Shown: positions 1 through 64,000 of the stretch, piece after piece
Layout: each line of letters begins with the position of its first letter
Position numbering within the stretch: position 1 is the first letter of the stretch
Assembly: GCF_015711645.1 (NCBI RefSeq)
Contig: NZ_JABTEX010000001.1
Span: 1,240,001 to 1,304,000, forward strand
Origin: Planomonospora sp. ID82291
GTDB lineage: Bacteria > Actinomycetota > Actinomycetes > Streptosporangiales > Streptosporangiaceae
DNA length: 64,000 nt
Direction: 5' to 3'
The notes under the pieces: generated by a model
What the model saw: only the letters and a program-made list of their open reading frames with translations
What the model was told of the DNA's origin: nothing
Database searches by the model: none
Program-made: the position numbers and the translations under genes

Positions 1-131
1 TTGACAGTGGCGACGATGATGTCGCCGATACCGGCGTAGCGCCGACCCGAGCCGCCGAGCACCCGGATGCAGAGGACTTCCTTCGCACCCGTGTTGTCGG
101 CGACCTTGAGTCGCGACTCCTGCTGGATCAC
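1..131 (-). CDS. rplN: 50S ribosomal protein L14, 5' part (partial)
   Basis: The minus strand starts with GTG at 131 and reads [20 protein letters not shown]..., the highly conserved N-terminus of L14, an rRNA-binding protein of the large subunit at the interface with the 30S. About 43 codons are inside the window and the rest runs off the left end. A GGAG ribosome binding site lies just upstream of the GTG. In many bacteria rplN is the first gene of the spc operon, and here it is separated from rpsQ by 261 bp containing a strong hairpin, which fits the start of a new transcription unit. Confidence 0.95.
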
Positions 132-157
132 GTCTACTCCTGTTTGTCTCGCCGGTT

Positions 158-176
158 CTCGCCCCTGATGGGCGAG
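158..176 (-). promoter_or_regulatory. Leader hairpin upstream of rplN
   Basis: Perfect 7-bp inverted repeat CTCGCCC / GGGCGAG with a 5-nt loop, 27 nt upstream of the rplN start and therefore probably in its 5' leader. A weak -10-like TAGGTT lies further upstream (about 186-191, minus strand) without a convincing -35. It could be a regulatory structure for the spc operon; nothing in the sequence proves this. Confidence 0.3.
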
Positions 177-352
177 CCTTGCGGAACCTACTGTGGTCTT
201 TTTCCCCCGGCGACAGCCCGTCCGCCCGGGTCCGCCGCGCTCCGCGGCCGGTCCGTCACGTGACGCACCGGCCCTTCCGGAACCCGGCCTCCCCGGCCGG
301 CGACCGCCGCCGCAGGCGGTGCGGAGGAGGACCCCCACACCCTTGGACGCCG

Positions 353-383
353 TCGTGGGGGGTGGACCCGCCACCCCCCACGA
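353..383 (-). terminator. Hairpin terminator at the rpsQ/rplN (S10/spc) boundary
   Basis: Perfect 13-bp stem (353-365 with 371-383) and 5-nt loop, 9 nt after the rpsQ stop on the minus strand. There is no T-run, which is common for actinobacterial hairpin terminators. It marks the end of the S10 operon. Confidence 0.7.
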
Positions 384-392
384 GGCGCGTTG

Positions 393-674
393 CTACTTGG
401 CCTTCTCGAGGATCTCGACGACCCGCCAGCGCTTGCTGGCCGACAGCGGCCGGGTCTCCATCAGCAGGACGCGGTCGCCGATGCCGCAGCTGTTGGCCTC
501 GTCGTGCGCCTTGTACTTGGTCGTCCTACGGATGACCTTGCCGTACAGGCGGTGCTTGACGCGGTCCTCGACGGCGACGACGACGGTCTTGTCCATCTTG
601 TCGCTGACGACCAGACCCTCGCGGGTCTTGCGGTAGTTCCGCGCCTCGGTCGTGCTCTCCGTTGCTTCAGCCAT
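393..674 (-). CDS. rpsQ: 30S ribosomal protein S17
   Basis: 93-residue protein with the S17 OB-fold core ([20 protein letters not shown], then [19 protein letters not shown]). It is a primary 16S rRNA-binding protein of the small subunit. The ATG at 674 is preferred because GAAGGAG lies 8 nt upstream and the protein then starts MAEATEST; the open frame extends six codons further upstream without better support. The start overlaps the rpmC stop by 8 bp, showing translational coupling in the S10 operon. A hairpin terminator follows directly. Confidence 0.95.
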
Positions 675-903
675 CGCTCGACTCCTTCTCAACCGTTACA
701 ATGCCGAGCTCCCGCTCGCGCATCACGGTGTAGATACGGGCGATCTCGCGGCGGACGGCGCGCAGCCGCCCGTGGCTCTCCAACTGGCCGGTCGCGGCCT
801 GGAAGCGGAGGTTGAACAGCTCCTCCTTGGCTTCCTTCAGCTTCTGGACCAGGGTGTCCTGGTCCTCCACCCGCAGCTCACCGGCGGTCAGGCCCTTAGC
901 CAT
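667..903 (-). CDS. rpmC: 50S ribosomal protein L29
   Basis: Small helical L29 protein (78 aa) with the family signature [14 protein letters not shown] and [13 protein letters not shown]. It sits at the peptide exit tunnel on 23S rRNA. The ATG at 903 shares one base with the rplP stop codon (TGATG); a GTG at 906 is an alternative start three bases upstream. The C-terminus has a short extension ending ESSDG. Part of the S10 operon between rplP and rpsQ. Confidence 0.93.
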
Positions 904-1322
904 CACGCCTCACCCACTTCACGCTTAACGACCTTGCACTTCATCGGGAGCTTGTGGATCGCCCGCTTCAGCGCCTCACGGGCCACCGGCTCGGCGACAC
1001 CGGAGAGCTCGAACATGACGCGACCGGGCTTGACGTTCGCGATCCACCACTCCGGCGAACCCTTACCGGAACCCATGCGGGTCTCGGCCGGCTTCTTGGT
1101 GAGCGGACGGTCCGGGTAGATGTTGATCCAGACCTTGCCGCCACGCTTGATGTGGCGGGTCATGGCGATACGAGCCGACTCGATCTGGCGGTTGGTCACG
1201 TAGGAGTGCTCAAGCGCCTGGATGCCGTACTCGCCGAACACGACGCGCGTGCCGCCCTTGGCGGCGCCGCTGCGGTCGGGCCGGTGCTGCTTGCGGTGCT
1301 TGACCCTGCGCGGGATCAGCAT
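903..1322 (-). CDS. rplP: 50S ribosomal protein L16
   Basis: 139-residue L16/L10e-family protein starting [15 protein letters not shown] and containing the [16 protein letters not shown] segment typical of L16. It binds 23S rRNA near the A site and is needed for late assembly of the 50S subunit. Length matches the family. It follows rpsC after 2 bp and overlaps rpmC, so translation is coupled. Confidence 0.96.
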
Positions 1323-1324
1323 GG

Positions 1325-2176
1325 TCAGCTCCCTTCAGCACCCGGCTGCGCAGCCGGGCCGGTCTCGGGGGCGGCCTGCGAAGCCGCCTCGGTCCTGGGT
1401 GCACGGTCGCCGCGGCCGCCGCCGCGACGGGGACGGTCGCCACCGGCGCCGCCGCCACGACGGGGGCGGTCGGCGCCACCGCGACGGTCGTCACGCTCGC
1501 GACGCTGGCCCGCACGGGCGCCGGCGGCAGCCGCCTCGCGCTCGGCGCGGCTGGTCGGAGCCTCACCCTTGTAGATCCACACCTTCACGCCGATGCGGCC
1601 GAAGGTGGTACGGGCCTCGTACAGGCCGTAGTCGATGTCCGCGCGGAGCGTGTGCAGGGGCACGCGGCCCTCGCGGTAGAACTCCGAGCGGGACATCTCG
1701 GCGCCGCCCAGACGACCGGAGCACTGCACCCGGATGCCCTTGGCGCCGCTCTTCATGGCCGACTGCATGGCCTTGCGCATGGCCCGCCGGAACGAGACAC
1801 GGCTGGACAGCTGCTCGGCCACGCCCTGGGCGACGAGCTGGGCGTCGATCTCGGGGTTCTTGACCTCGAGGATGTTCAGCTGGACCTGCTTCTTGGTCAG
1901 CTTCTCGAGGTCGCCCCGGATCCGGTCCGCCTCGGCGCCGCGGCGGCCGATGACGATGCCCGGACGGGCGGTGTGGATGTCGACCTGAACCCGGTCGGTG
2001 GTCCGCTCGATCTCGACCTTGGAAATGCCGGCCCGCTCCATGCCCTTCTTCAGCATGCGGCGGATCGCCACGTCCTCGGCCACGTACGACTTGTAGAGCT
2101 TGTCGGCGTACCACCGGCTCTTGAAGTCGGTCGTGATGCCGAGGCGGAACCCGTGCGGGTTGACCTTCTGACCCAC
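1325..2176 (-). CDS. rpsC: 30S ribosomal protein S3
   Basis: S3 protein (283 aa) beginning with GTG as [20 protein letters not shown]. The N-terminal KH domain carries the [17 protein letters not shown] loop, followed by the S3 C-terminal domain ending near the [14 protein letters not shown] motif. After about residue 215 comes a low-complexity Arg/Gly-rich tail ([20 protein letters not shown]), of the kind seen in actinobacterial S3. The start shares one base with the rplV TAG stop (TAGTG). S3 lines the mRNA entry channel. Confidence 0.96.
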
Positions 2177-2529
2177 TAGCGGGTCCTCCCCTTCGGCTCG
2201 CGGGACTCCACGATCACGGTGATGTGGCTGGTCCGCTTGTTGATCCGATAGGCACGACCCTGGGCGCGGGGACGGAACCGCTTCAGGGTGGGGCCCTCGT
2301 CGACCCAGGCACGGCTCACGACGAGCGTGTCACGGTCGAGGTTGAAGTTGTGCTCCGCGTTCGCAATGGCGCTGGACAGCACCTTGTACACGGTCTCGCT
2401 CGCCGACTGGGGAGCGAACTGCAGCACGGCCTGCGCCTCCGAAGCGGGCAGCCCGCGAATGAGGTCCACCACGCGGCGGGCCTTCATGGGCGTGTGGCGC
2501 GCGAATCGCACCTGAGCCCTGGCTTCCAT
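2176..2529 (-). CDS. rplV: 50S ribosomal protein L22
   Basis: 117-residue L22 ([19 protein letters not shown] near the N-terminus; the beta-hairpin segment [20 protein letters not shown] near the C-terminus). L22 lines the nascent peptide tunnel, and its hairpin loop is where macrolide-resistance changes map in other bacteria; nothing unusual is visible here. ATG start. A 116-bp spacer without a gene separates it from rpsS. Confidence 0.96.
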
Positions 2530-2645
2530 CGCTTACTCCTCTTACCTTCTGCTTCGTATCGGGTCGAGTCCCCCTCGCCCGGCTCCGACCGGTACGGCTC
2601 TCGCCTCCCGGCCGTCTCCCGGCGCGGTCTCCTCTTCCCAGGCGC

Positions 2646-2924
2646 TTATCGCCGGCTGCGGCGGTCTTCCTTGACGTGGCTGCGGAACGTCCGCGTGGGC
2701 GCGAACTCGCCGAGCTTGTGACCGATCATCGCCTCGGTGACGAACACCGGGACGTGCTTGCGGCCGTCGTGGACGGCGATCGTGTGACCGATCATGTCGG
2801 GCACGATCATGGAGCGCCGCGACCACGTCTTGATGACGTTCTTGGTGCCCTTCTCGTTCTGAGCGTCCACCTTCTTCTGAAGGTGGTCGTCCACGAAGGG
2901 ACCCTTCTTAAGGCTACGTGGCAT
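2646..2924 (-). CDS. rpsS: 30S ribosomal protein S19
   Basis: 92-residue S19 ([20 protein letters not shown]..., [35 protein letters not shown]). It binds 16S rRNA in the 30S head near the tRNA sites. Length and motifs are standard. It lies 11 bp after rplB in the S10 operon. Confidence 0.96.
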
Positions 2925-2935
2925 TTCGGCTGCTC

Positions 2936-3772
2936 CTACCGCTTCTTCCGCTTGGTCCGACGACGGATGATCAGGCGGTCGCTGGCCTTGTTCGCCGCAC
3001 GGGTCCGTCCCTCGGGCTTGCCCTTGGGGTTGACCGGGTGACGACCGCCGGACGTCTTGCCCTCACCACCACCGTGCGGGTGGTCGACCGGGTTCATCGC
3101 GACACCGCGGACGGTGGGGCGCTTGCCCTTCCACCGCATACGGCCGGCCTTACCCCAGTTGATGTTGCCCTGCTCTGCGTTGCCCACCTGGCCGATGGAG
3201 GCCCGGCAGCGCACGTCGACCTGGCGCATTTCGCCGGAGGGCATACGCAGCGTGGCGTACTGGCCCTCCTTGGCGAGCAGCTGGATCTGCGCACCGGCGG
3301 ACCGGCCCAGCTTGGCGCCGCCGCCCGGACGGAGCTCCACCGCGTGGATGAAGGTACCGGTCGGGATGTTGCGCAGCGGGAGGCAGTTGCCCGGCTTGAT
3401 GTCGGCCGTGGGGCCGTTCTCGATCTTGTCGCCCTGCTTGAGGCCGGTCGGGCAGAGGATGTAGCGCTTCTCCCCGTCGGCGTAGTGCAGCAGCGCGATC
3501 CGGGAGGTGCGGTTCGGGTCGTACTCGATGTGAGCGACCTTGGCCGGGATCCCGTCCTTGTCGTGGCGCCGGAAGTCGATGATCCGGTAGGCGCGCTTGT
3601 GACCGCCGCCCTGGTGGCGGGTGGTGACCCGGCCGTGGACGTTGCGACCGCCCTTGCTGTGCAGCGGGGCGAGCAGCGACTTCTCGGGCGTGCTGCGGGT
3701 GATCTCGGCGAAGTCCGAGACACTCGAGCCGCGGCGACCCGGGGTCGTCGGCTTGTACTTACGGATGCCCAT
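2936..3772 (-). CDS. rplB: 50S ribosomal protein L2
   Basis: 278-residue L2 with [20 protein letters not shown] at the N-terminus and the conserved [17 protein letters not shown] loop near the peptidyl-transferase centre. L2 is a primary 23S rRNA-binding protein needed for subunit association and peptidyl transfer. It follows rplW after an 89-bp spacer. Confidence 0.97.
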
Positions 3773-3861
3773 CTTTTTCGTTCATCCTTTATCGGTTGAT
3801 CCGGCCGAATGCCCCCGCCTCTCGGCGGGGGCTTCCGGCGCGTCACTTACTGGCGAGCGGT

Positions 3862-4161
3862 TCAGCCCTGACCGAAGATGTCGATCCGGTCGCCCTCGAC
3901 CAGGCTCACGATCGCACGCTTGGTGCTCGGGCGCTGGCCGTAGCCGAACTTGGTCCGCTTGCGCTTGCCCTGGCGGTTGATGGTGTTGACGCTCGCCACC
4001 TTGACGCCGAAGATCTGCTCGATGGCGATCTTGACCTGCGTCTTGTTGGCCGTCTTCCGCACCAGGAACGTGTACTTGTTGTGCTCGTCGATCAGGCCGT
4101 AGCTCTTCTCGGAGACAACCGGCTTGATGATGATGTCGCGCGGGTCGGCGATCTTCTCCAT
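3862..4161 (-). CDS. rplW: 50S ribosomal protein L23
   Basis: 99-residue L23 ([46 protein letters not shown]). It lies at the tunnel exit and is the docking site for trigger factor and SRP. The ATG shares one base with the rplD TGA stop (TGATG). Confidence 0.96.
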
Positions 4162-4808
4162 CAGGCGTCTTCCTTCCCGCTCTTGCTCAGACGCGACACG
4201 ACCTGGTCGTACGCCTCCTGAGTGAAAACGACGTCGTCGTAGCAGAGCACGTCGTAGGTGTTGAGCTGCCCGGCGTCCAGCAGGTGGACCTCCGGGGCGT
4301 TGCGCAGGCTCATCCAGGTGAGCTCGTCGCCCTCGTCGACGACGACCAGGACGCTACGCGCCTGCGTGATCTTCCGCAGCGACTCGAGGGCCGCCTTGGT
4401 CTTGGGGGTCTCGCCGGAGACCAGGCCGCTGACCACGTGGACGCGGCCGCCGTTCGCCCGGTCGGAGAGGGCGCCGCGCAGCGCGGCGGCCTTCATCTTC
4501 TTGGGGGTCCGCTGCGAGTAGTCGCGCGGGACCGGACCGTGGACGGTGCCACCGCCGGTGAACTGCGGGGCGCGGGTCGAACCCTGGCGGGCGCGGCCGG
4601 TGCCCTTCTGGCGGTACGGCTTCTTGCCGCCACCGCTGACCTCGCCGCGGGTCTTGGCCTTGTGGGTGCCCTGCCGGCGAGCGGCGAGCTGGGCCACGAC
4701 CACCTGGTGGATCAGCGGGACGTTGACCTTGGCCCCGAAGATGTCCTCGGGCAGGTCGACCGAGCCGGCCTTCGTGCCGCTGGCGTCGAGGACGTCAATG
4801 GTGCTCAC
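4161..4808 (-). CDS. rplD: 50S ribosomal protein L4
   Basis: 215-residue L4/L1e protein. The start is GTG at 4808 ([20 protein letters not shown]), giving a GTGA overlap with the rplC stop; the frame stays open far upstream inside rplC but only this start gives the normal L4 N-terminus. The central loop [20 protein letters not shown] reaches the peptide tunnel. In E. coli L4 also represses its own operon; whether that happens here is unknown. Confidence 0.95.
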
Positions 4809-5458
4809 TTGGCAGCCCCCTTCTTGGCAGCGGTGCGGATGAGGACCAGGCTGCCGTTGGCGCCGGGGACCGCACCCTTGATGAGGATGAGGCCCTTCTC
4901 GGCGTCCACGGCGTGGACCTTCAGGCTCTGGACGGTGGTGCGGACGTTGCCCATCCGACCGGCCATGCGCAGGCCCTTGAAGACGCGGCCCGGAGTGGCG
5001 CAGCCGCCGATGGAGCCCGGCGAGCGGTGCTTGCGCTGGGTACCGTGGGAGGCGCCCAGACCACCGAAGCCGTGACGCTTCATGACACCGGCGAAGCCCT
5101 TGCCCTTGCTCTTGCCCGTCACGTCGACGAACTGGCCGGCCTCGAAGGCGTCGGCCGAGATCTCCTGGCCGATGGTGTACTCGGCCGCGTCGTCCGTACG
5201 GATCTCCGTGAAGTAACGGCGCGGGGTGATGTCGTGCTTGCGCAGGTAGTCGCCGAGCGGCTTGTTGACCTTCCGCGGGTCGACCTGTCCGAAGCCGAGC
5301 TGCACGGCGGAGTAGCCGTCCTTCTCGGGGGTGCGGACGCGGGTCACGACGCACGGACCGGCCTCGACCACGGTCACCGGGACCATGCGGTTGTCCGCGT
5401 CGAAGACCTGGGTCATGCCGAGCTTCTTGCCCAGGACGCCCTTGATCTGCTTAGCCAT
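4805..5458 (-). CDS. rplC: 50S ribosomal protein L3
   Basis: 217-residue L3 ([16 protein letters not shown] at the N-terminus, [20 protein letters not shown] loop near the peptidyl-transferase centre). It is one of the earliest assembling large-subunit proteins. The start lies 14 bp downstream of rpsJ in the S10 operon. Confidence 0.97.
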
Positions 5459-5472
5459 GTCAGTGCGTTCCC

Positions 5473-5781
5473 TCAGAGCTTGATCGAGATGTCGACGCCG
5501 GCGGGGAGGTCGAGCCGCATGAGCGAGTCGACCGTCTTCGGCGTCGGATCGATGATGTCAATCAGCCGCTTGTGCGTGCGCATCTCGAAGTGCTCGCGGC
5601 TGTCCTTGTACTTGTGCGGCGAGCGGATGACGCAGTACACGTTCTTCTCCGTCGGCAGCGGAACCGGGCCCGCGACCTTAGCGCCAGTCCGCGTCACCGT
5701 CTCGACGATCTTCTTGGCCGAAACGTCGATGACCTCGTGGTCATAGGCCTTGAGCCGAATGCGGATCTTCTGTCCCGCCAT
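5473..5781 (-). CDS. rpsJ: 30S ribosomal protein S10 (also NusE)
   Basis: 102-residue S10 ([42 protein letters not shown]). It is a head protein of the 30S subunit and, as NusE, a partner of NusB/NusG in antitermination. It is the first gene of the S10 operon here; the 293 bp upstream contain a small leader hairpin and the tuf terminator. Confidence 0.97.
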
Positions 5782-5899
5782 AATGGCCTCGGTGTCCTTC
5801 GCTGTCGTCTGAAAAAGTTACATGCGGCCGGCGGCCGCTATATGCGGATCCGGGCCCGTCGCGCCTTCCGGCGGTCCGGCCCGTCCCCTTCCCCACGTA

Positions 5900-5918
5900 G
5901 CAGACGTTCGCCGTCTGC
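5900..5918 (-). promoter_or_regulatory. Leader hairpin in the tuf-rpsJ spacer
   Basis: Perfect 7-bp inverted repeat GCAGACG / CGTCTGC with a 5-nt loop, 119 nt upstream of rpsJ. On the minus strand it is followed by TACGTGGGG. The S10 operon promoter must lie in 5782-6025, but I could not choose a convincing -35/-10 pair, so this is recorded only as structure in the probable leader. Confidence 0.3.
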
Positions 5919-6025
5919 GCTTTCTTCCGTGATCTGGCAGTTGCTTCGGTCACTCGATCCGGCCGAAACAGCTGCGAGATCACGGTTCGTGGGTCGCGTG
6001 CGGAGCTGCGGGAGCCCCGCGCGGT

Positions 6026-6062
6026 GCGGCGGCCGGCCTCCTTGCGAGAGGCCGACCGCCGC
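6026..6062 (-). terminator. Terminator after tuf
   Basis: 15-bp stem with a single mismatch (6026-6040 with 6048-6062) and 7-nt loop, 12 nt beyond the tuf stop. It separates the str operon from the S10 operon. Confidence 0.75.
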
Positions 6063-6074
6063 TCCGCGGTCGTA

Positions 6075-7268
<1,194 letters not shown>

Positions 7269-7325
7269 TGGTCTGTCTCCTTAGAGATTCTGACTTGACT
7301 TTCGTCTTTTCACTCGGGTTCGGGG

Positions 7326-7351
7326 AGGCCGGCCCCCTTCGGGACCGGCCT
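7326..7351 (-). terminator. Intercistronic hairpin between fusA and tuf
   Basis: Eleven-pair stem (AGGCCGG core, one G-U pair) with a 4-nt loop, 9 nt after the fusA stop. It may act as a partial terminator or as an mRNA-stability element setting the fusA:tuf ratio; tuf could also have its own promoter in the A/T-richer 7270-7320. Confidence 0.45.
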
Positions 7352-7360
7352 GGCAGGTGA

Positions 7361-9460
7361 CTACTCGCCCCGGACCTTCGCGACGATCTCCTTGGCGATG
7401 TGCTGGGGCACTTCCGCGTAGGAGTCGAACTGCATGCTGAAGCTCGCACGTCCCTGCGTCTTGCTACGGAGGTCGCCCACGTAGCCGAACATCTCAGAGA
7501 GCGGCACGATCGCCTGGACGACGCGGGCGCCTGCGCGCTCGTCCATCGCCCGGATCTGCCCGCGACGACCGTTGAGGTCGCCGATGACGTCACCCATGTA
7601 GTCCTCGGGGCTGATGACCTCGACGGCCATCACCGGCTCCAGGATTACGGCGTCCGCCTTGCGCGCGGCCTCCTTGAAGGCCATCGAGCCAGCGATCTTG
7701 AAGGCCATTTCGGACGAGTCCACCTCGTGGTAGGCGCCGTCCTGCAGGGTGACCTTCACCCCGACCATGGGGTAACCGGCGAGAACACCGAACTCGGCGG
7801 CCTCCTGGGCGCCCGCGTCGACCGACGGGATGTACTCCCGCGGGATGCGGCCACCGGAGACCTTGTTCTCGAACTCGTACCCGTCGTTGCCCTCGCCCAG
7901 CGGCTCAATGTCGATGATGACCTTGGCGAACTGGCCGGAACCACCGGTCTGCTTCTTGTGGGTGTAGTCGACCTTCTCCACCTTGCGGCGGATGGTCTCC
8001 CGGTAGGCCACCTGCGGCCGGCCGACGTTCGCCTCGACCTTGAACTCGCGGCGCATCCGGTCGACGAGGATCTCCAGGTGGAGCTCGCCCATGCCCCAGA
8101 TGACCGTCTGACCGGTCTCCTCGTCACGGCGGACCTGGAAGGACGGGTCCTCCTCGGCCAGCCGCTGGATGGCGGTGCTCAGCTTCTCCTGGTCGCTCTT
8201 CGTCTTGGGCTCGATCGCGACGTTGATGACCGGGGCCGGGAACGTCATCGACTCCAGGACGACCGGGTGGGCCGGGTCGCACAGGGTGTCACCGGTGGTG
8301 GTGTCCTTCAGGCCCATCACGGCGACGATCTGACCGGCGTGCGCGGACGGGCGCTCCTCGCGCTTGTTCGCGTGCATCTGGTAGATCTTGCCGATCCGCT
8401 CCTTCTTGCCCTTCACCGAGTTGACCACCGCGGTGCCGGTCTCGAGCGTGCCCGAGTAGATGCGGATGTAGGTGAGCCGGCCCAGGTGCGGGTCGCTCAT
8501 GATCTTGAAGGCCAGTGCGGAGAACGGCTCGCTCACGTCCGCGTGACGCTCGATGACCTCCGCCTCGTCCTTGACCGAGTGGCCCTTGAAGGCCGGGATG
8601 TCGGTCGGCGCGGGCAGGTAGGCGACGATCGCGTCGAGCAGGGGCTGAACGCCCTTGTTCTTGAACGCGGTGCCGGTCAGGACCGGGTTGATGGCGCTGG
8701 ACAGCGTGGCGCGGCGGATCGCCGCGACCAGCTGCTCCTCGGTGGGCTCGACGCCCTCGAGGAAGAGCTCCATCAGCTCGTCGTCGTTCTCGGCGACGGT
8801 CTCGACGAGCTTGTCACGCCACTCGCGGGCCGCCTCGGCGTGGTCCGCCGGGATGTCCACGGTCTCGTACATCTCACCCTTGGCCGCCTCGGCGCTCCAG
8901 AGCAGGCCCTTCATCTTCACCAGGTCGATGACGCCCTTGAAGCCGGCCTCGACGCCCCAGGGAAGCTGGATGACGGCGGGCGTGGCGTTCAGGCGGTTGA
9001 CCATCATGTCGACGCAGCGGTGGAACTCCGCGCCGACCCGGTCCATCTTGTTGACGAAGCAGATGCGCGGCACGCCGTAGCGGTCGGCCTGACGCCACAC
9101 CGTCTCGGACTGGGGCTCGACGCCCGCCACTCCGTCGAACACGGCGACGGCACCGTCGAGGACACGCAGCGAGCGCTCCACCTCGATGGTGAAGTCCACG
9201 TGACCAGGCGTGTCGATGATGTTGATCGTGTGACCGAGCCATTCGCAGGTGGTCGCGGCGGAGGTGATGGTGATACCACGCTCCTGCTCCTGCTCCATCC
9301 AGTCCATGGTGGCTGCGCCCTCGTGGACTTCACCGATCTTGTACGTGATACCGGTGTAGAACAGGATGCGCTCGGTCGTCGTGGTCTTGCCCGCGTCGAT
9401 GTGGGCCATGATCCCGATGTTGCGGACCTTGGCCAGGTCAAGAGCGGTCATAGTGGCCAC
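7361..9460 (-). CDS. fusA: Elongation factor G
   Basis: 699-residue translocase EF-G. P-loop AHIDAGKT at 19-26, [13 protein letters not shown], and the C-terminal EF-G domains ([33 protein letters not shown]). It drives tRNA-mRNA translocation and, with RRF, ribosome recycling. The gene lies 36 bp after rpsG in the str operon. Length and motifs are standard. Confidence 0.98.
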
Positions 9461-9496
9461 TTCTCTCGCGTCCTCGTCGTCTCGTCGAACCCGCTG

Positions 9497-9967
9497 TTAC
9501 CAGCGGTAGTGGGCGAAGGCCTTGTTGGACTCGGCCATCTTGTGGGTGTCCTCGCGCTTCTTGACGCTCGCGCCGAGGCCGTTGCTGGCGTCGAGGAGCT
9601 CGTTCATGAGGCGCTCGGTCATGGTCTTCTCGCGGCGGGCGCGGGAGTACTGCACCAGCCAACGCAGGGCCAGGGTGGTGCTGCGCGCGGCGCGCACCTC
9701 GACCGGGACCTGGTAGGTCGCGCCACCGACACGGCGGCTGCGCACCTCGAGGGTGGGCTTGACGTTGTCCAGCGCGCGCTTCAGGGTGACGACCGGGTCG
9801 TTGCCGGTCTTCTCCTTGCACCCCTCCAGGGCGCCGTAGACGATCGACTGCGCGATGGAGCGCTTGCCGTCCAGGAGCACCTTGTTGATGAGCGCGGTGA
9901 CCAGCGGCGAGTTGTGGACCGGGTCAGCCATGAGCTGACGACGGCCAGGAGAACCCTTGCGAGGCAT
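9497..9967 (-). CDS. rpsG: 30S ribosomal protein S7
   Basis: 156-residue S7 ([41 protein letters not shown]; ending AFAHYRW). It initiates assembly of the 30S head and contacts tRNA in the E site. The ATG is 2 bp after rpsL, so the pair is translationally coupled. Confidence 0.97.
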
Positions 9968-9969
9968 TC

Positions 9970-10341
9970 TTACTTCTCCTTCTTCGCGCCGTAACGGCTA
10001 CGGGCCTGCTTGCGGTTGCGGACACCCTGGGTGTCGAGCGAACCACGGATGATCTTGTAGCGAACACCCGGCAGGTCCTTCACACGACCACCGCGGACGA
10101 GCACGATGCTGTGCTCCTGGAGGTTGTGGCCGACGCCCGGAATGTAGGCCGTGACCTCGATGCCGTTGGTGAGCCGGACACGCGCGACCTTGCGCAGCGC
10201 CGAGTTCGGCTTCTTGGGGGTCGTGGTGTAAACGCGCATGCAGGTGCCGCGTCGCTGGGGGCTGGCCTTGAGCGCCGGGGTCTTGGTCTTGGTGACCTTG
10301 TCCTGGCGGCCCTTGCGGACCAGCTGCTGAATCGTAGGCAC
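9970..10341 (-). CDS. rpsL: 30S ribosomal protein S12
   Basis: 123-residue S12 starting with GTG ([19 protein letters not shown]). The streptomycin-relevant positions are wild type: Lys43 and Lys44 in [10 protein letters not shown] and Lys88 in [13 protein letters not shown]12 is the decoding-centre protein controlling accuracy. It is the first gene of the str operon, with a promoter about 250 nt upstream. Confidence 0.97.
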
Positions 10342-10589
10342 CGCGTCTCCGTTCGTGCTTGCCGGTAATTCGAATGGTCGTTCATTTCGCAGGTACTGCC
10401 GGTGTCATGACCTGCTGGTTTTCCGTCCACTCCGACCCACGCGGTCGGGCGTGTCGCGCTCTTGTCGCGCCACTCCCGAGCTAGGCCGGCCCAGTGGGGG
10501 GGATCACGCGACGCCTCTGTCGACTCCCCGTCGGGAAACCCGCCGACGCGCACGCGTGAGGGCCCATGAAGCCACGGGCACGAAGTTAG

Positions 10590-10618
10590 AGACTACCCAG
10601 TCAAGCGCAACACGTCAA
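10590..10618 (-). promoter_or_regulatory. Housekeeping-type promoter for rpsL-rpsG-fusA-tuf
   Basis: On the minus strand TTGACG (10613-10618), a 17-nt spacer, then TAGTCT (10590-10595): a near-consensus actinobacterial primary-sigma promoter. The predicted transcript has a leader of about 240 nt before rpsL. In the leader a GC-rich stretch around 10430-10460 can fold locally (CGACC...GGTCG). No gene is seen in 10342-10867. Confidence 0.75.
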
Positions 10619-10802
10619 AACCGCTGCACCTCACCGGGCGCGGTTGCACGCGTCCGAATCCGTGTCGTGACTCCCGCGACCGGCTTCCAGCCGATCACTG
10701 TCGGGTCCCCGCATGAGTTTACCCGTTGCGAACGACCTCTCCGGCCGTTCTCCTCATAACGTACAGCTTTCGCCGCAAAGATCAGGTCAAGCCGTACCAA
10801 CG

Positions 10803-10844
10803 GATACGGCGTCCGGCTCCCCGAAGGGCGCCGGACGCCGTATC
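10803..10844 (-). terminator. Terminator after rpoC
   Basis: Perfect 15-bp stem (10803-10817 with 10830-10844) and 12-nt loop, 23 nt downstream of the rpoC stop. No T-run. Confidence 0.8.
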
Positions 10845-10867
10845 ACGTCCTACCGGAGGCGAACCGG

Positions 10868-14755
<3,888 letters not shown>

Positions 14756-14781
14756 TTGTATTCCCCTCCTCAGCTTCTAGA

Positions 14782-18252
<3,471 letters not shown>

Positions 18253-18358
18253 CAGATGTCCTTCCGAGGGCTCGCGGCGGACTGACTACACGCACGCCAG
18301 ACGACCATGCATCAGAGCACCAAAAGAAGCGGGTCGTCAAAGGGCAGCGCAAAGGGGC

Positions 18359-18387
18359 AGTGTAGCCGAACGGCACACGCCTGTCCA
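18359..18387 (-). promoter_or_regulatory. Promoter for rpoB-rpoC
   Basis: Minus strand TGGACA (18382-18387), 17-nt spacer, TACACT (18359-18364): one mismatch to TTGACA and a good -10. Predicted leader about 100 nt. A second weaker candidate (TTGACG near 18335-18342 with TCTGAT 18 nt on) lies inside the leader. Between 18388 and 18706 I see no gene, only unremarkable sequence with a short A/T-richer part near 18640-18690. Confidence 0.7.
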
Positions 18388-18706
18388 CTTCAGTCTCGCT
18401 GCATGCTCCACGTTGGTCGCAGCATCGCTCGTCGGAGCCGAAACGTCAAGCCCGGAATCCCGCCTTCCAGCCGGGGAACCGCCGGGACCCTGGGAGTTCT
18501 CCCCACCGGCCGGCCGGGCACACCGCCGCCCCCCGGACGATGCCCGCGCCCCGGAGAGGTTAACGCCCGGACGCCCGACGGCTCGAACCCCGGCCGATAA
18601 CCGACCGACGATCGACGCTGCCATGGTGGGTGTACCCCTGATCGCGGATTTCTCAAACACAGGATTTGCCAACAATTGGATAACGCGCCGTGCCCGAACG
18701 GGGAGA

Positions 18707-19222
18707 TCACGGCGGCGGAGGGTCCCCGAGCAGCGTGGACAGCTCCGCGACCAGCCACCGGGAGTCCTTCCTGACCATCACGAACCGGGCCCGGCTCTGG
18801 CTGACCTGGCGGCGCGGCGCCTTCTCTCCTGCGACGATCTTCGTGGTGCTCACGTTCATGAACAGCAGCACCTCGACCCGGTCGCGCCCCGCCGACTCCA
18901 CCGCCGCGCCCGAGACCGCCACCGACTGCACCGCCTGCTGCCGCCGGGCCGTCGGCGCCAGGGTCGTGGAGAGCCTCCTGTAGTGCTCGGTGAGCTCCCC
19001 GGTGGCGTATCCCGCCGCCCTCGCGAGGTCCTGCTCGATCGTCCGGTGGTCGTAGGAGAGCATGTCCGCGGCGACGGACCGGACCGCCGCGAGCGCCTCC
19101 CTTCCGGCCTCCTCGTCCGCGCGGAGCCGGCTCAGATCGGCGAACATGACGCCGACCGCCACCGCGAGCACCAGCGCCACGGCGGTCAATACCCCGCCGA
19201 CCAGCAGGGAAACGCGCGTCAC
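18707..19222 (-). CDS. Mce-associated membrane protein (second of pair)
   Basis: 171-residue protein starting with GTG at 19222 (GTGA overlap with the upstream gene). An N-terminal membrane segment (SLLVGGVLTAVALVLAVAVG) is followed by an extracytoplasmic domain of the Mce-associated type: an acid/Ala helix with RADEEAGREAL, then MLSYDHRTIEQDLARAAGYA, and a beta domain with VEVLLFMNVSTT and RFVMVRKDSRWLVAEL. The family normally accompanies Mce lipid importers in the envelope. It is the paralogue of its neighbour and lies downstream of an Mce-type ATPase. The frame stays open far upstream but that part is out-of-frame sequence of the neighbour. Confidence 0.75.
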   Translation of the reverse strand: MTRVSLLVGGVLTAVALVLAVAVGVMFADLSRLRADEEAGREALAAVRSVAADMLSYDHRTIEQDLARAAGYATGELTEHYRRLSTTLAPTARRQQAVQSVAVSGAAVESAGRDRVEVLLFMNVSTTKIVAGEKAPRRQVSQSRARFVMVRKDSRWLVAELSTLLGDPPPP

Positions 19223-19728
19223 GGGACCAGCTCCGCCTTCGACACGAGCCACGTGCCTCCGGTCCTGGTGACGTCCATCGTCCACCGGTAGAACCGCTCC
19301 TGTGGGGCGTCCTCGCCCCCGTCCCACTCGATCACGGCGTCCCCGACCACCATCACCCGGGCGGTGTCCCCCTTCAGCGCGACGAGTCCCACCGCGCGCA
19401 GGGCCCCGGTCTGGACCACCTTCTCCTCCGTCGTGGTCCTCCGCAGCGCCTCGGCGGTCCTGGTGTACTCGGCCCTGGCCGACCCGGTGGAGGTGCTCAG
19501 AATGCGCCCGACGTCGGCGTCGATGGTCCGGTAGCCCACCGAGAGCAGGTTCATCGCGTGCGCCCCCGCGGCGCGCAGCGCCGCCTCCCGGTCGTCCTCC
19601 GCCGCCTGCGCGTCGCGCAGTCGCCCGCCGGTCCACAGGGCCGCCGCGAGCAGCACGGTGATCAGCACGCCGAGAACGGGCCCGGCGACCCGCAGCGGGC
19701 GGGACGACCCGCCGGCCTCCACTGCCAT
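19219..19728 (-). CDS. Mce-associated membrane protein (first of pair)
   Basis: 169-residue protein, ATG at 19728. One transmembrane helix (GPVLGVLITVLLAAALWTGG) and an outer domain with the same layout as the next gene: LLSVGYRTIDADVGRILSTS, a TEEKVVQTGALRAVG strand and a C-terminal RWTMDVTRTGGTWLVSKAEL motif resembling Mas/Mce-associated proteins of mycobacteria and Streptomyces. It presumably supports an Mce complex, although no mce or yrbE gene lies here. Translationally coupled to the following gene. Confidence 0.75.
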   Translation of the reverse strand: MAVEAGGSSRPLRVAGPVLGVLITVLLAAALWTGGRLRDAQAAEDDREAALRAAGAHAMNLLSVGYRTIDADVGRILSTSTGSARAEYTRTAEALRRTTTEEKVVQTGALRAVGLVALKGDTARVMVVGDAVIEWDGGEDAPQERFYRWTMDVTRTGGTWLVSKAELVP

Positions 19729-19890
19729 GCTCGTCTCCCGTCACGCGGCCGGGCGGTGGCCGAAGGCCGTGTACGAACCGGCCGTACACGCCGAAAGGCT
19801 CCCGATCGCCGGATCATAACCCGGCGGGCGGGTCCTCAGCGGGCCTTTCCCGACCTCTCCCGGACGCGTCCACGCGACGCCGCCGCCACG

Positions 19891-19962
19891 GCCCTGCCCG
19901 GGGCACCGTCCAAGGCCCTGCCCGGGGCACCGTCCAGGGCCCTGCCCGGGGCACCGTCCAAG
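19891..19962. repeat. 24-bp tandem repeat, three copies
   Basis: Three head-to-tail copies of a 24-bp unit starting GCCCTGCCCGGGGCACCG at 19891, 19915 and 19939, with one variable base. It lies in the 304-bp spacer (19729-20032) between the Mce-type ATPase and the Mce-associated genes, where yrbE/mce genes would be expected. No gene is apparent in the spacer. Confidence 0.85.
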
Positions 19963-20032
19963 GCCCCGGTCCGCAGCGGGCGGCCGGTCCTGCCCGGACG
20001 GCGGAACGACGCGCACGGACGGGGATCGGGCG

Positions 20033-21034
20033 TCACCCGTCGCCGCGGGCGTGGGCCGCGACGAGCCGCGGGTACTCCTCCAGCCAGTTGCGCCCCCGCT
20101 CGTCCACGAACGAGTTCGGCGGAGGGATGACCCCGTTGGCCGCCAGCCACGCGCCCGGAGGACGCTGGGTACGGCGCATCCGGTTCTCGCTCGGCATGAG
20201 CTGCGGCGGGATCGGCGGCAGCACCCCCGGGTCGTGTCCCAGCTGCGCCTCGGCCTCCAGCTCGGAGACGTCCTTCTCCTCCGACATGCCGATCGGACCG
20301 TGCCTGCGGGCGTTGAGGAACTGGCGCACCACCGGCTCATCGCTGGAGAGCAGCATCTCCCGCGGCCCGAACATGATCAGCTCCCGCCGGAACAGCAGGC
20401 CGATGCCGTCGGGGACCGTCCGGGCGGTGTTGATGTCGTGCGTGACGATGAGGAAGGTCGCCTCGGTCTCCGCGTTGAGGTCCACGATGAGCTGGTTCAG
20501 GTAGGCCGTGCGGACCGGGTCCAGACCCGAGTCGGGCTCGTCGAACAGGATGATCTCGGGATCGAGCACCAGCGCCCGCGCCAGCCCCGCGCGCTTGCGC
20601 ATGCCGCCGGAGATCTCCCCGGGAAGCTTTCCCTCGGCGCCGACCAGGCCGACGAGGTCCATCTTCTCCATCACGATGCGGTGGATCTCCGTCTCGCTCT
20701 TGCGGGTGTGCTCGCGCAGCGGGAAGGCGACGTTGTCGTACAGGTTGAGCGAGCCGAACAGCGCCCCGTCCTGGAACAGCACGCCGAACAGCCTGCGGAG
20801 CTCGTACAGCGTGTTCTCGCGGCAGTTGGCCAGGTCGTGCCCGTCGATCCAGATGTGCCCGCGTTCGGGCCGCAGCAGGCCGACGAGGGACTTCAGGAAG
20901 ACGGACTTGCCCGTGCCGGAGGGGCCGAGCAGCACCGAGATCTCACCGGCCGGGAGCGTCAGCGTGACGTCCTCCCAGATCACCTGCCTGCCGAACGACT
21001 TCGTCAGGCCCTCGACCACGACTTCCACGCCCAC
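20033..21034 (-). CDS. Mce-type ABC transporter ATP-binding protein (MceG/Mkl family)
   Basis: 333-residue ABC ATPase. Walker A GPSGTGKS at 37-44, Q-loop LFQDGALFGSLN near 86-97, an ISGGMRKRAGLARAL signature at about 141-155 (the divergent SGGMRKR form typical of MlaF/Mkl proteins), Walker B IILFDEPDSGLDP, and switch HD. About 80 residues extend beyond the core, as in Mkl. The family energises YrbE/Mce lipid import. Here it sits between rplL and two Mce-associated proteins, with no permease genes nearby, so it may serve a complex encoded elsewhere. Confidence 0.85.
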   Translation of the reverse strand: MGVEVVVEGLTKSFGRQVIWEDVTLTLPAGEISVLLGPSGTGKSVFLKSLVGLLRPERGHIWIDGHDLANCRENTLYELRRLFGVLFQDGALFGSLNLYDNVAFPLREHTRKSETEIHRIVMEKMDLVGLVGAEGKLPGEISGGMRKRAGLARALVLDPEIILFDEPDSGLDPVRTAYLNQLIVDLNAETEATFLIVTHDINTARTVPDGIGLLFRRELIMFGPREMLLSSDEPVVRQFLNARRHGPIGMSEEKDVSELEAEAQLGHDPGVLPPIPPQLMPSENRMRRTQRPPGAWLAANGVIPPPNSFVDERGRNWLEEYPRLVAAHARGDG

Positions 21035-21240
21035 GCGCCGTCCTCCAGAAGACCGGTCCGCCCACTTCGGCGGCGGGCCGCCCGGCCGACCGGATCCGCC
21101 GGCCGTCCACCGCCCGTTACCGCATGGCTATCAGACCGTTCATCCAACAACAAGAGGCGGAGCGCAGCGCCGCCGGACCCGTGGCGGGATCCCGGCGTCC
21201 GGACCGGGGAGCGCGCGCCGCACCGCCGTCACCGCGGACG

Positions 21241-21285
21241 CGCAGAGGGCGGGTCCACCGGCACCTGGTGGACCCGCCCTCTGCG
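21241..21285 (-). terminator. Terminator after rplL
   Basis: Perfect 19-bp stem (21241-21259 with 21267-21285), 7-nt loop, 10 nt after the rplL stop. It isolates rplJ-rplL from the Mce ATPase and rpoB downstream. Confidence 0.85.
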
Positions 21286-21295
21286 GTGAAGCGGA

Positions 21296-21688
21296 CTACT
21301 TGACGCTGACGGTGGCGCCGGCGGCCTCGAGGGCGGCCTTGGCCTTCTCCGCCTGCTCCTTGTTGACCTTGTTCTCGAAGACCGGCTTCGGAGCGCCGTC
21401 GACCAGGTCCTTGGCCTCCTTGAGGCCCAGGCTCGTCAGGGCGCGGATCTCCTTGATGACCTGGATCTTCTTGTCACCGGCGGCCTCGAGGACGACGTCG
21501 AACTCGTCCTGCTCCTCGGCCTCCTCAGCGGCGGCACCGCCACCGGCGGCGGGGGCGGCGGCAACGGCGACCGGGGCGGCGGCCTTGACGTCGAAGGTCT
21601 CCTCGAAGAGCTTCACGAAGTCGGACAGCTCCAGGAGGGTCATCTCCTTGAAAGCGTCGAGCAGCTCGTCGGTGCTGAGCTTCGCCAT
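21296..21688 (-). CDS. rplL: 50S ribosomal protein L7/L12
   Basis: 130-residue stalk protein: N-terminal dimerisation helices ([20 protein letters not shown]), an Ala/Gly/Glu hinge ([20 protein letters not shown]) and the globular C-terminal domain ([20 protein letters not shown]) that recruits GTPase factors. Multiple copies per ribosome bind L10. It follows rplJ after 84 bp. Confidence 0.97.
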
Positions 21689-21772
21689 GATTTCCTCCGT
21701 ATGGGGATCTAACTGATGAGAATTGGGACCGCGGTACGTATGCGCTAATCCCCTGGGACCGCCTGCGCGGAC

Positions 21773-22297
21773 CTACTCGCCGGCCTCCGCGCGCTTGGCG
21801 CGCAGAGCCTCGGCCAGCTGAGCCATGTTGGTGGGCAGCGCGTTGAAGACAGCGGCCGCGTGGCCCTGCTTCGCCTTCAGAGCGCCGGCCAGCTTCGCGA
21901 GGAGGACCTCGCGCGACTCGAGGTCGGCAAGCTTGCTGATCTCGGCCGGGGTCATCGCCTTACCGTCGACGACACCGCCCTTGATGACCAGGAGGGGATT
22001 GGCCTTGGCGAAGTCACGCAGACTCTTGGCAGCCTCGACCACGTCGCCCTTGACGAACGCGATCGCCGACGGGCCCGCGAGCAGGCCGTCGAGCTGGCTG
22101 ATCCCGGCCTCATTGGCCGCGATCTTGGTCAGCGTGTTCTTCACCACGGCGAAATTCGCATTCTCACCGAGAGCAACGCGCAGCTGCTTGAGCTGGGCGA
22201 CGGTGAGACCGCGGTACTCGGTCAGAACGGCAGCGCTGGAGCCTTCGAAGCTGCTCTTCAGCTCGGCTACAGCCGTTGCCTTTTCCGCCTTCGCCAT
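21773..22297 (-). CDS. rplJ: 50S ribosomal protein L10
   Basis: 174-residue L10 ([41 protein letters not shown]). It anchors the L7/L12 stalk through its C-terminal helix, which ends [20 protein letters not shown] start with AAGGAGG upstream. Probably controlled by binding of L10(L12) to the leader described separately. Confidence 0.97.
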
Positions 22298-22440
22298 GGG
22301 CCTCCTTCCAGATGTGCCGCCGGCAAAGGCCCATGAATGAGAACAAGCCCCGGCGCAGGCGCACGGGGCTCACATAAGGAAATCAATCCAGATGAAAACT
22401 CACATCACACCTGCGCAGGCCGTCCACTGACGTGGATCCT
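22298..22440 (-). ncRNA. Probable L10 (rplJ) leader with attenuator hairpin
   Basis: The rplJ leader contains a CCTGCGCAGG palindrome (22410-22419) preceded by TGGACGG, and nearer the gene a hairpin AGCCCCG...CGGGGCT (22346-22370) followed on the minus strand by a T-richer stretch (CTTGTTCTCATT). GCGCAGG of the first element can pair with CCTGCGC inside the hairpin, so the two folds are mutually exclusive. This agrees with known L10-leader autoregulation, but the exact family match was not tested. Confidence 0.6.
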
Positions 22441-22493
22441 TGGGCCGCCAGGCCATGAGGCCCGACGACGACCGGCGGTCTTCGGCGTTGGAC

Positions 22494-22523
22494 ATCCTAC
22501 GCGCCTCGGAGAGCGGATGCCAA
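22494..22523 (-). promoter_or_regulatory. Promoter for rplJ-rplL
   Basis: Minus strand TTGGCA (22518-22523), 18-nt spacer, TAGGAT (22494-22499). The transcript would start near 22487 and include the whole L10-type leader. Confidence 0.6.
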
Positions 22524-22530
22524 ACCGCGA

Positions 22531-22574
22531 CTCCGGCACCGTCCCGCTCCCCCTCCGGCACCGTCCCGCTCCCC
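22531..22574. repeat. 22-bp tandem repeat, two full copies
   Basis: Two perfect copies of a 22-bp unit starting CTCCGGCACCGTCCCGC (22531-22552, 22553-22574) and the start of a third. It lies between the rplJ promoter and the lipoprotein terminator. Confidence 0.8.
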
Positions 22575-22591
22575 CTCCGGCGCGGACACGC

Positions 22592-22637
22592 GTACGGCCC
22601 GCGCCCCGGCCGGACAGTCCCGGGGCGCGGGCCGTAC
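22592..22637 (-). terminator. Terminator after the lipoprotein gene
   Basis: Perfect 18-bp stem (22592-22609 with 22620-22637), 10-nt loop, 6 nt after the stop at 22644. Confidence 0.85.
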
Positions 22638-22643
22638 ACGGGC

Positions 22644-23498
22644 TCAGTTGCCGCCCGAGCTCTCCCGCGGCTTCTCGCCGAGGTCCTTCGGCAGGTCGCC
22701 CACCTGGTCGGCGGGCGGGGCCGCGATCGTGACCGGCTCGTTGAAGTCCTGGAAGTGCGCCGCCATGGTGAACGAGGCGCCCTGCTCGGCGCCGCTCAGC
22801 GTGACCTTGCGGGGCAGGCTCTGCGCGTCGGCCCACAGGTCGAACTTCACGTTCTTCGCCTCGGCGAACCGGCCCTGGAGCTGCTCGCGGTCGGCCGGGT
22901 CCAGCGCCTTCGCGGCCTCGGCCACCGGGAAGGTGCCGCTGTAGTGGGTGGTCTCCACTCCGCCGACCGTCTCCGTGCCGACGGCCTTGACGTCTTTCGA
23001 GGCCGTCAGCAGCTTGACGGTGCCCGGCAGGTCGAACTGCTGGGCCTGGTCCATGAGCCCTCGGACCTCGGCCTGGTCGCCGGCGTCCAGGTCGGCGGTC
23101 GACACCTTGACCCAGGGCTTGGTCCCGCCGGTGAACCGGGTCAGCAGGTCCGACTTCACGTAGACCGTGTCACCGAGCAGGATGGCCCGCGCCCCGCCGG
23201 GCACGTTCTGCTCGCCGAAGGAGATCACGTCCAGCGTGATGTCCGTCGCCAGCTGGGGCTTGCTCTGGTAGACCATGCGGCCCTGGACCTTGCCGGCGCC
23301 GTGCTCGCCGTCCTTGGCGTCGAACACCAGGTCGGCGGAGTAGGAGGTGACCTCCTCGGCCTTCTGGGCGCTCTGCTGAACCGCCTCGGCCGCCGCCAGC
23401 TTCACGTTCCCGAGGGAGGCGGCGCCTTGCGCACCGCACCCCGCGACCCCGATCAGCGCGGCCGTTCCCAGCGCCAGCGCGGGAACCAATCGGCGCAT
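22644..23498 (-). CDS. Secreted lipoprotein, LppX/LprG-like or LolA-like fold
   Basis: 284-residue protein with a lipoprotein signal (MRRLVPALALGTAALIGVAG then Cys21 in a VAGC lipobox). The mature part alternates beta strands typical of LppX/LprAFG or LolA-like lipid-binding lipoproteins (YSADLVFDAKDGEHGAGKVQ, RMVYQSKPQLATDIT, VYVKSDLLTRFTGG, YSGTFPVAEAAKAL). It would be anchored on the outer face of the membrane. A lipoprotein gene between rplA and rplJ is also known in Streptomyces. Function is inferred from fold resemblance only; a lipid or glycolipid carrier role is possible. Confidence 0.7.
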   Translation of the reverse strand: MRRLVPALALGTAALIGVAGCGAQGAASLGNVKLAAAEAVQQSAQKAEEVTSYSADLVFDAKDGEHGAGKVQGRMVYQSKPQLATDITLDVISFGEQNVPGGARAILLGDTVYVKSDLLTRFTGGTKPWVKVSTADLDAGDQAEVRGLMDQAQQFDLPGTVKLLTASKDVKAVGTETVGGVETTHYSGTFPVAEAAKALDPADREQLQGRFAEAKNVKFDLWADAQSLPRKVTLSGAEQGASFTMAAHFQDFNEPVTIAAPPADQVGDLPKDLGEKPRESSGGN

Positions 23499-23589
23499 CC
23501 GTCCTCACACCCCTTCGTAATCCCCCAATGAACTTGTCTACGAGACTATGCCTCGCGGAGGCGGAGCGCTTCGGCCGCAAGAACGAAGA

Positions 23590-23625
23590 AGGGCCTCGAC
23601 CGAATGGCCATTCGGTCGAGGCCCT
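23590..23625 (-). terminator. Terminator after rplA
   Basis: Perfect 36-bp palindrome (18-bp arms meeting at 23607/23608), 21 nt after the rplA stop. The minus strand downstream is T-rich (TCTTCGTTCTTG). Confidence 0.85.
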
Positions 23626-23646
23626 CTACGACGGACGTCTGATAGA

Positions 23647-24360
23647 TCAGGCGTCGAGGTCGGCGGTCATGCCGCGCGTCACGTTCGGGTCGACCGGGAT
23701 GCCGGGGCCCATGGACGTGGAGAAGGTGATCTTCTTGAGGTAGCGGCCCTTGGCCGCCGACGGCTTGAGACGCAGCACCTCGTCGAGGGCGGCGGCGTAG
23801 TTCTCGATGAGCTGACGCTCGCCGAACGACACCTTGCCGATGATGAAGTGCAGGTTCGCGTGCCGGTCGACACGGAACTCGATCTTGCCGCCCTTGATGT
23901 CGGTGACGGCCTTGCCGACCGCCGGGGTGACGGTGCCGGTCTTGGGGTTCGGCATCAGACCGCGCGGGCCGAGGACGCGGCCCAGACGGCCGACCTTGCC
24001 CATGAGGTCCGGGGTGGCGACGACCGCGTCGAAGTCGAGGCGGCCCTTGGCGACCTCGTCGATCAGCTCGTCGGCGCCCACGATGTCGGCGCCCGCGGCA
24101 CGGGCCTCCTCGGCACGGTCGCCGGTCGCGAAGACCAGGACCCGGGCGGTCTTACCGGTGCCGTGCGGGAGGTTGACGGTGCCGCGCACCATCTGGTCGG
24201 CCTTGCGGGGGTCGACGCCCAGCCGCAGGGCGACCTCGACGGTCGCGTCGAACTTGGCGACGTTGGTCTCCTTGGCCAGCTTCGCGGCCTCGGCCGGGCT
24301 GTACAGGTTCTCGCGGTCGATCTTGCCCGCTGCGTTGCGGTGGCCCTTGCTGCGCTTCAC
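23647..24360 (-). CDS. rplA: 50S ribosomal protein L1
   Basis: 237-residue L1 with GTG start ([20 protein letters not shown]). It carries the two-domain L1 layout with [20 protein letters not shown] and the [11 protein letters not shown] motif that binds rRNA. L1 forms the mobile stalk at the E site. It follows rplK after 86 bp. Confidence 0.97.
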
Positions 24361-24446
24361 TTGCTCACTCCTGTGGATCCGAGTGTCCGTGGTACGGGCC
24401 AGCGCCTGGCCCCTCCACTCGCTTCGAGGTTGGTGGTGGTGAACGC

Positions 24447-24878
24447 CTAGTCGGCGATCGTGATGCCCATCGACCGGGCGGTGCCGGCGATGATCTTCTC
24501 CGCCGCCTCGATGTCGTTGGCGTTGAGGTCCTGCATCTTCGTCTCGGCGATCTGGCGCAGCTGCTCGCGGGTGAGCTTGCCGACCTTGTCCTTCTGCGGG
24601 ACGGCCGAGCCCTTCGTCACACCGGCGGCCTTCTTGATCATCTCGGGCGCCGGGGGCGTCTTCGTGATGAAGGTGAAGCTGCGGTCCTCGAAGATGGTGA
24701 TCTCAACGGGGATGATGTTGCCGCGCTGGGCCTCGGTGGCAGCGTTGTACTGCTTCACGAAGTCCATGATGTTGACGCCGTGCGGACCGAGGGCGGTACC
24801 GACCGGCGGAGCGGGCGTGGCCTGGCCAGCGGGAAGCTGGACCTTGACCAGTGCCGCGATCTTCTTCTTAGGAGGCAT
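24447..24878 (-). CDS. rplK: 50S ribosomal protein L11
   Basis: 143-residue L11 ([37 protein letters not shown]-terminal [19 protein letters not shown]). It binds the thiostrepton/GTPase-associated region of 23S rRNA. The N-terminal proline-rich switch ([12 protein letters not shown]) is intact, so the sensitive form is expected. Confidence 0.97.
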
Positions 24879-24993
24879 GGTTCTCTCCGGGTCCTAATCG
24901 GGGTGATGCGGCTCCCACGCAGACGCGGGGAGCGTGCCGACGGGCCGCGCTTCGCGAAGCACGGCCGTCGAACGTCTTAGTTTATGTGACGGT

Positions 24994-25839
24994 TCAGATC
25001 TTCGAGACCTGGTTGAACGAGAGCTCGACCGGGGTCTCGCGACCGAAGATCGAGACCAGCACCTTGAGCTTCTGCGACTCGGCGCTGATCTCGCTGACCG
25101 TCGCGGGCAGGGTGGCGAAGGGGCCGTCCATGACGGTGACCGACTCGCCCACCTCGAAGTCGACGGTCGCCGCGGTGGTCTTCGTGGTCGTCTTCTTGGT
25201 CTCCTCGCTGGGCTCGGGGGCCAGCAGCTTGGCGACCTCGTCGATGCTCAGCGGGCTCGGCTTGTTCGACAACCCGACGAAGCCGGTCACGCCGGGCGTG
25301 TTGCGCACCGCGGACCAGGACTCGTCGGTGAGCTCCATCCGGACCAGCACGTACCCGGGCAGCACCCGCTCCTTGACGAGCTGGCGCTTGCCGCTCTTCA
25401 CCTCGGTCACGTGGTGCGTGGGCACCTCGACCTGGAAGATGAAGTCCTCCATGTTGAGGGACTGCGTGCGGGTCTCGATGTTGGCCTTCACGCGGTTCTC
25501 GTAACCGGCGTAGGAGTGGATGACGTACCACTCGCCGTACTGGCCGCGCAGGTGGCGCTTGAACTCCTCGACCGGGTCCACGTCGGGAAGGACGTCACCG
25601 TCCTCGTCGACGGCACCGGCCGGGACCTCCTCGGCGTCGGCGTCATCGGACTCGGCGTCATCGGCGTCGGTGTCGGCGTCATCGGACTCGTCACGAGCCT
25701 CCCCGGACTCGTCACGAGCTCCGGACCCGTCGACCTCTTCGGATGCGCCGAGCGAACCCTCCGCGGCGTCGACGGCCTCTTCCGGCTCGCCCTCCCACTC
25801 GTCGCGGGACTCGCCGGCCGACTGTGAAGACTCGGACAC
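24994..25839 (-). CDS. nusG: Transcription termination/antitermination protein NusG
   Basis: 281-residue NusG, GTG start. Residues 1-97 are a highly acidic extension (runs of Asp/Glu/Ser/Ala). The NGN domain follows ([50 protein letters not shown]) and then a KOW domain ([37 protein letters not shown]). It binds beta' and links transcription with Rho and S10. Long acidic N-termini are known for actinobacterial NusG. It lies 86 bp after secE. Confidence 0.95.
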
Positions 25840-25925
25840 GGTGGCTCTTTCTCTTTTCGTCGATGGGCTGACTGGACTTGCGGAAGGGCTGGGGTCACGG
25901 CGGGACGGGCCCGCCGGATGCCGGC

Positions 25926-26183
25926 TCAGGATCCGCCGAAGATCCTCAGCACGCCCTCGGTGAACAGCGCATCGAGCCCGGCCACGATCCCGACCATGAT
26001 CAAAACGAAGACCAGGACGATGATGGTGTAAGAAATGAGTTCCTTGCGCGTGGGCCAGATGACCTTGCGCAGCTCGGCGACGATCTGCCGATAGAAGAGG
26101 GCGGGAGAAGTGCGCTTCGGCTTCTTCTCACCGCTCGGCTTGCCTGCGGTTTCGCCGCGCGTGTCGATCGCCACAGTCCTCAC
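25926..26183 (-). CDS. secE: Preprotein translocase subunit SecE
   Basis: About 85-residue SecE. It has a basic N-terminus (GEKKPKRTS), the amphipathic helix motif [20 protein letters not shown] and a single membrane helix ([20 protein letters not shown]). It clamps SecY in the general secretion channel. The start is uncertain: GTG at 26183 is chosen, with GTG 26174 and TTG 26201 as alternatives. Longer frames would run into the tRNA-Trp gene and are not credible. Confidence 0.9.
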
Positions 26184-26249
26184 CTGATCCGTCGTGTCCA
26201 ACGCATGTCTGCGGCGCGCTAGACGCCCTGATGCGCGGACCGCTCCTCG

Positions 26250-26322
26250 CAGGGCACGAGGGACTCGAACCCCCAACCGCCGGTTTTGGAGACCGGTGCG
26301 CTACCAATTGCGCTAGTGCCCT
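26250..26322 (-). tRNA. trpT: tRNA-Trp (CCA anticodon)
   Basis: A 73-nt cloverleaf on the minus strand. The acceptor arm is AGGGCAC (5') with GTGCCCT plus discriminator G. The D arm is TAGCGCAATTGGTAGCGCA, the anticodon loop CTCCAAA gives CCA, and the T arm has GGTTCGAGTCC. The 3' CCA is not encoded. tRNA-Trp next to secE-nusG is a common bacterial arrangement. Confidence 0.95.
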
Positions 26323-26334
26323 AAGACATGAACC

Positions 26335-26340
26335 ACCATA
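26335..26340 (-). promoter_or_regulatory. Candidate -10 for trpT-secE-nusG
   Basis: TATGGT on the minus strand, ending 12 nt before the tRNA 5' end, so a transcript would begin about 6 nt before the tRNA. The -35 is weak (GGACAA-like, 18 nt upstream). 26341-26589 otherwise contains no gene. Confidence 0.4.
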
Positions 26341-26589
26341 CCCCGGTTGACCCGAAGTTTGTCCGCGGCTCACCGGTCTTGACCGCCGAACCACGCGTAC
26401 GGCGGGAAGACCATGCCGGAGTCTACGGGGGAATGGGCCCCGCGTCGAACCGGAAACCCGCCCGCAGATCACAGGACGGGTAACGGAACGGTCACGGCCT
26501 TCCCTCGCCGCCCGGCGGGACGGCCGCAGGCACGTCCGCACGGCGGATGCGCGACGGCGGCGGCGTGACGGGTCTGTAACCATGGAGGC

Positions 26590-27795
26590 ATGACCCGTCC
26601 TCGTATCTCCGCCCGTATCTCCGCGATATCCGAGTCCGCCACGCTCGCCGTGGACGCCAAGGCCAAAGCGATGAAGGCGGCGGGCCGCCCGGTCATCGGC
26701 TTCGGCGCCGGTGAGCCGGACTTCCCGACCCCGGACTACATCGTCGAGGCCGCCGTCGAGGCGTGCCGCGTCCCCAGATTCCACAAGTACACGCCCGCCG
26801 GCGGGCTCCCCGAGCTCCGGCAGGCCGTCGCCGACAAGACCCTCCGCGACTCCGGCCACCGGGTCGGCGCGTCCCAGGTCCTGATCACCAACGGCGGCAA
26901 GCAGGCGGTCTACGAGGCCTTCGCCACGCTGCTCGACCCGGGCGACGAGGTCCTGGTCGTGGCCCCCTACTGGACGACCTACCCCGAGGCGATCAAGCTG
27001 GCCGGCGGCGTCCAGGTCGACGTGGTGACCGACGAGACCACCGGCTACCTGGCGAGCGTGGAGCAGCTGGAGGCCGCCCGCACCGACCGCACGAAGGTCC
27101 TGCTGTTCGTCTCGCCGTCCAACCCGACCGGTGCGGTGTACCGCCCGGAGCAGGTCGAGGCGATCGGCCGCTGGGCCGCCGAGCACGACCTGTGGGTCGT
27201 CACGGACGAGATCTACGAGCACCTCACCTACGGCGACGCGGTCTTCTCCAGCATCGCCACCGCCGTCCCGGAGCTGGGCGACCGGGTCGTCGTGCTGAAC
27301 GGCGTCGCCAAGACCTACGCGATGACCGGCTGGCGGGTGGGCTGGCTGATCGGCCCCGAGGACGTCGTCAAGGCGGCGGCCAACCTGCAGTCGCACGCCA
27401 CCTCCAACGTCTCCAACGTGGCCCAGGCCGCCGCCCTGGCCGCGGTCACCGGCGACCTGTCGGCGGTGACCCGGATGCGGGAGGCCTTCGACCGCCGCCG
27501 CCGGACGATGGTCCGCATGCTCAACGAGATCCCGGGCGTGGTCTGCCCCGAGCCCGAGGGCGCCTTCTACGCCTACCCCTCGGTCAAGGCGCTGCTGGGC
27601 AAGGAGTTCGGCGGCAGGCGCCCGCAGACCTCCGCCGAGCTCGCCGAGATCATCCTGGAGGAGGCCGAGGTCGCGCTCGTCCCCGGTGAGGCCTTCGGCA
27701 CCCCCGGCTACTTCCGCCTGTCCTACGCGCTCGGCGACGAGGACCTGGTCGAGGGCGTCAGCCGGGTGGCCAAGTTCCTGAGCCAGGCCGGCTAG
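26590..27795 (+). CDS. Aspartate/aromatic-type aminotransferase, PLP fold type I
   Basis: 401-residue class I/II aminotransferase. ATG start with GGAGGC upstream. Motifs: [47 protein letters not shown], and the PLP Schiff-base lysine Lys241 in [15 protein letters not shown]; the arginine of the C-terminal YFRLSYA motif binds the substrate carboxylate. Length and motifs match actinobacterial AspC. It probably interconverts aspartate/oxaloacetate and glutamate/2-oxoglutarate, but exact specificity cannot be read. It stands alone on the plus strand. Confidence 0.85.
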
Positions 27796-27933
27796 CCGTA
27801 CCCGCCGCCGGCGTGCCGCGACCTCCGCGGCCGCCGGCGGCCGCGGACGGCGCCCCTGGAACGACGAGTGCCGCGGACGGCGCCCCCGCCGGCGCGTACG
27901 GCGTGCGGCGGAGCCCCGCAGGAGGCGGGCGCG

Positions 27934-29919
27934 TCAGAAGGCGAGCCCCTGGAGGGCGTGTTCCACGGCGGTCCGCAGATCCGTCGAACGTCCCGTCTCG
28001 ATGAGCCGGTCGTGCTCCTCCCTGTCGTTGCGGGCGAGCAGCTTCGCCTCGGAGCGCCGTAGCAGCTCGGTCAGCACGGGAGAGCGCAGGGACGGCACCC
28101 CGGCGTTCTCGCGGGCGGTGGCCGCCGCGCCGAGGAGGAACAGGGCCAGGGTGTCGTGCGCGTCGCCCTCGGCGATCACCGCGAACACCTCCAGCCCCTC
28201 GGTGAGGCAGATGTCGTCGTCGAACATCCGGGCGCCGCGGAGGGACTCGCGGACGGACGCGGTGGCCGCCGCGGTGTTGTCGAGGATGTGCTCGGCGAGC
28301 CCGAGGATCAGGTCGAGACGGGCGAGGGTCCAGTAGTCGCGGTAGGAGGCGCAGAGTTCGCGGCCCTCCCGCAGGACCGCCGTCGCCCGGGCGTACTCAC
28401 CGGAGAGCATCATGCCGGTGGCCACGACGGTGTAGGTCGGCAGGAACCCGGGGAAGACGTCGCCGGACGAGCGGTGGCGCTCCCGGGCGTCCTTGATGAG
28501 CCACAGGGCCTTTCCCACGTCGCCCCTGGCGACGGCCAGGTGCGACTGGAAGTGGCTGACGTAGGGGACCAGGTCCACGGCCCCCTCCCAGTCGCTCGTC
28601 GCGCACTCGGCGAGGGTGCGCTCGGCGTCCTCGACGTCCCCGCGCTGGATCGACATCCAGGTCTGCACCCACAGCGCCTTGAGCCGCTCGGCGGAGGGCC
28701 GCCGCTCCAGGTCCAGACCGCGCCGGAGCAGTTCGTACCCCAGGGCCGGCCGGCCGCAGCAGACCCACAGGAACCACAGGTTGCCGACCAGTTCCAGGCC
28801 CTTGCGGCGCTCCTCGGGCCGGGCGTAGCAGTCTTCCGCGGCCTCGCGCAGGTTGGCGAGGTCGGGGAGGATCCGGTGGTACCAGCCGAGCTGGTCGCTC
28901 CGCCAGCCCGCGGTGGCGCGCGTGGACAGGTGCAGGAAGTGGTCGCGGTGGCGGCGCCGGGCCTCCTCGGTCTCGCCAAGGTCCTCCAGCAGCGCCGCGC
29001 CGAACGCCCTGACGGTGTTCGGCAGGCGGTGGCGGACGCCGCCGCCGTCCTTCTCCGCCAGCAGGACGGACTTGTCGGACAGGCCGCGGAGCGCACCGAG
29101 GACCTGCTCGACGGCGAGGCCTCCGTAGGCGCACACGTGCTGGGCCGCCTCGGCGTCGAAGCTCCCGGAGAAGACCGACACGCGGGCCCACACCAGGCGC
29201 TCCTCCGGGTCGCACCGGTCGTGGCTCCAGCTCAGCGCGGCTCCCATGGAACCGTGCCGCCCGGCGTCCGGGCGGTCCGCGAAGAGGTCGGCCGCGGCGG
29301 GGTCGGGGGCCGCCGCCGCCAGCTCGATCGCCAGCGGGAGGTTGTCGAGCCGCCGGCAGACCTCGGCCGGGTCGGCCCCGCCGAGTCCGTCACCGGCCAG
29401 CTCGGTGAGCAGGTCGACGGCCTCGTCCTCCGACAGGCCGCCGAGCTGGTAGGTGTGCTCGCCGGTGAAGCCGAGACGCTGCCGGCTGGTGGCCAGGACG
29501 CGCAGCACGCCGACCTCGCGCAGCAGCCGGTCGGCCAGGACCCCGGCGGTGCCCGCGACGCGGTCGCAGTCGTCCAGGACGATCATCCGCGGCCGGGAGA
29601 GCAGCTCGACGGCCACGGCGTCGAAGGCGGACGTGCCCGGACGGACGCGGACGCCGAGCGCGCGGGCGAGCGTCCCGGTCAGGCCGGGGAGGTCGTCCGG
29701 CGCCTCGGACAGGTCGAGGAGGCACACGTATCCGGGGGACGTCTGCTCCATCGCGTCGGCCAGGCGCCGCGCGAGAGTGCTCTTGCCCGCTCCGGCGACG
29801 CCGGTCAGGGTGAGCTGGCGCCGCCTGCCGAGGAGGCTGCGGATCTCGGTCCACTCCGCACGCCTGCCGATGAAAAGATCCGCTCCCACTGCATCCCCGG
29901 CGCCGTCCCGACCACTCAT
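27934..29919 (-). CDS. STAND-type ATPase with TPR-like C-terminal region (paralogue 1)
   Basis: 661-residue predicted regulatory ATPase of the COG3903/AfsR-like kind. Walker A GVAGAGKST at 40-48, Walker B RMIVLDDCD at 111-119, a TSRQRLGF sensor at about 144-151, an NLPLAIELAA (GLPL-type) motif at 193-202, and a winged-helix-like ARVSVFSGSFDAEAAQHVCA stretch. The C-terminal 330 residues are helical and TPR-like. There is no LuxR HTH, no N-terminal SARP domain and no recognisable effector domain, so the output is unknown. It diverges from the adenosine deaminase gene over a 186-bp spacer and is a paralogue of the gene at 31143. Confidence 0.75.
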   Translation of the reverse strand: MSGRDGAGDAVGADLFIGRRAEWTEIRSLLGRRRQLTLTGVAGAGKSTLARRLADAMEQTSPGYVCLLDLSEAPDDLPGLTGTLARALGVRVRPGTSAFDAVAVELLSRPRMIVLDDCDRVAGTAGVLADRLLREVGVLRVLATSRQRLGFTGEHTYQLGGLSEDEAVDLLTELAGDGLGGADPAEVCRRLDNLPLAIELAAAAPDPAAADLFADRPDAGRHGSMGAALSWSHDRCDPEERLVWARVSVFSGSFDAEAAQHVCAYGGLAVEQVLGALRGLSDKSVLLAEKDGGGVRHRLPNTVRAFGAALLEDLGETEEARRRHRDHFLHLSTRATAGWRSDQLGWYHRILPDLANLREAAEDCYARPEERRKGLELVGNLWFLWVCCGRPALGYELLRRGLDLERRPSAERLKALWVQTWMSIQRGDVEDAERTLAECATSDWEGAVDLVPYVSHFQSHLAVARGDVGKALWLIKDARERHRSSGDVFPGFLPTYTVVATGMMLSGEYARATAVLREGRELCASYRDYWTLARLDLILGLAEHILDNTAAATASVRESLRGARMFDDDICLTEGLEVFAVIAEGDAHDTLALFLLGAAATARENAGVPSLRSPVLTELLRRSEAKLLARNDREEHDRLIETGRSTDLRTAVEHALQGLAF

Positions 29920-30105
29920 AACGCCCCAACTCTCGCACGGGCCCGAGGCCGGACGACAGCATTCGGGAAATTCCGTGATCTTTTCTCTTCGTCACCGCCC
30001 GCCGTCATGGCGCGCCGCGCCCGCCGGCCTCCGCCCGCCCGGCGCACGGACACGCCCGCGGGTCGAGCGGCTCCGGCCCGCCGGGCCGCGCGGGTACGGC
30101 ACCAT

Positions 30106-31158
30106 ATGGAAATGCCACGTCCGCTCAGCGCCCTGCCCAAGGCCCACCTGCACCTGCACTTCACCGGCTCCATGCGGCACACCACCCTGATCGAGCTCGC
30201 GCGCGAGCACGGGCTGCACCTCCCGGACGCCCTGGTGCAGGACTGGCCGCCGAAGCTGCGGGCCACCGACGAGCGGGGCTGGTTCCGGTTCCAGCGCCTC
30301 TACGACATCGCGCGCTCGGCCCTGCGGCGTCCGGAGGACATCTACCGGCTGGTGCGGGAGACCGCCGAGGACGAGGCGGCCGAGGGCTCGGCGTGGCTGG
30401 AGATCCAGGTGGACCCGTCCGGATACGCCCACCGGTTCGGCGGGCTCACCGCCACCATGGAGCTGATGCTCGACGCCGTGCACCGGGCCGCCGCGCACGC
30501 CGGGATCGGGATCGCGGTGGTGGTCGCCGCCAACCGGACCCGGCACCCGCTGGACGCCAAGACGCTCGCCCGCCTCGCCGCCCGGTACCTGGACCGGGGG
30601 GTCGTCGGGTTCGGGCTCTCCAACGACGAGCGGCGGGGCCGGGCCCGCGACTTCGACGGGGCGTTCCGGATCGCCCGGCGGGCCGGGCTGATGGCCGTGC
30701 CGCACGGCGGGGAGCTGCTGGGCGCGGCGAGCGTGGCCGAGTGCGTGGACGACCTGGGCGCCGACCGGGTGGGGCACGGCATCCGGGCGACGGAGTCGCC
30801 GCGGCTGATGGAGCGGCTCGCCGACCGGCAGATCGCCTGCGAGGTCTGCCCGACGTCGAACGTCGGGCTGGGAGTGACCGAGCGGGCCGAGGACGTGCCG
30901 CTGCGGCGGCTGTTCGACGCCGGGGTGCCGATCGCGCTGGGCGCCGACGACCCCCTGCTGTTCGGCTCCCGGCTGCTGGCCCAGTACGAGCTGGCCCGAC
31001 GGGTGTACGGCTTCCGCGACGCGGAGGTGGCGGAGCTGGCCCGGCAGTCGATTCGGGCCTCGGCCGCCCCCGAGCAGGTGCGCAAGGAGCTGCTGCACAA
31101 GGTGGACGCCTGGCTGGCCGCACCTGGCGACCAGCCCGGCGATCAGTCGAGGGCGTAG
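30106..31158 (+). CDS. Adenosine deaminase-family amidohydrolase
   Basis: About 350-residue TIM-barrel deaminase. Metal and catalytic residues are all present: His16 and His18 (AHLHLHFTGS), His200/Glu203 (PHGGELLG), His224 (RVGHGIRATES) and Asp281/Asp282 (LGADDPLLFG). The expected reaction is hydrolytic deamination of adenosine/deoxyadenosine or a related purine nucleoside; adenine or modified nucleosides cannot be excluded. Start ATG 30106 or 30112; neither has a strong RBS. The 3' end overlaps the convergent ATPase gene by 16 bp. It lies between two paralogous STAND ATPases. Confidence 0.85.
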   Translation: MEMPRPLSALPKAHLHLHFTGSMRHTTLIELAREHGLHLPDALVQDWPPKLRATDERGWFRFQRLYDIARSALRRPEDIYRLVRETAEDEAAEGSAWLEIQVDPSGYAHRFGGLTATMELMLDAVHRAAAHAGIGIAVVVAANRTRHPLDAKTLARLAARYLDRGVVGFGLSNDERRGRARDFDGAFRIARRAGLMAVPHGGELLGAASVAECVDDLGADRVGHGIRATESPRLMERLADRQIACEVCPTSNVGLGVTERAEDVPLRRLFDAGVPIALGADDPLLFGSRLLAQYELARRVYGFRDAEVAELARQSIRASAAPEQVRKELLHKVDAWLAAPGDQPGDQSRA

Positions 31159-33212
31159 GCCACCGCGGAGTCGGGGTCGTCGTCGTGGCCCTCGGCGAAG
31201 ACCGTGTCGTAGGCGTCGTCGCCGAGCAGCTGGCGGGCGGTGCGCTCGGCGACGGTCCGCGGCTCGGACATGCTCTCCGAGCCGAACCCGCGCAACCCGA
31301 ACGCGGCCCACAACCGCATGCCGGACCCCTGGAGCCGGGCCGTACGGTAGCCGTCGCCCTGGACGGCGGCGATGACCGCCAGCTGGTCGAGGGCCAGCGC
31401 CACGCCGGTGGTGTCCCGCAGGCGCCACTTGGCGGCGAGCGACTGGCGGGCGGCCAGCTCGGCCTCCTCCACCCGGCCGAGGCCGAGTTGGGCGATGGAG
31501 AGCACGTAGTCGCCGGTGGCGCGGGCCCAGCGCTCACCGCGGTCGTCGCAGAGGCGCTGCACCTCCTGCAGCACGGTGATGGCCTTGGCGAAGTCACCGC
31601 GCCACGTGGCCGCCATGGCTGCGGTCACCAGGGCGAGCGGCTCGCTCACGGTCATGGTCTGGGCCTTCCGGAAGTACTCGAGGACGAGCTCGACGCCCGG
31701 CTCCACCTCTTCGAGGGCGCCGACGCAGAGCGAGCGGACGGCCAGGCGGAGCCGTGCGTGCCCCGCGGCCTCGTAGTCGCCCCACCGCAGGGCCGCGGCC
31801 AGCGCGGTCTCGGCGCGGCGGCGGCCGGACTCCAGGTCGCCCTGGGCCATGGCCACGCAGCCGTCGGCCCACAGGAGCTTGGGCAGGCCCGGGTCGGCGG
31901 GGGAGGTGGCCGCGATCGCCCGCCGCATGTAGTAGCGGCCCTCGCGCAGACGGCCCAGGCAGAACCAGAGGATCCAGAGCGCCCCGGCGAGCTCGGCGGA
32001 GGTGCCCGCCCCGGAGGGGGAGCGGGAGTCGAGGACGACGCGGAAGTTGGTGATCGCGAAGTTGAGCCGCCGGGCCCACGCCTCCTGATCGGGGCCGTAC
32101 CAGCCGGCGTCGGCCCGGCGGGCCAGGTCGAGGTAGTGGCAGCGGTGCCGCTCGGCCAGCAGGTCCTCCTCGCCGAGCCGGACGAGCTGCTCCCTGCCGT
32201 ACTCCCTGATGGTGTCGAGCTGGCGGTAGCCGCCGGGGACCCTGATCAGCAGCGACTTGTCCACCAGGACGGCCAGCAGGTCCGGCACGCCGGTCAGCCG
32301 CCCGTCACCGCAGACCCGGTCGGCCGCCTCGGCGTCGAAGCTCCCGGCGAAGACCGACAGACGCGCCCAGAGCAGGCGTTCGGCGGGCGTGCAGAGTTCG
32401 TGGGTCCAGCCGACCGCGGTGCGCAGCGTCTGGCTCCGGGAGACCAGGGCCCGGTTGGCCGAGAGCGCGGCGAAGCGGCCGTCCAGCCGCTCGGCGAACC
32501 GCTCCACCGATGTGTTCCGCAGCTGCCCCGCGGCCAGCTCGACGGCGAGGGGGATGCCGTCCAGCCGCCGGCAGATCCGGGCGGCGGCCTTCAGCCCCGC
32601 CCCGTCCAGGGTCAGGCCGGGCGCGGCCGTGCCGGCCCGGTCGAGGAAGAGCCGGAGCGCGTCGTCGTCCCGCAGTCCTCCCGGTGCTCCTCCGGCCTCC
32701 GCGGCGGCGGGGTCGGGCGTGCGGAACGGCTCGACGGGCAGCAGGGTCTCGCCGTCCAGGCCGAGGGGCCGGCGGGAGGTGGCGATGATCCGCACGCCGG
32801 GGGCGCGGGCCAGGACGCGGGTGAGGAGCTCGCGGCAGGCGGGCAGGAGGTGCTCGCAGGTGTCCAGCAGGAGCAGGAGCCGCTTGCCCGCCAGGAACTC
32901 CACCAGCACCTCGGACTGGGAGCGGGTGGACTCCTCGCGGAACCCGAGGACGGCCGCGACCGTGTGGGCGAGCAGGTCGCCGTTGCGCTCGCCGGAGAGC
33001 TCGACCAGCCACACCCCGTCCAGATAGGCGTCCCGGCACTCCTCGGCCGCCCTGACGGCGATCCGTGACTTGCCGACGCCCTCGGCGCCGGTGACCGTGA
33101 CCAGCGGCGCCTCGGCCAGGAGCTTCACCAGCTCCCTCACCTCGGTCTCGCGGCCGACGAAACTGCTCGTCTCCGCAGGGAGGTTCCCACGCCACCACGG
33201 GTTCGGTTCCAT
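31143..33212 (-). CDS. STAND-type ATPase with TPR-like C-terminal region (paralogue 2)
   Basis: 689-residue protein with the same architecture as the gene at 27934: an NxPxxxSSFVGRE entry motif, Walker A GAEGVGKS at 42-49, Walker B LLLLLDTCE, TSRRPLGL, a GIPLAVELAAGQ motif, a winged-helix-like ARLSVFAGSFDAEAADRVCG stretch, and a long helical repeat region. No DNA-binding HTH follows. ATG start with AAGGAG 11 nt upstream. The spacer upstream (33213-33616) is unusually A/T-rich for this window. The role is presumably signal-dependent oligomerisation, inferred from family. Confidence 0.75.
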   Translation of the reverse strand: MEPNPWWRGNLPAETSSFVGRETEVRELVKLLAEAPLVTVTGAEGVGKSRIAVRAAEECRDAYLDGVWLVELSGERNGDLLAHTVAAVLGFREESTRSQSEVLVEFLAGKRLLLLLDTCEHLLPACRELLTRVLARAPGVRIIATSRRPLGLDGETLLPVEPFRTPDPAAAEAGGAPGGLRDDDALRLFLDRAGTAAPGLTLDGAGLKAAARICRRLDGIPLAVELAAGQLRNTSVERFAERLDGRFAALSANRALVSRSQTLRTAVGWTHELCTPAERLLWARLSVFAGSFDAEAADRVCGDGRLTGVPDLLAVLVDKSLLIRVPGGYRQLDTIREYGREQLVRLGEEDLLAERHRCHYLDLARRADAGWYGPDQEAWARRLNFAITNFRVVLDSRSPSGAGTSAELAGALWILWFCLGRLREGRYYMRRAIAATSPADPGLPKLLWADGCVAMAQGDLESGRRRAETALAAALRWGDYEAAGHARLRLAVRSLCVGALEEVEPGVELVLEYFRKAQTMTVSEPLALVTAAMAATWRGDFAKAITVLQEVQRLCDDRGERWARATGDYVLSIAQLGLGRVEEAELAARQSLAAKWRLRDTTGVALALDQLAVIAAVQGDGYRTARLQGSGMRLWAAFGLRGFGSESMSEPRTVAERTARQLLGDDAYDTVFAEGHDDDPDSAVAYALD

Positions 33213-33616
33213 CGATTCCAGCTCCTTCCGCGTACCAGGAATAACATCCGGTCAAGGTCACGGGCCGTATATGAAACCGTTTCAGGGTGGAGATTTTCCC
33301 CCCCGGAGGAAATCAGCCCTCCATTGCGGAATTGAATCTTCTCCCGGGCGTCGACAATATTCATTGTTGCCCGCATTTAAATACCAATGCCGACCAAATG
33401 CCCATAAATGACACAAAAGGGGAACCTTGAAGATCGATGCAGCCGAGGGCGGGACCGCCGGCCTCGCGCACCGCTCCTCCGCGCCCCCTCCGCCGGGACC
33501 GCCGGATGTCCCCTTCGGGGAGTTTGGGGAGTCGGCCGAGGGGAACGACTACTAGACTCTGGCTGTCCGTATCCGTGGCTCCGTGCCGCGGTTTTCTGCG
33601 AGCTGGACGGAACCGC
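33213..33616. other. A/T-richer divergent regulatory region
   Basis: The 404-bp spacer between the minus-strand ATPase and the plus-strand methyltransferase. About 33240-33420 has far more A/T than the surroundings (CCGTATATGAAACCG, CAATATTCATTG, ATTTAAATACC). A -10-like TAGACT lies at 33553-33558 upstream of the methyltransferase. No gene is recognised in it. Confidence 0.5.
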
Positions 33617-34348
33617 ATGTCTGGGTATGACCGCGTAGTGCAACCCGCGGCCGGCGACGAGGCCCTGGAGAACCACCTCGGCGGGGACGAGGCCAGGAAC
33701 TACCGGCAGTACGAGTTCGACATGGTCGCCCCGCACGTGGGCCGCTCCATGCTGGAGATCGGCTCCGGCCTCGGCCACTTCGCCGAGCAGTTCCTGCCCC
33801 GCCTGGACCGGCTGGTGGTCAGCGACTTCGACCCCTACTGCGTGGAGCAGCTCAAGAAGCGCTTCACCGGGCGCGACGACATCGACGTGCTGCAGTTCGG
33901 CCTGCCGACCGAGATCCCCATCGGGGAGAAGGTCGACACGGTCGTCCTGATGAACGTCCTGGAGCACATCGAAGAGGACGTCGAGGCCCTGCGCTCGCTC
34001 GCCGCCGTCACCCTGCCCGGCGGCCGGATCGTCATCTGGGTCCCCGGCTACATGCAGCTCTACGGGGACTTCGACCGCAAGGTCGGCCACGTCACCCGCT
34101 ACACCCCCGCCACCCTGCGCAGCACGGTCACGAAGGCCGGCCTCGACATCGACGTGCTCAAGCCGATCAACTTCCTCGGCGGCATCGCCTGGTGGGCCGC
34201 CGTGCGCCGCGGCGGCGTCGGCTACCCCGACCCCCGGCTGGTGAAGATCTACGACCGCACGGTCGTCCCCGCCACCCGCTTCATCGAGCGGTTCGTCCGG
34301 CCTCCCTTCGGGCAGACCGTCTTCTGTGTGGCCCGCGTACCGCAGTAG
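33617..34348 (+). CDS. Class I SAM-dependent methyltransferase
   Basis: 243-residue protein from ATG 33617 (MSGYDRVVQPAAGDEALENH). Motif I LEIGSGLGHF at 46-55, an acidic residue after strand 2 (VVSDFDPYC), and motif post-I/IV VVLMNVLEHIEEDVEAL place it in the Rossmann-fold SAM methyltransferases of the UbiE/Methyltransf_11/23 kind. The substrate is unknown. The frame is open for 60 codons further upstream but lacks a start with an RBS there. It is followed by an acyl-CoA dehydrogenase gene after 105 bp. Confidence 0.75.
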   Translation: MSGYDRVVQPAAGDEALENHLGGDEARNYRQYEFDMVAPHVGRSMLEIGSGLGHFAEQFLPRLDRLVVSDFDPYCVEQLKKRFTGRDDIDVLQFGLPTEIPIGEKVDTVVLMNVLEHIEEDVEALRSLAAVTLPGGRIVIWVPGYMQLYGDFDRKVGHVTRYTPATLRSTVTKAGLDIDVLKPINFLGGIAWWAAVRRGGVGYPDPRLVKIYDRTVVPATRFIERFVRPPFGQTVFCVARVPQ

Positions 34349-34453
34349 CGCGGCCGCCGGACCGCCCGCGGGGCGGCGCCCCGGCCGGTCGTGCCTTCCC
34401 GGGCCTGTCGCCCCGGCGTAGCGTCGGAGGCATCCGCGTCCGAGGAGGTCACG

Positions 34454-36331
34454 ATGACGACCGATTACGCCAAGGCACGTGCGGTGGCCGAGCAGGCCCG
34501 CGAGAAGGAGTGGACCCGGCCCAGCTTCGGCCGGCAGCTGTTCCTGGGCGACTTCCGCCTCGACCTCGTCCATCCCGCCCCGGCGCTGCCGGAGACCGAG
34601 ATCCGCCGGGGCGAGGACTTCCTGCGCGCCCTGCGCGGGTTCCTGGAGACCAGGGTCGACCCCGCGCTGATCGAGCGGACCGCGCAGGTGCCCGACGAGG
34701 TCGTCAAGGGCCTGGCCGACCTCGGCGCGTTCGGCATCACCATCAAGCGGGAGTACGGCGGGCTGGGCCTGCCGTACCTCTACTACGGCCGCGCCCTGAT
34801 GCTCACCGGCTCGTACTGCCCGGCGCTCGGCACCCTGCTCTCCGCGCACCAGTCGATCGGGGTGCCGCAGCCGCTGAAGCTGTTCGGCAGCGAGGAGCAG
34901 AAGCGCGCCTTCCTGCCCCGGTGCGCCAAGGGCGCGATCTCCGCCTTCCTGCTCACCGAGCCCGACGTCGGCTCCGACCCCGCGCGGCTGGCGACCACCG
35001 CCGTCCGGGACGGCGACGACTACGTGATCGACGGCGTGAAGCTGTGGACCACCAACGGCGTCGTGGCGGACCTGCTGGTGGTGATGGCCCGCACCGGGTC
35101 GAAGATCTCCGCCTTCGTCGTCGAGGCCGACAGCCCCGGGATCACCGTCGAGCGGCGCAACTCCTTCATGGGCCTGCGCGGCATCGAGAACGGCGTCACC
35201 CGCTTCCACCGGGTCCGCGTCCCCGCCGCCAACCTGATCGGCCGCGAGGGCCAGGGTCTGAAGATCGCCCTGACCACGCTGAACACCGGGCGGCTCTCGC
35301 TGCCCGCCGTCTGCGCGGGCAACGCCAAGTGGGCGCTGAAGATCGCCCGGGAGTGGGCCGCCGAACGCGTCCAGTGGGGGCGCCCGATCGGCGAGCACGA
35401 GGCGGTCGCGGGCAAGCTCGCCTTCGTCGCCGGCACGGCCTACGCCCTGGAGGCGGTGATGGACCTGACCTGCCGGCTGGCCGACGACGAGAGCAACGAC
35501 ATCAGGATCGAGGCCGCGCTCGCCAAGCTGTACGCCTCGGAGCTGGTCTGGAAGGTCGCCGACGAGCTGGTCCAGCTGCGCGGCGGCCGGGGCTACGAGA
35601 CCGCGGAGTCGCTGGCCGCCCGGGGCGAGCGCGGGGTCCCGGCCGAGCAGCTCCTGCGGGACGTGCGGATCAACAGGATCTTCGAAGGCAGCACAGAGAT
35701 CATGCACCTGCTGATCGCCCGCGAGGCGGTGGACGCGCACCTGTCGGTCGCCGGCGAACTGGTCGACCCCGCCGCGGCGCCGCGCGACCGGGCCCGCGCC
35801 GCCGCCCGCGCCGGCGGGTTCTACGCCCGCTGGCTGCCCACCCTGATCGCCGGGGCGGGGAACCGGCCCGGCTCCTACGCCGAGTTCGGTCCCCTGGCGG
35901 CGCACCTGCGCTACGTTGAGCGGACCGGCCGCCGGCTCGCCCGCTCCACCTTCTACGGCATGTCCCGCTGGCAGGGCCGGCTGGAGCACCGTCAGGGGTT
36001 CCTGGGCCGGATCGTGGACATCGGCGCCGAACTGTTCGCGATGACCGCGGTCTGCGTGCGGGCCCGCGAGGAGGCGGCCGAGCTGGGTCGGCGTCCCGCC
36101 GAGCTGGCCGACACCTTCTGCCGCCAGGCGCGGCTGCGCGCCGAGGCGCTCTTCGACCGCCTCTGGGACAACACCGACTCCGGCGACGCGCGGCTGGCCA
36201 GGTACCTGCTGAAGGGCCGCTACACGTTCGCGGAGGAGGGCGTCCTGGACGCCTCCGTCGACGGGCCCTGGATCTCCGCGGCCGAACCCGGCGCCTCGGC
36301 CGCCGAGGACCTCCGCCGACCGGTCCACTGA
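34454..36331 (+). CDS. Acyl-CoA dehydrogenase, large form
   Basis: 625-residue flavoprotein. ATG start 5 nt after GAGGAGGT. The core (about 45-430) has FAD-binding motifs (FLLTEPDVGSDPARL; KLWTTNGVVADLLVVMARTG) and the MCAD-type catalytic base Glu411 in INRIFEGSTEIM. About 200 extra residues follow (helical, Arg/Ala-rich), as in the VLCAD/FadE-like long forms. Predicted to oxidise acyl-CoA to 2-enoyl-CoA, passing electrons to ETF. The stop codon lies inside the first copy of a 32-bp tandem repeat. Confidence 0.85.
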   Translation: MTTDYAKARAVAEQAREKEWTRPSFGRQLFLGDFRLDLVHPAPALPETEIRRGEDFLRALRGFLETRVDPALIERTAQVPDEVVKGLADLGAFGITIKREYGGLGLPYLYYGRALMLTGSYCPALGTLLSAHQSIGVPQPLKLFGSEEQKRAFLPRCAKGAISAFLLTEPDVGSDPARLATTAVRDGDDYVIDGVKLWTTNGVVADLLVVMARTGSKISAFVVEADSPGITVERRNSFMGLRGIENGVTRFHRVRVPAANLIGREGQGLKIALTTLNTGRLSLPAVCAGNAKWALKIAREWAAERVQWGRPIGEHEAVAGKLAFVAGTAYALEAVMDLTCRLADDESNDIRIEAALAKLYASELVWKVADELVQLRGGRGYETAESLAARGERGVPAEQLLRDVRINRIFEGSTEIMHLLIAREAVDAHLSVAGELVDPAAAPRDRARAAARAGGFYARWLPTLIAGAGNRPGSYAEFGPLAAHLRYVERTGRRLARSTFYGMSRWQGRLEHRQGFLGRIVDIGAELFAMTAVCVRAREEAAELGRRPAELADTFCRQARLRAEALFDRLWDNTDSGDARLARYLLKGRYTFAEEGVLDASVDGPWISAAEPGASAAEDLRRPVH

Positions 36332-36406
36332 CGCCGCCCGTCCTCCGCCGACCGGTCCACTGACGCCGCCCGTCCTCCGCCGACCGGTCCACTGACGCCG
36401 CCCGTG
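36311..36406. repeat. 32-bp tandem repeat, three perfect copies
   Basis: Perfect copies of a 32-bp unit (CCTCCGCCGACCGGTCCACT...) at 36311-36342, 36343-36374 and 36375-36406. The first copy contains the last codons and the stop (CAC TGA) of the acyl-CoA dehydrogenase. Two partial 13-bp repeats (GCCGTCGGTCCGC) follow to about 36432. Confidence 0.9.
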
Positions 36407-36430
36407 CCGTCGGTCCGCGCCGTCGGTCCG

Positions 36431-36451
36431 CGCCGTCGTCCCCCGACGGCG
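36431..36451 (+). terminator. Possible terminator after the large acyl-CoA dehydrogenase
   Basis: 8-bp perfect stem CGCCGTCG / CGACGGCG with 5-nt loop, 99 nt after the stop and just beyond the tandem repeats. No T-run. Confidence 0.4.
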
Positions 36452-36510
36452 GCACGGGTCCGGCGGATACCGACGCATGTCTGGAATCAACCGGAACGAG
36501 GGGAAATTAA

Positions 36511-36570
36511 ATGGCTTGCACCGACCCCGTCCGGGCGCGTACCGTCATCGTCATGTGGATTTTCTCCTAA
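36511..36570 (+). CDS. Short upstream ORF, possible leader peptide (19 aa)
   Basis: ATG at 36511 with GAGGGG and an A/T-rich spacer upstream reads MACTDPVRARTVIVMWIFS and stops at 36570. It precedes, by 137 bp, the gene for a 54-residue basic peptide; between them lies a weak stem GATCAG/CTGATC (36583-36601). It could be a leader peptide or chance; only the RBS and position support it. Confidence 0.3.
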   Translation: MACTDPVRARTVIVMWIFS

Positions 36571-36707
36571 GAAGCCGGCGTCGATCAGCCACTGACTGAT
36601 CCGCCCGCACTCAGCCCTCTGGCCCCGTAGTCCTGACGCGGCAGCTGAGTTTCCGGCACGGCCCCTCGCGGCGCCGCGTCGTCACCGTCTTCGAAGGAGA
36701 TTTCCCT

Positions 36708-36872
36708 ATGCGAATTCGCATGACCGCCAAGCGTTCCGGCAAGACCCGCACCCCGCTCCCCGGGCGGACCCCGCCCGCCATGCCGCCAGTGCCCCGGCAG
36801 ATGCCCAGACCGCACCTGCCGGTGAGGCCGACCCAGCAGCCGCGCCGGATCCCCGGCAAGGGCGGCCGCTGA
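36708..36872 (+). CDS. 54-residue proline/arginine-rich basic peptide
   Basis: ATG at 36708, 8 nt after AAGGAGA. The product starts MRIRMTAKRSGKTRTPLPGR, continues with PP, PVPRQMPRPHLPVRP elements and ends RIPGKGGR. By count it has 13 Pro, 11 Arg, 3 Lys and no acidic residue. There is no signal peptide or Cys. A perfect 17-bp terminator hairpin begins 4 nt after the stop, so this is a self-contained unit. It resembles no family I recognise; the composition recalls proline-rich ribosome-binding antimicrobial peptides or an RNA-binding tail. Confidence 0.6.
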   Translation: MRIRMTAKRSGKTRTPLPGRTPPAMPPVPRQMPRPHLPVRPTQQPRRIPGKGGR

Positions 36873-36876
36873 AGGG

Positions 36877-36919
36877 GAGGGCGCCGCGGTCCCTCCCACC
36901 AGGGGACCGCGGCGCCCTC
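36877..36919 (+). terminator. Terminator after the 54-residue peptide gene
   Basis: Perfect 17-bp stem (36877-36893 with 36903-36919) and 9-nt loop, 4 nt after the stop. Confidence 0.8.
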
Positions 36920-36920
36920 T

Positions 36921-36956
36921 CGTGTCCGCCCGCGCCGTACGGCGCGGGCGGACACG
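36921..36956 (-). terminator. Terminator after the thiolase gene
   Basis: Perfect 16-bp stem around a GTAC loop, 3 nt after the minus-strand stop at 36960. It abuts the plus-strand terminator, giving back-to-back hairpins between convergent units. Confidence 0.8.
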
Positions 36957-36959
36957 CCC

Positions 36960-38105
36960 CTACAGGCGCTCGATGATGGTGACGTTGGCCTGGCCGCCGC
37001 CCTCGCACATCGTCTGCAGGCCGTACCGGCCGCCGGTGCGCTCCAGTTCGTGGAGCAGCTTGGTCATCAGGATCGCGCCGGTGCCCCCGAGCGGGTGGCC
37101 CAGGGCGATCGCGCCGCCGTTCGGGTTGACCTTGGCCGGATCGGCCCCGATCTCCTTGAGCCAGGCCAGCGGGACCGGGGCGAACGCCTCGTTGATCTCG
37201 GTGACGTCGATGTCGTCGATGGACAGGCCCGACCGCGTCAGCGCCTTGCGCGTGGCGGGGATGGGCGCGGTCAGCATGTAGACCGGGTCGTCTCCGGTGA
37301 GCGCCAGCGTGACGATGCGGGCGCGCGGGGTCAGGCCGTGGTCGCGGACCGCCTGCTCGGAGGCGATCAGCAGCGCGCCGGAGCCGTCGGAGACCTGCGA
37401 GGAGGTGGCCGCGGTGATCCGGCCGCCCTCGCGCAGGGTCTTCAGCCCGGCCAGCTTCTCCAGGGTGGAGTCGGGGCGCGGGCCCTCGTCGTCCTCGACG
37501 CCGCCGACCGGGGCGATCTGGTCCTTGAAGTAGCCGTTGGCGACGGCCTTGACCGCCCGCTGGTGGCTCTCGTAGGCGTACCGGTCGAGCTCCTCGCGCG
37601 ACAGGTCCCACTTCTCGCACATCAGCTCCGCGCCGCGGAACTGGGAGATCTCCTGCTTGCCGTACCGCTCGACCCAGCCGTCGCCGAACGGGAAGGGCAT
37701 GCCCTTCTCCAGCGCGGCCGTGATGCTCGCCCCCATGGGGACGATGCTCATCGACTCCACCCCGGCGGCGATCACGAGGTCCTGGGTGCCGGAGAGCACG
37801 CCCTGGGCCGCGAAGTGGATCGACTGCTGGGAGGAGCCGCACTGGCGGTCGATGGTGACGCCGGGGACGCTCTCCGGCAGGCCCGCCGAGAGCCACGCGT
37901 TACGGGCGATGTCCATGCTCTGCGGACCGAACTGCATCACGCATCCCATGATCACGTCCTCGACCGCGGACGGGTCGACGCCCGTGCGGTCGATCAGCGC
38001 CTTGAGGGTGTGCGCGGCCAGGTCGGTGGGGTGGACGGTGGACAGCCCGCCCTTCTTCTTGCCGACCGGGGTACGGACCGCCCCGACGATGTACGCCTCT
38101 GCCAC
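36960..38105 (-). CDS. Acetyl-CoA C-acyltransferase (thiolase)
   Basis: 381-residue thiolase. The GTG at 38105 is chosen because CCAGGAGG lies 5 nt upstream; the frame is open eight codons further. The nucleophilic Cys89 is in TIDRQCGSSQQSIHFA, and His337 (GHPLGGTG) and Cys367 (CEGGGQANVT) complete the active site. It catalyses CoA-dependent cleavage or condensation of 3-ketoacyl-CoA; degradative versus biosynthetic direction cannot be told. An inverted repeat that may be an operator lies about 50 nt upstream. Confidence 0.9.
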   Translation of the reverse strand: MAEAYIVGAVRTPVGKKKGGLSTVHPTDLAAHTLKALIDRTGVDPSAVEDVIMGCVMQFGPQSMDIARNAWLSAGLPESVPGVTIDRQCGSSQQSIHFAAQGVLSGTQDLVIAAGVESMSIVPMGASITAALEKGMPFPFGDGWVERYGKQEISQFRGAELMCEKWDLSREELDRYAYESHQRAVKAVANGYFKDQIAPVGGVEDDEGPRPDSTLEKLAGLKTLREGGRITAATSSQVSDGSGALLIASEQAVRDHGLTPRARIVTLALTGDDPVYMLTAPIPATRKALTRSGLSIDDIDVTEINEAFAPVPLAWLKEIGADPAKVNPNGGAIALGHPLGGTGAILMTKLLHELERTGGRYGLQTMCEGGGQANVTIIERL

Positions 38106-38155
38106 AGTGCCTCCTGGGTCCCGTCCCAATGAAACCGAGCATCATTCTGTCAGTA

Positions 38156-38176
38156 GGAGGTTACCTCAGAACCTCC
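38156..38176 (-). promoter_or_regulatory. Operator-like inverted repeat upstream of the thiolase
   Basis: GGAGGTT, 7-nt spacer, AACCTCC (38156-38162 with 38170-38176), containing also GAGGT-T-ACCTC (38158-38168). The position, 51-71 bp before the GTG, suits a TetR-type operator over the promoter. No regulator gene is adjacent. 38177-38348 contains only GC-rich short repeats (GCGCCGGAACGGC). Confidence 0.4.
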
Positions 38177-38348
38177 GCCCGCGCCCGCCCGGGAGTCCCC
38201 GGAAGGGCGTGGCGGGAGAACCGGCCCGGCGGAGGAGCCCTCCCTCCCGGGTCGGAGACCCTTCCGGAGACCTCTGGTGATCGGCGGGCGTGGACGCCGG
38301 AACGGCCCGGCCCGGCCCGGCGCCGGAACGGCACGGCCCGGCGCCGGA

Positions 38349-40103
38349 TCAGGACGGACGGTGCAGCACGATGTAGCCGTCCCTTTCGAAGACCGTGCGG
38401 TAACCGCCGCGCAGCGCCTCGTCGACCCGCTGCCGCTGGAGGTCGTGGGCTCCGAACGGGAAGGACCAGCGGTCCACGTCGGCCACGATCCACGGCGCGC
38501 CGCGGGGGTCGGGCCCCCACAACAGCACGGTCGTCCGCGAGCTGAGCGCCGGCCCGACGTGGTTGACGGCTTCGACGACCACCCCGTCCGGCACCACGGC
38601 CACCGCCTGCCGGGCCGCCGCGACGTGCGGATCGCCCGCGTAGAAGGACCACTCGACCAGGTTGCCGAGCGCGAAGCGCGGGATCAGCGTGATGGCGATC
38701 ACGCAGACGGCGACCGCCCAGTGACGGCCCACCGCGTGTCCCGCGTCCCGGCCTTCGACGCGCTCCGCGTCCCGGCCCGGCCCCTCCGGCCCGTCCGCCA
38801 CCTCCGGCCCGTCCGCCACCTCCGGCCCGTCCGCGCCGCGGTCGGTGCTCCGGTCGGTGCTCCGGTCGACGCCCCGCCCGGCGTGCCCGGCCCGCAGGCG
38901 CCGTCCCAGCCGGTCCACCCCGTCCACGCCCGCGCACAGCAGGACCGCCACGATGAAGGCGTTGTAGTGGTGGTCCGGCCCCCACCACTGCGACCGGTCG
39001 CCCAGGAAGCGTTCGGCGATCATCGGAACCGCCATCAAGGTGAGCGGCGAGAGCAGCGCGGTCAGCAGCACCGGCCAGAGGAGGAAGGCCAGGGTGTCGA
39101 CCTTGATCTCCGGGCTGACGAACTGCCACAGCGTCCCCAGCGGGTCGCGCGCCATCCCGGCCACGGCCTCGCCCGCGGTCGCCCCCCACCGGCCGTAGGC
39201 CCAGTGGAAGCCCGTCTCGCCCGAACCCGCCAGCGGCATCAGGACACCGCGGACCGTCACCAGCGCCGCGAGCGCGAGCAGGACGAACGCGGTCCCCTCC
39301 AGCCTGCGCCGTGTGACGAGCAGGTAGAGGCCGAAGCCCGCGACGAGCAGGCCCATGTCCTCCTTGACCAGCAGCAGGCCCAGCGCGGCCAGGACCGCCA
39401 CGCCCCGGCGGCCCGCGTCGAAGCGCTCGATCATGATCGCGCTCAGCAGCGGGACGAAGGCCACCTCGTGGAAGTCGAACCCGGCGGTCTGCGCGACCGG
39501 CCACGAGAGCGCGTAGGCCACCGCGACCAGGTGGGCGGGGACCGGGCCCAGGCGGCGCGCGGCGTAGTGCCAGACGGGGACCGCGGCCAGTGCGAGCAGG
39601 ACGGCCTGGGCGATGATCAGGGTCTGCGGCCCGTCGTGGATCCAGTACAGCGGAGCCAGGACGGCGAGGATCGGCGAGAAGTGGTCGGCGAGCTGGAGGA
39701 AGTCCATGCCCAGGCCGTGGTTCACGCCCACCGCGGGCGCCGTCGGGGGCCCGAAGCCGGCGTAGCCGCGCACCGCCTGGTCGAAGATGACCAGGTCGAA
39801 GATGCTGCTCCGGAAGGTGGCCAGCTTGACCAGCCCGAGTACGGCGTAGGCGTAGGCGGCCAGCAGCACCGTCGCGCCCAGCACCAGGGGGTGGACCCGC
39901 CGCTGCACGAACCCGTCGGCGCGCTCCAGGGCTCCGGCGGCGACTCCGGCGACGCGCCCCCTGAGCCCGGCACCGCCGGAGGCCGGCTCCGCCGCCGCGG
40001 TACCGGTTCCCCCGGCCTCCGCCGCCGCCGTACCGGCCCCCCCGGCCTCTCCGCTCTCCCCTTCGCCGCTCCCCCCGCGCCCGGGGACGGTGTCCGCGCT
40101 CAT
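38349..40103 (-). CDS. DUF2079-like polytopic membrane protein
   Basis: 584-residue protein. The N-terminal 55 residues are Gly/Ala/Glu low complexity, followed by about ten hydrophobic segments (VLGATVLLAAYAYAVLGLVK; TLIIAQAVLLALAAVPVWHY; AFVLLALAALVTVRGVLMPL and others). The FDLVIFDQAVRGYAGFG and LGMDFLQLADHFSPILAVLA motifs are typical of DUF2079/GT-C-like predicted membrane proteins. A loop at about 425-450 carries GPEVAD repeats encoded by an 18-bp DNA repeat (about 38790-38835). Its ATG overlaps the sortase stop (ATGA), so the two are one operon. Function unknown; a GT-C glycosyltransferase role is possible. Confidence 0.7.
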   Translation of the reverse strand: MSADTVPGRGGSGEGESGEAGGAGTAAAEAGGTGTAAAEPASGGAGLRGRVAGVAAGALERADGFVQRRVHPLVLGATVLLAAYAYAVLGLVKLATFRSSIFDLVIFDQAVRGYAGFGPPTAPAVGVNHGLGMDFLQLADHFSPILAVLAPLYWIHDGPQTLIIAQAVLLALAAVPVWHYAARRLGPVPAHLVAVAYALSWPVAQTAGFDFHEVAFVPLLSAIMIERFDAGRRGVAVLAALGLLLVKEDMGLLVAGFGLYLLVTRRRLEGTAFVLLALAALVTVRGVLMPLAGSGETGFHWAYGRWGATAGEAVAGMARDPLGTLWQFVSPEIKVDTLAFLLWPVLLTALLSPLTLMAVPMIAERFLGDRSQWWGPDHHYNAFIVAVLLCAGVDGVDRLGRRLRAGHAGRGVDRSTDRSTDRGADGPEVADGPEVADGPEGPGRDAERVEGRDAGHAVGRHWAVAVCVIAITLIPRFALGNLVEWSFYAGDPHVAAARQAVAVVPDGVVVEAVNHVGPALSSRTTVLLWGPDPRGAPWIVADVDRWSFPFGAHDLQRQRVDEALRGGYRTVFERDGYIVLHRPS

Positions 40104-41056
40104 GTCCGGCGGGTTCCCGTCATCGTCGCGTAGGCGATCACGTTGTCGGTGTAGTGGCCGGTCGCGCGGTCGTAGGTCCCGCCGCAGGTGATCAGGTGCA
40201 GTTGCGGCACGGCCGACTCGCCGTACACCCGCTGCGTCGGGAAGACCGACTTCTCCGCCTGCTCCAGCCCGCCCACGGTGAACACCGCGATCAGGCCGTC
40301 CTGGCGGTGCACCTCGATGACGTCGCCGTTGCGGATCTCGTGGAGGCGGCTGAAGACCGCGCTCCCCCTCCGGGTGTCCTTGTGCCCCAGCATGATCGCC
40401 GGACCCGCCTCCCCCGCGGTGGGGCCCGAGCGGTACCAGCCGACGAGGTTGGGGTCGCTCACCGGCGGCACCTCGATCGCCCCCCGCCGGTCGAGCCCGA
40501 CGGACTCGATCGGCGCGCTGACGCCGAGCTTCGGGATGACCAGGCGGAGCGGGGTCGACGGCTGCAGCGGCGGGGCCGCGGGCAGGCTCGGCTGCGGCGG
40601 CGGCACGGTCGGGGCGGCCTGGAAGTACTGCTCCGCTCCGGCGGCGCTCGGCTGCACCCGCGGCGGCAGCGTGGTCCGCTCGTCGGCGAGGCCGTACTGC
40701 TCGGGCGCGGAGACCATGAGGATCATCCCCACGAGCACCGTGACCACCCCGGCGATCCCGGCCAGGATCAGCACCGACCGCAGCACCCGCCCCCCGGCGG
40801 GGTCGACGTACGGCTCGCCGTACCCGGGCGGCGGATGACCCGGATCGCCGTACCCCAGAGGGAGACCGCCCGCCCGGCCGTACCCCGGGGGGAGGTGGCC
40901 CGCCCGGCCATGCCCCGGAGGGAGGCGGCCCTGGTCGGAATGCCCGTACGGCGGGCGGCCCTGGTCGGGATGCCCGTACGGCTGCGCGGGCCGTCGCGGT
41001 CCTCCGCCCTGCGGGGCGGGCCCCGGCCGCCGGCCGTCCGGAGGGGGCGTGGTCAT
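40100..41056 (-). CDS. Class F-like sortase (cassette 1)
   Basis: 318-residue sortase. Cytoplasmic Pro/Gly/Tyr-rich tail (residues 1-88, repeats of PPGYG type), one membrane helix (about 91-115), a Pro-rich linker, and a sortase barrel: IPKLGVSAPIESVGLD, catalytic His225 (IMLGHKD), catalytic Cys291 (LITCGG), and DNVIAYA. Arg297 in YDRATGHYTDN may be the third catalytic residue. It probably anchors surface proteins to the cell wall; the gene just upstream encodes its likely substrate. ATG start. The next gene overlaps (ATGA). Confidence 0.85.
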   Translation of the reverse strand: MTTPPPDGRRPGPAPQGGGPRRPAQPYGHPDQGRPPYGHSDQGRLPPGHGRAGHLPPGYGRAGGLPLGYGDPGHPPPGYGEPYVDPAGGRVLRSVLILAGIAGVVTVLVGMILMVSAPEQYGLADERTTLPPRVQPSAAGAEQYFQAAPTVPPPQPSLPAAPPLQPSTPLRLVIPKLGVSAPIESVGLDRRGAIEVPPVSDPNLVGWYRSGPTAGEAGPAIMLGHKDTRRGSAVFSRLHEIRNGDVIEVHRQDGLIAVFTVGGLEQAEKSVFPTQRVYGESAVPQLHLITCGGTYDRATGHYTDNVIAYATMTGTRRT

Positions 41057-41069
41057 CCGGCCACCCCGG

Positions 41070-41975
41070 TCAGCCCCGCTGCGCGGTACGGCGCCGCAGC
41101 ACCAGCCCGCCGGCGCCGGCCGCCGCGACCATCAGCGCCCCGCTCAACATGATCATGCGGGCGTCCGGACCGGCCTCGCCGCCGCCGCCCGTGGACGCCG
41201 CGCCCTCGGGCGTCTCCTCGATCTGCCGTGTCTTGGGGCTCTTGACGGTCTTGGTGCTCTTCGTGGGCTCCGGCGTGATGGTGGTGGTGACGGTGATCGT
41301 CGGCTTCGGCGTCGTGGCCGTGGCGGTGGGCGTCGCCGTCGGGGTGCCCGTACCGGTGCCGGCGCCGGAGGGCTTCACCGTGATCAGCAGCCCGGCGGCG
41401 GTGACCTCGGCCGGGGACGCGGGCGTGCACTCGTAGAGGTCGTTGAGGGTCCCGGTGCCGCCGGCCGAGGTCACCGCCAGGATGAAGGAGCTGGGCTGGA
41501 CCCCGATGACGCCGGTGGCCGTCGGCGTCATCGTGATGAGCACGGGGGGAGGCGTCAGCGGGCCGCCCTGGGGCACCGCCGCCGGGGCGGCCGAGACCGT
41601 GGCGAAGACGGCCGCGCTCTGCGTGGGCAGCGGCGAGCCGGTGACCAGTGCCTCCGCCTCGACCACGAGGCGCTCGGTGGCGGCGATGGCCGACGGGGCG
41701 AGCAGGCTCGGCTCGGGGGCGATGGGCTGGCCGATCTTCCAGGTCGCGACGACCGGGCCGTTCGGCGTCGGCGCCAGCGGGCCGGTCAGGTCCATCTGGA
41801 ACTTGTAGGGGCTGGAGGCTCCCCCGGTCTGCGGCTCGCAGTTGTAGGTGACCGGCTTGGGAGCCGCCGCCATCGACGCGATCGCCGGGACGGCTCCGAA
41901 GAGGACACCGGCGCCCACTGCGCCGATGGCGGCCGTCTTGACCGCGACGCGCCTGCGCGTCTTGGACTTCAGCAC
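41070..41975 (-). CDS. Secreted cell-wall/membrane-anchored protein, probable sortase substrate (cassette 1)
   Basis: 301-residue protein from GTG 41975 (GGGGAGAG upstream). The signal peptide is KSKTRRRVAVKTAAIGAVGA and onwards to about residue 38. The mature part begins with a beta-rich domain (VTYNCEPQTGG...), resembling DUF6801-type domains, then a Thr/Pro linker (TPTATPTATATTPKPTITV). The C-terminus has PEGAASTGGGG, a hydrophobic segment and RRRTAQRG: a tripartite sorting signal without LPXTG. The sortase gene follows after 13 bp, indicating a functional pair. A -10-like TAAGAT is visible upstream near 42055. Confidence 0.7.
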   Translation of the reverse strand: MLKSKTRRRVAVKTAAIGAVGAGVLFGAVPAIASMAAAPKPVTYNCEPQTGGASSPYKFQMDLTGPLAPTPNGPVVATWKIGQPIAPEPSLLAPSAIAATERLVVEAEALVTGSPLPTQSAAVFATVSAAPAAVPQGGPLTPPPVLITMTPTATGVIGVQPSSFILAVTSAGGTGTLNDLYECTPASPAEVTAAGLLITVKPSGAGTGTGTPTATPTATATTPKPTITVTTTITPEPTKSTKTVKSPKTRQIEETPEGAASTGGGGEAGPDARMIMLSGALMVAAAGAGGLVLRRRTAQRG

Positions 41976-42159
41976 GGTCTCTCCCCGGTTGGATGAGGTT
42001 GCGCGGTGGGGCGGTCGCCCGGGATGCCCACCGATGGTCAAGTCGTGTCATAGATCTTATGGAGACCGACCGGCAAGCGGAAACATCTCGGCAAAACGGG
42101 CAAAAATTCTCCCGCGTCCCAGACCTCCCCCTTCTCACCGTCCGCTGGACGATCCTCAA

Positions 42160-42348
42160 ATGGTCGACGAAGCTCCTCCGCAGGAGGCGACGCCGTGGCA
42201 GGGAGAGCGGAAGCGGCCGTGCATGACGGCGCGGACGGGTCGGTCGTCTCAGGGCGTGGAGACTGCGGGGATGCCCGGGCGTGAGGGGCCCGAGCCGCAC
42301 GGCATGCGGCGGCAGGAAGACCGGAGCCACCCGACTCCACACTTTTGA
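42160..42348 (+). CDS. Possible small ORF upstream of the PIN gene (62 aa)
   Basis: An open frame from ATG 42160 (MVDEAPPQEATPWQGERKRP) whose TGA stop overlaps the TTG start of the PIN protein (TTGA). The spacing is what a toxin-antitoxin pair would show, but the product is polar, low in hydrophobic residues and matches no antitoxin fold I recognise. It may be a degraded antitoxin or spurious. 41976-42159 contains only the divergent promoter region. Confidence 0.25.
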   Translation: MVDEAPPQEATPWQGERKRPCMTARTGRSSQGVETAGMPGREGPEPHGMRRQEDRSHPTPHF

Positions 42349-42821
42349 TCATTGTCTACGACACGGGGATGTTGATCGCTCTCGCCGACCGCAAGGCCAA
42401 GGCCGTGCGACTGCACGACGGTCTCAAGGCCGCACCGCACCGTGCGGTCGTGCTGGGTCCCGTCCTGACTCAGGTCTGGCGTCCGGCTCCGACTCTGGTT
42501 CACGCCATCGCCGCCTCGCTACGTGACTGCACCGTTCCCCAGGCACGGGGTTCCGCTCCGGCGCTCCGCCCGGCAGCGGCGGGGCAGCCCACCTGCCTGA
42601 TGTGCACGACCGCACCGGACCTCGCCGACTGGCAGCGGATCGGAGGCGCTCTCGGCAGGGCCGGACTACCGCCGAAGAAGCGTCCGGACGCGGTCGACGC
42701 CCTGGTGGCACTGACCGCCGCACGTCACGGCAGTGCCGTGGTGCTCACCAGCGACCCCGAGGACATGGCCGCCTGTCTGAAGGCACTCGACGCGCAAGAC
42801 GTACGTCTCGTCACGGTGTGA
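42345..42821 (+). CDS. PIN-domain protein (VapC-like)
   Basis: 158-residue protein, TTG start. PIN-fold features: Asp6 in IIVYDTGMLIALAD, Asp115/Asp118 in KKRPDAVDALVALTAARHG and Asp137 in VVLTSDPEDMAAC. The residue usually Glu in the second motif is Gln43 (VLTQVWR), a form that appears in actinobacterial PIN proteins. PIN domains are Mg-dependent ribonucleases, often toxins. The gene lies alone on the plus strand between two sortase cassettes and has no recognisable antitoxin partner. Confidence 0.65.
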   Translation: MIIVYDTGMLIALADRKAKAVRLHDGLKAAPHRAVVLGPVLTQVWRPAPTLVHAIAASLRDCTVPQARGSAPALRPAAAGQPTCLMCTTAPDLADWQRIGGALGRAGLPPKKRPDAVDALVALTAARHGSAVVLTSDPEDMAACLKALDAQDVRLVTV

Positions 42822-42830
42822 ACGCCCGGG

Positions 42831-43811
42831 TCAGCGGGAGGCTGCCCTGGCCTTGCCGGTGGCCGAGAGGGTCGCGTAGACGATGATGTTGTCGGTGTAG
42901 TGGCCGGTCTTCTGGTTGAGCACGCCGCCGCAGGTGATCAGGCGCAGGGTCGCCTCACCGGTGTTGCCGTAGACCCGCTTCGACGGGAAGGCCTGCTTGC
43001 TGACCTGCTCGACCCCGTCGACGGTGAACTCCGCCACGGCCCCGTCCGAACGCGAGACCTTGATCTTGTCTCCGCGCCGGAGTTCCTTCAGCCGGACGAA
43101 GACCCCGGCCTTGCCGTTGCCGTTGACGTGGCCGAGGACGACCGCGGGCCCCTGCTGGCCGGGGACGGGACCGTGCTTGTACCAGCCCGCCTGGTGGAGC
43201 CTGGTCAGCGGAGGGGTCTGGACCCGCTGCCTCTTGTCGATCCCGAGCGTCATCAGCGACGACAGCACACCGATCTTGGGGATGGCGATCCTGCGCGGGG
43301 TCGCCCCCTCGCTCGTGAGCGGCTCCGGCGGCATCACGACGGGCAGCGGCGGCGCGGCCGTGGGCGCGGCGGCCGTCAGCGGCGTCTCCAGCCCGCCCGG
43401 TCCCACCTCGGCGGGTGCCCCCGCCGCGCCCTGGTCCTGCGGCTGGACGGGCGGCGGCTGGTTCTGCGCCGCCGCCTGGGGCACCGGAGGCCCGTACATC
43501 TCCTCCTCGGAGAGCGGGGCCAGGTAGGCCAGCAGCCCGGCCATGACCATCGCCACCCCGCCCAGCGACCCGGCGACCAGGAGGGAGGGGAGCAGCCACC
43601 TCCTGCCCCCGCCGGCCGCGGGCGCGCCTCCCGGGGGGACAGGGCCACCGCCCGGGTAGCCGGAGCCACCGCCCGAATAGCCGGAAGCACCGCCCGGATG
43701 GGCGGAAGCACCGCCCGGATGGGCGGAGCCGACACCCGGATAGGCGGAACCGTTCTCCGGAAGGGGGCCGGGCCCCTCCTGCGGCGACTCCGGATGCGTT
43801 CCGGCGCCCAT
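42831..43811 (-). CDS. Class F-like sortase (cassette 2)
   Basis: 326-residue sortase homologous to the gene at 40100. Low-complexity Gly/Ser/Pro/Tyr cytoplasmic tail (residues 1-69), membrane helix (about 72-98), Pro-rich linker, then IPKIGVLSSLMTLGID, His228 (VVLGHVNGNG), Cys294 (LITCGG) and DNIIVYA. The Arg seen in the first sortase after LITCGG is Gln300 here, so the catalytic arginine is not obvious. ATG start 2 bp after the stop of the upstream surface protein, its probable substrate. Confidence 0.85.
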   Translation of the reverse strand: MGAGTHPESPQEGPGPLPENGSAYPGVGSAHPGGASAHPGGASGYSGGGSGYPGGGPVPPGGAPAAGGGRRWLLPSLLVAGSLGGVAMVMAGLLAYLAPLSEEEMYGPPVPQAAAQNQPPPVQPQDQGAAGAPAEVGPGGLETPLTAAAPTAAPPLPVVMPPEPLTSEGATPRRIAIPKIGVLSSLMTLGIDKRQRVQTPPLTRLHQAGWYKHGPVPGQQGPAVVLGHVNGNGKAGVFVRLKELRRGDKIKVSRSDGAVAEFTVDGVEQVSKQAFPSKRVYGNTGEATLRLITCGGVLNQKTGHYTDNIIVYATLSATGKARAASR

Positions 43812-43813
43812 GC

Positions 43814-45322
43814 CTACTCTCCGCCCCGCGCGTGCCCCGCCCGGCGCCGGACGAGCACCACGCCGCCCAGCATCCCGCCGAAGAGCATGGCCGACCCGGC
43901 TCCGACGAGGCCCAGCCCGGAACGTTCACCGGGCCGGCCGCCCGTGTCCGCGCCGCCCTGCGGCGTCACCACGACCTGGGGGGTGGTGGGCGTCGCCCGG
44001 GTCGGCGTGACGGTGACGGTGGCGGTCGTGGTCGGCTTGGGCGTGGTGGCCTTGGCGGAGGTGGAGGACGAGGCACTCTTGCTCGTCCCCGGGGTCGGAC
44101 CGGTTCCTCCGGAGGTAGGCGTGACGCAGGTGGGCGTCGGAGTGGACGAGGGGGTGGACAAAGGACTGCCCGTGGCCGACGTGGTGGGGCCGGGAGTGCA
44201 CGTCGGCGGAACCCTGGTGCCGGTGGACGTCGGCGTGGAGGTCGGTGTGGACGTGGGGGTCGAGGTCGGCGAGCCGGTCATCGTGGGGGTCGGCGAGCCG
44301 GTCATCGTGGGGGTCGGCGACATCGTCGTGCCAGCCTCACCGATGGTGACCTCCACCGCCACCGGCTTGCTGACGAGCCTGCATACGGAGCGGTACCAGT
44401 GCGGCGGACCCGCCAGTTCCTCCGTGACGACCCGGAAGGCGTCCAACTGGGTCCACTTGCCATCACCGCCGTCGTCCATGATCTCGATGGTGTGCGGACC
44501 GTAGCTGAGACCGCGGAAGCTCCAGAGGGTCTGCCCGCCCTGGGTGGAGGAGTTCGTCTGCTCCCCGTTCTCCTCCTTCGACGCGTCGACGGAGGCCGGC
44601 GTGGCCGCCTTGCCATCGATCTTGAACCAGACCTTGCCCGCGTCCTTGTCGCGCCGGGCGATGTAGTCGATGCCGGTGCCGGAGAACTGCATGAAGGCGC
44701 TGTCGCCCTCATTCTTCGTACGGTGGACGTCCCGCTGATAGTCGTTGTGGTGCGGCGGTTGGTCGCTCAGGTCGTCCCATCCGGCCACCCCGCCGTACTT
44801 CACCGCCGAATCGTCGTCGTTGACCATCCTCTCGCCCGCAGGCGGCGTGTAGTCGACGAACAACCGCTCCGGTACAAGGACGACCTTCGCCGCCCGGGTG
44901 GTCTGCGCGGCGTCGGAGATCGTCTCCGGAAGTTCCAGGACGTCGTCCGACTGGTCGGCGCTCCCGACCGGTTGGAGGATGCCCTGCCAGGCGCCGGAGA
45001 GCTGCACGTTGCCGGTAACCGTGACCTTTCCTCCGGAGGCGGCGCCCTGCGGGGTGCTGAACTTGGTCGTGCCTCCGGTGTACGCGAGGTTCCATCCGAT
45101 GCTCAGCGGGTCACCGACCGACAGCACCGTGGGGATCGACAGCTTGGTCTGCAGGCGCACCGCGCCCTCCCTGGCCATTCCCCCGGTGCACTTGTAATCG
45201 ATGACGAACTCGGCGTTGTTCGCGGAGGCCGTGCCGGAGGACAGCACGACCAGCGCGCCGCTCAGCAGGCCCAGCATCGGGACCGCGACCGCCGTACGGA
45301 GTCCTGTCGTCCACCGCGCCAC
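43814..45322 (-). CDS. Large secreted surface protein, probable sortase substrate (cassette 2)
   Basis: 502-residue protein with GTG start and a signal peptide (about 1-34). Domain 1 (about 36-150) is beta-rich with an IDYKCTGG start like the other substrate. Domain 2 (about 205-300, DSAFMQFSGTGIDYIARR; KVWFKIDG; LSYGPHTIEIMDDGG) resembles the beta-sandwich carbohydrate-binding-like domains of actinobacterial secreted proteins. A Ser/Thr/Pro repeat linker (STPTSTPTSTPTSTG) leads to PQGGADTGGR, a hydrophobic helix and RRRAGHARGGE. A 24-bp DNA repeat lies in the linker (44278-44325). Likely exposed on the cell wall and linked by the neighbouring sortase. Confidence 0.7.
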   Translation of the reverse strand: MARWTTGLRTAVAVPMLGLLSGALVVLSSGTASANNAEFVIDYKCTGGMAREGAVRLQTKLSIPTVLSVGDPLSIGWNLAYTGGTTKFSTPQGAASGGKVTVTGNVQLSGAWQGILQPVGSADQSDDVLELPETISDAAQTTRAAKVVLVPERLFVDYTPPAGERMVNDDDSAVKYGGVAGWDDLSDQPPHHNDYQRDVHRTKNEGDSAFMQFSGTGIDYIARRDKDAGKVWFKIDGKAATPASVDASKEENGEQTNSSTQGGQTLWSFRGLSYGPHTIEIMDDGGDGKWTQLDAFRVVTEELAGPPHWYRSVCRLVSKPVAVEVTIGEAGTTMSPTPTMTGSPTPTMTGSPTSTPTSTPTSTPTSTGTRVPPTCTPGPTTSATGSPLSTPSSTPTPTCVTPTSGGTGPTPGTSKSASSSTSAKATTPKPTTTATVTVTPTRATPTTPQVVVTPQGGADTGGRPGERSGLGLVGAGSAMLFGGMLGGVVLVRRRAGHARGGE

Positions 45323-45509
45323 TGGTCACTCCGCTCGTAAAACCTGGACACAGAAGTGGTCATTTCATCACAACCGGTCCGGATCGTACTGGTATACGGC
45401 CGCACCCCGCAGGAGGTTCGGGGAGACTCCAGGGGCACTGTGGCGCAGTTGTGATCTCTGAACGTTCCATCCGGCGAACCCGGCGCCCCGATCTCCTGTA
45501 CCTCCAGGT

Positions 45510-45528
45510 AACAGAATCGTATTCTGTT
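45510..45528 (+). promoter_or_regulatory. Operator-like palindrome over the acyl-CoA dehydrogenase promoter
   Basis: AACAGAAT-CGT-ATTCTGTT: perfect 8-bp arms, 26 bp before the ATG at 45555. TATTCT (45520-45525) inside the right arm can serve as -10, so binding would block initiation. This is the layout expected for a TetR-family repressor of fatty-acid genes; no regulator gene is adjacent. Confidence 0.55.
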
Positions 45529-45554
45529 CCGCGGAGACCCTAAGGAGGCAGTCC

Positions 45555-46700
45555 ATGCAGCGAGACCTCTTCGAGGAGGAGCACGACCTCTTCCGGGAGA
45601 CCGTGCGCGAGTTCCTGGCCCGGGAGGTCGTGCCCCACCACGACCGGTGGGAGAAGGACGGCATCGTCCCCCGCGAGGTATGGAAGAAGGCCGGCGAGGT
45701 CGGGATGTTCGGCTTCGGCGTGCCGGAGGAGTTCGGCGGGGCGGGCATCAAGGACTTCCGCTACAACGCGGTGATCGTGGAGGAGATCACCCGGGTCGGC
45801 GCGTCGGGCCTCGGCTTCTCCCTCCACAACGACGTCATGGCCCCGTACTTCGTCGACCTGACCAGCGACGAGCAGAAGGGCCGGTGGCTGCCCGGGTTCG
45901 CGAGCGGCGAGCTGATCACCGCCGTCGCGATGACCGAGCCGGGGGCCGGCAGCGACCTGCAGGGCGTGCGGACCACCGCCGTGCGCGACGGCGACCACTA
46001 CGTCCTCAACGGTTCCAAGACCTTCATCACCAACGGCATCAACTCCGACCTGGTGGTGGCCGTCGCCAAGACCGACCCGGCCGCGGGCGCCCGGGGCATC
46101 TCGCTGCTGGTCGTCGAGCGCGGCATGGAGGGCTTCACCCGGGGCCGCAACCTGGACAAGATCGGCATGCACGCCCAGGACACCGCCGAGCTGTCCTTCG
46201 ACAACGTCCGCGTCCCCGCCGCCAACCTGCTCGGCGACCAGGAGGGCCAGGGCTTCTTCCAGCTCATGGGCAACCTGCCGCAGGAGCGCCTGTCGATCGC
46301 CGTCGCGGCGGTGGCCGCCGCCGAGACCGTGCTCAAGGCGACCATCGACTACTGCAAGAACCGCCAGGCCTTTGGGCGCAGCATCGGCACCTTCCAGAAC
46401 ACCCGGTTCGTGCTGGCCGAGCTGGACACCGAGGTGGAGATCGCCCGGCACTACCTGGACAAGTGCATCCTCGCCCTCAACGCGGGGCGGCTCACCGTCG
46501 TGGACGCCGCCAAGGCCAAGTGGTGGACCACCGAGCTGCAGACCAAGGTCATCGACCGCTGCCTCCAGCTGCACGGCGGCTACGGCTACATGATGGAGTA
46601 CCCCGTCGCCAAGGCCTGGATCGACAGCCGCGTCCAGACGATCTACGGCGGGACCACCGAGATCATGAAGGAGATCATCGGCCGCTCCTTCGGCTTCTGA
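45555..46700 (+). CDS. Acyl-CoA dehydrogenase, LCAD/IVD-like
   Basis: 381-residue flavoprotein with AAGGAGG before the ATG. FAD motifs AMTEPGAGSDLQGV and GSKTFITNG. The C-terminal position usually Glu in MCAD is Gly (YGGTTEIM), while Glu244 in NLPQERLSIA fits the LCAD/isovaleryl-CoA dehydrogenase catalytic base. It therefore probably acts on long or branched acyl-CoA, unlike the form at 34454. The promoter carries an operator-like palindrome. The stop is followed directly by 30-bp tandem repeats. Confidence 0.88.
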   Translation: MQRDLFEEEHDLFRETVREFLAREVVPHHDRWEKDGIVPREVWKKAGEVGMFGFGVPEEFGGAGIKDFRYNAVIVEEITRVGASGLGFSLHNDVMAPYFVDLTSDEQKGRWLPGFASGELITAVAMTEPGAGSDLQGVRTTAVRDGDHYVLNGSKTFITNGINSDLVVAVAKTDPAAGARGISLLVVERGMEGFTRGRNLDKIGMHAQDTAELSFDNVRVPAANLLGDQEGQGFFQLMGNLPQERLSIAVAAVAAAETVLKATIDYCKNRQAFGRSIGTFQNTRFVLAELDTEVEIARHYLDKCILALNAGRLTVVDAAKAKWWTTELQTKVIDRCLQLHGGYGYMMEYPVAKAWIDSRVQTIYGGTTEIMKEIIGRSFGF

Positions 46701-46760
46701 CCGCCGCCGACCGCTGCCGGCCGTTTCTGCCCGCCGCCGACCGCTGCCGGCCGTTTCTGC
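46701..46760. repeat. 30-bp tandem repeat, two full copies plus degenerate tail
   Basis: Two perfect 30-bp copies starting CCGCCGCCGACCGCTGCCGG (46701-46730, 46731-46760), with partial copies of CCGACCGCTG to about 46800. It starts immediately after the acyl-CoA dehydrogenase stop. Confidence 0.85.
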
Positions 46761-46878
46761 CCGCCGCCGACCGCTGCCGACCGCTGCCGACCACTTCTGA
46801 CCGCTTTCAGCCCTCTCGTCGGGCCTCTTCGGCCCCTCCGGGCCGCGACGCCGGTCACCGGCCACGCCCGCCCCGCGC

Positions 46879-46918
46879 CCACGCCCGCACGACGGAATGC
46901 CTCCCGGTGCGGGCGTGG
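46879..46918 (-). terminator. Terminator after the small lipoprotein gene
   Basis: Perfect 12-bp stem CCACGCCCGCAC / GTGCGGGCGTGG with a 16-nt loop, 15 nt after the stop at 46934. Confidence 0.65.
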
Positions 46919-46933
46919 TCGGCGGCCGGAGCC

Positions 46934-47467
46934 TCAGTTCCTGACGAGCTCCTCGATCCTCACCGCCACCCCGTCCTTGATCGTCACCTTGGCGTACAGC
47001 GAGACGTCCGCCTTGAGCGCCTTCTTCAGCTGGTCCACGCTGCACCGGTGCGGGATCGCCCCCTCGTCGCAGACGCCGCCCTGCACGTCGAGCACCTCGG
47101 TGTACGGCAGGAGCTGCGCGGTGCGGTCGCCGGCGTCGTCCCCCGCGATCAGGATGGAATCCGCCCCCTTCATGGTGACCTGACCCTGCACATCCTCGTC
47201 GAGGCCTCTGCCGCCGGGGATGTCCGGGCTCGCCGGCGCCGACGGCGAGGACGCCGGAGGCGACGCCTCGGCCGTCTCCGGGGCCGTCTCCGGAGGCGGG
47301 GCCGGGGTGGAGGCGGCGGGAGACGCCGCCTGCGGAGCGGATCCCGAGGCGGAGGGCGCCCCCGGGGCGGCGGACGGGTCCGAGCCGCCCTCCCCCGTGC
47401 AGGCGGAGAGGCAGACGGCGAACGCCGCCGCCAGCAGGACACGCGTTGTCTTCGACGTTCTGTTCAC
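46934..47467 (-). CDS. Small secreted lipoprotein
   Basis: 177-residue protein from GTG 47467 (AGGGTGG upstream; GTG 47476 is an alternative). Signal VNRTSKTTRVLLAAAFAVCL then a LSAC lipobox with Cys23. A Pro/Ser/Ala linker of about 70 residues precedes a compact domain (GQVTMKGADSILIAGDDAGD, LLPYTEVLDVQGGVCDEGAI, ADVSLYAKVTIKDGVAVRIE), with two Cys (VCDEGAIPHRCS) that could form a disulfide. It is an envelope protein of unknown role, perhaps an OB-like beta domain. Confidence 0.65.
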   Translation of the reverse strand: MNRTSKTTRVLLAAAFAVCLSACTGEGGSDPSAAPGAPSASGSAPQAASPAASTPAPPPETAPETAEASPPASSPSAPASPDIPGGRGLDEDVQGQVTMKGADSILIAGDDAGDRTAQLLPYTEVLDVQGGVCDEGAIPHRCSVDQLKKALKADVSLYAKVTIKDGVAVRIEELVRN

Positions 47468-47594
47468 GACGGCCACCCTGCCACGAACCGCCGCGCCGTA
47501 CGCACCCGCAGCGTACGGAGGCCCGCGCGGAACCTCCGCACCCCGCGGCCGGACGGCGCATACTGGTCAGCGAGACTCCCCCGAGGCGGTGACG

Positions 47595-47756
47595 ATGGAC
47601 AGCGGACTGATCCTGCTGGTCTTCCTGGCGTTCCTGTTCGCCTGGGGACTGAACCGGGTGCGCCGGGCACTGCGGCTCGGTCCCCTCGCCTACGCGGGCG
47701 TCATGATCGTGTTCATCATCGTGATGCTCGCCGTCTGGGGCCAGACCATGCGCTGA
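47595..47756 (+). CDS. 53-residue small membrane protein
   Basis: ATG at 47595 with GAGGCGG upstream. Two hydrophobic helices (LILLVFLAFLFAWGL and YAGVMIVFIIVMLAVWG) are joined by a basic loop (NRVRRALRLG). The frame is open upstream inside the reverse-strand lipoprotein region, but the RBS and hydrophobicity support this start. Unknown function. Confidence 0.55.
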   Translation: MDSGLILLVFLAFLFAWGLNRVRRALRLGPLAYAGVMIVFIIVMLAVWGQTMR

Positions 47757-47817
47757 CGGACGATGCGCCGGGCCGCGCCGGGAACGAACCGCGCGCCGGC
47801 GGGTCCCGGGCCGCGCG

Positions 47818-48594
47818 CTAACCGGCGGACGCCTCCAGCAGCACCCGGGCGACCAGCTCGGGATCGTCGCTCATCGGCAGGTGGCCGCAGCCCCGCAGCA
47901 GTTTCACCCGCTGCCCGGACCACCGCGCCGCCCGCACCGCCTGCCGCCGCAGCAGCAGCCGGTCGCGCTCGCCCCAGGCGATCGTGACCGGCACCTTGGG
48001 CGGCGCCGGAGGCATCAGCCACGCGAACGAGGCCAGCGTCTCGTCGAACCCCCGGGCACCCCGCAGGGCCTCTCCGGCGGCCAGGACCGCCTCCTCGGAG
48101 AGCCTGCCCGGATGGGCCACCATCACGCCCGTCGACAGCGCCCGCGCGACCGGGTTGCGCGCCGTCGCCTCGGCCCGCTCCGGCGGGAGGGCCAGCGCCG
48201 CCGCCCTCGTCGCGCGGAGCACCGTCTGGAGGTAGCGCAGCTCGCCCCGGCTCCAGAACCCCGCCGGGGACAGCGCCGCGGCCGTGCGGACGACCCCGCG
48301 GGAGGCGAGCTCCAGCGCGACGTAGCCGCCGAGCGAGTTGCCCGCCACGTGCGGCTCGCGGACGCCGAGCATCCCGCAGAAGGACTCGACCGCGTCCGCG
48401 AGCGTCTCCGCGGTGTACGGCGTGCCGGGCGGCAGCGGCGGCGAGACGCCGAACCCCGGGAAGTCGACGGCGATCACGTCCCGCTCGGCGGCGAGACGGT
48501 CGAGCACGGGCAGCCACCCCTGCCAGTGGTGCCCGATGCCGTGCAGCAGGATCAGGGGCGCTCCGGCCCCGCGTCGTTCGAAGGCCAGCTCCAT
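47818..48594 (-). CDS. Alpha/beta hydrolase
   Basis: 258-residue hydrolase from ATG 48594 (a TTG four codons upstream is less likely). Oxyanion motif LHGIGHHWQGW, nucleophile elbow AGNSLGG with Ser87, and the catalytic His in GCGHLPMSDDPE. It resembles MhpC/BphD-like esterases or hydrolases of generic type; the substrate is not predictable. It is not in an obvious operon: a convergent membrane-protein gene lies downstream and the phosphatase gene upstream is 67 bp away on the same strand. Confidence 0.8.
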   Translation of the reverse strand: MELAFERRGAGAPLILLHGIGHHWQGWLPVLDRLAAERDVIAVDFPGFGVSPPLPPGTPYTAETLADAVESFCGMLGVREPHVAGNSLGGYVALELASRGVVRTAAALSPAGFWSRGELRYLQTVLRATRAAALALPPERAEATARNPVARALSTGVMVAHPGRLSEEAVLAAGEALRGARGFDETLASFAWLMPPAPPKVPVTIAWGERDRLLLRRQAVRAARWSGQRVKLLRGCGHLPMSDDPELVARVLLEASAG

Positions 48595-48661
48595 GAGACC
48601 ACTCAAGCACCGATCGGGCGGCGGGCCTAGCCCCGTGACCGCACGGGGCCGGGCGGCGCGC

Positions 48662-50896
48662 TCAGCGCGACCGGGTGGGGATCTCGAACCAGACGGCCTT
48701 GCCCTCCTGCGTGGGGCGGGAGCCCCAGCGCCGGGCGAGCTGGTCGACGAGGTAGAGGCCGCGGCCTCCCTCGTCGTTCTCCCCCGCGCTGCGGATGCGG
48801 GGGAGCCGCAGGTCCTGGTCGAAGACCTCGACCCAGACGGACTCCCGGCCGCGGCGGATCCGGAGCGTGAACTCCTTCTCCGCCGCCACCTCGTCCTCGT
48901 CCTCGAAACCGGGCAGGTCCCAGGACTCGTCGAAGTCGAGCGAGCCGCCGTCCATCACCAGGTCCCGGCGGGGGACGTTGGAGTTGGCGGCGTGCAGCAC
49001 GACGTTGGTGACCACCTCGGAGACGAGCAGGCAGGCGAGCTCGGCCCGCTCCTCCGGGACGTTCCACTCGGCGAAGGCCTCCGACGCCATCCGGCGGGCC
49101 TCGCTGACCATGATCGGTTGAGCCGCGAAGGTGCGCTCCTCGACCTGCAGGTCGGCGGCGGCGGACCGGACCACCAGGATGGCCATGTCGTCGTCGATCT
49201 CCCCCGGCACCGCGACCGTCGCGGCGTCGGCGATGTGCTCCACCGAGTCGCGGGAGAACTCCACGAGCCTGTCGCAGAGCAGCGTGAGGTTCTCCTCGTC
49301 GCTGAGCGGGCGGCTGCCGGAGTCGCGCATCGGGCGGCGGTCCACCAGGCCGTCGGTGTAGAGCAGCAGCGACGCCCCCGGCGGCAGCGTCCGCGTCTCC
49401 TCCTTGTAGACCAGGTCGGCGTGCACGCCCTTGGCGCGGACGCCGAGCGGCTGGCCGACCTCCTTGATGTCGAGCTCGACGCAGGTGTCGTCGACGAGCA
49501 GCAGCGGCGGGGCGTGTCCGGCGTTGGCGAAGGACAGCTCCCGCGACCAGGCGTCGTAGACGAGGTACTGGCAGGTGACGATGGGCGGGACGCTGATGTC
49601 CTCACCGCTGTCGTCCTGCTCCGGGGTGGCGATGATGCGGGTCCACTCGTCCAGGCGGGCGAGGATCTCCGCGGGCGGCTTGTCGTCCTGGGCGAAGGCG
49701 CGCAGCGCGGCCCGGAGCTGCCCCATGACGGCGGCGGCCTTGGCGCCCCGGCCCTCCACGTCGCCGATGACGATGCCGACCCGGCCCGCCGAGAGCGGGA
49801 TCACGTCGTACCAGTCACCGCCGACCTGGGTCTGGATGCCCTGGCCGTGCGAGGCGAGCGGCGCGGCGGGGTAGTAGCGGACCGCGATCTCCAGTCCGTC
49901 GAGCTGGGGCAGCGCGCGGGGCAGGAGGTACTTCTGGAAGGACTCGGCGGTGTGCCGCTCCTCCTCGAACAGCAGCGCGTTGTCCACCGCCAGCGCGACC
50001 CGGGTGGCGATGGCCCCGACGAAGTCGCGGTCGAAGGTGTCGTAGTGCGGGCTGCGCCGGTCGGTCAGGTTGGACAGCCCCAGGTACATCAGGCCGAGCG
50101 TCTCGCCGCGCACGCACAGCGGGGCGACGATGGCCGACGTCAGGCCGACCTCCGCGGCCAACCGGGTGCTGCCCTCGCTCGGGCTCGGGTAGCGGGTCCG
50201 GGCGAAGTCCTCGACCAGGATCGTCTCCTGGCGGCGCAGCGCGGTGTCGGCGTAGTGGCCCGCGGGGTAGCGGATCTCGGCGCCCAGCGGAGCCCAGGTG
50301 CCCGGCGGCGGGCTCCAGCCCTGCACGTGGGTGGAGACCCTCCGGGTCAGCCGCTCGCCCTCCATCAGCTCGATGAAGCAGTGGTCGGCGAACTGCGGGA
50401 CGAGCATCTCGGCGACGCGCTTGAGCGTCTCCTCGACGTAGAGCGAGCCGGCGAGGCGCTCGCCGATCCGCTCCAGCAGGCCGAAGCGGTCCTTCTCCCG
50501 CTCGTTGCTCCGCATCGCCTCACGGGCGGTGATGACGATGCCCGACACCGCCCCGGAGGAGTGGCGCAGGGGCACGGCCTGCGCGCGAACGTAGATCATC
50601 GTCCCGTCGCCGCGCTTGACCTCGAAGGTGCCCTCCCAGACGCCGCCCTTGAGCACCTGCTTGGCGGCCTCGACCACGAGCGGGTGGTCGGCGTCCGTGA
50701 GGTTCGGCGCGAGCCCCCGCGGCTCCGTGGAGCCCGGCGGGCCGGAACGGCCGAAGAGCCGCTCGGCGAACGGGTTCCAGTAGAGGAGATTGCTGAAGCG
50801 GTCGGTGACCACCACCGCCATCTCCGCCTGGTCGAGGACGGCTCCGGCCGAGAGGTGGTCGGCGGCGTCCTGCGGAAGATCCCCCCACCGCTTCAT
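48662..50896 (-). CDS. PAS-GAF-PP2C (SpoIIE-type) phosphatase fused to a HATPase anti-sigma kinase domain
   Basis: 744-residue multidomain regulator. PAS at about 15-130 (AEMAVVVTDRFSNLLYWNPF; GDGTMIYVRAQAVPLRHSSG), GAF about 145-305, PP2C-type phosphatase about 330-545 (VGGDWYDVIPLSAGRVGIVI, GDVEGRGAKAA, FANAGHAPP, LLLYTDGLVDRR, DDDMAILVVR) and a C-terminal HATPase domain about 570-744 (LVSEVVTNVVLHA; GGRGLYLVDQLARRWG). Such proteins regulate anti-sigma antagonists by opposing phosphatase and kinase activities in response to a signal. No membrane segment. The STAS protein at 57941 could be a target, which is inference. Confidence 0.85.
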   Translation of the reverse strand: MKRWGDLPQDAADHLSAGAVLDQAEMAVVVTDRFSNLLYWNPFAERLFGRSGPPGSTEPRGLAPNLTDADHPLVVEAAKQVLKGGVWEGTFEVKRGDGTMIYVRAQAVPLRHSSGAVSGIVITAREAMRSNEREKDRFGLLERIGERLAGSLYVEETLKRVAEMLVPQFADHCFIELMEGERLTRRVSTHVQGWSPPPGTWAPLGAEIRYPAGHYADTALRRQETILVEDFARTRYPSPSEGSTRLAAEVGLTSAIVAPLCVRGETLGLMYLGLSNLTDRRSPHYDTFDRDFVGAIATRVALAVDNALLFEEERHTAESFQKYLLPRALPQLDGLEIAVRYYPAAPLASHGQGIQTQVGGDWYDVIPLSAGRVGIVIGDVEGRGAKAAAVMGQLRAALRAFAQDDKPPAEILARLDEWTRIIATPEQDDSGEDISVPPIVTCQYLVYDAWSRELSFANAGHAPPLLLVDDTCVELDIKEVGQPLGVRAKGVHADLVYKEETRTLPPGASLLLYTDGLVDRRPMRDSGSRPLSDEENLTLLCDRLVEFSRDSVEHIADAATVAVPGEIDDDMAILVVRSAAADLQVEERTFAAQPIMVSEARRMASEAFAEWNVPEERAELACLLVSEVVTNVVLHAANSNVPRRDLVMDGGSLDFDESWDLPGFEDEDEVAAEKEFTLRIRRGRESVWVEVFDQDLRLPRIRSAGENDEGGRGLYLVDQLARRWGSRPTQEGKAVWFEIPTRSR

Positions 50897-51016
50897 CGAG
50901 TGACCGCCCCTCGGTAACGGGTGTGCGCAAAGCCAACCACGGTTGCTCCTGCTGCAGTCTCGGCCGGGGAGTGGAGGGATTTCCCCGTGGGATCCAACCG
51001 GGTGAATGCGCGCCGG

Positions 51017-51718
51017 TCAGCGCGCGGAGACGAAGACGTGGGCAGCGACCTCCCGCGGAAGGTCCGCAAGAGAGTTGCCCGTCGCATCGTCACCTATCAC
51101 CCGCACACCGTCGTCGCTCGCCGCGAGCGTCACCTCGCGTCCGGGTTGTATCCCAACTTGCTTGAGTTTAAGCATCACAGCGGGATCGCTTTGCACTTGT
51201 TCGCTAATTCGACGCACGACAACGGGTACATCCCTGGGTCCGGCCGCCTCCGCCATCGACGGCAGCGACTCCCATTCGACTCCGGCCGCGGTCACGCCGA
51301 GCTCCTCCAGCCCGGGGATCGGGTTGCCGTGCGGGTCCCTGGTCGGGTTGTTCAGCAGCGTGATCAGGCGCGCCTCGACGGACTCGGACATCACGTGCTC
51401 CCAGCGGCACGCCTCGATGTGCACCTCCTCCCAGGGCAGGCCGATCACCTGGGTCAGCAGGCACTCCGCGAGGCGGTGCTTGCGCATGACGCGGGTCGCC
51501 AGGGTGCGGCCGAGGTCGGTCATGGTCAGGTGCCGGTCGCCCTCGACCCGGACCAGGCCGTCCCGCTCCATCCGCGCGACCGTCTGGCTGACGGTCGGGC
51601 CGCTCTGCTGGAGCCGCTCGGCGATACGGGCCCGGAGGGGGACGATCCCCTCCTCCTCCAGCTCGAAGATCGTACGGAGGTACATCTCCGTGGTGTCGAT
51701 CAAACCGTGTGCGGTCAA
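51017..51718 (-). CDS. Iron-dependent DtxR/IdeR-type repressor
   Basis: 233-residue metalloregulator. TTG start with GGGAGGAG upstream ([20 protein letters not shown]). Winged-helix domain ([39 protein letters not shown]), dimerisation/metal domain ([41 protein letters not shown]) and a C-terminal SH3-like domain. It resembles IdeR/DmdR1, which repress iron uptake when Fe(II)-bound. The size and ligands (Cys/Glu/His in EACRWEHV) are standard. Confidence 0.9.
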
Positions 51719-51908
51719 GACTCCTCCCGTCCTGTATCGGCGCCGCGTCCGCTCCGCGGCGTCCCGCGGCTCGTTCCGGACAGGGCTGGATTCGCAAAAA
51801 GGTCTCGGGCTACGACCCTATTGGGAGAACCGCCCGCGATGACCCCAGATGACGAACGACGGCAACGCGGCGCGGCCCGGAATGCTTCCCCGCCGTCCCG
51901 GAGCCCCC

Positions 51909-51999
51909 GACGCGGCCCGCCCCGGAGCCCCCCGACGCGGCGAGCCCCGGGGCCCCCGGACGCGGCGAGCCCCGGGGCCCCCGGACGCGGCGAGCCCCG
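51909..51999. repeat. 25-bp GC-rich tandem repeat, about four copies
   Basis: Units starting GACGCGGC at 51909 (diverged), 51934, 51959 and 51984 (truncated); the second and third are almost identical (GACGCGGCGAGCCCCGGGGC...). It lies in the 357-bp spacer 51719-52075 between the iron repressor and pdxH, which contains no recognisable gene. Confidence 0.85.
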
Positions 52000-52075
52000 C
52001 GGGCACGGGCAGGCGGACCCGACGGGCACGGCCACCGGGCCGGCGGCCCGCCCGCCGGGAACCGGCCGGACGCGG

Positions 52076-52729
52076 TCAGGGGGCCAGGCGCTCGACGACC
52101 CAGGAGTCCCCCGCGCGGCGGTAGCGCAGCCGGTCGTGCATGCGGTCGAGCTGGCCCTGCCAGAACTCCGCCTCCGCCGGCACGACCCGGAACCCGCCCC
52201 AGAAGTCCGGCACCGGCGGGTCCTCGGGCCAGCGCTCCGCCAGCCTGGCGTACCGCTCGTCCAGTTCCCGCCGCGAACCCACCACCGCGGACTGCCGCGA
52301 CGCCCAGGCGCCGATCCGCGAGCCGTACGGCCGGGACCGGAAGTAGGCGGCCGACTCCTCCCGCGGCACCCGGACCACCGGGCCCTCCACCCGCACCTGG
52401 CGGCGGATGGCGTGCCAGGGGAACAGCAGGCAGGCCCGGGGGTTCTCGGTCAGGTCCCGGCCCTTGCGCGACTCGTAGTTGGTGTAGAAGACGAACCCGG
52501 TCTCGTCGTAGCCCTTGAGCAGCACGGTCCGCGCCGTCGGCCGCCCGCCCGCCGAGCACGTCGCGACGACCATCGCGTTCGGCTCGGGAAGCCCGGCGTC
52601 CACGGCCTCGCCGAACCAGGCGGCGAACTGGGAGATGGGATCGGGTGCGAGGTCCTCCTCCAGCAGGGGATGACCCTCGTAGGTGCGTCGGAGCCCCGCC
52701 GGCGACGGCGGGCGCGAGGTGGCGTCCAC
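52076..52729 (-). CDS. pdxH: Pyridoxamine 5'-phosphate oxidase
   Basis: About 217-residue FMN enzyme oxidising pyridoxine/pyridoxamine 5'-phosphate to PLP. Motifs: EEDLAPDPISQFAAWF, NAMVVATCSAGGRPTARTVL, LKGYDETGFVFYTNYESRKG, SRPYGSRIGAWASRQS, and the PLP-site RLRYRR...RLAP C-terminus. The start is uncertain: GTG 52729 gives the normal length, GTG 52780 adds 17 residues. It is divergent from the citrate synthase-like gene, an arrangement also known in Streptomyces. Confidence 0.9.
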   Translation of the reverse strand: MDATSRPPSPAGLRRTYEGHPLLEEDLAPDPISQFAAWFGEAVDAGLPEPNAMVVATCSAGGRPTARTVLLKGYDETGFVFYTNYESRKGRDLTENPRACLLFPWHAIRRQVRVEGPVVRVPREESAAYFRSRPYGSRIGAWASRQSAVVGSRRELDERYARLAERWPEDPPVPDFWGGFRVVPAEAEFWQGQLDRMHDRLRYRRAGDSWVVERLAP

Positions 52730-52899
52730 GGGACGGTATTCTCGCGTGCTTGACCGCCGCCCACGCGCACCGCCCCCCACCTGGGGCTATCGCGTTCCGG
52801 CGGGACCGGCGGCAGGTCTACTCCCCGCAGGGGGTTGAATATGACTCGCCGGTATCTCGACATCAAGGCTTTGACTTCAAGAAAGGGAGGCGGCCGAGA

Positions 52900-54006
52900 A
52901 TGTCCGACTTCAAACCCGGGCTCGAAGGCGTCGTAGCTTTCGAGACGGAGATCGCGGAACCGGACAAAGAAGGGGGCGCCCTCCGCTACCGGGGCGTCGA
53001 CATCGAAGAGCTGGTCGGCCGCGTCTCCTTCGGGAACGTCTGGGGCCTGCTCGTCGACAACAAGTTTCAGCCGGGCCTCCCCCCGGCCGAGCCGTACCCC
53101 ATTCCTGTCCATTCCGGTGACATCCGCGTCGACGTGCAGAGTGCGCTGGCCATGCTGGCCCCCGCCTACGGCTTCAAGCCGCTGCTCGACATCGACGAGG
53201 ACGAGGCGCGCGACAACCTCGCGCGCGCCAGCGTGACCGCCCTCAGCTTCGTGGCCCAGTCGGCGCGCGGCCTCGGCCTGCCGATGGTCCCGCAGAAGCG
53301 CGTCGACGAGGCCCAGAGCATCGTCGAGCGGTTCATGGTCCGCTGGCGGGGCGAGCCCGACCCCAAGCACGTCAAGGCCATCGACGCCTACTGGGTGTCC
53401 GCGGCCGAGCACGGCATGAACGCCTCCACCTTCACCGCCCGCGTCATCGCCTCCACCGGCGCCGACGTCTCCGCGGCGCTGAGCGGTGCGGTCGGCGCCA
53501 TGTCGGGTCCGCTGCACGGCGGCGCCCCCGCCCGCGTGCTGCACATGATCGAGGGTGTCGAGCAGGTCGGCGACGCCAAGAAGTACGTCCGGAGCGAGCT
53601 GGACAAGGGGCAGCGGCTCATGGGCTTCGGCCACCGCGTCTACCGCGCCGAGGACCCCCGGGCACGCGTGCTGCGCCGTACCGCCAAGGAGCTCGACGCG
53701 CCCCGCTACGAGGTCGCGGCGGCGCTGGAGAAGGCCGCGCTGGAGGAGCTGCACGCCCGCAAGCCCGACCGGGTGCTCGCCACCAACGTCGAGTACTGGG
53801 CCGCGGTCGTCCTGGACTTCGCCCAGGTCCCCCCGCACATGTTCACCTCGATGTTCACCTGCGCCCGCACCGCGGGCTGGGCCGCGCACATCCTGGAGCA
53901 GAAGCGCACGGGCAGGCTCGTCCGCCCCAGCTCCGACTACGTCGGCCCGGCGCAGCGCTCGGTCAACGACGTCCCCGGCGCCGACGCGGTCGTCGGCAAG
54001 TTCTGA
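52900..54006 (+). CDS. Citrate synthase-like protein (citrate synthase 2)
   Basis: 368-residue protein, ATG with GGGAGG upstream. Citrate synthase motifs: the catalytic His in GPLHGGAP, the His in MGFGHRVYR and the Asp/Glu region NVEYWAAVVLDFAQV. It begins MSDFKPGLEGVVAFETEIAE, which is the actinobacterial citrate synthase 2 type. It condenses oxaloacetate with acetyl-CoA or perhaps propionyl-CoA. The frame is open 85 codons upstream without support. Neighbours pdxH and serC match the known actinobacterial arrangement. Confidence 0.88.
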   Translation: MSDFKPGLEGVVAFETEIAEPDKEGGALRYRGVDIEELVGRVSFGNVWGLLVDNKFQPGLPPAEPYPIPVHSGDIRVDVQSALAMLAPAYGFKPLLDIDEDEARDNLARASVTALSFVAQSARGLGLPMVPQKRVDEAQSIVERFMVRWRGEPDPKHVKAIDAYWVSAAEHGMNASTFTARVIASTGADVSAALSGAVGAMSGPLHGGAPARVLHMIEGVEQVGDAKKYVRSELDKGQRLMGFGHRVYRAEDPRARVLRRTAKELDAPRYEVAAALEKAALEELHARKPDRVLATNVEYWAAVVLDFAQVPPHMFTSMFTCARTAGWAAHILEQKRTGRLVRPSSDYVGPAQRSVNDVPGADAVVGKF

Positions 54007-54021
54007 CGTCCTGAAGCCGGT

Positions 54022-54054
54022 ACGGCCGCCCCGCGGTCTCCACGGGGCGGCCGT
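54022..54054 (+). terminator. Terminator after the citrate synthase-like gene
   Basis: Perfect 12-bp stem ACGGCCGCCCCG / CGGGGCGGCCGT with 9-nt loop, 15 nt after the stop. GGGGCGGCCGTCTCG is then repeated once more at 54062-54076. Confidence 0.75.
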
Positions 54055-54136
54055 CTCGCGTGGGGCGGCCGTCTCGTCCTCCAGTAATCTCCGTCTCGAA
54101 TCCCGGACCCGGGTCAGGGCCGCCGGACGGGCTCAG

Positions 54137-55258
<1,122 letters not shown>

Positions 55259-55284
55259 TCACACCCGGCTCGCACCCGGCGTGA

Positions 55285-55326
55285 ACGCCGCCGGGCGCGC
55301 GGTGTCCGCCGCGCGCCCGGCGGCGT
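55285..55326 (+). terminator. Terminator after serC
   Basis: Perfect 18-bp stem (55285-55302 with 55309-55326), 6-nt loop, 26 nt after the stop. Confidence 0.8.
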
Positions 55327-55471
55327 CGCCTCCGGTGATCCGGTCCGCCTCCGGTGAGCCGGTCGTCCTGCGGGTGCCGCCGCGGGTTCCCCATTCCTGA
55401 CGGGTCCGCGAACGCCGCCGAGCCCCCCGCGGGACCACCCGGTGGATCGTTCCCCTGCGGCGCGCCGTCCG

Positions 55472-56122
55472 TCAGCCGGCCCTGCCGTACGGGGAGACGA
55501 CCTGGCGGCGGCGGACGATCCAGGCGGCCAGGACGCCGCCGACCAGACCGAACAGGTGGCCCTGCCAGGAGACGCCCTCCTGGGTGGGGAGCACGCCCCA
55601 GATGATCGAGTAGTAGGCCGCCGCGACGCCGACGCCGATCACGATGTCGAGCAGGCGGCGGTCGAACAGGCCGCGGGCCACCACCAGGCCGAAGTAGCCG
55701 AAGACCAGGCCGCTCGCGCCGACCGTGACGAACCTCGGGTCCGTGGTGAGCCAGACCCCCAGACCGCTGACCAGGAGGATGATCAGGCTGGCGGCCAGGA
55801 AGCGGCCCAGGCCGCGCAGGGCCGCCAGGAAGCCCAGGACGAGCAGGGGCAGCGAGTTGGCCATCAGGTGGGCGAAGTCGGCGTGCAGGAACGGGGCGAG
55901 GAAGATGCCGGTCAGGCCCTCGACGTCCCAGGCCCGGATGCCGTGGGCGTCGAACTCGCCGGGGAGCACGTAGTCGGCGACCTCGATCGCCCACATGGCG
56001 GCGACCAGGAGGATGACGAGCATGCCGGCCCCGGCCGCGCCCGCGGCCAGGCTGCCCGCGCTGCGCCGGAGCCGCGCGCCGGTGGATCGGGTGGGAGGGG
56101 TCGCCCCCGGGTGGTCGTACAT
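55472..56122 (-). CDS. Rhomboid family intramembrane serine protease
   Basis: 216-residue protein from ATG 56122 (CCAGGAGAG upstream); the open frame continues upstream without support. Six or so hydrophobic segments. The catalytic Ser137 is in VTVGASGLVFGY and His189 is in WQGHLFGLVGG; HADFAHLMANS contains the conserved HxxxN region. It cleaves transmembrane substrates in the membrane plane; the substrate is unknown. Confidence 0.85.
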   Translation of the reverse strand: MYDHPGATPPTRSTGARLRRSAGSLAAGAAGAGMLVILLVAAMWAIEVADYVLPGEFDAHGIRAWDVEGLTGIFLAPFLHADFAHLMANSLPLLVLGFLAALRGLGRFLAASLIILLVSGLGVWLTTDPRFVTVGASGLVFGYFGLVVARGLFDRRLLDIVIGVGVAAAYYSIIWGVLPTQEGVSWQGHLFGLVGGVLAAWIVRRRQVVSPYGRAG

Positions 56123-56217
56123 GCGCTCTCCTGGCCTCATGGAGCCGTCACACCGTGGGCCTGTCCTGCCCACGCCGCACGCGCCCACACCTTCACGGTA
56201 CGCACTCCGGAGGCGTC

Positions 56218-56253
56218 GCACGCGCCCCGGCGCGAACGGGCCGGGGCACGTGC
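56218..56253 (-). terminator. Terminator after the enoyl-CoA hydratase gene
   Basis: 13-bp stem with one mismatch (56218-56230 with 56241-56253), 10-nt loop, 11 nt after the stop at 56265. Confidence 0.6.
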
Positions 56254-56264
56254 GGTCTCAGGGG

Positions 56265-57059
56265 CTACTCGCCCCTCCACTGCGGAGCGCGCTTCTCGGC
56301 GAAGGCCGCCGCGCCCTCCATGGCGTCCTTGGAGCCGAACACCGGGTTGACGATCTCGCCCTGCCTGGCGAACATCTCGTCGAGGCTCCAGTCGGCGGAC
56401 TCGACGATCACGCGCTTGGTCGCGGCCAGCGCCAGAGGGGCGTTCGCCGCGATCCTGCGCGCCAGCTCCAGGGCCGCCTCCAGCGCCCCGCCCGCGGGCG
56501 TGAGGCGGTTGACCAGGCCCACCTCGTACAGCCGGGTGGCCGGGAAGTGGTCGCCGGTCAGCGCGATCTCCATGGCGATGTGGTACGGGATGCGCCGCGG
56601 CAGCCGCATCACGCCGCCCGCCCCGGCGACCAGGCCGCGCTTGGGCTCGGGCAGCCCGAACGTGGCCTCCTCGGAGGCGACGATGATGTCGCAGGCCAGC
56701 GCCAGCTCGCAGCCGCCGGCCAGGGCGTACCCCTCGACCGCCGCGATGAGGGGCTTGCCCGGCGGGGCCTCGGCGAGACCGCCGAACCCCCGGCCCTCGA
56801 CGACCGGGAAGTCCCCGGTCAGGAAGCCCTTGAGGTCCATCCCCGCGCAGAACGTGCCGCCCGCGCCGGTCAGCACGTAGACGGAGACGTCCTTGCGCTC
56901 CTCCAGTTCGTCCAGCGCCGCGGCGATGGCACGGGCCACGACGCCGTTGACGGCGTTCTTGGCCTTGGGGCGGTTGATCGTGATGACGGCGACGCCGCCG
57001 TCGACCTCGACGAGGACGTCGTCGGAGGCCGCCGTGGCGTCGGGAGAGACGTCGGACAC
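56265..57059 (-). CDS. Enoyl-CoA hydratase/isomerase (crotonase family)
   Basis: 264-residue crotonase-fold protein, GTG start with TAGGAG upstream. Motifs: ITINRPKAKNAVNG, GTFCAGMDLKGF (oxyanion hole), VEGYALAGGCELALACD (second oxyanion glycines), and EPKRGLVAGAGG, which replaces the usual catalytic Glu region. Predicted to hydrate 2-enoyl-CoA or act as a related acyl-CoA lyase or isomerase. It lies 8 bp downstream of an SDR gene and probably forms a small beta-oxidation operon with it. Confidence 0.85.
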   Translation of the reverse strand: MSDVSPDATAASDDVLVEVDGGVAVITINRPKAKNAVNGVVARAIAAALDELEERKDVSVYVLTGAGGTFCAGMDLKGFLTGDFPVVEGRGFGGLAEAPPGKPLIAAVEGYALAGGCELALACDIIVASEEATFGLPEPKRGLVAGAGGVMRLPRRIPYHIAMEIALTGDHFPATRLYEVGLVNRLTPAGGALEAALELARRIAANAPLALAATKRVIVESADWSLDEMFARQGEIVNPVFGSKDAMEGAAAFAEKRAPQWRGE

Positions 57060-57067
57060 CGGTACTC

Positions 57068-57841
57068 CTACTTGGGCTGGAAGCGGATGCCGCCGTCGAA
57101 GCGGATGGTCTCGGCGTTCATGTAGTCGTTCTCGATCAGCGAGCGCACCAGGTGGGCGAACTCGGCGGCCTGGCCCATGCGCTTGGGGAAGACCACCGGT
57201 GCGACCAGCTTGGCCTTGAACTCGTCGGCGTTGGGCGAGAAGCCGTAGATCGGGGTGTCGATGATGCCCGGGCAGATCGTGTTGACCCGGATGCCCACGG
57301 CGCCCAGGTCGCGGGCGGCCGGGATCGTCATGCCGACGATGCCGCCCTTGGACGCGGAGTACGCCACCTGGCCGACCTGGCCCTCCAGCGCCGCCACGGA
57401 GGCGGTGTTGATCACCACGCCGCGCTGGCCGTCCGCGTCGACCGGCTCGGTCTTGGCGACGGCCGCGGCGCCGATGCGCATCAGGTTGAAGGTGCCGATC
57501 AGGTTGACCTCGATGACCTTGCGGTAGGAGGCGAGGTCGTGCGGCGAGCCGTCGCGGTTCACCGTGCGGGTGGCCCAGCCGATGCCGGCGCTGTTGACCA
57601 CCACGCGCAGCGGCGTGCCGGTGGCCACCGCGGCGTCCACCGCCGCCTGCACCTGGTCCTCGTCGGACACGTCGGTCTTGACGAACACCCCGCCCAGCTC
57701 GTCGGCGAGGGCCTTGCCGCGCTCCTCGTTCAGGTCGGCGATGACGACGGTCGCACCGTGCGCGGCGAGATCGCGGGCCGTGGCCTCGCCGAGGCCGCTG
57801 GCACCGCCCGAGATGATTGCTGCTGCTCCGTTCAGGTCCAT
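57068..57841 (-). CDS. Short-chain dehydrogenase, 3-hydroxyacyl-CoA dehydrogenase type II-like
   Basis: 257-residue SDR. NAD-binding [11 protein letters not shown] (10-20), NSAGIG, and the catalytic Ser148, Tyr161 and Lys165 (YSASK). The sequence [20 protein letters not shown] and the C-terminal [16 protein letters not shown] match the HSD17B10/FabG-like 3-hydroxyacyl-CoA dehydrogenase group. The ATG lies just 8 bp from the hydratase gene in the same operon. The promoter must lie in 57842-57940; none is clear. Confidence 0.85.
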
Positions 57842-57940
57842 GAGCGGACTTTAACGCGGAGACCGAATGAAGTTCTACTCAGGTCGGGGTAAATCTCGTC
57901 CGGAGAACGCCAGGGGAACGCCGGTTCGGCTCCGATCGGG

Positions 57941-58279
57941 TCAGAGCCCTCCGACGGCGGCGCCGACGTCGGGGAAGACCTTGATCCGGCGGTCGAGCCC
58001 GGTCGTACGGAGGATCCGCGCCACCGGCGCCTGGGGCGCGGCGAGGGCGACGCCTCCGCCCTGGCCCGTCGCCAGCCGCCACGCCTCGATCAGCACCGAC
58101 AGGCCGCTGGAGTCCATGAACGACAGCGCGGTCAGATCGAACACCAGCCGGGAACCGTCGAGCGTGATCGCCTCGCGGACCTCGTCTCGCAGGAACGGCG
58201 CGGTGAACAGGTCGAGCTCTCCCTCGACCGCCACCACCACGGCGTCGCCGACGGCCCGGCGAGCCAGCCGTAGCTTCAT
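57941..58279 (-). CDS. STAS-domain anti-sigma factor antagonist
   Basis: 112-residue protein starting ATG 58279 with GAGGAGG upstream (a TTG one codon earlier is less likely). STAS fold with LVFDLTALSFMDSSGLSVLI; Ser58 is the phosphorylatable residue corresponding to SpoIIAA/RsbV. It binds and inhibits an anti-sigma kinase when dephosphorylated. No anti-sigma gene is adjacent; the PP2C/HATPase protein at 48662 is the only visible candidate partner. Confidence 0.85.
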   Translation of the reverse strand: MKLRLARRAVGDAVVVAVEGELDLFTAPFLRDEVREAITLDGSRLVFDLTALSFMDSSGLSVLIEAWRLATGQGGGVALAAPQAPVARILRTTGLDRRIKVFPDVGAAVGGL

Positions 58280-58617
58280 CAACCCTCCTCGTCGAGCATG
58301 AGAGGCAGACCTACTTTACTTCGACATCGCCGCATGCGTGCTTCCATGATCCGGCGATCACCCCTTCGGGGCGGAGAAGGGACGTTCTGCGCGATGCACC
58401 CGGACACGGGCGGGCGCCCCGGGTCATCGGAGGAATGCTACGCGGTGGCCCTCCGCGCCGCTCCTCCGCCCTCCTTCTCCGCCCGATCGTCGCCGTTCGA
58501 GTGGGAAAGCGCTGTCCATCAACCGCGAGGAAAGTCCATTCGGCAATGATTGTCCGACAATGGCCATTATTGATCGGATGTATGCGGTTCTTATGGTCGA
58601 TGTGTTTATCTAAGGCA
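58280..58617. other. Regulatory spacer, A/T-rich near the unknown gene
   Basis: 338 bp between the divergent STAS gene and the unknown gene. 58540-58617 is clearly A/T-richer (ATTGTCCGACAATGGCCATTATTGATCG, TGTGTTTATCTAAGG). TTGTCCGACAA (58551-58561) is a small perfect palindrome. No gene is recognised. Confidence 0.4.
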
Positions 58618-60084
58618 ATGAGGTTCACCGGAAGCCCCGAACCGGAACGGCTCGACGCGGACGGGTGCGCCCGCCTGCTCGGCGTCCCGCCGGACGGGAC
58701 GCGCCGGGCGGCCGACGAGGGCGCGTTCGCCAGACTCGCGGGGTACGACGCCTGCGGCCGGCCGTACTGGCACGCGGAGGACGTGTACGGGTGGGCGGCG
58801 CGGACGGCGCCGGGACTGTGCGACCGCGTCCCGATCGACCACTGGCCCGCGGCCCGCCGGCCGGCGCGCTACCTCGGCGCGGAGACCGTCGTGGACCGGC
58901 CCGGCCGCTCCGCGACCGCGCTGGGCTGGCAGACCGCGGCCGGACCCGTGTGGGTGGTGTGGGACCACCCCCTCGACGGGGACGAGACGCTGGCCGAGGC
59001 CGTCCGGAGACTGCCGTCCGCCGCCGCGATCACCGCGGTGGGAGGCGACTTCGGCTTCGACGGCCCCGCGCTGCGCGGGATCCTGCCCGCCCTCCCCGAC
59101 CGCGTCTACGAGGCCCCCTGGTCCGCGCTGTCGCGGGTGGTGGGCGCCTCCGTCCCCTTCTGGCCGTTCGAGCTGCGCGTCCCCGAGCTGCTGAAGGCCT
59201 GGCATCCGGGCGCCCCGCCCGTCGCGGCGCCGGCCGTGCCCGTCCAGGACCACCTCCCGGTGCTCCGCCTGGCCTCCGCGGTCGAGCCGGGCAGCCCCGC
59301 CCAGCGGGTGCTGACGAACCTGGCCCGGGTCTGGCGGCAGCGCGCCGCCGAGGCGGCCGCGCGGGACCTGGAGACCCTCGACCGGATCCAGGTCCCCGGG
59401 AGCACCGCGGTGGCCGCCGTCCCGCTCCCCGTCCCCCCGCCGGACGACGTGGACCGCTCCGTCCGGCGCGCCGGATGGCTGGAGATCCTCTCCCGCGACG
59501 ACGCGCTCGCCGCCGCCTGCGTGCGCCAGGCCATGCTGTGGGACGGCGGCGCCGACTTCCCCTTCGGCGCCCCCGAGACCGTGGAGCCCGACAGCGCGCC
59601 GGGCGCCGAGTGGACCCAGCGGCTGGTCCCCGCGCACCGGACCGCCGCCTTCACCCTCCTGGACCCGGACCGGTCGGCCGTCGAGACGCTGCTCGACCCC
59701 GAGACCGACGCCCCCGTCACCCGCACCGGGAACGGGACGCTGCACGTCGCCGTCCCGCAGCGGCTGCCCGCCACCAGCCCCCTGGCCGAGGTGGTGCTGG
59801 ACTCCCCCGTCTGGGTGCGGACCCGCGACGACGTGCTCTACCCCGCGCCCATGGACCGGCGCCGGCGGCTGGGCTGGGGCTACCGCGGATCCGGCGCGTC
59901 GGCCCTGGCCCTGCTGGCCGACCGGCTCCTCGCCGACGTCAACGCCCCGGCCCCGGAGCGCGGGGAGGCGGCGCCCCGGGGCCTGGAGGAGCTCATGGCG
60001 ACGGGGTGGCCCCGCGGCACGGTCCTGACCCGGGGCCTGCTGGAGGCCGCCCGGGACGGCCGGCCGTACACCGGGCCGGCCTGA
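58618..60084 (+). CDS. Unrecognised 488-residue protein with excisionase-like N-terminus
   Basis: ATG at 58618 with TAAGG upstream. Residues about 12-52 (LDADGCARLLGVPPDGTRRA; ACGRPYWHAEDVYGWAAR) have the layout of an excisionase/MerR-like winged helix: LGV, then a basic recognition helix, then a GRPYWHAEDV wing. The remaining 430 residues (VWVVWDHPLDGDETLAEAVR, RVLTNLARVWRQRAAEAAAR, RRRRLGWGYRGSGASALALL) match no family I know. No signal peptide or membrane segment. It has normal high-GC coding, but an A/T-rich promoter. Confidence 0.5.
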   Translation: MRFTGSPEPERLDADGCARLLGVPPDGTRRAADEGAFARLAGYDACGRPYWHAEDVYGWAARTAPGLCDRVPIDHWPAARRPARYLGAETVVDRPGRSATALGWQTAAGPVWVVWDHPLDGDETLAEAVRRLPSAAAITAVGGDFGFDGPALRGILPALPDRVYEAPWSALSRVVGASVPFWPFELRVPELLKAWHPGAPPVAAPAVPVQDHLPVLRLASAVEPGSPAQRVLTNLARVWRQRAAEAAARDLETLDRIQVPGSTAVAAVPLPVPPPDDVDRSVRRAGWLEILSRDDALAAACVRQAMLWDGGADFPFGAPETVEPDSAPGAEWTQRLVPAHRTAAFTLLDPDRSAVETLLDPETDAPVTRTGNGTLHVAVPQRLPATSPLAEVVLDSPVWVRTRDDVLYPAPMDRRRRLGWGYRGSGASALALLADRLLADVNAPAPERGEAAPRGLEELMATGWPRGTVLTRGLLEAARDGRPYTGPA

Positions 60085-60290
60085 GGGCCGGCCTGAGCAC
60101 CGGCCGGGAGCGACCGGTGGAGCCGGAAGGACGTCCCGGACCAGGCCGACCGGGTTCCGGCGCGCCGGCTGGAAGGGCGGCCTTCGCGCGGAGGCTGCGA
60201 AACCCCCGTCGTACCCGAGCGGGAGTCGCTTGCGTTTTGGTGAACAAGGCACTGCTCACCGCCGCCCTCGCCGAGAAGCAAGGCAAGTAC

Positions 60291-60330
60291 CGATATTCAA
60301 ATCGATATGCTGCATGCCCGATATCGATAT
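60291..60330 (+). promoter_or_regulatory. Operator-like A/T-rich repeats upstream of the beta-lactamase
   Basis: CGATATT (60291), ATCGATAT (60301-60308) and the perfect palindrome ATATCGATAT (60321-60330) lie 38-77 bp before the ATG, in an island much richer in A/T than its surroundings. Repeated CGATAT half-sites suggest a regulator binding site. 60085-60290 has no recognisable gene. Confidence 0.4.
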
Positions 60331-60367
60331 TGGACATCCCGAGAAAAATTATGATCTTCTCTTCGAC

Positions 60368-61336
60368 ATGACAAGGCATCTCCGACTATGGCTGGGGCTC
60401 GCGGCCTTGACCGCTTCTGCGCTGATGAGCGGCCCTGTCTACGCCACGGATGCTGTCACCGGCGAGACGAGAACCCGCAGCGCCGTCGCCCGGGCGGAAA
60501 GCAACTCCCCCTCCGGCTTTGACTTGAACCAGGTGCTGAAGGAACTCGAGAGGTCCTTCGACGGGCGTATCGGCGCGGTGGGCATCGACCTGGGGACCGG
60601 CGAAACGGTCGGCTACCGGGCCGATGAGCGTTTCCCGTTCAACTCCATGTTCAAGGTGTTCGCGTGTGCGGCGGTGCTGCACAAAGCGCGCACCAGCGAT
60701 CCCGGGCTGATGGACAAGGTGGTGCGCTGGAAGCCTGCCGAGATGGCCGGGCTGACTGGGAACTCCCCGGAGACCACCGAATACACCGACACCGGTATGA
60801 CACCCGCGCAGCTGTGCCGGGCCGGGATCACCAAATCCGACGGTTTCGCGGGCAACACGCTGCTGAAGCAGATCGGCGGGCCGCACGGGCTGACCAGGTT
60901 CTTCCGCGCCACCGGTGATCGGACGAGCCGGCTGGACCGGCCGGAGCCCACGCTGACCGAGTGGCAGCCCGGCGAAGTGCGCGACACCACCACCCCCGCC
61001 GCGGCCGCGCAGACCTTCACCGACCTCACCACCGGTAAGACCCTCCACACCCGCGACCGAGCGCGGCTGGTCGGCTGGCTGAAGGCCAGCCTCACCGGCG
61101 CCAACCGGATCCGGGCGGGACTTCCCAAGGACTGGATGGTCGGGGACAAGACCGGCACCGGCGGCGCGAGCAACCACGGCACCGCCAATGACGTGGCGAT
61201 CGTCTGGACACCCGGATCGAACTCACCGATGGTCCTGTCGGTGTTCACCAACCGCAACACCGACAACACCCCGCATGATGACAAGGTGATCGCCTCCACC
61301 GCGACCGCGCTGGCCAGAGCCCTCGGCAGACTCTGA
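60368..61336 (+). CDS. bla: Class A beta-lactamase
   Basis: 322-residue enzyme from ATG 60368. Signal peptide MTRHLRLWLGLAALTASALM...VYA (cut near 26). Active-site motifs: Ser93-Met-Phe-Lys96 (Ambler S70xxK73), Ser157-Asp158-Gly159 (S130-D131-G132, usually SDN), Glu193 (E166) with Thr197 at the N170 position, and Lys261-Thr262-Gly263 (KTG). It hydrolyses beta-lactams outside the cell membrane. Gly132 also occurs in mycobacterial BlaC; Thr170 is unusual. The stop codon lies in the left arm of a 22-bp inverted repeat. Codon use looks less extreme in GC than its neighbours. Confidence 0.9.
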   Translation: MTRHLRLWLGLAALTASALMSGPVYATDAVTGETRTRSAVARAESNSPSGFDLNQVLKELERSFDGRIGAVGIDLGTGETVGYRADERFPFNSMFKVFACAAVLHKARTSDPGLMDKVVRWKPAEMAGLTGNSPETTEYTDTGMTPAQLCRAGITKSDGFAGNTLLKQIGGPHGLTRFFRATGDRTSRLDRPEPTLTEWQPGEVRDTTTPAAAAQTFTDLTTGKTLHTRDRARLVGWLKASLTGANRIRAGLPKDWMVGDKTGTGGASNHGTANDVAIVWTPGSNSPMVLSVFTNRNTDNTPHDDKVIASTATALARALGRL

Positions 61337-61498
61337 GCTCGTTGTTCGACCTCCGAGATCGCCTTGCGCATCCAGCACCTGGGTCCAGCAGGTCCGCCCC
61401 GTCTCCAGCGCGGCGATCACCGAGTACGGCCGGCCCGGGATCATCAGATGCTGGTCCCTGCTGCCGCCGAAGGCATGGAGGTCGAACAACGAGCTCAG
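61333..61498. mobile_element. 166-bp element with perfect 22-bp inverted ends and transposase-like remnant
   Basis: Arms CTGAGCTCGTTGTTCGACC.. at 61333-61354 and its exact reverse complement at 61477-61498. The interior, on the minus strand, encodes SSLFDLHAFGGS, LMIPGRPYSVIAALETGRTC and WTQVLDA, which resembles the N-terminal part of actinobacterial DDE transposases, without a start or the rest of the gene. The arms overlap the stop codons of both convergent flanking genes (beta-lactamase TGA 61334-61336; cbiO TGA 61497-61495). No target-site duplication was seen. Confidence 0.6.
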
Positions 61499-62346
61499 GC
61501 GACGGTGAAGCCGTACGGGAGCTCCAGCCGGTGCGCGGCCAGCAGCTCGGCGTCGGCCAGCAGCTCCCGGGTCGGCCCGTCGGCGGCGATCACCCCGCCG
61601 GACAGGATGAGCGAGCGCTCGCACAGCTCCAGGGCGTAGGGCAGGTCGTGGGTGACCATCAGCACCGTCACGTCGAGGCTCCGCAGGATCTCGGCGAGCT
61701 CGCGGCGCGAGGCCGGGTCGAGGTTGGACGACGGCTCGTCCAGCACCAGGATCTCCGGCTCCATGGCCAGCACGGTCGCCACCGCCACCCGGCGGCGCTG
61801 GCCGAAGGACAGGTGGTGCGGGGGGCGGTCGATCGCCTCCAGCATGCCGACCTGCTCCAGCGCGTCCTCGACCCGCTGCTGGAGCTCCTCACCGCGGATC
61901 CCCAGGTTGGCGGGACCGAAGGCGACGTCCTCGCGGACGGTCGGCATGAAGAGCTGGTCGTCGGGGTCCTGGAAGACCAGGCCGACCCGGCGCCGGATCT
62001 CCAGCAGGGAGTCCTTCGCGACCGGGAGCCCGGCCACCGCCACCGTGCCGTGCCCGGCGGTCAGGATGCCGTTGAGGTGCAGCACCAGGGTGGTCTTGCC
62101 CGCGCCGTTCGGCCCGAGCAGCGCGACCCGCTCCCCGCGCTCCACCCGCAGGTCCACGCCGAACAGGGCCTGCGTTCCGTCCGGGTAGGCGTAGGCGAGC
62201 CGGCTCACCTCCAGCGACGCCACCGCGCCGTCCCCCGGTCGCCGGGACGCCGTCATGCCGTCCCCCGGTCGCCGGGACGCCGCCGAGACCTCCTCCGGTC
62301 GCCGGGACGCCGCCGAGGCCTCCTCCGGTCGCCGAGACGCCGTCAT
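61495..62346 (-). CDS. cbiO: ECF transporter ATPase, cobalt/nickel type
   Basis: 283-residue ABC ATPase. ATG 62346 overlaps the cbiQ stop (ATGA). Residues 2-40 are an ASRRPEE/ASRRPGDG tandem repeat encoded by repeated DNA. The core follows: LEVSRLAYAYPDGTQALFGV, Walker A GPNGAGKT (78-85), Q-loop VFQDPDDQLFMPTV, signature LSFGQRRR (179-186), Walker B ILVLDEPSSNLDP. It powers Co/Ni uptake with CbiQ and CbiMN. A second start, Met31, would remove the repeat. The stop codon lies in an inverted-repeat arm. Confidence 0.9.
   Translation of the reverse strand: MTASRRPEEASAASRRPEEVSAASRRPGDGMTASRRPGDGAVASLEVSRLAYAYPDGTQALFGVDLRVERGERVALLGPNGAGKTTLVLHLNGILTAGHGTVAVAGLPVAKDSLLEIRRRVGLVFQDPDDQLFMPTVREDVAFGPANLGIRGEELQQRVEDALEQVGMLEAIDRPPHHLSFGQRRRVAVATVLAMEPEILVLDEPSSNLDPASRRELAEILRSLDVTVLMVTHDLPYALELCERSLILSGGVIAADGPTRELLADAELLAAHRLELPYGFTVA
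62224..62346. repeat. Tandem repeat at the 5' end of cbiO
   Basis: Four related units of about 27-33 bp (each encoding ASRRPxx) run from the cbiO start codon to about residue 40; two of them contain ATG codons. The unit boundaries carry GCCGTCATGCCGTCCCC and CCGAGACCTCCTCC variants. Confidence 0.75.
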
Positions 62347-63107
62347 GCCATCCCCCAGTTGCCGAGCAGCGCCACCAGCGCCGCGCCCGGCAGCATAGCC
62401 GCGACGAGCCATTGCCGCGCCGACGCGGCCAGGTCGACGACGACCGGCATGGAACCGGTGTAACCGCGGCTCAGCATGGCCAGGTGGACCCGTTCGCCCC
62501 GCTCGTAGGAGCGGATGAACAGCGCCCCCGCCGACCGGGCGACCACCGGCAGGTGCCGGAGGTCCCGGGCGGCGAACCCCCGCGACTCCCTGGCCACCCG
62601 CATCCGGCGCATCTCCCCCGCGACCACGTCCAGGTAGCGGAGCATGAACATGGCGATCTGCACCAGCAGCGGCGGCAGCCGCAGCCGCTGCGCGCCCAGC
62701 AGCATCAGCCTCGGCTCGGTGGTGGCCGCCAGCAGGATGCTCGCGGCAACCCCCAGGGTGGCCTTGGCCAGGATGTTCCACGCGGCCCACAGGCCCGGCA
62801 CGCTGAGCCAGAGCCCCGCGACCGCCACCCGCTCCCCCGTCCCGATGAACGGGATCGCCACCGCGAACAGCACGAACGGGATCTCGACCGCCATCCGGCG
62901 GAGCACGAAGCCGGGCGGGATCCGCGCGGCCAGGGCGACCCCCGCCAGCAGCAGCGCGTAGGCCCCGAACGCGGCGAACCACTCGCGCGGCGTGGCCACC
63001 ACGGTCAGCGCGAACGCGGTGACCGCGGCCAGCTTGCACTGCGGCGGCAGCCGGTGGACGAGCGTGTCGCCCGGCCGGTGGAGCCGGTGGCGGTGGCCCG
63101 CGCTCAC
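62343..63107 (-). CDS. cbiQ: ECF transporter transmembrane subunit CbiQ
   Basis: 254-residue T-component, GTG start. Hydrophobic helices (CKLAAVTAFALTVVATPREW; FGAYALLLAGVALAARIPPG) and the conserved cytoplasmic Ala-Arg-Gly signature (RESRGFAARDLRHLP and MLSRGYTGSMP) that contacts the ATPase. It couples CbiO to the CbiMN substrate component. It overlaps cbiO by 4 bp. Confidence 0.9.
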   Translation of the reverse strand: MSAGHRHRLHRPGDTLVHRLPPQCKLAAVTAFALTVVATPREWFAAFGAYALLLAGVALAARIPPGFVLRRMAVEIPFVLFAVAIPFIGTGERVAVAGLWLSVPGLWAAWNILAKATLGVAASILLAATTEPRLMLLGAQRLRLPPLLVQIAMFMLRYLDVVAGEMRRMRVARESRGFAARDLRHLPVVARSAGALFIRSYERGERVHLAMLSRGYTGSMPVVVDLAASARQWLVAAMLPGAALVALLGNWGMA

Positions 63108-63147
63108 CTCGGGCGGCTTCCGCGCCCCGTCCGCCGTGCGGCGGGCG

Positions 63148-64000
63148 TCACGTCGCGACCCCGCCGGTCTCGCGGGCCGGCTCCGGCGCGCCGGTCCCGC
63201 GGCGGCGCGCGGCGTACGCGACGGCCCCGGCGACCAGGAGCGTGATCCCGACGCCGACGACCCCCGCGACGCCGACCGGGACGCCGCCCCCGTCGCCGTA
63301 GTCGCCCAGCAGCCAGGAGGCGAACGGATGATCGGTGGCCCGGCCGAGGAAGCCCTCGTCCTCGGCGACCTTCTCCAGGCCGTCCGGATCGCCGGAGGCG
63401 AAGAAGGAGACGACCCCGGCGAGCACCAGCGTGACGCCGACGCCCGCGAGCAGGAACGGCCGCGCCGGACGCGGGGAGGCGGCCGGCGCCGGGGCCGGCG
63501 GGACCACCGTGCTCTCCCCGCCGGGGCCGCGCAGCACCAGCGGGGCGGCCAGGCCGCGCGCGCCGTACACCAGGTCGGGGCGGACGGCGAGCACGGTGCC
63601 GACGGTGACCGCGGTGATCAGGCCCTCGCCGATGCCGATGAGCACGTGCACGCCGCCCATCGCGGCGGCGACCGCACCGATCTCGACGGGCGCCGTGCCG
63701 CCGATCCAGAACAGCAGCGTGAAGGCCAGCGCGGAGGCGGGCACCGAGACCAGCGCGGCGGCGAAGGAGGCCGCGGTGATCGCGGCGCGGCCGTTCAGGC
63801 TCCGGGTGATCAGGCGGAAGACGCCCCAGCCGGCCAGGACGGTGACCAGCCCCATGAGCGTGACGTTGACGCCCAGCGCGGTCAGGCCGCCGTCGGCGAA
63901 GAAGAAGCCCTGCACGAGCAGGACCACCGCCATGCACAGCACCGCGGTGTGCGGTCCGACGAGTATCGCGGCCAGCGCCCCGCCCAACAGGTGGCCGCTC
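63148..64000 (-). CDS. Cobalt/nickel ECF substrate-binding subunit CbiM-CbiN fusion (partial)
   Basis: The minus strand enters the window coding SGHLLGGALAAILVGPHTAV, a CbiM/NikM core motif, so the N-terminus lies outside. Several helices follow (AVVLLVQGFFFADGGLTALG; FTLLFWIGGTAPVEIGAVAA). From about 110 residues before the stop comes a CbiN/NikN-type part: a membrane helix, SGDPDGLEKVAEDEGFLGRA, and a last helix. Fusion of M and N components is known. It lies 40 bp upstream of cbiQ. Co versus Ni specificity is not decidable. Confidence 0.85.
   Translation of the reverse strand, partial: SGHLLGGALAAILVGPHTAVLCMAVVLLVQGFFFADGGLTALGVNVTLMGLVTVLAGWGVFRLITRSLNGRAAITAASFAAALVSVPASALAFTLLFWIGGTAPVEIGAVAAAMGGVHVLIGIGEGLITAVTVGTVLAVRPDLVYGARGLAAPLVLRGPGGESTVVPPAPAPAASPRPARPFLLAGVGVTLVLAGVVSFFASGDPDGLEKVAEDEGFLGRATDHPFASWLLGDYGDGGGVPVGVAGVVGVGITLLVAGAVAYAARRRGTGAPEPARETGGVAT

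Follow-up and report, generated by a model that had tools for sequence, protein, structure and literature searches.

According to the excerpt consulted of a 2026 paper, the physiological roles of class F sortases remain unknown, and a mutant of Actinoplanes missouriensis without any of its four class F sortases showed no phenotype in the conditions tried (PMC13251363). Two proteins of that organism, AMIS_11010 and AMIS_36440, adjoin the class F genes srtF1 and srtF4; they have a signal peptide, a C-terminal transmembrane region and a basic tail and are possible substrates. For lack of a visible pentapeptide they are passed over in the same excerpt, and their likeness to the proteins described below is one of description only. 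SrtF of C. acnes, the one class F enzyme with biochemistry described in the excerpts consulted, works on LPQTGE (PMC7451113, excerpt), so class F is not uniform in its signal; in contrast to this case, the class F partners studied here lack LPXTG. For class E, the excerpted 2016 paper (PMC5148588) describes S. coelicolor SrtE1 and SrtE2, which use LAXTG, likewise an actinobacterial, non-LPXTG signal, in which Ala takes the place of Pro. Leu is retained in class E signals, as is the catalytic Arg in the enzymes (PMC5148588), whereas our class F partners are without Leu. That excerpt gives sorting signals for classes A to E and none for F, and we found no class F motif of the kind described here stated in the excerpts of the literature that were searched.

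We analyzed a 64,000-nucleotide stretch of Planomonospora sp. ID82291 (NCBI RefSeq assembly GCF_015711645.1, contig NZ_JABTEX010000001.1, positions 1,240,001 to 1,304,000), hereafter the window, whose own numbering is used below. Two cassettes, each described in the first-pass annotation as a secreted protein followed by a class F-like sortase, were found on the minus strand with exactly this gene order. Substrate 1 (301 aa; 41070..41975, minus strand; annotated from homologues and a structure model) is followed by SrtF1 (318 aa; 40100..41056, minus strand), which starts 13 bases past the substrate stop. Substrate 2 (502 aa; 43814..45322, minus strand; annotated from homologues, a structure model and PDB matches) is followed by SrtF2 (326 aa; 42831..43811, minus strand), which starts 2 bases past the stop. 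Both enzymes match PF04203 and exceed the 166-bit cut-off of the class F model NF033748 (198.2 bits for SrtF1 and 199.3 bits for SrtF2), and they are therefore class F proper, not merely class F-like. The start of substrate 1 is most likely the GTG at 41975 (VLKSKTRRR...) rather than the upstream TTG at 42041, because a similar VLKSKARRR start occurs in many homologues. A PIN-domain-like open reading frame (ORF) lies between the cassettes on the plus strand (42345..42821; PF01850, E 0.0021, below cut-off); among 78 named loci, P. parontospora L276 is the one with a homologue of it (90% identity), and the ORF is no part of the sortase system.

Both substrates follow the general plan of sortase substrates (signal peptide, TG-type motif, hydrophobic stretch and basic tail), as judged from sequence and simple hydropathy scoring, the signal peptides thus being predicted without a dedicated program. 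Substrate 1 consists of a signal-peptide-like start, a beta domain with Y-x-C, a Thr/Pro linker and a sorting signal; substrate 2 has a signal-peptide-like start, a Y-x-C beta domain into which a domain resembling a carbohydrate-binding module is inserted, a Pro/Thr/Ser-rich linker and a sorting signal. The same three-part tail, as annotated, ends both proteins: PEGAASTGG in substrate 1 (41184..41210, minus strand) and PQGGADTGG in substrate 2 (43937..43963, minus strand), with a hydrophobic stretch and then RRR coming after each motif. Their common pattern is P-x-G-[AG]-A-x-T-G-G. It stands where LPXTG would stand, in agreement with the first-pass annotation: the first position of the pentapeptide is not Leu, and neither substrate matched the LPXTG model TIGR01167 at E up to 1.

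We consider it very likely that each cassette is a one-substrate, one-enzyme unit for cell-wall anchoring that uses the signal P-x-G-[AG]-A-x-T-G, and that the two units go back to an old duplication. The predicted N-terminal signal peptide would direct export of the substrate, and the C-terminal hydrophobic stretch and Arg tail would retain it in the membrane. The neighboring membrane-bound class F sortase would then recognize P-x-G-[AG]-A-x-T-G close to the outer face of the membrane. The cut, made by the enzyme's Cys, would fall after Thr as in other sortases, and the enzyme would transfer the cut protein to a peptidoglycan precursor.

The beta domains of the two substrates bear out the annotated Y-x-C. 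Tyr and Cys are both invariant in an alignment of 36 substrate 1 domains; in 37 aligned substrate 2 domains the Cys is invariant and the Tyr is present in at least 90%, and a second invariant Cys lies near the domain end in each set. The module inserted in substrate 2 (44411..44842, minus strand) was modeled by AlphaFold2 with a pLDDT of 94.3 and has the jelly-roll fold of carbohydrate-binding modules, resembling CBM35/CBM6. Its best PDB match (Z 14.2, rmsd 2.8, 133 residues) is with residues 233-374 of a mannan esterase that has two domains, and its comparison with a CBM35 gave Z 13.3. Among the 37 substrate 2 homologues, Pfam CE2_N was found at E up to 0.1 in 19, the window protein not included, and DUF6801, a candidate family for the beta domain, at E up to 0.1 in 5 (best 0.0011), the window protein again unmatched. 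This carbohydrate-binding-like module suggests that substrate 2 displays a putative glycan-binding domain on the cell surface. Foldseek returned nothing at E up to 0.001 for the substrate 1 model. A second structure comparison matched it to a putative membrane-anchored protein of C. diphtheriae (Z 9.0, rmsd 4.6, 151 residues), with the next rows at 7.1; this Z is slightly above the 7 to 8 that models lacking a clear match usually reach at best.

How the two cassettes are related was examined across the 78 named loci, which were gathered with an SrtF2-type query; 55 of them hold two same-strand class F sortases. In a FastTree phylogeny with 19 rows of each type, SrtF1 (support 99) and SrtF2 (95) formed separate clades that are sisters (82), and hhalign found the substrate 1 and substrate 2 domains to be homologous (probability 96.8, E 2.6e-10). 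Given sister sortases and homologous substrate domains, we take the window pair to stem from one substrate-sortase unit that was duplicated long ago. The annotated idea of a co-evolved pair holds in this sense of a co-inherited old duplicate, and in this sense only. That SrtF1 and SrtF2 are interchangeable, both accepting both signals so that the pair is redundant, is a matter of specificity and compatible with the anchoring-unit explanation, and we give it somewhat less than an even chance. PEGAASTGG and PQGGADTGG are very similar, and the enzymes are sisters. However, where both signals could be parsed (49 named loci, a few of which probably do not represent the same cassette pair), the residue after TG was E in 36/49 first cassettes and G in 34/49 second cassettes, so the signals tend to differ, and both cassette copies are retained in many genera. 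The two window cassettes have TGG alike, so this difference is absent there.

The chemistry of these enzymes bears on a second alternative. The catalytic His and Cys are present in SrtF1 and SrtF2. Among 232 aligned class F domains (2 of 234 class F matches, lacking TC or SC, were left out), His occurs in 99%; Cys occurs in 100% by construction, since the domains were excised around TC or SC. Just before the last strand SrtF1, SrtF2 and 93% of the 232 domains have Asn, whereas in class E sortases Arg immediately precedes the corresponding strand, an equivalence made by strand register because a gap in the MAFFT alignment separates the two columns. The window enzymes thus share with class F both a score over the NF033748 cut-off and the His, Cys, Asn pattern. 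An Arg-to-Asn change at the catalytic Arg is also stated for actinobacterial class F in the excerpt of PMC6998099, and with Asn reported where the catalytic Arg stands, class F chemistry may differ from that of other sortases. One potential consequence is that class F enzymes cut the signal and release the protein by hydrolysis, or join it to a target other than peptidoglycan. We regard this as improbable: according to the excerpt of PMC7451113, oligo-glycine serves as the acceptor to which C. acnes SrtF, an enzyme called class F, transfers LPQTGE peptides. A PDB sequence search with SrtF2 found nothing with an E of 0.001 or less, and a profile built from 11 SrtF2-type domains gave weak sortase matches (best E 0.0069).

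The first-pass annotation had proposed building a motif from substrate genes beside other class F sortases. We screened such neighbors in two samples. The family sample kept 145 class F matches among 150 listed, 5 weak or partial ones being left out. The phylum sample, which is not random, comprised 89 among the matches listed, 29 with ready loci and 60 hand-picked mostly outside the well-represented family f3. Together these gave 234 class F matches among those listed, some of them below cut-off. A motif-free screen found an upstream tail-anchored ORF beside 191 of the 234 among the matches listed; in the family sample, again among the matches listed, such an ORF with a C-terminal hydrophobic stretch and basic tail accompanied 121/145. 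The strict pattern PxG[AG][AVPM]xTG was present in 93/191 upstream ORFs versus 2/29 controls, and a loose permissive pattern in 176/191 versus 7/29 (among the matches listed). The controls were other same-strand tail-anchored ORFs from the same class F loci, and several of the 7 loose-pattern controls look, by eye, like further substrates. For 43/234 class F matches, among those listed, there was no upstream tail-anchored ORF; in 9 of the 43, a look at both strands found a motif-bearing ORF in the vicinity. Adjacency of a tail-anchored ORF is no proof of substrate identity.

On these strict and loose counts against controls, we judge a P-x-G-[AG]-A-x-T-G-type signal to be general for class F neighbors in the sampled phylum and not private to the window pair. 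Compared with LPXTG, the class F signal has Gly/Ala at the Leu position and Val/Ala/Pro at the Pro position. Among the 121 family-sample ORFs (among the matches listed), 76 had PxG[AG][AVPM]xTG, 14 had PxGxxx[TA]G and 22 had [AG]Px[TA]GG. The residue before the Gly predicted to follow the cleavage site is mostly T and often A, in approximate proportions since a few rows (e.g., L056, L064, L150, L152) were misparsed, and some clades have other residues in place of P-x-G. Mapped on the sortase tree, T versus A required 21 changes compared to a shuffled mean of ∼42, a clustering that shows co-inheritance only. The nine-residue pattern of the window is real and is one branch of a wider class F signal. 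The observations of the first-pass annotation are confirmed, and its interpretation is partly supported: the motif is not missing from other class F neighbors, and it is a shared motif beside class F sortases, but it is not dedicated to these two.

A signal of this kind is already represented in NCBIfam, which makes the motif itself less novel. The model NF058571 (GVDTG_CTERM, GVDTG sorting domain-containing protein) describes, by its name and the stretch matched, the same kind of C-terminal sorting signal. All 44 of its positions matched substrate 1 (E 2.1e-4), with 21.5 bits, below the curated cut-off of 29; apparent substrate 1 orthologues in G003, G004, G033 and G056 exceed that cut-off. 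Substrate 2 was unmatched up to an E of 1, and the branches APxAGGGG and PTRVDAG of the class F signal diverge from the GVDTG name. Over-cut-off NF058571 matches occurred in 22 phylum-sample genomes, 21 of which have an over-cut-off class F sortase (among the matches listed). Put as frequencies, this is 21/37 genomes with versus 1/259 without such a sortase (Fisher p 3.6e-21, not corrected for kinship; among the matches listed). In the remaining 16/37, no over-cut-off NF058571 match was present, and 8 of these 16 had none at E up to 0.001, while 16/259 genomes without an over-cut-off class F sortase still had a match at E up to 0.001 (both among the matches listed). Across both samples, 50/57 over-cut-off NF058571 matches lay no more than 2 kb from a class F match; the 57 omit rows for which the cut-off was passed only through repeats within a frame, including G004:C16 and G027:C7, two ORFs counted nowhere else and each close to a class F match.

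Other sortase types provide a contrast. Five Acrocarpospora loci have a second sortase, of class E type, after the class F one (classes confirmed by model for one locus, L324); the partner of the second sortase carries L[PA]KTG in 5/5, and the class F partner carries PLGGAATG in 4/5, with none detected in the fifth. We also tested 12 class E loci for L[PA]xTG neighbors: 11 had none, and one had an opposite-strand GLPFTG protein. The idea that class E neighbors in general carry L[PA]xTG was therefore dropped as support, and the contrast between class E and class F signals rests on the five Acrocarpospora loci. The window's genome has no class E sortase match over cut-off, and all 5 of its over-cut-off class F sortases adjoin a tail-anchored partner with a TGG-type signal. 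TIGR01167 passed its cut-off at two places in this genome, neither with a clear LPXTG, so other obvious sortase substrates are lacking. The suggestion that the window substrates are ordinary tail-anchored membrane proteins, with a Gly-rich juxtamembrane linker and sortases acting elsewhere, could draw on the tail-anchored exported proteins of Actinobacteria, predicted sortase substrates among them (PMC10924467, excerpt), and on the silent A. missouriensis quadruple mutant (PMC13251363, excerpt), but it is very unlikely given the strict-motif excess beside class F sortases, the way over-cut-off GVDTG matches track class F, the L[PA]KTG partner of the second Acrocarpospora sortase, and this lack of other obvious substrates.

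A broader form of the anchoring-unit reading, which we offer tentatively and think doubtful, is that actinobacterial class F sortases form Leu-independent, Arg-less private pairs of one enzyme and one neighboring substrate, using several signals insulated from one another (P-x-G-[AG]-A-x-TG-E, the same with -TG-G, APxAGGGG and PTRVDAG) and able to run in parallel in a cell; the window tandem would then be an old duplication whose channels were kept apart. With a concrete signal and a named partner for each enzyme, the role and signal of class F sortases become directly testable. Through the signal, surface proteins so far missed in actinobacterial genomes would come to light, and the enzymes could yield peptide ligases orthogonal to SrtA.

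On its minus strand, the window (G000:C7:1240001-1304000, in a genome of 7.58 Mb) carries two gene pairs, each encoding a secreted protein and, 2 or 13 bases downstream, a sortase: cassette 1 with substrate 1 (41070..41975) and SrtF1 (40100..41056), and cassette 2 with substrate 2 (43814..45322) and SrtF2 (42831..43811). SrtF1 and SrtF2 both exceeded the NCBIfam class F cutoff in a model search (NF033748; 166 bits). The predicted substrates end in PEGAASTGG (substrate 1) or PQGGADTGG (substrate 2), followed by a hydrophobic stretch and RRR. The two cassettes with a non-LPXTG signal were confirmed as the first-pass annotation had described them, the sole change being that substrate 1 likely starts further downstream than first drawn. 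The closest named relative found was Planomonospora parontospora (locus L276), with 95% identity to SrtF2 over 154 domain residues. Between the cassettes, on the opposite strand, lies a PIN-domain-like ORF (42345-42821; PF01850, E = 0.0021, under the cutoff), with a homologue among 78 named loci in P. parontospora only (90%). The end of SrtF1 shares 4 bases with an ORF of 584 aa (38349-40103) that, by eye, resembles a multi-pass membrane protein; because of this overlap, the ORF may be cotranscribed with cassette 1.

Is the signal private to these two cassettes? Five class F sortases over the cutoff were found in the window's genome, all five with an adjacent tail-anchored partner bearing a TGG-type signal. 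A sixth sortase-like match, outside the window (L054; G000:C7:21785-22186), reached 80 bits; its frame lacks a recognizable TC active-site motif, and a search for a tail-anchored neighbor found none. This match may be degraded or divergent.

From 60 genomes of the family, we kept 145 of 150 listed class F matches (5 weak ones were dropped) and screened upstream for any ORF whose C terminus has a hydrophobic stretch and a basic tail, the motif not being a criterion. Among the matches listed, 121 of 145 had such a partner, with the signal PxG[AG][AVPM]xTG (76), PxGxxx[TA]G (14), [AG]Px[TA]GG (22), or "other" (8); by eye, most of these 8 carry a TG, SG, or MG variant, the partner on G002:C172 being without one. 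One partner was tagged LPxTG-like via a loose pattern, its actual sequence being GPAPATGDG. The phylum sample added 89 class F matches (among the matches listed), some under the class F cutoff, and 191 of the total of 234 examined had an upstream tail-anchored ORF. An L[PA]xTG string occurred in 3 of these 191 partners, by eye never at the motif position, and 9 of the 43 matches without an upstream partner had a nearby motif-bearing ORF on either strand. The strict motif, PxG[AG][AVPM]xTG, was present in 93/191 partners versus 2/29 other same-strand tail-anchored ORFs, and a permissive form was present in 176/191 versus 7/29. The main prediction from the first-pass reading of a dedicated motif held, but the signal is class-wide, not private, and NCBIfam already covers it in part.

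Position counts came from 180 parsed signals, a few of them misparsed. The residue preceding the presumed cut was T in 131, A in 47, and S in 2, and the residue after it was G in all 180. Two positions before the pre-cut residue stood V (64), A (51), or P (41), and three before it stood G (103) or A (51); the place of the Leu of LPXTG is therefore mostly taken by Gly or Ala. In the sortase tree, L056 groups with 19 further rows in a class F clade. Most partners in this clade have APxAGGGG at their end, with A for T, and a nested subclade that includes the window's genome has T instead. At least one partner in this clade has a lipoprotein-like N terminus.

Among 232 class F domains, the His was present in 99% and an Asn directly preceding the last strand in 93%; class E enzymes have an Arg ahead of the corresponding strand, a correspondence based on strand register, not on alignment columns. 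An excerpt of an earlier report describes Arg-to-Asn in actinobacterial class F (PMC6998099). Class E matches over the cutoff were found in 24 of 40 family genomes; by model search, the window's genome had none. In five Acrocarpospora genomes, a class F sortase is followed in the gene row by a second sortase (L324:5793-9550, with like regions at L307, L318, L321, and L334); the models assigned the first enzyme to class F and the second to class E at L324 alone, the other four pairs being judged by eye. The protein ahead of the second sortase ends in L[PA]KTGDG in 5/5, and the protein ahead of the class F enzyme has PLGGAATG in 4/5, no partner being detected in the fifth (L334). At L324, the class E partner exceeded the LPXTG anchor cutoff and the class F partner had no match. 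Extending the test to 12 class E loci turned up no L[PA]KTG-like partners as in Acrocarpospora.

Against the NCBIfam GVDTG sorting domain (NF058571; cutoff, 29 bits), substrate 1 matches under the cutoff and substrate 2 has no match, so neither is a member by this curated test; apparent orthologues of substrate 1 exceed the cutoff. Across 296 genomes of the phylum, over-cutoff NF058571 matches were present in 21/37 genomes with an over-cutoff class F sortase versus 1/259 without (P = 3.6e-21, kinship ignored), and that single genome (G273) has a class F match of 145 bits, under the cutoff. At E up to 0.001, the counts were 29/37 and 16/259. The family gave 22/49 versus 0/11 for over-cutoff matches (P = 0.005), and 50 of 57 over-cutoff NF058571 matches had a class F match within 2 kb. 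A literature search on the word GVDTG returned only papers off-topic by title. The excerpted text of a 2016 paper gives sorting signals for classes A to E only (PMC5148588). A 2026 study of A. missouriensis (PMC13251363) set aside two class F neighbors as having no pentapeptide, although it mentioned them as possible substrates, and reported no phenotype for a quadruple class F mutant.

How did the tandem pair arise? Two class F matches shared one fetched stretch in 17/60 family genomes (among the matches listed), and two same-strand matches were present at 55 of 78 named loci, which were collected with a SrtF2-type query. The residue after TG in relatives is E in 36/49 first cassettes and G in 34/49 second cassettes; in the window, it is G in both. 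In a FastTree phylogeny of 180 sortase domains, SrtF1-type and SrtF2-type enzymes formed clades of 19 rows each (supports of 99 and 95) that are sisters (support of 82). Both substrate domains have Y-x-C and a second Cys, and profile comparison indicated their homology. The model of substrate 2, of high confidence (pLDDT, 94.3), contains a jelly roll that resembles the C-terminal part of a mannan esterase (Z = 14.2) as well as a CBM35 (Z = 13.3). On the basis of the sister sortase clades, the homologous substrate domains, and this jelly roll, a single substrate-sortase unit was probably duplicated, with one copy gaining or keeping a sugar-binding-like module.
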